Shown here piece after piece: positions 1 to 36,697 of a DNA stretch of 36,697 nt (within the stretch, counting starts at the first letter, position 1; each line of letters starts with the position of its first letter). This DNA comes from Synergistaceae bacterium OttesenSCG-928-D05 (GTDB taxonomy: Bacteria; Synergistota; Synergistia; Synergistales; Synergistaceae). A program made the translations under genes and the position numbers. The DNA lies in contig JAJDJB010000016.1 in NCBI GenBank assembly GCA_030266985.1, positions 1 to 36,697 of the forward strand, written 5' to 3'. Below the pieces are notes generated by a model. That model had not been told where the DNA came from. It was given only the letters and a program-made list of their open reading frames with translations, and searched no databases.

Positions 1-99
1 CGTCGAACGAAAACTTGGCGTGCGAGTTTTCAAAATTCATACACCGGTTTGAATTTCTTCGTAAAATACAAATCCGCGTTTTTCTGTTTGACGAAAAAT

Positions 100-137
100 A
101 AAAGGAGCTCGTTTTTACGCGGCTCCTTTTTGTTTGT
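100..137. terminator. Rho-independent terminator, probably bidirectional
   Basis: A 9-bp stem (AAAAGGAGC / GCTCCTTTT) with a 13-nt loop is followed by a T-rich tail on the plus strand. The reverse strand also has T-runs after the stem. It lies 3' of the reverse-strand cupin gene and 3' of whatever enters from the left edge. Confidence 0.75.
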
Positions 138-218
138 TCATTGATTAATTTTTTTTGGCGAATGGAATACGGGCCAGTGCTTTGTGATCCGGCTCGTTTG
201 CCAAGCGCTGAAAAATTG

Positions 219-560
219 TTATTTTTTTGCGATCGCAGCCGCGAGGATCAGAGGTTTTCCTCCGGTGTTTTCAAGACCATGAGAATTTCCTTTGCGGCAG
301 AGGAAAACGTCGCCGGGCTTTGCCGGCACGCGTTCGTTTTCTTCTATATAAATACCCTCTCCGGAGAGCACGATATAAACTTCTTCGTCCTCCGCATGCT
401 GGTGGTAACCAATTGTTGCGCCAGGCTCCATTTCAATGCGCGTTGCCATCTGGAACGCACCCGCCTTGTCTGGAATTGGAACGTAATATACCTCTGCCGC
501 GCCTTTTCCCGTTCCGCCTAACGATGCTTTTCTTTCCGGCCTGTCTGTGTTTTTTAGCAT
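219..560 (-). CDS. Small single-domain cupin protein
   Basis: A 113-residue protein that is almost entirely one cupin_2 beta barrel. The first cupin motif is visible as GYHQH followed by EEVYIVLSGEG, giving the His-x-His and Glu metal ligands. The second motif is PGDVF followed about eight residues later by the final His (GNSHGLENTG). Such proteins bind a metal ion and act as small isomerases, dioxygenases or sensors, and the substrate cannot be told from sequence. The ATG has AAGGAG about 10 nt upstream. No signal peptide is present, so it should be cytoplasmic. It is transcribed alone, divergent from the secreted protease, and the hairpin at 100-137 is its likely terminator. Confidence 0.85.
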   Translation of the reverse strand: MLKNTDRPERKASLGGTGKGAAEVYYVPIPDKAGAFQMATRIEMEPGATIGYHQHAEDEEVYIVLSGEGIYIEENERVPAKPGDVFLCRKGNSHGLENTGGKPLILAAAIAKK

Positions 561-634
561 TCAGCAACACTCCTTCTCTGATTTTTTTCAGCGTCTGTTA
601 TATTTTAACCCGCAGTGAGCAAAATGATAAGCGT

Positions 635-659
635 GATATAGGTCAATAAAAATCAAACG
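635..659. repeat. Shared 25-nt upstream motif, copy 1
   Basis: This stretch matches positions 11771-11795 in 21 of 25 bases, in the same orientation. Both copies lie in A/T-rich intergenic DNA, 155 and 128 nt upstream of plus-strand genes. The common core is ATAGGT, then AATAAAA, then CAAACG. The function is unknown. Confidence 0.5.
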
Positions 660-814
660 TTAATAACTCTTTTCATGGCCTTAGATTGGCCTGTTTCCTT
701 ATTTTTTACATTTGGTAAAGCAAAATATCAGACACTCCGAGGTAAAATAGTGAATATTACATCTGCCTTTATGTAGTCTTGTGGCTAAAAACAGAAACGG
801 AGAGGAGAATAATT

Positions 815-2563
815 TTGAAATTGATAAAAAAAGTAATGATGGTCATTTTATGCACGATGGTTTTGGCACCGCTTTGGGGTGCCCCTTTGTTGGCGCAGGA
901 ATTAGAGCCTTCTATTAAAAGAGCTCCGCTCAATCCCGCATATCAGAAATTCATTAAAGCGCGCGAAAAAGAGGAAGTCACGCCATTTGCCCTGGGCGCC
1001 GAGACACGGTTCACCGGATATATTCCGTCAAAAATCGATTGGTCTCATCTTAAGAACGCACAAATATCCCTGCCGGGAGATGTCGCAGCAAGCAACAGTT
1101 TTACTGTACAAAGCGAGACATTGCCTGCGCGCTACGACGTGCGCGCCGATTATGTGACGGAGGTCAAAAACCAAGAGCCATTTGGCAATTGCTGGACCTA
1201 TGCTGCGATGGCGGCGATGGAGTCGAATTTAATCAAAAAATCTTTTGCGGATCAGACGATAGATCTTTCGGAATGGTATCTGACGTATTACGCATATAAC
1301 GATGAATCGGACGCGCTGCCCGGTTTTCCGCTTCAGGGCCGCGATCCTTATTACGATCAAGGCGGAACGGACTGGATTGCCGCTGCAATTTTGACGCGAG
1401 GTACGGGACCGCTCTATGAGGGTGATGCGCCTACACCGACGGCAGCAAAAGACGTATATGAACCGCAGGTGATGCCGCAGCGTTTCAAAGTAAAAAATGT
1501 TCTCTACCTTGGATACGCGGGTAGTGACGAACAGCCGCTTAAGGACGAGCGCACGGATCTTGTGAAAAAAGCGCTGATGCAATATGGCGCGCTTAGTCTC
1601 GGCATTTATCAGGTAGCGCCGGATGCCTATGCGTTGAATCCAGATACTGCCGCATATTTCTATAACGATGATGATGCGGAGAATGCCAACCATGCCGTGA
1701 CGATTGTCGGATGGGATGACGATTACGCGGTTGATAATTTCGGCGGTCATTATGTCATTAGGAATCAGGCGGGCGAAATTGTGGATGAAGGCGATCGCGA
1801 GGTCCCCGACGAACCGGGCGCATGGATTGTGCGCAATAGCTGGGGCGATGATTGGGGCGATGGCGGTTATTATTACGTCTCTTATGAAGAGGCTTCTATT
1901 TATGACGGAATCGCATACGACGTTGTTGCGGCGGCAGAGGGTGAAATGATTTATCAGCACGACCCCCTGGGATTGGACGCTTTCATCAACGTTGACGGCG
2001 AGAAAGGCGACGGCGAAGGGCCAGCGACGACCGCGTATTTTGCGAATGTTTTTAAGGCCGAACGGAACGAACGAATTCATTCCATTGCATTCTATACGCC
2101 AATGCCTTCTACAGCGTACGAAGTCCAAATATATAGCGGAGTGGACGATATGGGGCCGACTTCCGGGAAGCAGGTCGCCTCGTTCACGGGGACACTGTCT
2201 GTTCCCGGATATAACACAATCGACCTGCCGCGCGGCATTCTCATAAGAGATGGAGAAACGTTCTCGGTTGCCGTTAGGGTTACGATGGATTACGAATACC
2301 CGATCCCGGCCGGAGACGGTGCGGACGACGAGCGGAATAAAAGCTGGATTTCGGAAGACGGAAAAACATGGATCGATCTTTCCTCCCTTGCAGGGGGAGA
2401 AGATGCGGACGATGGCGATCCGCTTCCGGTCGTCTGCCTGAAGGTCTTTGGCACAGACGCAACGGCGCATCACAGCTCAAACTGCAGTGCCGTTTCACCA
2501 ACGCTTATTTTCTTTGCGGCGCTGATTCCTCTGGCGCTTCTTCGCAGGAAGAGAGAGGAATGA
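815..2563 (+). CDS. Secreted papain-family (C1) cysteine protease with Synergist-CTERM anchor
   Basis: The start is TTG at 815, because AGAGGAG lies 7 nt upstream and a good signal peptide follows (KLIKK, then a hydrophobic stretch ending near LLAQE). The 582-residue product has a C1A peptidase domain at about residues 110-375. Its oxyanion Gln and nucleophile Cys126 are in KNQEPFGNCWTYAAM, the catalytic His293 is in NHAVTIVGW, and Asn341 is in VRNSWGDDWG. A beta-rich region from about 390 to 545 resembles the lectin-like domain that follows C1 peptidases in several anaerobes. The C-terminus (SSNCSAVS, a hydrophobic helix, then LRRKREE) matches the layout of the Synergist-CTERM sorting signal. 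It probably acts at the cell surface on peptides. It is monocistronic, with a terminator at 2608-2640. Confidence 0.92.
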   Translation: MKLIKKVMMVILCTMVLAPLWGAPLLAQELEPSIKRAPLNPAYQKFIKAREKEEVTPFALGAETRFTGYIPSKIDWSHLKNAQISLPGDVAASNSFTVQSETLPARYDVRADYVTEVKNQEPFGNCWTYAAMAAMESNLIKKSFADQTIDLSEWYLTYYAYNDESDALPGFPLQGRDPYYDQGGTDWIAAAILTRGTGPLYEGDAPTPTAAKDVYEPQVMPQRFKVKNVLYLGYAGSDEQPLKDERTDLVKKALMQYGALSLGIYQVAPDAYALNPDTAAYFYNDDDAENANHAVTIVGWDDDYAVDNFGGHYVIRNQAGEIVDEGDREVPDEPGAWIVRNSWGDDWGDGGYYYVSYEEASIYDGIAYDVVAAAEGEMIYQHDPLGLDAFINVDGEKGDGEGPATTAYFANVFKAERNERIHSIAFYTPMPSTAYEVQIYSGVDDMGPTSGKQVASFTGTLSVPGYNTIDLPRGILIRDGETFSVAVRVTMDYEYPIPAGDGADDERNKSWISEDGKTWIDLSSLAGGEDADDGDPLPVVCLKVFGTDATAHHSSNCSAVSPTLIFFAALIPLALLRRKREE

Positions 2564-2607
2564 TTAATAAATAAGTTAAGAAAAGTGACGACTTGAAATA
2601 TATGCTG

Positions 2608-2640
2608 GCAGGCGCTCGAAACATGGGCGCCTGCTTTTTC
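2608..2640 (+). terminator. Rho-independent terminator of the C1 protease gene
   Basis: The stem is GCAGGCGC / GCGCCTGC with an 11-nt loop and is followed by five T residues. It lies 45 nt after the protease stop codon. Confidence 0.85.
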
Positions 2641-3010
2641 AGTTTCTTATCACTTCTGCCTAAGCGGCGATTTTAATTGCTTTAGCCGTCGTGAATCAAC
2701 ACTCTTCTGTGTAGAAAAGCATGGGAACGCCGTCCGCGCGTATTGCCCAGGGTGTCCTTTGGCGCTTTCTACGGGCAAAAAAGGGCATTAAAAAGAGATA
2801 GAAGAAATTGATTTTTACTGATCATTAAATATGCTCTTTGATGTGCAGGAAGGTTATCTACGCTCCATTGAATCGCCAGAGGTAAACTTCCCCGGTTGAG
2901 TGCGCGCAAAGAATGACTTTCCAACGTATAATTTTGTAACAACAAGAGCACAAAGCAAGAAAAGCAAACAAGTCTGAAACGGGAAAAAAACCGTGCAAAG
3001 GTTTTTCAGG
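2641..3010. other. Intergenic region without a convincing gene
   Basis: About 370 nt between the protease terminator and the DUF362 gene. Reading frames here are short and lack ribosome binding sites. A TATAAT hexamer at 2927-2932 is a candidate -10 for the DUF362 gene, but no good -35 lies at the usual distance. A 30-codon reverse-strand frame at 2696-2788 has a protein-like tail but no Shine-Dalgarno sequence. Confidence 0.5.
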
Positions 3011-3025
3011 AGGAGGAAGCGTAAA

Positions 3026-4165
3026 TTGGAAAAAGCAAAGGTCTTTTTTACAAATTTTCGAACGACGCCCGAGGCCACGATCCTGCAAAAGATGGATCGC
3101 TTGATGCGCAAAGCGGGAATCGAGACGATCGACTTCAAAAAGCAATTTGCTGCAATCAAGATGCACTTGGGTGAACCTGGAAATCTTGCGTACCTTCGGC
3201 CAAATTATGCGAAGGTTGTCGCCGATCTGATCAAAGAGCTTGGAGGCAAACCCTTTTTGACCGACAGCAACACGCTATATGTCGGCCGCAGGAAAGACGC
3301 ACTTGAGCATATGGACGCCGCCTACGAAAATGGTTTCAACCCGTTCTGTACTGGCTGCCATGTCGTGATCGCCGACGGACTCAAGGGCTCCGACGAAGTG
3401 CTCGTACCCGTCCGCGGCGGCGAATATATTAAAGAGGCAAGAATTGGCCGCGCGATTATGGACGCGGATATTCTGATCTCGCTCTCGCATTTCAAGGGAC
3501 ATGAACTAACCGGTTTTGGCGGCGCCGTCAAAAATATCGGCATGGGGGCAGGGTCGCGCGCCGGTAAAATGGATATGCACAGCGATGGGGCCCCGCGGAT
3601 TCGCGAAAAAAAATGTGTCGGCTGCGGCCGCTGCGTCAAAAACTGTGCGCAGAGCGCAATCAGGCTTGACCTTTCCATCAAAAAGGCATTTATTGAAGAA
3701 AAGCTTTGCGTCGGCTGTGGTCGCTGCATCGCGATTTGTCCCTTCGATGCGATTAATGCCGGCTCCTCTTCCGCGAACGACCTGCTTTGCAAAAAAATGG
3801 CCGAATATACAAAAGCTGTGCTCGACGGCAGGCCGCATTTCCACGTGAGCATAGTGACGGATGTGTCTCCTTTCTGCGACTGCCATATAGAAAACGACGC
3901 TCCGATAGTTCCGAACGTAGGGATATTTGCCTCGTTTGACCCGGTTGCGCTGGACCAGGCCTGCGCGGACGCCGTTATGCGCGCGCCCGCACTTTCGGGC
4001 ACGGCGCTTTCCGACAAACAAGGCGCGGGGAAAATATGCGGACATGGCTGTTCAGAAGAAGACCATTTTCATATCATGCATCCCGATACGCACTGGCAGA
4101 CGACGCTTGAGCATTGTGAAAAACTTGGACTAGGCACAAGGCATTACGAACAAATCGAGCTGTAG
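3026..4165 (+). CDS. DUF362 family protein with two 4Fe-4S clusters
   Basis: TTG at 3026 is the start, with AGGAGGAAG 7 nt upstream; the 379-residue protein then begins EKAKVFFTNF. The N-terminal half and the C-terminal part form the DUF362 fold, seen for example in IKMHLGEPGN, DILISLSHFKGHELTGFGG and FDPVALDQACAD. A bacterial ferredoxin insert carries two CxxCxxCxxxC motifs, Cys197/200/203/207 and Cys228/231/234/238 followed by P. DUF362 ferredoxin-like proteins are widespread in anaerobes and are presumed soluble electron carriers, but their partner is not established. The gene is transcribed alone; its 3' end faces the DUF2188 gene across a long palindrome. Confidence 0.9.
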   Translation: MEKAKVFFTNFRTTPEATILQKMDRLMRKAGIETIDFKKQFAAIKMHLGEPGNLAYLRPNYAKVVADLIKELGGKPFLTDSNTLYVGRRKDALEHMDAAYENGFNPFCTGCHVVIADGLKGSDEVLVPVRGGEYIKEARIGRAIMDADILISLSHFKGHELTGFGGAVKNIGMGAGSRAGKMDMHSDGAPRIREKKCVGCGRCVKNCAQSAIRLDLSIKKAFIEEKLCVGCGRCIAICPFDAINAGSSSANDLLCKKMAEYTKAVLDGRPHFHVSIVTDVSPFCDCHIENDAPIVPNVGIFASFDPVALDQACADAVMRAPALSGTALSDKQGAGKICGHGCSEEDHFHIMHPDTHWQTTLEHCEKLGLGTRHYEQIEL

Positions 4166-4198
4166 TTTTGGATTGCCAAAAAAAATAAAGATTGAACA

Positions 4199-4237
4199 AT
4201 CGCACAAGCCGGAGGCAATGCCTCCGGCTTGTGCGAT
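4199..4237. repeat. Perfect 19-bp inverted repeat, single-base centre
   Basis: ATCGCACAAGCCGGAGGCA is followed by one A and then its exact reverse complement. It sits between two convergent genes, 34 nt after the DUF362 stop. There is no T-run on the plus strand, but on the reverse strand the hairpin is followed within about 12 nt by an eight-T run. It could terminate reverse transcription or be an extragenic palindrome. Confidence 0.8.
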
Positions 4238-4395
4238 CTGAGAAAGGGTGTTATAGAGGAAGTCGACTTATGGTGTATTTGAATCGTTTCCGCAGCGTTC
4301 TTTCCGTTGTCTTTAGCTGCCTTGCGGCGGATTACGAATTCAGTCTTTTCTCTTTTCTCCCTGCGGCGTATTTGCCTTTTATATTCGACAAGTCG

Positions 4396-4629
4396 TTATG
4401 CTTGAAAGCAAACGCGCGCCGAAGGAAACTCTTTTTCCGCAATGTGTTGGTGCTGTCCGTCTTTTGAAAAAATAACGAGCTCCTTTTTATCGAGATCGCA
4501 AAGCGCTCTTGCACGTCTCTCCGCTTCCGCTTTTGTGCCGCAGTGCAAAAGGACACTGCCGCTTTCCATATGCTTAAGGTCCCATCCGCCGTGCACGTTA
4601 TGCACCAAATAATATTTATTGCCTTCCAT
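4396..4629 (-). CDS. DUF2188 domain protein
   Basis: A 77-residue protein whose body matches the DUF2188 pattern: a YYLVHNVHGGWDLK strand, then HCGTKAEAERRARALCDLDKKELVIFSKDGQ. This is a small alpha/beta fold found in many bacteria with no known function. The ATG has AAGGAG 6-8 nt upstream. The product has no signal peptide. Its upstream region (4630-4760) contains repeats that may be regulatory. Confidence 0.8.
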   Translation of the reverse strand: MEGNKYYLVHNVHGGWDLKHMESGSVLLHCGTKAEAERRARALCDLDKKELVIFSKDGQHQHIAEKEFPSARVCFQA

Positions 4630-4678
4630 GTTGCTTCTCCTTTTCCGCGGTGCCCTGCGCCAAAAGTACAGATCCCCG

Positions 4679-4756
4679 GAACGACTTACATTTCCTAATG
4701 TTTACTAAGTTTACTATACTGTATAGACGAATTATATGAAAGGCAGAACGACTTAC
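4679..4756. promoter_or_regulatory. Putative promoter/operator region of the DUF2188 gene
   Basis: An 11-nt direct repeat, GAACGACTTAC, occurs at 4679-4689 and 4746-4756. Between them lies the palindrome CTATACTGTATAG at 4714-4726. On the reverse strand a TATAAT hexamer occupies 4731-4736, so the palindrome would overlap the transcription start. The -35 is poor, so the assignment is tentative. Confidence 0.35.
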
Positions 4757-4863
4757 TTATATATCAGTGTTTTTACTAGTAGCTGTTATGTCTTTGCATG
4801 GAAAACGTAGGAGGAAATCAAGAAATAAGTGTTTTATGCAGAAAATGGCGCATGAAATTGCGG

Positions 4864-4886
4864 AAAAGGCGGAGAGCCCGCCTTTA
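4864..4886 (-). terminator. Hairpin 3' of the ECF S-component gene
   Basis: The arms AAAGGCGG / CCGCCTTT flank a 5-nt loop and lie just after the reverse-strand stop at 4890. On the reverse strand the stem is followed by a short T-run (TTTTCC), so this is probably a weak terminator. Confidence 0.5.
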
Positions 4887-4889
4887 GAA

Positions 4890-5399
4890 CTATGGCCGCG
4901 CTTTTTCTTTCAGATCGGGGAAACGTAAAAGCAGCGTCTTTAGAAAAGCCGCAGACAGCATCAATCCCAAGCCGCCCTGCAGCGTATCGCCGATGAACTC
5001 GACCGGCATGACGGCCGCGCCATAGAGCAAGCCCGCCGTCAGCGTATAACCGACCGCCATGACCAGAACACCGGCAGCCGCTGCCAAAAAATCGCGCCGT
5101 CCGCCTTTTCCGTCCGCGATTGCGCCGATGATATAGCCTTCCGCTCCGTGAATCACGAGGCTGAAAGGCGCCCAGAGCGCCGCGCCAAGCAGGATGTCCG
5201 CGATTGCCGACGAAACGGCGCCGATAAACGCGCCGCTGCGTTTGCCGGTGAGGATTGCGGAAGTAATGATCACGACCTCGCCCAAATGGAAGTAAACGTT
5301 GCCGCCCGGTCCGGGGATTCTAAAAACGGCAATGGCAAGAACCCCGAGCGCAGAAAGCAGCCCGATTTTTGCGATTTGTTTTGACTGGCCCAGTTCCAT
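4890..5399 (-). CDS. ECF transporter S component, candidate vitamin B6 uptake
   Basis: A 169-residue, very hydrophobic protein with about five or six membrane helices. It has the N-terminal cytoplasmic lead (GQSKQIAKIGLLSALGVLAIA) and small-residue-rich first helix that S components use to dock on EcfT. The GAFIGAVSSAIADILLG segment is typical of vitamin-type S components. Such proteins capture a vitamin and work with a shared EcfA/A'/T module, none of which is in this window. The gene is divergent from a MocR/PdxR-type regulator, so a B6 vitamer is the most likely substrate (inference). A GAGAGG site precedes the ATG, and TATAAT at 5440-5445 on the reverse strand is the likely -10. A thiamin-type or hydroxymethylpyrimidine substrate is also possible. 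Confidence 0.8.
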   Translation of the reverse strand: MELGQSKQIAKIGLLSALGVLAIAVFRIPGPGGNVYFHLGEVVIITSAILTGKRSGAFIGAVSSAIADILLGAALWAPFSLVIHGAEGYIIGAIADGKGGRRDFLAAAAGVLVMAVGYTLTAGLLYGAAVMPVEFIGDTLQGGLGLMLSAAFLKTLLLRFPDLKEKARP

Positions 5400-5439
5400 G
5401 ATCGTACCTCTCTTGACAGTTTATAAGAACGCACCTAAG

Positions 5440-5497
5440 ATTATAGAAATAAGTGGTATTTATGAAAGAGCCACTTTTTGAAAAAATAATAATACCA
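5440..5497. promoter_or_regulatory. Divergent promoter region with inverted repeats (candidate MocR operator)
   Basis: The reverse strand carries TATAAT at 5440-5445 with a weak -35 (CTTTCA, 17 nt away), which suits an activated promoter. Two nested inverted repeats lie upstream of it: AAGTGG (5451-5456) with CCACTT (5471-5476), and TGGTATT (5454-5460) with AATACCA (5491-5497). MocR regulators commonly bind such repeated sites between divergent genes. Confidence 0.45.
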
Positions 5498-5507
5498 GGA
5501 GATAAAA

Positions 5508-6926
5508 ATGCTGCTTCCCACAATTGGCCAGACGAACGAAAAAACGCTTTACGAGCAAATTTATCTTCACTACAGAGGACAAATCGAAACGGGCGAGATT
5601 TCCGCGCATGAAAAGCTGCCGTCGCGCCGTAGGCTTGCGCAGGAACTGCGAGTCAGCGGGACAACGATAGACGCGGCGTACGCGCAGCTTCTCGCGGAAG
5701 GCTATATTTACGCGAAGAAAAAAAGCGGTTACTATGCGGCGGCGCTTGATACGCCGGCTACAGTGGAGTCACGCCTGATTCCAGCGGCCGCAAAGGATGT
5801 GATGGAACGCGAATATCCGTTCGAGTTACGTACAAACCTTGTTGATATGGAAAAATTTCCGTTTTCCACCTGGGCGAAACTTATGCGGCAAAGTCTGACA
5901 GAAGACGCGGAACAGCTTCTGACACCGATGGATTCGCAGGGGGATATTGGACTGCGCATCGAAATTCTGAAATATCTTGAAAAATATCGGGGCATAAAGG
6001 CGAACGCGGAGCAGGTTGTCATCGGCGCCGGGTCCGAATTTTTGCTTTCACTGCTTGTGCAGCTTTTGGGCCGGGAGCACGGCTATGCGGTCGAAGACCC
6101 CGGCTATGCAAAAACGGCGAAGATCCTTGCCGCAAACGGCGCGTCGGTGTACGGTATCCCGATGGACAGAGAAGGGATGTCGCTTGCCGCGCTTTCAAAA
6201 AGCAGTGCAAAGATTGCGCACGTGACGCCGTCGCACCATTTTCCTCTGGGGATCGTTACGCCCGTTGCCCGGCGCTCGGCATTGCTGCAATGGGCCTACG
6301 CAGAGGGCGGGCGTTATATTATAGAAGACGATTACGACAGCGAGTTTCGCTTTTCCGGACGCCCGGTGCCCGCGATGCAGTCCATGGACCGGCACGGCAG
6401 GGTTATTTACATGAATACTTTCACGAAAACACTTGCGCCATCCATGCGTATCAGCTATGCGATTCTGCCGCCCGATTTGCTCACGCTTTACCAGCGGAAA
6501 CTCTCCTTTTATTCCTGCAGCGTGCCGAAGTTCGACCAGTTTACACTGCGCCGGTTTTTACAGGGTGGATATTTTGACAGACACTTGAATCGCATGAAAA
6601 GCCTTTATCGTTCGCGCCGTGACCTTTTCATCGAAACACTCTGTGCCGGAGCGGAGGGAAAAATCTGCGCAGGCGGCCAGGAGAGCGGTCCGCATTTGGT
6701 CGTCACGGTAAATAATGGTATGGACGAAGGTGCTCTCGTAACGGCCGCGAAAAATAAAGGCGTGCTTGTCTACGGGATATCGGAATTTTACAGGAACGCG
6801 CAAAAAGCGCTGAAATCCACGGTAGTGCTTGGATACACAGGAATCAGTGAAGCGGACCTTATAACGGCGGCGAATCTCCTCTCAGAAGCATGGTTCGGCG
6901 GGATGCGGAGTGCGCGGCAGTCTTGA
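5508..6926 (+). CDS. MocR/PdxR-type GntR-family regulator with aminotransferase domain
   Basis: The 472-residue protein has a GntR winged helix at about residues 12-80 (LYEQIYLHYRGQI, LPSRRRLAQELRVSGTTI, YAQLLAEGYIYAKKKSGYY). A class I aminotransferase-like domain follows to the end. The PLP-binding lysine is Lys307 in NTFTKTLAPSMRISY, and the upstream EDDYDSEFRF motif is characteristic of the MocR subfamily. These proteins sense PLP or an amino-acid adduct of it and control B6 or amino-acid genes. AGGAG precedes the ATG. The divergent ECF S component is the obvious target. Other MocR members (GabR, TauR, EnuR-like) regulate amino-acid catabolism, so the PdxR role is not proven. Confidence 0.88.
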   Translation: MLLPTIGQTNEKTLYEQIYLHYRGQIETGEISAHEKLPSRRRLAQELRVSGTTIDAAYAQLLAEGYIYAKKKSGYYAAALDTPATVESRLIPAAAKDVMEREYPFELRTNLVDMEKFPFSTWAKLMRQSLTEDAEQLLTPMDSQGDIGLRIEILKYLEKYRGIKANAEQVVIGAGSEFLLSLLVQLLGREHGYAVEDPGYAKTAKILAANGASVYGIPMDREGMSLAALSKSSAKIAHVTPSHHFPLGIVTPVARRSALLQWAYAEGGRYIIEDDYDSEFRFSGRPVPAMQSMDRHGRVIYMNTFTKTLAPSMRISYAILPPDLLTLYQRKLSFYSCSVPKFDQFTLRRFLQGGYFDRHLNRMKSLYRSRRDLFIETLCAGAEGKICAGGQESGPHLVVTVNNGMDEGALVTAAKNKGVLVYGISEFYRNAQKALKSTVVLGYTGISEADLITAANLLSEAWFGGMRSARQS

Positions 6927-6950
6927 ATATAGAGACGGGCGGCGTATAAT
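6923..6950 (+). promoter_or_regulatory. Probable lysA promoter
   Basis: TTGAAT (6923-6928) and TATAAT (6945-6950) are separated by 16 nt. The -35 overlaps the stop codon of the MocR gene, so lysA can be transcribed independently of it. Confidence 0.6.
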
Positions 6951-6981
6951 AAGCGTGCAGAAGAACACGGAGGCGAAGATC

Positions 6982-8226
6982 ATGAAGCAGCCCTTTGTAT
7001 CGAAAGAAAAATTGGTAGAGATTATCGAAAAATATCCCACGCCTTTTCACCTCTACGACGAAAAAGGAATTCGCGAAAACGCGCGGCGAATGAACGACGC
7101 GTTTGCCTGGAACGATGGCTTTAAAGAATATTTCGCGGTGAAAGCGACGCCAAATCCCTCTATATTAAAAATCCTGAAAGAAGAAGGATGCGGCGTAGAT
7201 TGCTCAAGCCTCACAGAACTCATGATGGCGGAGGAAGCTGGCTTTTCCGGTCGCGAAATCATGTTTTCCTCCAATGTGACGCCTGCGGAAGAATTTATTT
7301 ACGCAAAAAAATTGGGCGCGGTCATCAACCTCGACGATTTTTCGCACATCGATTATTTGGCAAAATATGCGGGTATTCCTGAAACCATCTGCCTGCGTTA
7401 CAATCCCGGCGGCGATTTTCGAATCCATAACCGGATCATGGATAAACCGAGCGACGCGAAATTCGGCATGACCAAGGCGCAGCTGCGCGAAGGTTTTGTG
7501 AAACTGCAGGCGCTTGGCGCAAAGGAATTTGGACTGCACGCGTTTCTTGCCAGCAATACGCTGACGAGCGAATACTATCCGACGCTTGCGAGAAAACTAT
7601 TCGAAACGGCGATCTGGCTGCGAGAGGAAACGGGCGTTAGCGTGCGCTTCATCAACTTGAGCGGCGGCATCGGAATTCCTTACAAGCCGGACGAAACACC
7701 GAACGACATCATCGAAATCGGACGGCTTGTGAAAGAGGCGTACGAAGCGACACTCGTTCCCGCGGGCATGGGTGATGTCGCGATCTACACGGAGCTGGGG
7801 CGCTTTATGCTCGGGCCGTATGGCTGTTTGGTCGCGAAGGTTGTGCATAAAAAAGAGACGTATAAAAACTATCTCGGCCTTGACGCGTGCGCGGTGAACC
7901 TGATGCGGCCGGCAATGTACGGCGCTTACCACCACATTACCGTTGCCGGGAAGGAAAACGAGCCGGAAACGCATATCTATGACGTAACGGGAGCGCTCTG
8001 CGAAAACAACGATAAATTTGCCGTCGATCGAAAGCTGCCTGCGACGGAAATTGGCGATCTTGTCGTAATCCATGACACGGGCGCGCATGGTTTTTCCATG
8101 GGCTATAATTACAATGGCAAGCTGCGCTCTGCGGAACTGCTGTTGTGCGAAGATGGGAACGTCAAACTGATTCGTCGCGCCGAAACCCCCGAAGATTATT
8201 TCCGGACTTTAAGAGAGATCGAATAA
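6982..8226 (+). CDS. lysA: Diaminopimelate decarboxylase
   Basis: The enzyme decarboxylates meso-diaminopimelate to L-lysine, the last step of lysine synthesis. The ATG at 6982 is chosen because GGAGGCG lies 7 nt upstream; the product is 414 residues. It has the alanine-racemase-fold barrel with the PLP lysine at Lys54 in YFAVKATPNP. The phosphate-binding glycine loop is NLSGGIGIPY, and the substrate-side Cys340 is in GALCENNDKF. The C-terminal beta domain has HDTGAHGFSMGYNYNG. Related group III decarboxylases for ornithine or carboxynorspermidine are possible, but the YNYNGKLRSAELL ending fits LysA. It is followed by a strong terminator and appears monocistronic. Confidence 0.88.
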   Translation: MKQPFVSKEKLVEIIEKYPTPFHLYDEKGIRENARRMNDAFAWNDGFKEYFAVKATPNPSILKILKEEGCGVDCSSLTELMMAEEAGFSGREIMFSSNVTPAEEFIYAKKLGAVINLDDFSHIDYLAKYAGIPETICLRYNPGGDFRIHNRIMDKPSDAKFGMTKAQLREGFVKLQALGAKEFGLHAFLASNTLTSEYYPTLARKLFETAIWLREETGVSVRFINLSGGIGIPYKPDETPNDIIEIGRLVKEAYEATLVPAGMGDVAIYTELGRFMLGPYGCLVAKVVHKKETYKNYLGLDACAVNLMRPAMYGAYHHITVAGKENEPETHIYDVTGALCENNDKFAVDRKLPATEIGDLVVIHDTGAHGFSMGYNYNGKLRSAELLLCEDGNVKLIRRAETPEDYFRTLREIE

Positions 8227-8246
8227 GAAAATATAATTCAAAAATG

Positions 8247-8284
8247 AAAATCCCCCCGCGCGATCAAAACGCAGGGGGATTTTA
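8247..8284. terminator. Bidirectional terminator between lysA and mntP
   Basis: The arms AAAATCCCCC and GGGGGATTTT enclose a 17-nt loop, with A- and T-rich flanks on both sides. It separates the convergent genes lysA (+) and mntP (-). Confidence 0.8.
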
Positions 8285-8317
8285 AGTCTTATAAAACAAA
8301 TAGAAGAAAAATGTAGC

Positions 8318-8875
8318 CTACAGCGCCATATATGCGATTCTGGCGGCAATGCAGAGCAGGACGCCGCTGCCGAAATACTGCGCGCGCTGCCCCATTTTCT
8401 CCCCCATCTTTCCCCCGCCAAGTCCGCCGGCCATGGAGAGCGCAAACGTGATGACCCCGGCTGCGCCTGCGAGCAAAAAGGCAGAACCGCCAGCGCTTTC
8501 GATGGAAAAACCGACGGCAAGCGCGTCGAGAGAGGTTGCAAACGCGAGAACGATGACGTTTTTTGTGTTTACGTCAAGCGAAGGACAGCTTCCGCCGGTT
8601 TTATACGTCTCCCAGATCATTTTGACTGCGACCCAGACGATCAGTGCTGCTGCGATCCAAGGCGTCCAGCTGTTGAAAAAGCCGGAAAGGTGCTCCGCGA
8701 TCTCCGCGCCGATCAGCGGCATGAAAAACTGGAAAACGCCGAACGCGCTTCCCAAAATTAGCGCAGTTCTCAGTTTTGCGCCGCGCTGCGCAATTCCGAT
8801 ACATATTGAGACAGAAAATGCGTCCATTGCCAAAGAAATCGCGGTCGCAAGGACCGCGAGGATGCCCATTTGCAT
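8318..8875 (-). CDS. mntP: Manganese efflux pump MntP family
   Basis: A 185-residue membrane protein with six predicted helices. It shows the two MntP family signatures, AISLAMDAFSVSICIG near the N-terminus and ATSLDALAVGFSIES at about residue 115. Their conserved Asp residues lie within the membrane and are required for Mn2+ export in the E. coli homologue. Its ATG directly follows the stop codon of the AI-2E family gene, and AGGAGGA about 10 nt upstream lies inside that gene's end, so the two are cotranscribed. No yybP-ykoY manganese riboswitch was seen ahead of the pair. Confidence 0.9.
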   Translation of the reverse strand: MQMGILAVLATAISLAMDAFSVSICIGIAQRGAKLRTALILGSAFGVFQFFMPLIGAEIAEHLSGFFNSWTPWIAAALIVWVAVKMIWETYKTGGSCPSLDVNTKNVIVLAFATSLDALAVGFSIESAGGSAFLLAGAAGVITFALSMAGGLGGGKMGEKMGQRAQYFGSGVLLCIAARIAYMAL

Positions 8876-9997
8876 TTAAGAAAAGTCCTCCTGCCGCTTA
8901 AGCCGTCGCGCACGGTATATATCCAGCACGATGGTAAATAATACCATAACAAGCGGTCCGAGGAAGACGCCGATGAACCCCCAGGCGATTACACCGCCGA
9001 AAAGCCCGATAATGATAAGCAGCGTCGAAATCTCTTCGCCATTGCCTGTCGCTTTGATCAGGAAAGGCCGCATGAGGTTGTCGATCATGCTCACGAGCGC
9101 GCCGCCCCAGAGCAAAAGAAAAACAGCGCTTTTCACATGTCCGGTAGCTGCCAGATAAATTGCGCCCGGAAGCCAGACGACGGATGTCCCCGCCGGGAAC
9201 ATGCCGAAGAAGAACATCAGCATGCCAAAAAAAGCGGGGCTGTTCAACCCTGCAATCCACCAGCCAATCGCGCCGAGCAGCGCCTGAATCGCTACTGTCA
9301 GCACGATGCCGTATACGACAGAATTTACCATGTGTTTGGCGCGCGAGAAGAAAAGTTCTTTTTCATCGGCGCAAAGCGGAGTGATGCTTTTAATGTAGGC
9401 AAGGATCGCACCGCCGTCGCGAATAAAGAAGAAAGATGTCATCAATATGATGGCAAGATCCAACGCGAGCGAAGACGCGCCCTGTATGATTCGTCTGGAA
9501 AAACCGGTCAGAAAAGTTCCGGTCCAAGCAGCAAGCTTTTGCAGAGACGCCGTTACCGCTTCCGTATCCCTTAAGAAAGAAACGACCTGACTTGTGATCC
9601 AGTCGGGCATCCAGGAAGGAACGTATGCATAGGGATCGCGTGCCTGGTCCGGCTCAAGTCCGCTGAAAAAATTTCCAGCGCTTGCAACGAGCTTCGTGAC
9701 CTCGTTTCCAAGCGAAAAGAAAATCAAAACGAGCGGAATAATAATAACAAAACCGACGATCACGAGTGTAATCCCCGCTGCCAGCGAAGGCGCAGGCTGC
9801 TTTCGGAAACGGATGCGCCTGTTGAAATAATCGTACACGGGCTTGACGGTGAAGGCGAGCAGCGCAGCCCAGAGCAAGCCGATCATGAGCGGGGCCGTTA
9901 CCTGCCATGCAAGCAGAGCGAAAATCGCAAAAAAAGCAACAAAGGAGCCGCCTTGTTCGATCCATGAATTTGGACTATTTTGCTGATTCGATGTCAT
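8876..9997 (-). CDS. AI-2E family transporter (YdiK/PerM-like)
   Basis: A 373-residue integral membrane protein with about eight helices arranged as in the AI-2E family (formerly UPF0118). An N-terminal pair of helices (FFAIFALLAWQVTAPLMIGLLWAAL) is followed by a third helix, an extracytoplasmic region with amphipathic segments, and a C-terminal block. The C-terminal block includes GLFGGVIAWGFIGVFLGPLVM, a well-conserved family motif. Members export autoinducer-2 or act as Na+/H+ or general permeases; the substrate is not deducible here. GGGGAG precedes the ATG, and mntP follows without a gap. Confidence 0.88.
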   Translation of the reverse strand: MTSNQQNSPNSWIEQGGSFVAFFAIFALLAWQVTAPLMIGLLWAALLAFTVKPVYDYFNRRIRFRKQPAPSLAAGITLVIVGFVIIIPLVLIFFSLGNEVTKLVASAGNFFSGLEPDQARDPYAYVPSWMPDWITSQVVSFLRDTEAVTASLQKLAAWTGTFLTGFSRRIIQGASSLALDLAIILMTSFFFIRDGGAILAYIKSITPLCADEKELFFSRAKHMVNSVVYGIVLTVAIQALLGAIGWWIAGLNSPAFFGMLMFFFGMFPAGTSVVWLPGAIYLAATGHVKSAVFLLLWGGALVSMIDNLMRPFLIKATGNGEEISTLLIIIGLFGGVIAWGFIGVFLGPLVMVLFTIVLDIYRARRLKRQEDFS

Positions 9998-10016
9998 ATG
10001 TTATTCTCCCCCGTGG

Positions 10017-10025
10017 TGCTATAAT
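10017..10025 (+). promoter_or_regulatory. Extended -10 element for ftsZ
   Basis: TGCTATAAT is a consensus extended -10 (TGnTATAAT) 117 nt upstream of the ftsZ start. No convincing -35 lies at 17 nt. It falls just beyond the AI-2E gene's start in the divergent intergenic region. Confidence 0.55.
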
Positions 10026-10141
10026 GGTAAAGGGCACGCTATAAGTCTATTTCGGCGCGGACTGGCCTTCGCGCGCAGCGGTCGGGCCGCCCTCAGATTA
10101 TACAGCTTCCAAACTTTTATTACGTCAGGAGTGGTGGTCTC

Positions 10142-11500
10142 TTGGGTATTCTAGCGGAAAACCTGCATCTTCCGGAACCGGAAGAACACGCAAAACCCTC
10201 CGAACATAATCCTCCCTTTGCCATCGATAAACCGGAGCGCGCCCGGCGGGAAGTGATCCGTGTCGTCGCAGTCGGCGGCGGCGGCGGCAACGCACTGAAC
10301 CATATCATCAGCAAGGGCCTTGAAGGGGTAGGCTTGCTCGCGGTCAATACCGACGCGCGCAGTCTGGATATGTCTTTATGCAAGGACAAAATTATCCTTG
10401 GAGAAAATGTTACGAAAGGCCTCGGCGCAGGCGCAATGCCAGAAGTGGGCGAACGCGCGGCGCGGGAGTCCCTCCCGGAAATTCGTGAGTTTTTGCGCGG
10501 TTCGGACATGGTCTATTTTACCGCGGGCATGGGCGGCGGCACCGGAACAGGGGCGCTCCCCGTCATTGCGGCGGCGGCAAAAGAAATGGGAATTCTGACC
10601 GTTGCGGTTGTGACAAAACCGTTCTTCTTTGAAGGCGCGCGCAGAAAGCGTTACGCAGAAGAAGGTATCGCGAAACTGCGGGATAATGTCGACGCGCTGA
10701 TCGTTGTACCGAACGACAGGTTGCTCGATGTTTCAAACCGCGAAACGCCGCTTAACGAAAGCTTCTCAATGGCGGACGAAGTCCTGCGGCAGGCGGTGCT
10801 CGGCGTTACGAACCTCGTAACGAAACCCGGCATGGTCAACGTCGACTTCGCGGACCTGAAGGCCGTAATGAAACAGGCAGGCCCGGCTGTCATGGGAATC
10901 GGCAGCGCTTCGGGCGAGAACAGAATCGCAAAAGCGCTTCAGCAGGCGCTCGAAAGTCCGCTTATGGAATGTTCCATGCAGGGCGCGAAAGGTGTGCTGA
11001 TGAATATCACGTGCGGAGAAGACCTTGGCATCCTTGAGATAAGCGAAGCCGCGGCACACATTGAAAATATCATCTCGGATGACGCCGTCTTCGTATGGGG
11101 ATGTGCGGAAGATCCGGATCTTGAAGGTTCTATCGAAATCGTAGTCGTTGCAACGGGCTTTGAAGAAGAAACCGGACATGCGCCCTTGCCTCCGCGGCCG
11201 AGAGCGGATGCCAACCCGTGGCGCAAGCCGCCAACTGAAAGTCTGTTTCCGCGGCATACGCCTCAGGTAGAATTTGACGTACAGGAAATCAGAGACCCCG
11301 GCGAAACGGTGCAGGAAATGCCGCCTGTGGAGCCGGAACGCCCGCGTTTGATCTCGGAAATGCTCACGGAATCCGGTCCTTCCTGGCTCGGCGAAAAAAG
11401 CGACGATGCCAAAGCGATCATTGAAAGCAAGACGAAGACAGATCAATACGATTCGCCGACGTTTTTGCGTGAAGCGCGAGCTCTTCGCAAACCCCAGTAA
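10142..11500 (+). CDS. ftsZ: Cell division GTPase FtsZ
   Basis: FtsZ polymerises with GTP into the Z-ring at the division site. The 452-residue protein starts at TTG 10142 with AGGAG 10 nt upstream. It has an unusually long N-terminal lead of about 35 residues before the GTPase core (IRVVAVGGGGGNALNHI). The tubulin signature GGGTGTG is at residues 131-137, and the T7 catalytic loop is NVDFADLKAVM. A variable, proline-rich linker of about 100 residues leads to a C-terminal peptide (QYDSPTFLREARALRKPQ) that fits the FtsA/ZipA-binding consensus. No other division gene is adjacent, so it stands outside a dcw cluster in this window. A terminator follows at 11540. Confidence 0.96.
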   Translation: MGILAENLHLPEPEEHAKPSEHNPPFAIDKPERARREVIRVVAVGGGGGNALNHIISKGLEGVGLLAVNTDARSLDMSLCKDKIILGENVTKGLGAGAMPEVGERAARESLPEIREFLRGSDMVYFTAGMGGGTGTGALPVIAAAAKEMGILTVAVVTKPFFFEGARRKRYAEEGIAKLRDNVDALIVVPNDRLLDVSNRETPLNESFSMADEVLRQAVLGVTNLVTKPGMVNVDFADLKAVMKQAGPAVMGIGSASGENRIAKALQQALESPLMECSMQGAKGVLMNITCGEDLGILEISEAAAHIENIISDDAVFVWGCAEDPDLEGSIEIVVVATGFEEETGHAPLPPRPRADANPWRKPPTESLFPRHTPQVEFDVQEIRDPGETVQEMPPVEPERPRLISEMLTESGPSWLGEKSDDAKAIIESKTKTDQYDSPTFLREARALRKPQ

Positions 11501-11539
11501 GAACACGGCGTTAACACTTCACGAACTTAGAAACAATTA

Positions 11540-11592
11540 AAGCCCGATTCACGGCGTACGCGAACCGTACGGCCCACGGTCGGGCTTCTTTG
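11540..11592 (+). terminator. Terminator of ftsZ
   Basis: The outer arms AAGCCCGA / TCGGGCTT and an inner CGTACG / CGTACG pair form a long interrupted hairpin, followed by a short T-rich tail (CTTTG). It begins 40 nt after the ftsZ stop. Confidence 0.7.
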
Positions 11593-11770
11593 ATGCTTCA
11601 CGCAGGCAGAAGCCTATATTTTACGAAAATTAAGGCGACGCTTTCCTTGCGATCTTTTCCGCATGAAAAAAATTTCTTTCTTCTATATATATAAAAATCG
11701 AAAGCAAATTCCGCGAGAAAAAACTTTTTTGAAAAAGCGTAGCAATCGCTGCGCTCTGTTTGTCGAGCCC

Positions 11771-11795
11771 GAAATAGGTTAATAAAAGCCAAACG
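11771..11795. repeat. Shared 25-nt upstream motif, copy 2
   Basis: Matches positions 635-659 in 21 of 25 bases in the same orientation. It lies about 60 nt upstream of the -10 element of the following gene. Confidence 0.5.
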
Positions 11796-11855
11796 CTTTT
11801 ACCACTTTTTTGAGCTATTTTGAGACGAAAAAAGTTTCGGCAAGTACGCAGTCGG

Positions 11856-11864
11856 TGCTATAAT
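11856..11864 (+). promoter_or_regulatory. Extended -10 promoter element
   Basis: TGCTATAAT, identical to the element ahead of ftsZ, lies 60 nt upstream of the next start codon. The -35 position (TTCGGC) is poor, as is common with extended -10 promoters. Confidence 0.6.
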
Positions 11865-11923
11865 TTTCTTATTGCGTCTTTGGCGCGAACCTGATTTGTA
11901 TAAACGTAACGGGAGGAATATCA

Positions 11924-12427
11924 ATGTCAGCACATACAGGTGCGGAGTTTGACTACGAAATCTGCAACAGCAGGATACGCCCCATTGCAGAGGCCTTGAT
12001 TAAAAAATTCGAGGAACTTCGCCATATCGACCCGGACAAGATTCTTTTTATCGTGAACCACAAAAGCGCAGGAAGCAAAAAGCAGATGGTGCTCGCGCGT
12101 ACCAGCAGGATCTCGCCGAAATGGACGGAGCTCCTTTATCAGCTTGGCGCGGTTTCCTACTTCTATATTATTGAGTTTTACGAAAAAACGACCGCGACGA
12201 TGGACGAAAGCCAGATGGTCGCACTCGTGTACCGTGAATTGCGCCGAATCGGACCAGAGGGTGAGATTTTGACGCCGGACGTGCACGACTGGTGGCAGGT
12301 TTTGATGGGATTGGGCCGCAAGTGGTTCTATCCCGACAACAGCTGCCCGAACTTGCTGGATGACGATGTCGACTGGAAAAAACTGATGGGCACCTATTAT
12401 GACGGACCGCCGCAGGTTGCGGAATAA
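11924..12427 (+). CDS. Phage-metallopeptidase-like protein with decayed zinc motif
   Basis: A 167-residue soluble protein, ATG preceded by GGGAGGA. Its order of elements follows the putative phage metallopeptidase family (PhageMetallopep): an N-terminal helix (IRPIAEALIKKFEELRHIDPDKILFIV), a basic KSAGSKKQMVLARTSRISPKW strand region, and YIIEFYEKTT. Next comes the segment that should hold HELxH, then a distal His-Asp. Here the first site reads YRELRRIG, so both zinc histidines are Arg (Arg104, Arg108) while Glu105 and the distal His121-Asp122 remain. Hydrolysis by the standard mechanism is unlikely; a regulatory or binding role is more plausible. It is monocistronic with its own promoter and terminator. 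The family call is from remembered pattern, not a search. Confidence 0.65.
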   Translation: MSAHTGAEFDYEICNSRIRPIAEALIKKFEELRHIDPDKILFIVNHKSAGSKKQMVLARTSRISPKWTELLYQLGAVSYFYIIEFYEKTTATMDESQMVALVYRELRRIGPEGEILTPDVHDWWQVLMGLGRKWFYPDNSCPNLLDDDVDWKKLMGTYYDGPPQVAE

Positions 12428-12461
12428 AAACTGTCATACAATTCCCGGCGAAATAAAAATC

Positions 12462-12501
12462 AACAATGGCCTTGCAGGTACAAGCGAGGCCATTGTTTTT
12501 T
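12462..12501 (+). terminator. Terminator of the metallopeptidase-like gene
   Basis: An 11-bp perfect stem (AACAATGGCCT / AGGCCATTGTT) with a 14-nt loop is followed by further T residues, about 35 nt after the stop. Confidence 0.88.
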
Positions 12502-12623
12502 GAAAACCTTTTGCCGCATCGAGAAGTTAGAATTCTATCGCTAACGGCGCTGCCCCTCTCTGAACAGAAAATTCTCAAAAAATAAATTCTTTCATTAAAA
12601 ACCATGTCCGAAAACAGCCAGAC

Positions 12624-12651
12624 TTTGGAGGCGATAATGATATGCTATACC
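12624..12651 (+). promoter_or_regulatory. Probable promoter of the alkylation-repair operon
   Basis: TTTGGA (12624-12629) and TATACC (12646-12651) are 16 nt apart, with TG one base ahead of the -10 (extended -10). It lies just upstream of the Ada-AlkA start at 12677. Autoregulation by the Ada domain is expected in this family, but I could not identify an Ada box. Confidence 0.45.
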
Positions 12652-12676
12652 TGTGACAGCAAAAGGAGGCAAGGAT

Positions 12677-14134
12677 ATGGAAAACAGCAGCAATCTATAT
12701 GCGGCATTTAAGGCGAAAGACACGCGGTTTGACGGACGTTTCTTTGTCGGCATATCGACCACAGGAATATATTGCCGTCCGGTGTGCCGGGCGCGACAGC
12801 CTTTGGAAAAAAACTGTACATTTTTCACAACGGCGGCGGAAGCGGAACAAGCCGGATACCGCCCCTGCCTTCTCTGCCGTCCGGAACTTGCCCCCGGAAC
12901 TTCAAAGACGGACGCCAATGCGGATTTGGTTTACAGGGCGGGCAGGATGCTGGAAGAAAACTGCGGAAACGGGCTGAGCCTGGAAGCGTTGGCTAAACGA
13001 CTGGGCTGCACAGATCGGCACCTACGGCGGGTGTTCACGGCGGAATATAATGTGTCGCCGGTTCAATATCTTCAAACATGCAGATTACTCCTTGCCAAAA
13101 ACCTGCTCACTGACACAAAATTATCGGTTCTGGACGTGGCGATGGCAGCGGGGTTTGGCAGCCTGCGACGTTTCAATGATGTTTTTAAAAAGCATTACGG
13201 CCTTTCTCCAACGGATTTGCGAAAACAGGTATCCGAAGAAAAACGATACAACGGCGATGTCACGGTAGCGCTTGGATACCGTCCGCCATATCGCTGGGAA
13301 GAAATGTTGAACTTCCTTGCCGCCCGTACCATCGCTGGCGTCGATTCTGTGCGCGCTGGTGCATATTGGCGTACCGCCCATTTTGTCACCGCGGAGAACA
13401 AGCACGTTTACGGCTGGCTGCGGGTGGCCCGTCACAAGAAAAAGGACGCTTTGGTCGTTACCGTAAGCGAATCCCTATTACCCGTATTACCCCGGGTTTT
13501 GGCACGGGTTCGGCACTTGTTCGATCTGTATAGCGACCCCGATGTTATATACCAAACATTATCTGCGATGAATGATATCCGTCCAGGCTTGTGTGTTCCC
13601 GGACTTCGTTTGCCGGGAAGTTTCAATGCCTTTGAAATGGCGGTGCGAGCGGTGCTGGGGCAGCAAATTACCGTAAAAGCGGCAAGCACCTTAGCCGCAA
13701 GATTGACGGCGGCTTTCGGCATACCCGTCAATACGGGGCAGGACGGCCTGACACACGTGTTCCCTTCTCCTGCAGAAATCCTTGCTTTGGAAGGGCCGAT
13801 TGAAAGCCACTTGGGCCCGTTGGGAATTATCGCTGCACGGGCGAAAACGATCTATGAACTAGCGCGTGCATTCGCCGAGGGTGAAATTGAATTTAATCTC
13901 CCGGCCAGTCCGGAAGAAGAAATGAAAAAATTGATGGCGATTCGGGGGATCGGGAGCTGGACGGCACAGTATATTGCGATGCGCGCGATGGAATGGCCGG
14001 ACGCTTTTCTTGAAACGGACATTGGCGTCAGGAAGGCTCTTGCCCCACATACGCCGAAAGAGCTGTTGAAAATGGCGGAGGCGTGGCGTCCCTGGAGAAG
14101 TTACGCGACGATTAACCTTTGGAACGCACTGTAA
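12677..14134 (+). CDS. Ada-AlkA fusion: methylphosphotriester sensor/AraC regulator plus 3-methyladenine glycosylase
   Basis: The ATG at 12677 has AAAAGGAGG 7 nt upstream; the product is 485 residues. Residues 5-75 are the Ada zinc domain, with Cys33, Cys37, Cys64 and Cys67 (YCRPVC and PCLLC), where the first cysteine takes methyl groups from DNA phosphotriesters. An AraC-type double helix-turn-helix follows at about 90-185 (LSLEALAKRLGCTDRHLRRVF, LSVLDVAMAAGFGSLRRF). The C-terminal half is AlkA: an N-terminal AlkA domain (ALGYRPPYRW), then the HhH-GPD motif MAIRGIGSWTAQYIAMRA with catalytic Asp448 in ETDIG. It excises alkylated bases and probably activates its own operon when methylated. It is cotranscribed with ogt. 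The same fusion-plus-methyltransferase layout is known in mycobacteria. Confidence 0.93.
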   Translation: MENSSNLYAAFKAKDTRFDGRFFVGISTTGIYCRPVCRARQPLEKNCTFFTTAAEAEQAGYRPCLLCRPELAPGTSKTDANADLVYRAGRMLEENCGNGLSLEALAKRLGCTDRHLRRVFTAEYNVSPVQYLQTCRLLLAKNLLTDTKLSVLDVAMAAGFGSLRRFNDVFKKHYGLSPTDLRKQVSEEKRYNGDVTVALGYRPPYRWEEMLNFLAARTIAGVDSVRAGAYWRTAHFVTAENKHVYGWLRVARHKKKDALVVTVSESLLPVLPRVLARVRHLFDLYSDPDVIYQTLSAMNDIRPGLCVPGLRLPGSFNAFEMAVRAVLGQQITVKAASTLAARLTAAFGIPVNTGQDGLTHVFPSPAEILALEGPIESHLGPLGIIAARAKTIYELARAFAEGEIEFNLPASPEEEMKKLMAIRGIGSWTAQYIAMRAMEWPDAFLETDIGVRKALAPHTPKELLKMAEAWRPWRSYATINLWNAL

Positions 14135-14145
14135 GGAGGCGGAAC

Positions 14146-14685
14146 ATGTATTATTCAACGACGTACACGTCGCCGGTAGGTGTTATCACACTGGCGTGCG
14201 ACGGCGACAATCTTGTCGGTCTGTGGATGGAAGGACAGAAATATCACGGCGATACCATACTCGAAGAAATGATTCCGAAGAATGATATCCCCATATTCGA
14301 CACTGCCAAAAAATGGCTGGACCGGTATTTTGCCGGAGAGAAACCTGCCGTTTCGGAATTGCCGCTGGCTCCCATAGGCGGCGCGTTTCGACAAGAGGTG
14401 TGGCGCATTCTCTGTGAGATCCCTTATGGTGAGGTCATAACCTATGGCGATATCGCGAAGAAAATGGCTGTAAAGCTGAACAAACAAAGCATGTCGAGCC
14501 AGGCTGTCGGCGGCGCGGTAGGGCATAATCCCGTCTCTATCGTTATTCCGTGCCATCGTGTCGTCGGTTCCAGCGGAAGCCTGACGGGTTACGCCGGAGG
14601 CGTTGGAATTAAGAAAAAATTGCTGGAGTTGGATGGCGTCGATGTGTCTCGTTTTTTTGTGCCGACCAAAGGTACCGCGCTGTAA
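14146..14685 (+). CDS. ogt: Methylated-DNA-[protein]-cysteine S-methyltransferase
   Basis: A suicide enzyme that transfers the methyl group from O6-methylguanine to its own cysteine. The ATG at 14146 has AAGGAGG 6 nt upstream, and that site overlaps the Ada-AlkA stop codon, so translation is coupled. The 179-residue protein has the short N-terminal domain (STTYTSPVGVITLACDGDNLVGLW) and the C-terminal DNA-binding domain (FRQEVWRILCEIPYGEVITYGDIAK). The active site is PCHRVVGSSGSLTGYAGG with Cys136 as acceptor. A terminator follows at 14758. Confidence 0.95.
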   Translation: MYYSTTYTSPVGVITLACDGDNLVGLWMEGQKYHGDTILEEMIPKNDIPIFDTAKKWLDRYFAGEKPAVSELPLAPIGGAFRQEVWRILCEIPYGEVITYGDIAKKMAVKLNKQSMSSQAVGGAVGHNPVSIVIPCHRVVGSSGSLTGYAGGVGIKKKLLELDGVDVSRFFVPTKGTAL

Positions 14686-14757
14686 ATTAAGACGCGCGCA
14701 GATTTCCGCAAGATTGCGCGGGATTGGTTTTTGCCCTTTCCTTTATAGAACATAACA

Positions 14758-14790
14758 AACGACCGGCTATGTGCCGGTCGTTCTGATTTA
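14758..14790. terminator. Terminator between ogt and the exported-protein gene
   Basis: A 10-bp perfect stem (AACGACCGGC / GCCGGTCGTT) with a 5-nt loop and a T-rich flank (CTGATTT). The reverse strand reads GTTTGTT after the stem, so it may serve both convergent genes. Confidence 0.75.
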
Positions 14791-14828
14791 GTTTGTTGTC
14801 GTGCGCGCCGCGCACGTGATATTTCCTA

Positions 14829-15200
14829 TCAGGTTACGGTCTTGATTTCGATGTACTCCGTTTTTCCATCTTTCAGCAGTTTTAGGTCGTAAATATTGTA
14901 GAGCGCCAGGCGATTCCAATGCAGCTCCTTTCCTTTTGCGTCCACGGCCTTTACGTCCCAGACGCGCGGCACTGCGCTTCTGTCAAATGGGATCGCGCCA
15001 AGTTTGCCGTGTTCGATCTTTGTCTCAAGGATATTTTTCGACCAGTCGCCCGTGTCGGCATGGGCGATATAAATTTCCTGAATCACCACGCCGGTTTCAT
15101 TTCTTATATTAATTCCTCCCGGAATCACGCAGTCCGCCGACAGAACTCCGGCGGCGAACAGAAGGAGGATGACGGGGATTGCAAATATATTTTTTTTCAT
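14829..15200 (-). CDS. Small exported protein of unknown function
   Basis: The frame is open further upstream, but the ATG at 15200 begins a clear signal peptide (MKKNIFAIPVILLLFAAGVLSA) and GAGAGG lies about 10 nt before it. The product is 123 residues. The Cys near the cleavage site (LSADC) does not make a proper lipobox, so signal peptidase I cleavage after LSA is likelier. The mature part looks all-beta: INIRNETGVVIQEIYIAHADTGDW, then a strand-rich region ending DLKLLKDGKTEYIEIK. This resembles small periplasmic proteins found in spirochaetes and other anaerobes, but I cannot name a function. It is divergent from the macroglobulin gene. Confidence 0.7.
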   Translation of the reverse strand: MKKNIFAIPVILLLFAAGVLSADCVIPGGINIRNETGVVIQEIYIAHADTGDWSKNILETKIEHGKLGAIPFDRSAVPRVWDVKAVDAKGKELHWNRLALYNIYDLKLLKDGKTEYIEIKTVT

Positions 15201-15355
15201 TGCTTTCAGCACCTCTCGATGAGAACTTCTGGCATCGATTATAGCGCGAAAAGAGTTTGCGGTCGAAATAAAAACGCAAAAAAATACACGGTGAAATGCG
15301 GATGTAAAAATGTCGGGTAAAGCGGATTCTTTGCGTATGCGGTAATTTTTATAAA

Positions 15356-15364
15356 TGATACAAT
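15356..15364 (+). promoter_or_regulatory. Extended -10 element ahead of the macroglobulin-pbpC operon
   Basis: TGATACAAT fits the extended -10 pattern and lies 36 nt upstream of the chosen start at 15400. No good -35 is visible. Confidence 0.4.
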
Positions 15365-15399
15365 TTATACGTTCGGAAATTAATTCGGAGGTCATGTCG

Positions 15400-18300
15400 A
15401 TGAAAAATAGACGTTTGCTTAAAAATATGCTCTTTGCGCTGATTATCATTTTGGGAGGGTTTGCCGTTTTTGGCGGCGCCGCAACCGGTTCGAACGGGAG
15501 GGATTTTATCGTACGCTCGTTCTCTCCGTCGGGTACGGTGACGGATCGAGTGCAAATTCAGGCTGTTTTTAACCGCGATGTTGTCTCAAAGGATGAAGTC
15601 GGCGAAAGCCTTGACCCAACGGAGATGCCGTTCATTTTTACACCGGCGCTTTCCGGCGAAGGCAAGTGGACGGACACGAAAACGTTTGTTTTTACGCCGC
15701 GCGGCGGTCGGCTGGAGGCTGCAACGAAATATACGGCGCTGGTGAATCCATGGCTGCGCGATCTTTCGGGACGGAAGCTTTCCGGAACGAAAACTTTTTC
15801 GTTCAACTCTCCGGCACTGGAATTTATTGGCGCGAAGCAGGTTGATTTCGACTACGGAAATCGCCGCGTGAATTATGAGCTTGCATTTTCCATGCCGGTT
15901 TCGCCCTCACGGCTTGACGGTTATCTTTCGCTTTATAACAAAGAGAGTTCGCCGCGAAGAACGATTAATTATTCACTCAAGCAGGGGCCCGTATCCACAA
16001 GCGTGATTCTTTCCATCCCGCCCTTCAACGGTACCGAGGCGGAGATGGAAATTGCGCGCGGTTTTCCGCCTGCGAACGGAACGCTCGGCCTTGAAAAAGA
16101 CGTGCAGCTGACGCTTCGCCCAGCGCTTTCCATGGTGATTCTGGATACGAATATTTCCTCCGGAACGCGCAGTGCCTCGATCAACATCGATACGAGCGCG
16201 CCGGTGGATTTTGCCAAAGCGGATTCTTTCATCGAAGTGACGCCCGAGACGAAATATACGATTGAGCCGCGGTCACGTGGATTTTCTCTTATGGGCGACT
16301 TCAAGCCGCAGGATCGTGTAACGGTCAAAATCAAAAAGGGATTCCCGTCGCTGGGCGGCTATGTGCTTGAAAACGACTGGAGCCGCGCGTTTGTCTTTCC
16401 GGACAAAGAGCCCGCAGTCGCGTTTGACGTCGCGGGGCGCGTGATTACGCCGGCGGGTTCGCTGCGTCTCCCCCTTGAGACGGTGAACGTCGAGAAGGCA
16501 GAAGTCCAAGTTTGGAAATTATACGAAAATAATATTCCAATTGCGATGCGCAGCGAATGGCAGGATTTCCCGATGGATCTTTCGAAGCTGATTTCGAGCA
16601 AGAGCTACGCGGTTGCCGGAAAACCCAACGAAACCGTACGGCGCGCGCTTGATCTGGAGCCGATCCTTGACGGCGAAAAAGGCGTTTTCCTCGTCATCGC
16701 GCGCGACGAAGAGACGGGCTGGCGGGACACGCGCACTGTCGTCAACGTAACGGACCTTGGCGTGACTGCGAAAGTCGGCCCCGAGTCCGCCTTTGTCTGG
16801 GTCAATTCGATCCGGACGGGCGAACCCGTTTACGGCGCGAAAGTGACCTTCTGGTCATGGGCGAATCAGCCCGTGGGAGAGGGCAAAACGGATCTGCGCG
16901 GCATTTGCGTCGCCGATCTTTCGGAGAGCGATAACGCGCGCCCGGTGCTTGCGACCGTTTCGCGCGGCGACGACACGGTTTTTGTCCGCCTCGACAATGG
17001 TCTTTTTCAGGGCAGCGACGAAATCGACACCTCGGGGCAGCCCTGGCTCTATCGCGGCTACTCCGCTTTCTGCTATCTGCCGCGCGGGATTTTCCGCCCC
17101 GGCGAACAGGTTTCGTTCCGCGCGATCGTGCGCGATATGGCAGGCACGCCGCCGAAACCGTTCCCCGTTACGGTGAAAATTTATTCGCCGACCGGCAAGG
17201 TGTGGACGCAGCAAACGGAAAAGCTTTCGGAGGAAGGAACCTTTTCGGTAGATTTGAATTTCCCGCAGGATGTTCCCGTTGGCACATGGTACGCATATCT
17301 TTATGCGCCGGGCAGCGACAGCCCCATCGGGCAGAAGGAATTTTTCATCGAAGAATTTGCCGCGCCGCGTTTGTTCGTGGATGCTGAGACCGACAGGCAG
17401 CAGCTGATCGGAACGGACAGTGCGATACTTAATATTTCATCACGCTACGCGTTTGGCGGCACGGCTTCCGATCTTCCATGGGAAGCGGAGATGACGCTGC
17501 GCAATAAAACCTTCCGTCCTTCCGACTGGGCAGGCTATTACTTCTACGATTCCGAGGCGCAGTTCAGCCCAGAATCGATCTTCCTTGGTTCCGGCGCACT
17601 CGACGAGGAAGGAAAAGCCGAAGCGGACGTGGAAAGCCGTACATGGGGCGCGCCTTCGATGCTGGAACTCGTGCTTCGTGCCGGCGTTATGGAAGAAGGC
17701 GGCCGCTGGGTCTACAAGACGACCCGGATGGACTGGTTCCCGCGCGAAGTAATGGTCGGCATCAATATGCCAAACAATTACCAGGTGAATAAAGCGTTCG
17801 AATTCAAAGCCGCCGCGGTTACGCCGGAAGGAAAAGCGGCGGACGTTTCAAAACTGGAATACAAGATTTTCCGGAAAGTCACTCAGTCCGTGCTTTACGA
17901 ATCGGACGGCAGAACGCAATACCGCACGCAGGTGCAGCTGATCGACCGCGCTTCCGGCGAAATCGCACTGAAAGACGGCGAAGGCGTAGTTTCCTATACG
18001 CCGACACAATCCGGCAATTATCTTGTGCGCGTGGAAGATCCGAAAAGCGGCGCGAAGGCTTCGTATAACTTCTACGTGTACGCGCCCTATTACGACGATG
18101 AAGGCGAAACGGATTCAAACCTGCCCGACCGTGTCGAGATTACAACAGACAAAGAGCTCTACAAACCCGGAGACGCGGTTCGCGTCAAACTAAAAGCGCC
18201 GTTTGCGGGGAAGGTACTGCTCGCGGTTGAGACCTACAAAGTCGTACATCGCGAAGTCCGCGAAATGAAAGGCAGCGAGGAAATCGAAATTTCGCTCCGC

Positions 18301-20778
18301 GCGAATGAATTCATGATGCCGAACGCGTGGATCACCGCGCAGGTCATAAAACCCGCGAAGGAAGAGGACGAAACAGGGCAGATGCGCGCCTATGGCGCGG
18401 CGCCGCTCATGATGGACAACAGCGACAAAAAACTCACGGTTGAAATTCCGGATATCGGCCGGATCGAACCCGGTGAGAACGAAATAAAACTGACGGTCAA
18501 GGATGCCAAGGGCAAAGGAACCGCGGCGGAAGTCACGGTGATGCTCGTTGACGAAACGGTACTTGGCCTGACCGGCTGGACGCTTCCCGATCCGTGGGGG
18601 TTCTTTACGGCGAAGCGGATGCTCGGCATGGAGACGTACGACTTGTATAACGCCATTATTTCGCCGGAAGATCAAACGACGCAGCTGTTGACAGCGGGCG
18701 GCGGCGGGATGGACGAAAACGCGATGATGAAACAGAGCCTGAATCCCGTTCAGGCGCAGCGATTTAAAATCCTATCGCTGATTCAAACGGTTCGCACGGG
18801 CAGCAATGGACAGGCTTCGGTCAAATTCGACGTGCCGGAATTTGCAGGAACGGCGCGGCTTACCGCGGTCGCCGTATCCGCGAAAGCGCTTGGCAGCGGC
18901 GACGGACCGGCGCAAATCAACAGGGACGTTGTAATCGAACCCTCGTTGCCGCGCGCGCTGGGACCGGACGACGTGCTCACTTCTCCGCTCTCCGTCTTTA
19001 ATATGACAAGCGGCGATGTGGACGTCAAAATAACCATTGCGCCGACCGGCCCGATCGCGCTTGAAGGTGAAAGAGAATTTACGCTCTCGGTAGCGGCGGG
19101 CCAAAAAGAATCGCGCATGCTCGCGTTCAAGGGCACGGGCTACGGCGTCGCGAAGGTTCTCTTTACCGCGGAGTGGCCGGGCGGCAAGATCGAAGACGAA
19201 ATCGAACTGCCGGTGCGCCCGGCGGCGCCGCGCGTGAGCGAAAACTGGTCGGCCGTTATTGAGACGGGGAAAAGCGAGAAAATCAACCTGACCGGCGACT
19301 GGTTCGCCGGCACCAAGAGCGGCCGCGTGATGCTTTCCGCCATGCCCGCAATCTCCATCGCGGACGTTGCGCAATATTTGATCACCTATCCGTACGGCTG
19401 CCTGGAACAGACGATCTCCTCCGCGTGGCCGCTGCTCTCGATGCCGGACCTTGTCGCGGCTGTAGACCCGGAACTCGCGCCGGAAGAATCTCTGAAAGGT
19501 TCGCTCATAATGCGTATCCAACGTATTAGAGGGCTCCAGAATTACGATGGCGGGTTTGCCCGCTGGCAGGGGCAGGGTTGGTCGCAGCTTTGGGACAGTC
19601 TTTACGCGACGCATTTCCTGCTGGAGGCGCAAAAGAAAGGGTTTGAGATTCCCGCTGAAAATATGAGCGCGGCGCTTAGCTATGTCCGTCGAATCCTGAC
19701 AATGGCGCCCGCTTCCGACAACGACTGGGCGTGGAAAGAAGCGCTGACGCGCCGTGCCTACGCCTGTTTCGTGCTTGCAATCGCGGGCGAGAACCAATTG
19801 GGCTGGATGTCGAATCTCAAAGACCGTGAAAAAGAATTACCGCCGTCCGCGCGCCTCTTCCTTGCCGCCGCTTACGGGGCGGCCGGGCAGAAAGCGGACG
19901 CGGAGTCGATTCTTGGCCAGAACCTTGAAGCGATTCGCATGATCCCGGGCGGCAACGACAACTACGATTCCAACCTGCGCAATAAAGCATTGCAGCTGCT
20001 TGCGTGGACCTATGCGGATCCCTCTTCCCCCTCCGCTGCGTCCGTTGCTTTTGCGCTGATCGATTCTTTTAAATCGGCGCGCTATTACAACACGCAGGAG
20101 GGCGGATTCACAACGCTTGCGCTTGCGAGATACTTTGCTGCGCAGCCCGCGGAAGGCGAACCGGCGGGTGAAATCAAAGACAGCACCGGAAAAACGCTCG
20201 CCTCTGTTTCGGTCAAAGAACGCACAGCGGCGCTCAATATCGGAGAGAACGACGCTTTTACAATGGAAAACAGCGGCAAAGCGCGGCTTTTCGCAGCGTC
20301 TACCATCAGCGGCGTGCCGACGAAGCCCGTCCAGCCCGTTGACTCAGGTATTGAAATCCGGCAGGTGTTGAAAGACCGCACCGACGATATAATTACGGAT
20401 CGCGTGCATCAGGGCGAAGCGCTGACTGCCACAGTTTCAATCAAACCGACAGCGGGAACGCTGAAAAATATCATCGCGGTCATCCCGCTTCCCGCGGGGC
20501 TTGAAGTAGAAAATCCGCGGCTCACGGGCGGAGAGGGCGAACTGCCTTACAACGCGCGCGTTGAGCTGCGCGACGACCGCATTATCCTCTTTGCCGACGT
20601 GATCAGCAGCACGCTGAAATGGGACTTCACGCTGCGCGCGGTTACTGCGGGGACGTTTGTTGTGCCGCAGATCTCCGCTGAATGTATGTACGACCCGGCT
20701 GTACAGAGCATAAACGGCGGAGGTACGCTTGAAATCATTCGCGGCGTCACAGAAGAGGATGAGGAGCCGCAAGGGTAA
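15400..20778 (+). CDS. Bacterial alpha-2-macroglobulin with thioester
   Basis: A 1792-residue surface or periplasmic protease trap. The ATG at 15400 (MKNRRLLK) is preferred over 15394 because CGGAG is 9 nt upstream. The N-terminus has a basic lead and one hydrophobic segment (NMLFALIIILGGFAVFGGAA) but no lipobox Cys, unlike E. coli YfhM, so it is a cleaved or membrane-tethered protein. A long series of macroglobulin beta domains follows. The A2M signature region is SLPRALGPDDVL, and the thioester motif CLEQ is at Cys1334-Gln1337 in PYGCLEQTISSAWPL, within the alpha-toroid helices. A C-terminal beta domain ends the protein. It is cotranscribed with pbpC, 18 nt downstream; this pairing is known in Gram-negatives and is thought to protect the envelope while PbpC repairs wall damage. 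Confidence 0.94.
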   Translation: MKNRRLLKNMLFALIIILGGFAVFGGAATGSNGRDFIVRSFSPSGTVTDRVQIQAVFNRDVVSKDEVGESLDPTEMPFIFTPALSGEGKWTDTKTFVFTPRGGRLEAATKYTALVNPWLRDLSGRKLSGTKTFSFNSPALEFIGAKQVDFDYGNRRVNYELAFSMPVSPSRLDGYLSLYNKESSPRRTINYSLKQGPVSTSVILSIPPFNGTEAEMEIARGFPPANGTLGLEKDVQLTLRPALSMVILDTNISSGTRSASINIDTSAPVDFAKADSFIEVTPETKYTIEPRSRGFSLMGDFKPQDRVTVKIKKGFPSLGGYVLENDWSRAFVFPDKEPAVAFDVAGRVITPAGSLRLPLETVNVEKAEVQVWKLYENNIPIAMRSEWQDFPMDLSKLISSKSYAVAGKPNETVRRALDLEPILDGEKGVFLVIARDEETGWRDTRTVVNVTDLGVTAKVGPESAFVWVNSIRTGEPVYGAKVTFWSWANQPVGEGKTDLRGICVADLSESDNARPVLATVSRGDDTVFVRLDNGLFQGSDEIDTSGQPWLYRGYSAFCYLPRGIFRPGEQVSFRAIVRDMAGTPPKPFPVTVKIYSPTGKVWTQQTEKLSEEGTFSVDLNFPQDVPVGTWYAYLYAPGSDSPIGQKEFFIEEFAAPRLFVDAETDRQQLIGTDSAILNISSRYAFGGTASDLPWEAEMTLRNKTFRPSDWAGYYFYDSEAQFSPESIFLGSGALDEEGKAEADVESRTWGAPSMLELVLRAGVMEEGGRWVYKTTRMDWFPREVMVGINMPNNYQVNKAFEFKAAAVTPEGKAADVSKLEYKIFRKVTQSVLYESDGRTQYRTQVQLIDRASGEIALKDGEGVVSYTPTQSGNYLVRVEDPKSGAKASYNFYVYAPYYDDEGETDSNLPDRVEITTDKELYKPGDAVRVKLKAPFAGKVLLAVETYKVVHREVREMKGSEEIEISLRANEFMMPNAWITAQVIKPAKEEDETGQMRAYGAAPLMMDNSDKKLTVEIPDIGRIEPGENEIKLTVKDAKGKGTAAEVTVMLVDETVLGLTGWTLPDPWGFFTAKRMLGMETYDLYNAIISPEDQTTQLLTAGGGGMDENAMMKQSLNPVQAQRFKILSLIQTVRTGSNGQASVKFDVPEFAGTARLTAVAVSAKALGSGDGPAQINRDVVIEPSLPRALGPDDVLTSPLSVFNMTSGDVDVKITIAPTGPIALEGEREFTLSVAAGQKESRMLAFKGTGYGVAKVLFTAEWPGGKIEDEIELPVRPAAPRVSENWSAVIETGKSEKINLTGDWFAGTKSGRVMLSAMPAISIADVAQYLITYPYGCLEQTISSAWPLLSMPDLVAAVDPELAPEESLKGSLIMRIQRIRGLQNYDGGFARWQGQGWSQLWDSLYATHFLLEAQKKGFEIPAENMSAALSYVRRILTMAPASDNDWAWKEALTRRAYACFVLAIAGENQLGWMSNLKDREKELPPSARLFLAAAYGAAGQKADAESILGQNLEAIRMIPGGNDNYDSNLRNKALQLLAWTYADPSSPSAASVAFALIDSFKSARYYNTQEGGFTTLALARYFAAQPAEGEPAGEIKDSTGKTLASVSVKERTAALNIGENDAFTMENSGKARLFAASTISGVPTKPVQPVDSGIEIRQVLKDRTDDIITDRVHQGEALTATVSIKPTAGTLKNIIAVIPLPAGLEVENPRLTGGEGELPYNARVELRDDRIILFADVISSTLKWDFTLRAVTAGTFVVPQISAECMYDPAVQSINGGGTLEIIRGVTEEDEEPQG

Positions 20779-20796
20779 AACGCGCGGCATGTCCGC

Positions 20797-23091
20797 TTGA
20801 CGCAGTTGAAAAACATTCGGCGTTTTACGGCAAAAATTAAAGAAATGGCGGGCAAGCGCAGCGGAAACGCCGCCGCGCTTGCCTTGCTGTTTTGTTCATT
20901 GTTTCTTCTTTATATAACCTTCCCCTTTGACGCGGTCTTGAAACGGCCGGCATCGCTTGTTGTCACGGACAGGAGCGGTTTTGCAATGCGCGGCACGCTT
21001 TCCACAGACGGCGAATGGCGGCTCCCCATCCCCTATGAAGAGATGGGCAAATGGATGCCTGCTGTCGTTGTCGCGTTGGAGGACCGCCGTTTTTGGACGC
21101 ATAGCGGCGTCGACCTGCCCGCAATTTTCAGGGCGGTTTTGCAAAACAGGGACGAAGGCAGGGTCGTTTCGGGCGGCTCGACGATAACGAGCCAGGTAAT
21201 CCGCCTTTCGATCGACCGCGACAGAACGCCAATCAATAAAGCGAAGGAATTTTGGCAGGCGTCCGTACTGGAGCTCTTTCAAACGAAACGCGAAATCCTT
21301 GAAACCTATCTCAATATCACGCCGTACGGCGGCAATATCCGCGGCGTTGAAGCGGCTTCACTCACATGGTTTGGAAAACATGCAAAAGATATCTCGCTTG
21401 CCGAAGCGGCGCTGCTCGCGGGAATCCTGCGCGGCCCCTCCGTTTACAGGCCGGACCGGCATCCGGAGCGAGCCAGGGAGCTGCGTGACCGCCTGATAGA
21501 CACACTTCTGGAACGCGGCGTGGCAACGGACGAGGAAGTGAGACGCGCGAAACAGGAACCCTTGCCCAGCGAAAAACGGGCGCTTCCAGCCTATTTTATG
21601 CAGGCCGCCTCACGTGCGGCGCGGACTTCCGATGTATGGCGCATGACCGACCGTTACGGACGCCTGCGTTCGACAATTGAAATGGAAAAACAGTATGCGC
21701 TGCAAACGGAGCTTTCGAACACGCTTGCGACGATGGATCCGGGAATAACTGGCGCAGCGGTGCTTGTTGAAAACGAAACGGGCGCGGTGCGCGGTTACAT
21801 TGGAAACGCAAAAGAAGGCTGGAATATTGACGCGGCGTGGGTCGACTGCGCTTCGTCGCCGCGATCGCCCGGATCCACGCTGAAACCATTCGTTTACGCG
21901 CTTGCGTTTGAATCCGGCGAATTAACGCCCGCCTCCATGCTTGCCGATGCCGGCTCTGGAGACGGCCCCCGTAACTTCGACCGGATGTTTAGGGGGCCGG
22001 TCTCGGCCAGGACTGCGCTTGCGGACTCTCTGAACGTTCCCGCAGTTCGCGTTTTTCGCATGCAAGGAGGGCGTAAAACGCTTGACCTATATAGACGTCT
22101 CTCTTTTTCCCATTTCCGAAAAGACGCAGATTGGTATGGCGACAGTTTGGTCCTCGGCGGATGCGAAGTGACGGCGCTCGAACTTGCACGCGCATACCGT
22201 ACGCTTGCAAACCGCGGCGTCGACACGCCGCTCGTTTGGGCGGAAGGCGCCGAAGCCGAACATAAAACGCAAGTTTTAAGCGAAGAATCTTCCGCGCTCG
22301 CACTGGACGTGCTGAAAGATACGCGCCGCCTGCTGCCGCTTTATAACGAAATCTTTGGAGAAGACGGTACGGTTATTGCCTTTAAAACGGGAACCTCTTA
22401 CGGACGGCGTGACGCCTGGACGGCGGCGGTGACCTCAAAATACACGCTGGTCGTCTGGTACGGCGATCCGGCGGGGCGCCCGCACTATCCGCTGGTCGGA
22501 ATCAACACGGCGGCCCCTTCCGCCATCCGGATTCTGCGGAAAATCACGCCGCAGGGCACAAAATGGTTCGATCTGCCGAAAGGCGTCGCGCGCGGCCCGG
22601 TATGCCCTCTGTCAGGTGCGCTGCGGAATCAATGGTGCCCGCAAAGCATAGAAGAACTTTACATCGAAAAAATTTCCCGCCGCGAACCTTGCAAACTGCA
22701 CGCGTTTGAAAAGGGAAGTATCGTTATTAAATGGCCGCCGGAACTTGAAAATTACTTCAAGCGAGACGACGCTCCGCAGGAGTCGCAGCGCAGACTGCGC
22801 ATTACATCGATATTACCGAACGCTTCATACTTGATGCGGACGGAAAAAGAACGCCTGGAACTTGCTGCCGCCGGAGGCGGGGGCGAGCTGTTCTGGTTCG
22901 TGGACGGCGAATATTTTGACTCAAGCGGCCCGTCGCGCGAACGCCCAGTTTTCTGGCCGATGTCCGAGGGTACGCACCGCATCACAGCCGCCGACGAACG
23001 CGGCGCAGAGATGAGCGTGACGTTTCGTGTACGCAAATCAGGAGCCATCCGCAGCGACGAAGACCTTCCCCTGCTGGAAGAAACGCCCTAA
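20797..23091 (+). CDS. pbpC: Penicillin-binding protein 1C
   Basis: A 764-residue bifunctional peptidoglycan synthase anchored by one N-terminal helix (AAALALLFCSLFLLYITF). The GT51 glycosyltransferase domain spans about residues 60-240, with catalytic Glu95 in ALEDRRFW and the GGSTITSQ motif. The transpeptidase domain has Ser360 and Lys363 (PGSTLKPF), the SxN motif at 411-413 (SLN) and KTG at 530-532 (FKTGTSYGRRDAW). The C-terminal 90 residues are the BiPBP_C domain diagnostic of PbpC. The TTG at 20797 lacks a good ribosome site, and ATG at 20845 is an alternative; either keeps the membrane anchor. Translation is probably coupled to the upstream macroglobulin gene. Confidence 0.95.
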   Translation: MTQLKNIRRFTAKIKEMAGKRSGNAAALALLFCSLFLLYITFPFDAVLKRPASLVVTDRSGFAMRGTLSTDGEWRLPIPYEEMGKWMPAVVVALEDRRFWTHSGVDLPAIFRAVLQNRDEGRVVSGGSTITSQVIRLSIDRDRTPINKAKEFWQASVLELFQTKREILETYLNITPYGGNIRGVEAASLTWFGKHAKDISLAEAALLAGILRGPSVYRPDRHPERARELRDRLIDTLLERGVATDEEVRRAKQEPLPSEKRALPAYFMQAASRAARTSDVWRMTDRYGRLRSTIEMEKQYALQTELSNTLATMDPGITGAAVLVENETGAVRGYIGNAKEGWNIDAAWVDCASSPRSPGSTLKPFVYALAFESGELTPASMLADAGSGDGPRNFDRMFRGPVSARTALADSLNVPAVRVFRMQGGRKTLDLYRRLSFSHFRKDADWYGDSLVLGGCEVTALELARAYRTLANRGVDTPLVWAEGAEAEHKTQVLSEESSALALDVLKDTRRLLPLYNEIFGEDGTVIAFKTGTSYGRRDAWTAAVTSKYTLVVWYGDPAGRPHYPLVGINTAAPSAIRILRKITPQGTKWFDLPKGVARGPVCPLSGALRNQWCPQSIEELYIEKISRREPCKLHAFEKGSIVIKWPPELENYFKRDDAPQESQRRLRITSILPNASYLMRTEKERLELAAAGGGGELFWFVDGEYFDSSGPSRERPVFWPMSEGTHRITAADERGAEMSVTFRVRKSGAIRSDEDLPLLEETP

Positions 23092-23173
23092 AACGGAACA
23101 GTTTTTTGCGCCCTGTTATTAAAAACTTCCGATTCGCGTCAATGCTCGAAAAATGCAGCTGTTTTTTCATAGC

Positions 23174-23202
23174 TTGTGAAATTGGCGTTTTTCCGTTATA
23201 AT
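23174..23202 (+). promoter_or_regulatory. Promoter of the alaA T-box transcript
   Basis: TTGTGA (23174-23179) and a perfect TATAAT (23197-23202) are separated by 17 nt. Transcription should begin near 23209, just ahead of the T-box stem I. Confidence 0.8.
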
Positions 23203-23208
23203 GACGCC

Positions 23209-23493
23209 CATCGTGAATAATTGTAAAGGCGATGAAGAAGAGGAGTACGTTTTCCTGAAAGCACAGAGAGAAGATGGTTGGTGAAAATCTTCGAGCAGGG
23301 ATTGCGGAAGCGGCTTCTGAGCTATGGACCGAACGACGTAAGTTCAGTAGGCGCCATCGGGATTCCGCCCGTTACAGCGGAGACGACATCGGGCGAACGC
23401 CCTGTGTTGGATGAGCGCGAAGCGTAACGCTTCGAATTTAGGTGGTACCGCGGAAAATATTTCGCCCTAGACAAAAGTCTGGGGCGTTTTTTG
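23209..23493 (+). promoter_or_regulatory. T-box leader, probably alanine-specific
   Basis: The leader shows the T-box signature AGGTGGTACCGCGG at 23440-23453, a stem I start with GATGAAGAAGAGGAGTA, and a small stem III (GCGAAGCG TAA CGCTTCG). It ends in a terminator: arms CGCCCTAGAC / GTCTGGGGCG at 23463-23486 and six T residues. In the specifier region (GGAAGCGGCTTCTGAG) the codon lying five bases before TGAG is GCG (23310-23312), an alanine codon. The bulge UGGU pairs with an ACCA tRNA end, and tRNA-Ala has discriminator A. Uncharged tRNA would favour the antiterminator and switch on the downstream alanine aminotransferase. The codon call rests on alignment by eye. Confidence 0.85.
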
Positions 23494-23530
23494 TTTGCCG
23501 CTTTTTGAGCGGCTGAGACTGGGGGTTCTT

Positions 23531-24748
23531 ATGATGTGGGATTTTGAAAAATCGACGAAATTAAATAACGTAAGTTATGACGTGCGCGGGCCGATTGTGG
23601 ACGAAGCGGACCGAATGCGAGAGCAGGGCATCGATATCATGATGCTTAACACGGGTGACCCGGCGCATTTCGGCATATGCGCGCCCGACGAACTGCTTCG
23701 CGACCTGCGGGAAAAAATCCTGAGCGCGGAGGGCTACTCACAGTCCAAAGGCCAGCTTGCCGCGCGCCGCGCAATCATGGAGTACTGCGGGATGAAAAAT
23801 ATCCCGGGCGTAACGGAAAACGATATTTTTACCGGCAACGGCGTGAGCGAGATGATCATGATCTCGATGCAGGCGCTGCTGAACGACGGGGATGAAATCC
23901 TGGTCCCGATGCCCGATTATCCGCTTTGGACGGCAGCGGTTCGCATGACGGGCGGCAAGGCCGTGCACTACCTCTGCGACGAGCAGTCGGAGTGGTTCCC
24001 TGATATTGCCGACATGAAAAAGAAAATCACAGACCGCACCAAAGGCATCGTCATCATCAACCCGAACAACCCGACGGGCGCGCTCTATCCGCGTGCGCTG
24101 CTTGAGCAGATTGTCGAGCTTGCGCGGCAGAACGGGCTGATACTGTTTTCGGACGAAATTTACGACCGCCTTGTGATGGACGGTCTCGAACACGTTTCGA
24201 CCGCGTCGCTCGCGCCCGATTTGCCAGTCGTCACGATGAACGGGCTCTCCAAATCGCACAGGATACCGGGATTCCGCTGCGGATGGATGTGCATAGGCGG
24301 AGATAAATCCCGCGTCAGAGGTTACGTCGAAGGCATCAATATGCTGGCCTCGATGCGCCTCTGCTCGAACGTCCTTTCGCAGGCAATCATTCCCGAGGCC
24401 TTGAAGCACTACAACGCAGCCGATCCCCTGCTCGTTCCCGGCGGCCGCTTTTACGACCAGCGCGAGGCCATCACGGAGGCGCTTAACGCAATTCCCGGCG
24501 TCAGCGCGGTGAAGCCAAAGGCGGCGTTCTATATTTTTCCGAAACTCGACATGAAAAAATTCAACCTGACGGACGACGAGCGCTTCGCCGTGGACTTCTT
24601 GAAACAGCAGCACGTAATGATCGTACACGGGCGCGGTTTCAACTGGAAAGACCCGGACCACTTCCGGATCGTTTATCTGCCGAACGTGGAAGAGCTGAAG
24701 GACGTCGCGCACCGCCTTGAAGTTTTCCTTAGCGGTTACAGACAGTAG
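23531..24748 (+). CDS. alaA: Glutamate-pyruvate aminotransferase AlaA
   Basis: This enzyme makes L-alanine from pyruvate with glutamate as donor. The 405-residue protein closely resembles E. coli AlaA along its whole length: KSTKLNNVSYDVRGPI, GNGVSEMIMISMQALLNDGD, VPMPDYPLWTAAV, GKAVHYLCDEQSEWFPD, GIVIINPNNPTGALY, LASMRLCSNV and HFRIVYLPNVEEL. The PLP lysine is Lys241 in NGLSKSHRIPGFR. Two adjacent ATGs (23531 and 23534) follow a GGGGG site; I use the first. The T-box leader controls it, and the product fits the inferred alanine specifier. The next gene starts 55 nt downstream and may be in the same operon. Confidence 0.93.
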   Translation: MMWDFEKSTKLNNVSYDVRGPIVDEADRMREQGIDIMMLNTGDPAHFGICAPDELLRDLREKILSAEGYSQSKGQLAARRAIMEYCGMKNIPGVTENDIFTGNGVSEMIMISMQALLNDGDEILVPMPDYPLWTAAVRMTGGKAVHYLCDEQSEWFPDIADMKKKITDRTKGIVIINPNNPTGALYPRALLEQIVELARQNGLILFSDEIYDRLVMDGLEHVSTASLAPDLPVVTMNGLSKSHRIPGFRCGWMCIGGDKSRVRGYVEGINMLASMRLCSNVLSQAIIPEALKHYNAADPLLVPGGRFYDQREAITEALNAIPGVSAVKPKAAFYIFPKLDMKKFNLTDDERFAVDFLKQQHVMIVHGRGFNWKDPDHFRIVYLPNVEELKDVAHRLEVFLSGYRQ

Positions 24749-24803
24749 ATGAAAAAAGCGATAGAATAGTCGGACTAACGGCTAAAGTCAGGAGGAGATT
24801 CCC

Positions 24804-25997
24804 TTGTTTTCGCAAAGAGTTATGGAGCATTTAGCGGGTTCGTCGGGCATCCGGGCGATGTTTGAAGAGGGCGCGCAGCTGAAAAAAATCTACGGTGCGG
24901 AAAACGTGTTCGATTTCAGTATCGGAAACCCGGATCCCGAGCCGCCGGCAGAGACGAAAGAGGCGCTGAAGAAATTCGTGCTTGAGGACAAGCCCGGCCT
25001 GCACTGGTATATGAGCAACGCCGGTTACGCGGACGTGCGCGCGAAAATCGCGGCGGACCTGAACAAAAGAAACGGCAGCAGTACGCTGTCAGGCGATAAT
25101 ATCGTCATGACGGTCGGTGCGGGCGGCGGGCTTAACGTGATCTTAAAATCGCTGCTGAACCCCGGCGAAGAAGTGATCGTCTTCTCGCCTTTCTTTGTCG
25201 AATATGGATTCTACATCGACAACCACGGCGGGAAAATGGTCGTGATCGAAACGGATCCCGAAACGTTCCAGCCCGATCTGGACGTCCTTGAGCAGAGCAT
25301 CACGCCGCGCACGAAAGCGATATTGATCAACTCGCCGCACAATCCGACGGGCGTCATTTACAGCGAGGAAAAACTGCGCGCGATGGCACTTCTAATGGAA
25401 GCGAAAGAAAGAGAATACGGCACGACGATCTTTTTGATCTCCGACGAGCCTTACCGCGACATCGTCTACGACGGAGCAACGGTGCCGAGCGTTCTCGCAA
25501 TTTTTAAAAATTCGCTGATCGGTTATTCCTACAGTAAATCGCTCTCGCTGCCAGGCGAACGCATCGGTTACGTGGCCGCGAACAACATGATCGAAAATAT
25601 CGACGCGCTCATGGACGCGCTGATTTTTGCGAACCGCTCGCTGGGGTTTGTCAACGCGCCGTCCCTTTTCCAGAAAGTCGTGGGCGAATCGCTTGACGCG
25701 AAAGTAGACGTAGGCATCTATCAGGAGCGCCGCGACATGCTTTACAACCACCTGATCGAATGCGGGTTTGACTGCATTAAGCCGGGCGGGGCGTTCTACC
25801 TTTTCCCGAAATGCCCGATTCCCGATGTCATGGAGTTCAAAAACCGTGCGCTGAAACACAACATCATCCTCGTGCCGGGAACCGGTTTCGGCAGTTCAAA
25901 ACATTTCCGCCTCGCTTATTGCTGCAGCGTCGAAACGATCAAAAAATCGCTGCCCGCGTTCACCGCGCTTGCGAAAGAGGTTGGAATTAAGAAATAA
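24804..25997 (+). CDS. Class I/II PLP-dependent aminotransferase
   Basis: The TTG at 24804 has AGGAGGA 6-7 nt upstream. The 397-residue protein is a fold-type I aminotransferase of the AspC/AlaA superfamily, but of a distinct group that begins QRVMEHLAGSSGIRAMFEEGAQL and continues VFDFSIGNPDPEPP. The aspartate-aminotransferase-like elements are TVGAGGGLNVILKSLLNPGEEV, INSPHNPTGVIY, SDEPYRDIVYDG, and the PLP lysine Lys245 in YSYSKSLSLPGERIGYV. The substrate-binding Arg is in HFRLAYC. The amino donor is unclear. It sits directly after alaA and is followed by a strong terminator, so the two probably share T-box control. Confidence 0.88.
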   Translation: MFSQRVMEHLAGSSGIRAMFEEGAQLKKIYGAENVFDFSIGNPDPEPPAETKEALKKFVLEDKPGLHWYMSNAGYADVRAKIAADLNKRNGSSTLSGDNIVMTVGAGGGLNVILKSLLNPGEEVIVFSPFFVEYGFYIDNHGGKMVVIETDPETFQPDLDVLEQSITPRTKAILINSPHNPTGVIYSEEKLRAMALLMEAKEREYGTTIFLISDEPYRDIVYDGATVPSVLAIFKNSLIGYSYSKSLSLPGERIGYVAANNMIENIDALMDALIFANRSLGFVNAPSLFQKVVGESLDAKVDVGIYQERRDMLYNHLIECGFDCIKPGGAFYLFPKCPIPDVMEFKNRALKHNIILVPGTGFGSSKHFRLAYCCSVETIKKSLPAFTALAKEVGIKK

Positions 25998-26026
25998 AGT
26001 TTGTCAGTCATCGACAAATAATGAAG

Positions 26027-26069
26027 CGCCGCCGTTTGTTCCTGTTCAGGAAAACGGCGGCGTTTTTTG
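26027..26069 (+). terminator. Terminator after the aminotransferase genes
   Basis: An 11-bp stem (CGCCGCCGTTT / AAACGGCGGCG) encloses a loop that itself contains CCTG TT CAGG, and is followed by six T residues. Confidence 0.9.
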
Positions 26070-26088
26070 TTTGATTAAAAAAAGCGTG

Positions 26089-26484
26089 TCAGGAATTTGT
26101 TTCTACACAGCTTCGTTCAAGAAAGGCAGTTATCTCCGGTTTGTGCATTTTGCCCGAAGCAACGGAACGGACCATTTCATAAAGCTCATCCGGGTCAGCC
26201 TGTATTTCCCGGTTGTGCAACTCTAAAAAATATAGGCATGCGGCGAGTCCCGTCCGTTTATTCCCATCAATAAAGGGATGGTTTTGCACGATGTGATACA
26301 GGTATGCCGCCGCCATACCGAAAGGAAATTCATGAAAATACTCGTCGCCGATTCCAGCCATGGGCATTGTCATGGCGGACTCCAAAAGCGCCTGTTCTCT
26401 GATACCGTGCGAACCGCCGTACAACTCAATCTGCTCGATATGAAACTCCAGGATTTCTTCTATCGTAAAAAAAGAGGGCGTCAT
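26089..26484 (-). CDS. Doc-family toxin (Fic fold)
   Basis: A 131-residue protein with the typical Doc opening (IEEILEFHIEQIELYGGSHGIREQALLESAMTMP). The catalytic motif is HPFIDGNKRTG, His69 to Arg77, matching the Doc form HxFxDxNKR of the Fic motif. In phage P1, Doc phosphorylates elongation factor Tu and halts translation. The ATG comes six nucleotides after the antitoxin stop with no independent Shine-Dalgarno sequence, so translation is coupled and toxin output kept low. The protein looks intact. Confidence 0.9.
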   Translation of the reverse strand: MTPSFFTIEEILEFHIEQIELYGGSHGIREQALLESAMTMPMAGIGDEYFHEFPFGMAAAYLYHIVQNHPFIDGNKRTGLAACLYFLELHNREIQADPDELYEMVRSVASGKMHKPEITAFLERSCVETNS

Positions 26485-26490
26485 GGGGTC

Positions 26491-26718
26491 TTAGTTTGCA
26501 AGCCGCTCAAACGTGCTTTTATATTTTTCGTTGATCTTATGCCTGATTTGCATGAGCTTTTCTGCCCTTTCCGGGTCTACCACGGGCGAAAGCGTGAGTG
26601 ATTTTCCATCCGTCGAAATGGAGATCGGCGTGTCCGCTTCAATGTGCAGCAGTTCCAAAATAGGTTTATCGATGACCAGAGCAAGACTGTTGCCATGCTT
26701 CGTGAGAGTTTTTATCAT
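26491..26718 (-). CDS. AbrB/MazE-type antitoxin for Doc
   Basis: A 75-residue protein with an N-terminal SpoVT-AbrB swapped-hairpin domain (MIKTLTKHGNSLALVIDKPILELLHIEADTPISI). A charged helical tail (AEKLMQIRHKINEKYKSTFERLAN) follows and probably occupies the toxin. AGGAG precedes the ATG by about 9 nt. It is the first gene of the toxin-antitoxin pair. The upstream DNA at 26720-26765 has ACTTACGAA/ACTACGAA repeats on the reverse strand and a TAGAAT -10-like hexamer, a plausible autoregulatory site. Doc toxins more often pair with Phd-like antitoxins, though AbrB-type partners are known. Confidence 0.88.
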   Translation of the reverse strand: MIKTLTKHGNSLALVIDKPILELLHIEADTPISISTDGKSLTLSPVVDPERAEKLMQIRHKINEKYKSTFERLAN

Positions 26719-26871
26719 CTAAAATTCTCCTTTCGTAGTCACTTCGTAAGTACAATGTATTCTATCATAAAAGAGAAGAAAAGAAAACGTTGGCGCACTA
26801 TTTTACAGAGTGTCAGAGTGATAGAATATATGGACTTTAGCGAAAGGCGACAAAGCAGGGGCGTGAGAGAT

Positions 26872-27369
26872 ATGACACCGATGTTTATTTCATCCAATCA
26901 AATTCTGCTGCGTGTTGCGCTGGCAACTTTGTGCGGGCTTGTGTTCGGCCTTGAGCGGAAGCGCAGCCTGAAACCGGTGGGCGCGCGCACGCATATACTT
27001 GTTTGCCTTGCCGCCTGCACGATCGCGATCATCTCGGCCTATGGCTTTACGGATATTTACCATACGTATCCGGAGAACGTCAGCGTGCGGACCGACCCGG
27101 CGCGGCTTGTCGTGGGTCTTTTGACGGGCATTGGTTTCATTGGCGCGGGGATCATCGTGAAAACGGCGTCGGGGGCCGTGCAGGGCGTTACGACCGCCGC
27201 GGAGATTTTTCTGGTCTCGGTGCTCGGGATCGTGATTGGGCTGGGACATTTCCCGCTAGCGGGCCTCGTTTCCGTCATCGCGATCATCACCTTGCAATCG
27301 GAGCGAATACATTTTCGTGCGCGGCAGAAAAAAGCGGAACGAAAGTCGCGCGACAAAGAAACGGAATAA
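26872..27369 (+). CDS. MgtC/SapB family membrane protein
   Basis: The product is 165 residues if ATG 26872 is used; GTG 26863 and ATG 26881 are also possible. The conserved MgtC block is complete: RVALATLCGLVFGLERKRSL, then KPVGARTHILVCLAAC, then ARLVVGLLTGIGFIGAGIIVK and VQGVTTAAEIFLVSVLGIVIGLG. About five membrane helices and a basic C-terminal tail are predicted. It lacks the long C-terminal ACT-like domain of virulence MgtC, so it is the short SapB-like form. Roles in Mg2+ stress or ATP-synthase control are known for relatives only. Confidence 0.88.
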   Translation: MTPMFISSNQILLRVALATLCGLVFGLERKRSLKPVGARTHILVCLAACTIAIISAYGFTDIYHTYPENVSVRTDPARLVVGLLTGIGFIGAGIIVKTASGAVQGVTTAAEIFLVSVLGIVIGLGHFPLAGLVSVIAIITLQSERIHFRARQKKAERKSRDKETE

Positions 27370-27390
27370 ACAAGATAATCAAGAAAATAA

Positions 27391-27427
27391 AAAATCCCGC
27401 TGGAAAACCGGCGGGATTTTTTTGTGC
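27391..27427. terminator. Bidirectional terminator between mgtC-like gene and rnfB
   Basis: A 13-bp stem (AAAATCCCGCTGG / CCGGCGGGATTTT, one wobble pair) with a 4-nt loop has T-runs on both strands. It ends the mgtC-like gene and the six-gene rnf operon. Confidence 0.92.
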
Positions 27428-27446
27428 AGTTTGATTTTTTAATTGC

Positions 27447-28340
27447 TTATTCGGCGGGTTTTGTTTCCGTTTCCTTTTGCGCCGCAGCTTCTTTTTCCGC
27501 GTTTATTTCGCAGAGCGTTTTTTCCGCCTGTTCTCTTTCCCATTTCGACCGCCTGTCGATGATACATTTGGTCGGGCATTTTGAAACGCAGACGCCGCAG
27601 TTGATGCACTTTTCGACGTGGATCTCCGCGAGCGCGCCTTTCATTTCAATCGCCTGCACAGGGCAGCTGCGCACGCACATCGTGCAGCCGATGCAGCCGA
27701 CGGAACAGGCTTTTTTCACATCGGGGCCGCGCAGCGGCGAGCTGCAAGCGACCTGGACTTTTGTTTTTCTCGGTACGAGCGAGAGCACTTCGCGCGGGCA
27801 CTGTGCCACGCAGGTGCCGCAGCCGACGCATTTTTCGATGTCGACGACGGCGAGACCGTCTCTGATCGACATCGCGCCGAATACGCAGACGCGCGCGCAG
27901 GTTCCGAGGCCGAGACAGCCGAAACGGCAGGCGTTTGGCCCCTTGCCGGGGACAACCGCCGCCTGACGGCAGTCCGCGAAGCCGTAATAAACGCTGTCTT
28001 TTACCGTTTTTTCAGGCGAGCCCTGGCATTTCAGGAACGCGACTTTCGGTTCGTCGCCGCTTGCTTCCACGCCGAGTATCTCAGACAGCCGTTCGACCAG
28101 AACAGAGCCGCCCGCCGCGCATGAAGTGATCGGCGCTTCTCCCGCCACGACCGCTTCGGCGTAGCCGTCGCAGCCGGCATAGCCGCATCCGCCGCAGTTT
28201 GCGCCGGGGAGCACGGTACGGACCTGGATTTGGCGCGGGTCGACTTCGACGTAGAACGCCTTCGAGGCGTACGCGAGGAGCGCGCCGAAAATCAGTCCGA
28301 GGCCGCCCATGATGATTGCCGGATAAATCATTCCAGTCAT
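27447..28340 (-). CDS. rnfB: Rnf complex subunit B (ferredoxin-type electron entry)
   Basis: A 297-residue subunit with one N-terminal membrane helix (IYPAIIMGGLGLIFGALLAYA). A 4Fe-4S domain follows with Cys49, Cys52, Cys57 and Cys74 (NCGGCGYAGC). The C-terminal ferredoxin domain carries four further cysteine clusters: CRFGCLGLGTCARVC, CVGCGTCVAQCP, CSVGCIGCTMCVRSCP and CINCGVCVSKCP. RnfB receives electrons from reduced ferredoxin. AGGAGG precedes the ATG, and it is the last gene of the operon, as in the clostridial order. The lysine- and glutamate-rich tail is unremarkable. Confidence 0.95.
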   Translation of the reverse strand: MTGMIYPAIIMGGLGLIFGALLAYASKAFYVEVDPRQIQVRTVLPGANCGGCGYAGCDGYAEAVVAGEAPITSCAAGGSVLVERLSEILGVEASGDEPKVAFLKCQGSPEKTVKDSVYYGFADCRQAAVVPGKGPNACRFGCLGLGTCARVCVFGAMSIRDGLAVVDIEKCVGCGTCVAQCPREVLSLVPRKTKVQVACSSPLRGPDVKKACSVGCIGCTMCVRSCPVQAIEMKGALAEIHVEKCINCGVCVSKCPTKCIIDRRSKWEREQAEKTLCEINAEKEAAAQKETETKPAE

Positions 28341-28351
28341 CTGCGCACCTC

Positions 28352-28930
28352 CTAAATGATCCCGCTGAAGCCCATGAAGGCGATGGACATAAGTCCAGCC
28401 GTCACGAGCGCGATCGGGAGGCCGCGCAGGCAGCGCGGCATCGACTGGCTGACTTCGATGCGTTCGCGGATGCCCGCCATGAGCACGATTGCGATCAAAA
28501 ATCCGATCGACGCGCCGAGTGTGTGCACGATCGACTCGATGAGACCGTATTTTTCGTTCATGTTGATGACGGCGACGCCCAAAACCGCGCAGTTTGTCGT
28601 GATGAGCGGAAGGAAGATGCCGAGCGATTTATAGAGGCCCGGCTGGATTTTCTTCAGCACGATCTCGACGAACTGGACGAGCGCCGCGATTACGAGGATG
28701 AACGACAGCGTGTATAGGTACTGCAAATTGAGCGGCACGAGGATGTATTCGAAGATGAGCCAGGTCATCGTCGACGCCATGAGCATGACGAAGATAACCG
28801 CAAATCCCATCCCCTTCGCGGTCTCGAGCTTGCTTGAAACGCCCAGGAACGGGCAGCAGCCGAGAAAGCGCGCCAGCAGGATGTTATTGACAAAGATCGA
28901 GCCGATAAAGAGCGCCAAAAGACCGCTCAT
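28352..28930 (-). CDS. rnfA: Rnf complex subunit A
   Basis: A 192-residue integral membrane protein with six helices, recognisable by LLALFIGSIFVNNILLARFLGCCPFLGVS, GMGFAVIFVMLMASTMTWLIFEYILVPL and FLPLITTNCAVLGVAVIN. The Cys in each of the two half-repeats (RFLGCCPF, TTNCAVLG) is where a membrane 2Fe-2S centre shared with RnfE binds in solved Rnf/NQR structures. Its ATG overlaps the rnfE stop by one base (TAATG). Confidence 0.95.
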   Translation of the reverse strand: MSGLLALFIGSIFVNNILLARFLGCCPFLGVSSKLETAKGMGFAVIFVMLMASTMTWLIFEYILVPLNLQYLYTLSFILVIAALVQFVEIVLKKIQPGLYKSLGIFLPLITTNCAVLGVAVINMNEKYGLIESIVHTLGASIGFLIAIVLMAGIRERIEVSQSMPRCLRGLPIALVTAGLMSIAFMGFSGII

Positions 28931-29667
28931 TACGCATCAGCCTCCTTTTTTTCCGCGCTTGCGCAGGGTACCGACTGGTTGCCTCCGCCGCAGAGCGATT
29001 TCAGGCTGCAGCCTTCGCATGCGCCCAGCTTTTCCCAACCGTCGTAGGTGGAAATCGAGCCGGTGGCCTGTTCTTCTTTCCGGATTTGATAAGCGCGGAA
29101 GAGCGCGACCAGAATGCCGAACGTGATGAAGCCGCCCGGAGCCAGGATCATGAGCAGGGCGGGTTCAATCGCGGGAGGCAGGATCGCGAAGTTAAAGACG
29201 GAGCCGTTTCCGAACAGTTCGCGGATGCTCCCCATGATTGTAAGCGCGAGCGTAAAGCCAAGTCCCATGCCCACGCCGTCGAACAGGGAATCGATCACGC
29301 TGTTTTTAAAGGCGAACGCCTCGGCGCGCGCCAGGATAATGCAGTTGACGACGATCAGCGGGATAAAGATCCCGAGCGACTTGTCGAGCGCGGGCGCATA
29401 CGCGGCGATCAGCAGCTGGACGACCGTGACGAAGCCCGCGATGACGACGATAAACGCGGGAATGCGTATCTCGTCGGGGATAAATTTCCGGATTGCGGAG
29501 ATAACGACGTTCGATCCCATGAGGACCGCCGTGGCGGCAAGTCCCATGCCGAAACCGTCCGACGCGCTCGAAGTGACGGCGAGCGTCGGGCAAATTCCGA
29601 GCAGGAGGACGAACGAAGGGTTCTCCTTGATTAGCCCGTTTTTAATGAGTGTGAGAGGATTCATCAT
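28930..29667 (-). CDS. rnfE: Rnf complex subunit E with cysteine-rich C-terminal tail
   Basis: Start ATG at 29667, with AGGAGG about 9 nt upstream; the product is 245 residues. Six helices mirror RnfA, with the centre-binding Cys in LLGICPTLAVTSSASDG and LIVVNCIILARAEAF. After the last helix (GFITFGILVALFRAYQ) there is a soluble tail of about 45 residues with Cys217, Cys220, Cys226 and Cys235 (GACEGCSLKSLCGG, then NQSVPC). That spacing could hold a metal or Fe-S centre on the cytoplasmic face. I do not know whether this tail is common in the phylum. Confidence 0.93.
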   Translation of the reverse strand: MMNPLTLIKNGLIKENPSFVLLLGICPTLAVTSSASDGFGMGLAATAVLMGSNVVISAIRKFIPDEIRIPAFIVVIAGFVTVVQLLIAAYAPALDKSLGIFIPLIVVNCIILARAEAFAFKNSVIDSLFDGVGMGLGFTLALTIMGSIRELFGNGSVFNFAILPPAIEPALLMILAPGGFITFGILVALFRAYQIRKEEQATGSISTYDGWEKLGACEGCSLKSLCGGGNQSVPCASAEKKEADA

Positions 29668-29680
29668 TTTCCTGTCCTCC

Positions 29681-30298
29681 TTATTGCGCGGACGCGCCGC
29701 TGAGGCCGTCGAGTTCATCGAGTCCGCCTGCGCCGCCTTCGCCCATGATGCGCGAACGCCAGTATCTGACCGCGGTGTTTACCCCGGTCACGACAGCGCT
29801 GGATGTGATCGTAGCGCCAGAGATTGCCGAAATTTCTTCGTCGGAAGCGGGCGGATTTTTCGTTACGGCAAAAAGCGCCGCCTTTTTATCCTCGAACTGC
29901 CCCATAAAGGGCTGAGCGGCCGCCTTTGCGCCAAGTCCCGGCGTCTCTTCGTGGCTCAGAATTTTGATGCCCTTCACGAGACCGTCGTTCGCAATCCCGA
30001 CCACGACTTCGACCGGGCCGCCGTAACCTTTCGGCGTGACGGTGATGTTGTAGCCGAGTACTTCCCCGTCCTTGCTGCCTTCGTTCACTTCTTTTATAAT
30101 GCCCGTCGGGTCGTTCTCGACCTCGAGCTGTTTGAACTCGGCCGCGCCGGGTAGGGTCGCCGCAAGCGCTTCCATTTTTTCCTTTTCCTTCGCGATGCGG
30201 ATCGGCTCAAGCGTAAGCGTATACACGCCGCCCAGAATCAAACCGGTCACCGCGGTGATGACGAGAAGCACGAAACCCAGTTTAAAAATCTTAGCCAT
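29681..30298 (-). CDS. rnfG: Rnf complex subunit G (covalent flavoprotein)
   Basis: A 205-residue subunit with one N-terminal membrane helix (FVLLVITAVTGLILGGVYTLTL) and a periplasmic FMN-binding domain. The motif ISGATITSSAVV places SGAT at 160-163, with Thr163 the likely site of covalent FMN attachment by an ApbE flavin transferase, which is not in this window. HEETPGLGAKAA is another family hallmark. The start overlaps the end of rnfD (ATGGCTAA). The Gly/Asp-rich tail is short and probably flexible. Confidence 0.94.
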   Translation of the reverse strand: MAKIFKLGFVLLVITAVTGLILGGVYTLTLEPIRIAKEKEKMEALAATLPGAAEFKQLEVENDPTGIIKEVNEGSKDGEVLGYNITVTPKGYGGPVEVVVGIANDGLVKGIKILSHEETPGLGAKAAAQPFMGQFEDKKAALFAVTKNPPASDEEISAISGATITSSAVVTGVNTAVRYWRSRIMGEGGAGGLDELDGLSGASAQ

Positions 30299-31217
30299 GC
30301 TTCTTCACCTCCCCGAAAACGCGCGGACGCAGGAGCTTGTCGATCAGCGGAACAGTCAGGTTCATAATGAGGATCGAATAAGAAACGCCCTCGGGATAAC
30401 CGCCGAACGTACGAATCAGCGTCGTGAGAAGGCCGCAGCCGAGCGCGAAGAGCACCTGCCCTTTTCGCGTCATCGGCGAGGTCGTGTAATCCGTCGCCAT
30501 GAAAATCGCGCCGAGCATAAGGCCGCCGCAGAAAATTTCATAAACGGGACCCGCCGGGCGTCCCAGCACTGCGGAAAGCGCGGCGACCGTTGCAACATAT
30601 ACGACGGGGATATGCCAGGAAACAATTTTCTTCGCAAGCAGGATCGCGAAACCGATCAGAAGCGCGATTGCCGACGTTTCGCCGATGCAGCCGCCGATAT
30701 TTCCGATAAAAACGTCGCAGAGCGCGGGGAGTTCCGCGGAACCGCCCTTGATCAGCGCAAGCGGCGTCGCGCCGGACACGCCGTCGATCGTCCACGTCGT
30801 CATCGCGACCGGCCAGCTCGTGAGCATCATCGCGCGGCCGGCGAGCGCCGGGTTCACGATGTTGAAGCCAATGCCGCCGAAAAACTGCTTCACGACGATA
30901 ATCGCGAACAGCGAACCGACCGCCGCCATCCAGAAGGGAATCGTCGGCGGGAGGTTATAGGCAAGCAGAAGGCCCGTCACCGCCGCGGACAGGTCGCCCG
31001 ACGTACTTTGCTGTTTCATGCCTTTCTGCCAGACATATTCCGCAAGAACCGAGAAAACAACGCAAACCGCCATGACCGCGAGCGCGCGCAGGCCGAGGAA
31101 ATAGACCCCCGCCGCTCCCGCGGGCGCAAGCGCGATCAGCACCCATCCCATGACGGCGCGCGTGTCCTGTGCGGCGTGAATGTGCGGGGAACTTGATACC
31201 GCAAGAAGCCGTTCCAT
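30291..31217 (-). CDS. rnfD: Rnf complex subunit D (covalent flavoprotein)
   Basis: The 308-residue membrane subunit starts at the ATG that overlaps the rnfC stop by one base (TAATG). The longer open frame upstream is only the opposite end of rnfC. The family segments are SSSPHIHAAQDTRAVMGWVLIALAP, STSGDLSAAVTGLLLAYNLPP, and FNIVNPALAGRAMMLTSWP. The FMN site is VSGATPLAL with Thr151. Later helices include GAIFMATDYTTSPMTRKGQ. RnfD and RnfG pass electrons through the membrane while ions are pumped. Confidence 0.95.
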   Translation of the reverse strand: MERLLAVSSSPHIHAAQDTRAVMGWVLIALAPAGAAGVYFLGLRALAVMAVCVVFSVLAEYVWQKGMKQQSTSGDLSAAVTGLLLAYNLPPTIPFWMAAVGSLFAIIVVKQFFGGIGFNIVNPALAGRAMMLTSWPVAMTTWTIDGVSGATPLALIKGGSAELPALCDVFIGNIGGCIGETSAIALLIGFAILLAKKIVSWHIPVVYVATVAALSAVLGRPAGPVYEIFCGGLMLGAIFMATDYTTSPMTRKGQVLFALGCGLLTTLIRTFGGYPEGVSYSILIMNLTVPLIDKLLRPRVFGEVKKHG

Positions 31218-32551
31218 TATTTCGTCGCCGCCTTTCTGCGCATCGCCATGATCGTCTGCTTCCCGTCGCGGAACGAAGGCGTCAGGAATCTGTGCGCGGG
31301 GCAGACGTAAGAGCAGGAACCGCACTCGATGCAGTTCATGCCGAAATTTTCTTCAAAAGCCGCATAATCGCGCAGCAGCGCGAACGCGTTCATCAGCTGC
31401 GGCTGGAGGCCGACCGGACATGCCTCGACGCAGCGTCCGCAGCGAATGCACGGCGTTTCCGCAGCCATGCATGCAGTCTTTGCCGTGAGCGCCAGAATGC
31501 CCGACGTACTTTTCACGACGGGGATATCGATCGATTTGATCGTCACGCCCATCATCGGGCCGCCCGAGAGGATTTTAACGGGCTGTTCCTTGAAACCGCC
31601 GCAGAAGTCCACCAGCTCGCGCACGGAAGTGCCGAGCGGCATCTCGAGATTTTTCGGTTCGGCAACCGCCTCGCCCGTTACGGTGATGATCCTTGTCAGC
31701 ACGGGCTTGCCCTCTGCGATCGCCTGCCAGATCTGGTGAGTCGTACGCGTGTTCAGCACGATGCAGCCCACGTCCGCGGGCAGCGCGGTGACGGGATATT
31801 CCTGCTTCGTAACCGCTTCGATCACCATTTTCTCCGCGCCCTGCGGATATTTCACCGCGAGAGGCTGCACGGAAATACGGTCCGCGTAAGGGGCGGCGGT
31901 CTTCTGCATGATCTCGATCGCCTCGGGTTTATTGTTTTCAATCGCAATAACGCCCTTCGCGTCGGGGAAAAGACGCAGCATCAGGCGCAGGCCGCCCACG
32001 ATTTTCTCGGGATCCTCGCGCATGAGCCTGTCGTCGCAAGTCAGGTATGGTTCGCACTCGACCGCGTTGACGAGCACCCATTTAATCGCCTTATCCGGCG
32101 GCGGCGAAAGCTTTACCGCGGTCGGGAACGTTGCGCCGCCAAATCCCACGATGCCTGCGTCGCGGATGCGCTTTACATATTCCTTCGGGTCGATCTGCTC
32201 GTAATCGGGCAGCGGCTGCCAGGACGGGTCAAGTTCGTATCTGCCGTCATTTTCAACCACGACGGATTCTTCCAAAATACCCGATGAAGTCAGCTTTAAA
32301 CCGATTTCTTTTACAGTGCCGGAAACGCTCGAAAGCACGGGAGCGGAAACGAACGCTTCCGTGTCGCCCAGTTTCTGTCCCGCAAGTACCGCGTCGCCTT
32401 TTTTCACGACCGGTTTACAGGGCGCGCCCAGATTCTGCGCCATGGGAAATACGAGATCACCGAGCGGAAGATACTGTTCGATCTTCTTATCCGCCGTGAA
32501 CTCTTTTTTCTGGGGCGGGTGGGTGCCCCCCCAGAAAGTAGGAAGTTTCAT
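31217..32551 (-). CDS. rnfC: Rnf complex subunit C (NAD-side subunit)
   Basis: The 444-residue first gene of the operon encodes the peripheral subunit that binds FMN and NADH. The N-terminus (TFWGGTHPPQKK) and Gly-rich nucleotide region (GIVGFGGATFPTAVKL) match RnfC. LVNAVECEPYLTCDDRLM is the flavin/NAD-site segment shared with NuoF. Two 4Fe-4S motifs follow, at Cys368/371/374/378 (CIRCGRCVEACP) and Cys407/410/413/417 (CIECGSCSYVCP). GGGAGG precedes the ATG. Gene order C-D-G-E-A-B is the clostridial type. The presence of the full complex fits ferredoxin-linked amino-acid fermentation. Confidence 0.96.
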   Translation of the reverse strand: MKLPTFWGGTHPPQKKEFTADKKIEQYLPLGDLVFPMAQNLGAPCKPVVKKGDAVLAGQKLGDTEAFVSAPVLSSVSGTVKEIGLKLTSSGILEESVVVENDGRYELDPSWQPLPDYEQIDPKEYVKRIRDAGIVGFGGATFPTAVKLSPPPDKAIKWVLVNAVECEPYLTCDDRLMREDPEKIVGGLRLMLRLFPDAKGVIAIENNKPEAIEIMQKTAAPYADRISVQPLAVKYPQGAEKMVIEAVTKQEYPVTALPADVGCIVLNTRTTHQIWQAIAEGKPVLTRIITVTGEAVAEPKNLEMPLGTSVRELVDFCGGFKEQPVKILSGGPMMGVTIKSIDIPVVKSTSGILALTAKTACMAAETPCIRCGRCVEACPVGLQPQLMNAFALLRDYAAFEENFGMNCIECGSCSYVCPAHRFLTPSFRDGKQTIMAMRRKAATK

Positions 32552-32721
32552 ACTGTTGCCTCCCTTTTACTTTCTTCTATTACATTGTGAAATCATGATA
32601 AAAGCGCACAGCAGAACGCTGCGTAGCACCAAGCCATAATTTTATCACCTTTGAGCGAAAAATAAATCAAAAGAAGAGAACATATTATAATGAAAGGTTA
32701 AATATAGCGCCGCGTTTTATA

Positions 32722-34257
32722 CTATTTTTCGTCCGGCCTGACGCCCGCCATCATAAGGCCGATTGTTTCAAGAGTCGTCGCGCGCGGGTCGTCTATGACG
32801 CCCACGATCGCGCCGCCGGAAATGACGGCGATGCGGTCCGAAAACGTTTGGAGCTCGTTTAAATCTTTTGAAACGAGCAAAACCCCCACGCCGCGGTCGC
32901 GCGCTTCGATGAGCCGTTCATGCACGAACTCGGCCGCGCCGACGTCGAGCCCCCACGTCGGCTGCATTGCGATGATGATCTTCGTATCTTCCGTGATCTC
33001 GCGCGAAAGCATCAGCTTTTGCAGATTTCCGCCGGACAGCACGCGCACCGGCGCGCGCATCGACGGGGCGACCACGTCGTACTGCCGGACGCGCTCCGCG
33101 GCGAGCTCCGCCACATACTTCCAGTCGATGAAGAACTTACCCGATGCGATCGGCGCTTCCCAATATTTTTTCAGCGAAATATTTTCCTCGACGTTCATGT
33201 TCGGCACGAGGCCGACGCCCTTGCGGTCTGCGGGAATGTAACTCACGCCCGACCCGATGTACGACTTTGCCGAAGCGCCCGTCATGTCGCGCCCGAGTAC
33301 GGTAACCGCGCCCTCGTCCGGCATGCGCAGCCCCGCCAGAATTTCGCAGAGCTCGTCCTGTCCGTTGCCGTCCACGCCGGCGATGCCCAAAATTTCCCCC
33401 GCGCGCAGCGAGAGCGAAAGGCTTGCCAGCGCGGGCGCGCCGCGGTCATTCTTCGCGCAGACGCCGCTGCAGCAGAGAACTTCCTCCCCCGGCGCGGGTC
33501 TGTCGTCGAGCAGTGAAATATCCGCGAGCCTGCGGCCCACCATCATCTCGGCAATTTGTTCCCTCGTCAGGTCCGAAGCGGGCGCAGTCGCGATCTTCAC
33601 GCCCTTGCGAAGCACCGTGAGCCGGTCCGAAACCTCCATAATCTCCTCGATCTTATGGGAAATCAGGACAACGCCGTGACCGGCAGCCACCATATTCCCC
33701 ACCGTCCGGAAAAGCTCCCGCGTTTCCTGCGGCGTGAGCACCGAGGTCGGTTCATCCAGAATCAGCACCGGCGTGCCGCGGTAAAGCATTTTGAGTATTT
33801 CGACGCGCTGCTGTTCGCCGATCGAAAGTTGCCAAATCTTTGCCTCCGGATCGACGTGCAGGCCGTATTTTTCGGAAAGTTCGCGGATACGCGCGATGAT
33901 TTTTTTCTTATCCAGGCGCACGGGCTCGTCCTTCAGGCCGAGCACCATATTCTCCCAGACCGAAAAGACCGGAACGAGCATGAAATGCTGGTGCACCATG
34001 CCGACGCCGTTTTCTATCGCGGCGCGCGGGCTTGCCATCACGACAGGCCTGCCGTCGCGGAGGATCGTGCCCGCGTCCGGCAGATAAAGACCGGCCAGGC
34101 AGTTCATCAGCGTCGTCTTACCCGCGCCGTTTTCACCGAGCAGGCTGTGCACTTCCCCGGCGTACAGGTCAAAATCGACGCCCTTGTTCGCGTACGCGCC
34201 GTAAAAAATTTTATCGATGCCGCGCATCGAAACAAGCGGAATTTTTCTCTCGTCCAT
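32722..34257 (-). CDS. Double ABC ATPase of the BMP/nucleoside or sugar uptake type
   Basis: ATG at 34257 with AGGAGGG 7 nt upstream gives 511 residues. There are two fused nucleotide-binding domains. The first has a complete Walker A (GENGAGKTT, 41-49), signature LSIGEQQRVEIL and Walker B PVLILDEPTSVLT. The second has a degenerate Walker A (GVDGNGQDEL), an LSGGNLQKLMLSREI signature and an altered Walker B (KIIIAMQPTWGLD). That asymmetry is normal for RbsA/MglA-like and BMP-type nucleoside importers. PTSVLTPQE and QPTWGLDVGA point to the BMP/nucleoside (YufO/NupA) branch. No permease or substrate-binding gene is adjacent in this window. Confidence 0.88.
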   Translation of the reverse strand: MDERKIPLVSMRGIDKIFYGAYANKGVDFDLYAGEVHSLLGENGAGKTTLMNCLAGLYLPDAGTILRDGRPVVMASPRAAIENGVGMVHQHFMLVPVFSVWENMVLGLKDEPVRLDKKKIIARIRELSEKYGLHVDPEAKIWQLSIGEQQRVEILKMLYRGTPVLILDEPTSVLTPQETRELFRTVGNMVAAGHGVVLISHKIEEIMEVSDRLTVLRKGVKIATAPASDLTREQIAEMMVGRRLADISLLDDRPAPGEEVLCCSGVCAKNDRGAPALASLSLSLRAGEILGIAGVDGNGQDELCEILAGLRMPDEGAVTVLGRDMTGASAKSYIGSGVSYIPADRKGVGLVPNMNVEENISLKKYWEAPIASGKFFIDWKYVAELAAERVRQYDVVAPSMRAPVRVLSGGNLQKLMLSREITEDTKIIIAMQPTWGLDVGAAEFVHERLIEARDRGVGVLLVSKDLNELQTFSDRIAVISGGAIVGVIDDPRATTLETIGLMMAGVRPDEK

Positions 34258-34420
34258 AAATTCCCTCCTGCGATTCACGCAATATATAGTAGCAGAAATT
34301 GCCGCTTTGCCCAAGGCGAAAAGAGCGAAAAAGGCTGGACCAATAAGAGATATCTACCCAAATGGCAATAAATCGTATACAATACTGGAGTAATCGTTAT
34401 CGTTTGGAGTGGGAAGATTT

Positions 34421-35293
34421 ATGGAGTTGAGGGGAAAAACAGGTTACTACCTGGTGGCGTTGTTCGTCGCGTTCATATGGAGCGTGACGTTTGTTTTCAC
34501 GAAGGTGCTGCTGGACGACCTGACGCCCTTTGAGATACTGTTCTACAGATACGTTGTGGCCTACCTGGTGCTGGTCGTCGCGTATCCGAAATTTGAAAAA
34601 CCGAAAAGCGTGAAAGAAGAAATAAAATTTGCGCTCGCGGGCCTGCTCGGCGTAACGCTCTACTTTCTCGGCGAAAACTACGCGCTCTCCTACAGCACGG
34701 CCTCGAACGTCGCGCTTCTGGTCGTCATCGCGCCGCTTATTACGGGCATTTTCGCGCACTTTTTGACGAAAGGCGAGCCGATCACCAGAAATTTCGCCGT
34801 GGGCGGCGTGGTCGCAATGGCCGGCGTGTTTCTCGTCATCTTCAACGGCCACTTTGTACTCAAGCTGCACCCGATTGGCGACATGCTCGCGATCGGCGCG
34901 GCAGTGTCGTTCGCGTTCTACAGCATCATATTGAAAAATATGGACAAAAGTTACTCGGCGGTTTTCATCACGCGGCGCAGCTTTTTCTACGCACTGCTCG
35001 CAATGGTGCCGATGCTCTTCACGCCGATGTTCGCGTGGAAACCCGAAGTGCTCGTGCGCCCCGCGATCTTTGCGAACCTGGCTTTCCTGAGCGTCATCGC
35101 GTCGTCGCTCTGCTTCATGCTCTGGAACAAAGTCATCTGGCGTCTCGGTGCGGTTAAAGCGAACAACATCCTGTACCTTGTTCCGCTCATGACGATGATC
35201 GCATCCGCGATCGTACTCAGCGAACGCATCACCGTTTTTGCAATTGCAGGCGCGGTCCTCATACTAGGCGGCGTCTACATTTCCCAAAAATAG
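34421..35293 (+). CDS. EamA-domain DMT superfamily permease
   Basis: ATG 34421 is favoured over GTG 34409; GGAG lies about 11 nt upstream. The 290-residue protein has ten helices in two EamA repeats, opening YYLVALFVAFIWSVTFVFTKVLL and with the second repeat from LHPIGDMLAIGAAVSFAFYSIIL. The SYSTASNVALLVVIAPLITGIFA segment and the final GAVLILGGVYISQK are typical. Such carriers often export amino acids or metabolites, but the substrate is not visible. It lies 32 nt before the saccharopine-dehydrogenase-family gene and may be cotranscribed with it. Confidence 0.88.
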   Translation: MELRGKTGYYLVALFVAFIWSVTFVFTKVLLDDLTPFEILFYRYVVAYLVLVVAYPKFEKPKSVKEEIKFALAGLLGVTLYFLGENYALSYSTASNVALLVVIAPLITGIFAHFLTKGEPITRNFAVGGVVAMAGVFLVIFNGHFVLKLHPIGDMLAIGAAVSFAFYSIILKNMDKSYSAVFITRRSFFYALLAMVPMLFTPMFAWKPEVLVRPAIFANLAFLSVIASSLCFMLWNKVIWRLGAVKANNILYLVPLMTMIASAIVLSERITVFAIAGAVLILGGVYISQK

Positions 35294-35325
35294 AAATAAT
35301 CACAAAAAATCTGGAGGTGTTGTGT

Positions 35326-36489
35326 ATGAAAAAAGCGGTACAGATAGGCGGCGGTTTTGTCGGCGGCGTCATCGCGAATGACATGAGCGAGCACTACGAC
35401 GTCACAGTCCTTGACGTCAGCGAGAAAGTGCTCGCGGGCCTCAAAGCGAAATTTCCGAAGCTGAACACGTCCGTATGCTCCGCGACGGACGAGGCGAAAC
35501 TCACTGCGGCGATCAAAGACGCGGACATCGTCACCGCGGGCGTGCCCGGCAAATACGGGCTCAAAATGATGGAAACCGTCATCCGCGCGGGCAAAAATCT
35601 AAGCGACATCTCCTTCATGCCCGAAGACTTCGAAACCCTAAGCGGCCTCGCCAAAGAAAACGGCGTCACCGTCGTGCCCGACATCGGCGTTGCGCCCGGC
35701 ATGTCCAACTTCCTCATGGGCCGCGGCGCTGCGCTCCTCGACGAAGTCGAAAGCGCCATCATCTACGTTGGCGGCATCCCGCACAAACTTGTGCCGCCCT
35801 TCAACTACCAGATCACCTGGTCCGCGGCGGACGTCATCGAAGAATACACGCGCCCCGCGCGCTACGTGAAAGACGGAAAACCCGTCGTAATCGAAGCCAT
35901 GGGTGAACTCTACGAAAAAGAATTCCCCAAAGTCGGCGTGCTCGAAACCTTCATCACAGACGGCCTGCGCTCCCTCGTGAACAACATCAACGCAAAAACA
36001 ATGGAAGAACGCACCATGCGCTGGCCGGGCCACGTGGAACAAATGCGCGTGCTGCGCGAAATGGGCCTGTTCGACGAAACGCCGCGCATGCTCGGCGGCA
36101 AAGAAGTCATCCCGCGCGACGTCGCGTGCGACCTCCTCTTCCCCATGTGGAAGATGGACCCCGAAAAAGGCGACCGCGACCTCACCGTCATGCAAATTGA
36201 AGTGGCGGGCTACAAAGGCGGCGACTACGTGACCCACACATGGGACCTCTGCGACAAATTCGACGAAAAAACCATGTCGAACTCCATGGGCCGCTGCACG
36301 GGCTTCACCTGCTCCATCTTCGCGCAGGCGATCGACAAAGGACTGATTAAAGAAAAAGGCGTCATTGCGCCCGAAAAACTTGCCGGGAACGACGCGCTCT
36401 ACGAATTCGTCATCGCGGAACAGGCACGCAGAGGAATTATATATACAGAAACGACAAAAATTCAAAAAAACGTGAAAACGCGTCGCTAA
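35326..36489 (+). CDS. Saccharopine dehydrogenase family, lysine 6-dehydrogenase-like
   Basis: The ATG at 35326 has GGAGGTG about 7 nt upstream; the product is 387 residues. The N-terminal Rossmann fold begins KKAVQIGGGFVGGVIANDM. The central block VTVVPDIGVAPGMSNFLMGRGAALLDEVESAIIYVGGIP is very similar to the same region in Geobacillus L-lysine 6-dehydrogenase as I remember it, and RWPGHVEQMRVLREMGLFDE continues that match. The reaction would be NAD-dependent oxidative deamination of lysine at the epsilon position. Saccharopine or carboxynorspermidine dehydrogenase activity is the alternative. The codon use here is noticeably richer in C-ending codons than in the rest of the window. Confidence 0.85.
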   Translation: MKKAVQIGGGFVGGVIANDMSEHYDVTVLDVSEKVLAGLKAKFPKLNTSVCSATDEAKLTAAIKDADIVTAGVPGKYGLKMMETVIRAGKNLSDISFMPEDFETLSGLAKENGVTVVPDIGVAPGMSNFLMGRGAALLDEVESAIIYVGGIPHKLVPPFNYQITWSAADVIEEYTRPARYVKDGKPVVIEAMGELYEKEFPKVGVLETFITDGLRSLVNNINAKTMEERTMRWPGHVEQMRVLREMGLFDETPRMLGGKEVIPRDVACDLLFPMWKMDPEKGDRDLTVMQIEVAGYKGGDYVTHTWDLCDKFDEKTMSNSMGRCTGFTCSIFAQAIDKGLIKEKGVIAPEKLAGNDALYEFVIAEQARRGIIYTETTKIQKNVKTRR

Positions 36490-36558
36490 CGCATAATCGC
36501 GCCGTTCCCCGCTCCAAACGAAAACAGAACGCCTGATGGAAAACCAGCCGATTCACAC

Positions 36559-36597
36559 AACTCCCCCGGTTAGAACATTACCGGGGGAGTTGGTTTT
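36559..36597 (+). terminator. Terminator of the lysine-dehydrogenase-like gene
   Basis: A 12-bp perfect stem (AACTCCCCCGGT / ACCGGGGGAGTT) with a 9-nt loop is followed by GGTTTTA, about 70 nt after the stop codon. Confidence 0.85.
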
Positions 36598-36647
36598 ACT
36601 TTGCGGCGCGGCGTCGCCTCAGCGCCCCGGCTAAAAAATTACCGGGA
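36563..36647. repeat. Two related CCCGG...CCGGG hairpin units
   Basis: The 22-nt segments beginning CCCCGGTTAGAACATTACC (from 36564) and CCCCGGCTAAAAAATTACC (from 36625) agree in 19 of 22 bases and each folds as a small hairpin. The first is the terminator core; the second lies inside the partial reverse-strand frame. Confidence 0.5.
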
Positions 36648-36697
36648 CGAAAGGCTTGCTCGTTGGTTGTCTGCTCCCTGGGGCCGGCGACACCGCT
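36596..36697 (-). CDS. Partial reverse-strand open frame at the right edge (unrecognised)
   Basis: The reverse strand is open from the window edge to a TAA at 36596-36598, 33 codons. The visible tail ends AFRPGNFLAGALRRRRAAK, a hydrophobic segment followed by an arginine-rich end. I cannot assign a family. It may be the 3' end of a real gene or a translated copy of an intergenic repeat, since the second CCCGG hairpin unit encodes PGNFLAG. Confidence 0.3.
   Translation of the reverse strand, partial: SGVAGPREQTTNEQAFRPGNFLAGALRRRRAAK

Follow-up and report, generated by a model that had tools for sequence, protein, structure and literature searches.

A PhageMetallopep-type protein of Synergistaceae that has lost its zinc ligands and is often encoded beside a second ftsZ gene

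Introduction

What is a protein built like a metallopeptidase doing when the histidines of its zinc site have become arginines, and does its place next to an ftsZ gene say anything about its role? The question is raised by an open reading frame (ORF) at positions 11924–12427 on the forward strand of a 36,697-nucleotide contig from Synergistaceae bacterium OttesenSCG-928-D05 (JAJDJB010000016.1, assembly GCA_030266985.1), the whole of which was analyzed and is called the window here. The ORF encodes 167 amino acids with a predicted PF18894-type zincin fold and a degenerate site that reads RExxR and, further on, PD; we call it the RExxR gene. An original prediction, made from the window alone, described it as a metallopeptidase-like protein that may be under selection for a non-hydrolytic role.

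Results

The ORF is intact, begins with ATG and has a good ribosome-binding site, with the Shine-Dalgarno-like sequence GGGAGGAA ahead of the start. Its product matches the Pfam family PhageMetallopep (PF18894) over residues 13–155 (90.9 bits, E = 9.8e-26; cut-off 23.7), and it is the single PF18894 gene found in the genome assembly (107 contigs, completeness 67%). The protein also matches phrog_11269, a PHROGs family of unknown function (E = 1.1e-13), and has no match in NCBIfam; a search of the PDB by sequence, with a 53-row alignment of Synergistota homologs as query, gave no match at E 10. Inspection of the N terminus by eye revealed nothing resembling a signal peptide.

The gene had been credited with its own promoter and terminator. 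The terminator is borne out by an intrinsic terminator-like hairpin at 12462–12497 (+), with a 14-bp stem and an 8-nt loop, whose folding energy of −23.1 kcal/mol (z −7.1) was equaled in 0 of 200 shuffles; a consensus terminator scan did not list this hairpin. For the promoter, a candidate is present at 11837–11864 (+), TCGGCA-16-TATAAT with TG before the −10 element, but it is weak, and the consensus scan that found it returned 2 sites, this one included, versus 1.5 in shuffles.

At the former zinc motif the window protein reads Y103-R104-E105-L106-R107-R108-I109-G110. The codons of R104 to R108, where canonical members have H-E-L-x-H, lie at 12233–12247 (+), with CGT, GAA and CGA at positions 104, 105 and 108, so both motif histidines are indeed arginine and the glutamate is kept, as predicted. 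His121-Asp122 had been taken for the retained distal His-Asp pair, which proved to be an alignment error of three residues. MAFFT alignment of the Synergistota proteins to 75 distinct viral members of canonical type put the canonical H-H-H-D columns on R104, R108, P118 and D119 of the window. Column 118 holds His in 75 of 75 canonical members versus Pro in 52 and Tyr in 1 of 53 Synergistota proteins, and column 119 holds Asp in all 75 and all 53. Alignment of the two profiles by hhalign, an independent method, gave the same pairing, with ‘ILTPDVHDWW’ opposite ‘IVPHDIEDFS’. His121-Asp122 thus stands three residues past P118-D119 (codons 12275–12280, +), opposite the Glu-Asp of canonical ‘HDIEDF’, and the canonical residues at position 121 are E (68), Q (4), T (2) and N (1). 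As a kept ligand pair, His121-Asp122 was rejected on both alignments. Since the family's HD aligns to P118-D119, substitutions have removed three of three zinc ligands (H104R, H108R and H118P), one beyond the two noticed earlier.

The replacement is shared across the clade. R-E-x-x-R together with Pro-Asp at the third-ligand position occurs in 48 of 55 Synergistota homologs, and none of the 55 has both motif histidines. Position 104 is R in 52, H in 2 and S in 1; position 108 is R in 50, K in 2, and T, S or Q in 1 each; position 118 is P in 54 and Y in 1. The two proteins that have the first motif histidine, from genomes G165 and G019, carry R or K at the second position and P at the third. 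Position 121 varies (H 43, N 11, Q 1), as does 122 (D 36, E 19). E105, L106, R107, D119 and W123 are invariant in all 55, E105 being the general base of an active zinc peptidase. The protein is almost certainly not a zinc peptidase. Could it still be an enzyme of another chemistry, a hydrolase whose site is made up of Glu105, Asp119 and Arg107 and either lacks a metal or is metallated differently? Such a site would account for five invariant residues beside a second-ligand position that drifts among R, K, T, S and Q, and the invariant Glu105 and Asp119 exceed what a plain scaffold would seem to need, which counts against a pure binding role. The same tolerance at position 108 speaks against a catalytic site, however, as does Pro at 118 in 54 of 55, and we know of no zincin that functions without a histidine zinc site. 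We regard continued catalysis as quite improbable.

How widely is the gene held, and is it under selection? PF18894 matches above the cut-off were found in 53 of 185 Synergistota genomes as 55 ORFs, genomes G134 and G144 carrying two each; two matches below the cut-off (a second place in G123, and G104) were excluded from the 55. In f1, the family to which the window belongs, 46 of 52 genomes carry the gene, as do 3 of 4 in family-level group f4 and 4 of 4 in f5; the other Synergistota groups have 0. In a separate scan, 37 of 37 named loci were from Synergistota. Alignment A1 holds 53 of the 55 homologs, the identical L035 and L050 having been dropped, and all 53 members match PF18894. The gene is chromosomal and has been kept by descent in the Synergistaceae-type family and in two groups of family level that are its sisters, with 55–88% protein identity to the window ORF across genera. 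A recent loss of the motif in a single gene was rejected, as 0 of 55 orthologs have both histidines.

In 24 pairs with dS < 0.85, dN/dS ranged from 0.010 to 0.145 (Nei-Gojobori; 43 of 55 sequences given). Because dN/dS is 0.01–0.15 in such close pairs, the gene is functional and under strong purifying selection. One might still read it as a decaying or neutral prophage-gene remnant, given that the catalytic site is lost and that 6 of 52 own-family genomes lack the gene. These dN/dS values, the 55–88% identity across the clade and the lack of an internal stop in any listed Synergistota match leave that reading a negligible chance, and a remnant without selection was in practical terms rejected on dN/dS alone. 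The clade-wide RExxR, the modeled zincin fold described below and dN/dS far below 1 support the prediction that the fold was repurposed and selected for a non-hydrolytic role.

Relatives beyond the clade do keep HExxH. In a search that extended to other phyla (389 genomes), the PF18894 family turned up at E 1e-5 in nine genomes from outside Synergistota, and HE-x-x-H is kept in 9 of 9 of their ORFs; we infer that HExxH is ancestral to the RExxR form. Among viruses, 80 of 114 stretches were used; as the search pattern required HELxH and HD, these 80 loci show the layout and cannot give the frequency of HExxH. A canonical ORF is present in 80 of 80, with a PF18894 match in 15 of 15 scanned, and the set reduces to 75 distinct rows for the alignment and 66 for the tree. 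The A1 profile matches 15 canonical viral members with a probability of 99.3 and E = 4e-20 (hhalign). By sequence, then, the Synergistota protein descends from PF18894, and the label ‘metallopeptidase’ does not apply to it.

The only close phage relative of the RExxR protein found by sequence is gp132 of Bacillus phage G (E = 0.1); no close plasmid relative was found. Phage G (JN638751) has three PF18894 proteins above the cut-off, gp132 (75990–76466), gp149 (86493–86951) and gp231 (162585–162992), scoring 33.4, 23.9 and 58.3 bits. All are without HExxH, reading YSEMRKI/PD, YKILRQI/PN and FEQLLHI/YD, respectively, and gp132, with Y-S-E-M-R-K-I and P-D-V-H, closely resembles the Synergistota form. 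It lies 2.2 kb and five genes from gp138 (78686–79816), annotated as FtsZ-like (Tubulin, 65 bits). A tree built without the motif columns places the phage G proteins on the side of Synergistota, with long branches. The likeness may be convergence, and the proximity of gp132 and gp138 may be chance.

A second, divergent RExxR copy in G134 (L037 4968–5471) has Tyr at the third-ligand position, like gp231, and a ParA-type ATPase gene lies just downstream (L037 5710–6516). In G172, at most 2 kb separates the RExxR gene from a ParB gene (L057 5546–6517). G134, G135, G170 and G172 are single-contig genomes, and in each the RExxR gene is at most 40 kb from a contig end, perhaps near the origin.

Could the protein be a phage factor that derives from a peptidase and is retained as a decoy or as part of an anti-phage defense, with an incidental place in the chromosome? 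Such an origin would fit the wide occurrence of the family in viral contigs, the three degenerate copies in phage G and the second copy of G134 beside a parA gene. The Synergistota form itself, however, was found in viral_contigs neither by peptide patterns nor by a degenerate DNA pattern, and its vertical pattern and fixed neighborhood across genera do not suit a decoy. We find this very hard to credit.

The predicted fold supports the family assignment. An AlphaFold2 model of the RExxR protein (53 sequences) has pLDDT 78.2 and pTM 0.78. Among viral models, Foldseek matches it best to Gp231, Gp149 and Gp132 of phage G (E = 4e-9 to 4e-7), all of PF18894; Foldseek against the PDB gave no match at E 0.001. 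VIA-align against the PDB placed selecase 4qhh (Z 6.8; 2.6 Å over 72 residues) and Spartan 6mdx (Z 5.8) near the top along with HtpX and abylysin, and P. abyssi 4jiu scored Z 6.0. A model of the canonical family retrieves the same PDB proteins, selecase with Z 8.5. The middling Z-scores of the RExxR model agree with a zincin fold, and the order of secondary elements is the same in the RExxR and canonical models, in line with the original prediction. An unrelated fold was not what the modeling returned.

What of the neighboring ftsZ? The gene upstream of the RExxR ORF, at 10142–11500 (+), encodes FtsZ2, a second FtsZ paralog (Tubulin, 154.7 bits; FtsZ_C, 100.1 bits). The other ftsZ of the genome, on contig C43, follows genes for a Mur ligase, MurB and FtsA in a dcw-type cluster. 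Downstream of the RExxR gene are a small reverse ORF and, further on, genes for a bacterial alpha-2-macroglobulin (15355–20778, +) and a penicillin-binding protein of the PBP1C type with Transgly, Transpeptidase and BiPBP_C domains (20797–23091, +). Between the RExxR and macroglobulin genes the window also has an alkylation-repair pair, a fusion of Ada-type zinc/AraC domains with an AlkA-like glycosylase (12653–14134) and an Ogt-type methyltransferase (14119–14685). An aminotransferase gene at 23495 is immediately preceded by a T-box leader (Rfam RF00230, 120.7 bits) at 23223–23472.

With the window counted, 33 of 55 loci have FtsZ2 encoded upstream in the same orientation (32 of 54 others, 29 of these 32 within 1.4 kb); three loci end at a contig edge just upstream of the RExxR gene. 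In G123 the FtsZ2 ORF (L038 3911–4957) overlaps the RExxR ORF. This FtsZ2 stops after 348 amino acids, without the usual C-terminal tail. In an FtsZ tree of 88 different rows, built without duplicate loci and without three long rows (L038, L053 and L130), all 31 RExxR-linked FtsZ proteins and 10 unlinked own-family FtsZ proteins form one group with SH-aLRT 99, which excludes the copies of other families as well as the second FtsZ of f4 genomes; an earlier 74-row tree that included the long rows did not resolve the linked FtsZ proteins as one clade with certainty. The linked ftsZ is a second, family-specific paralog. The adjacency to ftsZ is thus real and kept in many genera, but it concerns the paralog, and the link is missing in f4, in f5 and in several genera of f1.

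Does the RExxR gene follow FtsZ2? Among the 52 own-family genomes, 44 have both the RExxR gene and two FtsZ, 2 the RExxR gene only, 3 two FtsZ only and 3 neither (Fisher p = 0.008), a co-occurrence that is weak because neighbors vanish together with one missing contig of a metagenome-assembled genome (MAG) and because the genomes are related. The RExxR gene occurs without FtsZ2 in f4 and f5 genomes and in G164 (100% completeness, one FtsZ), and G141, G146 and G168 (MAGs, 72–92% complete) have two FtsZ but lack the RExxR gene. Specific co-evolution with FtsZ2 was not found among 23 genomes (partial r 0.25 for FtsZ2 versus 0.33 for FtsZ1). Nor is the adjacency special, since gene order is conserved for other neighbors too, namely an AI-2E-type transporter and the macroglobulin.

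The macroglobulin gene follows on the same strand in 23 of 55 loci including the window (22 of 54 others, two as ORF fragments). In 16 of the 22 non-window loci the gap is at most 176 nt, and several gaps of 19–50 nt are operon-like. In other genera the macroglobulin comes directly after the RExxR gene; in the window the DNA-repair genes intervene. Both flanks, FtsZ2 and macroglobulin, are present in 12 of 54 loci. It is conceivable that the pseudo-peptidase works with the macroglobulin/PBP1C envelope group or another partner and that ftsZ2 is a positional neighbor only. The same-strand macroglobulin, its short gaps and its linkage even in genera where FtsZ2 has moved away fit such an arrangement. 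Alpha-2-macroglobulin and penicillin-binding proteins are expected outside the cytoplasm, however, and the RExxR protein is without a visible signal sequence; moreover, neither FtsZ2 nor macroglobulin was found in the fetched flanks of the f4 and f5 loci and of several f1 loci. Overall, we judge this arrangement rather unlikely.

Discussion

The explanation that we consider likely is that the RExxR gene encodes a cytoplasmic pseudo-peptidase whose zinc ligands have been lost, which would bind rather than cut, and whose partner would belong to the envelope/division gene group. The old zincin substrate cleft would be kept and would hold a protein or peptide without cleaving it. R104, R108 and P118 would replace the metal site; E105 and D119, both retained, would be salt-bridge partners, and a cluster of salt bridges between them and R104/R108 probably occupies the former place of the metal. 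That the partner lies within the cell-envelope/division gene group is the weaker part of this explanation, and an envelope role for the protein is plausible.

The best candidate partner would be FtsZ2, encoded just upstream. Taken by itself, a partnership with FtsZ2 is a tentative idea that we hold with some doubt, because the RExxR gene is more widely distributed than FtsZ2, because distances track FtsZ1 equally and because the surroundings are generally syntenic. A bolder version is also possible: a phage-type zinc peptidase whose entire metal site was lost, with a charged Arg-Glu-Arg/Asp cluster fixed there instead, may have become a dedicated cytoplasmic partner of FtsZ2, with phage G as a parallel or shared case and PF18894 pseudo-peptidases as a class of cofactors for tubulin-family proteins. 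We think this unlikely.

The RExxR clade may add a bacterial case to the pseudo-metallopeptidases, one in which all zinc ligands are lost under strong selection within a family whose name reflects nothing more than a putative peptidase activity. Since the ligands were lost under such selection, it is misleading to transfer the annotation ‘phage metallopeptidase’ to these proteins. Should the neighborhood be functional, it would offer a direct handle on the role of the second FtsZ in Synergistaceae. A literature search by the Pfam name PhageMetallopep found no paper and one by the accession PF18894 found a single paper, on Burkholderia prophages; in a review of pseudo-metallopeptidases (PMC11266112), the word ‘phage’ is absent from the main text.

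How does the RExxR protein compare with known systems? With PhageMetallopep (PF18894) it shares homology over the whole domain, the order of secondary elements, the Glu of the motif and the Asp that follows the third ligand; unlike canonical members, it is bacterial and chromosomal, lacks the three zinc ligands and has Trp123 for the canonical Phe. The degenerate copies of phage G resemble it in exceeding the PF18894 cut-off without HExxH, but they are phage-borne, Glu105 is lost in two of three and identity among the rows is 22–30%. The closest solved folds are selecase and the minimal archaeal zincins (M. jannaschii 4qhh and P. abyssi 4jiu), at about 12% identity. Both are HExxH metallopeptidases, unlike the RExxR protein.

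Two copies of FtsZ in Synergistetes have already been published (PMC8178401, Fig. 5 legend), as have extra FtsZ copies outside the dcw cluster in other bacteria (PMC9871819); the portions of these accounts that we draw on do not mention an RExxR neighbor. For the proposed mode of action, the LytM pseudo-peptidases may offer an analogy of working principle only, and no homology is claimed. LytM domains have a different peptidase fold and are located outside the cytoplasm. In EnvC, NlpD and DipM, a catalytically dead metallopeptidase domain of this kind serves as a division regulator (PMC8416486, PMC10336132).
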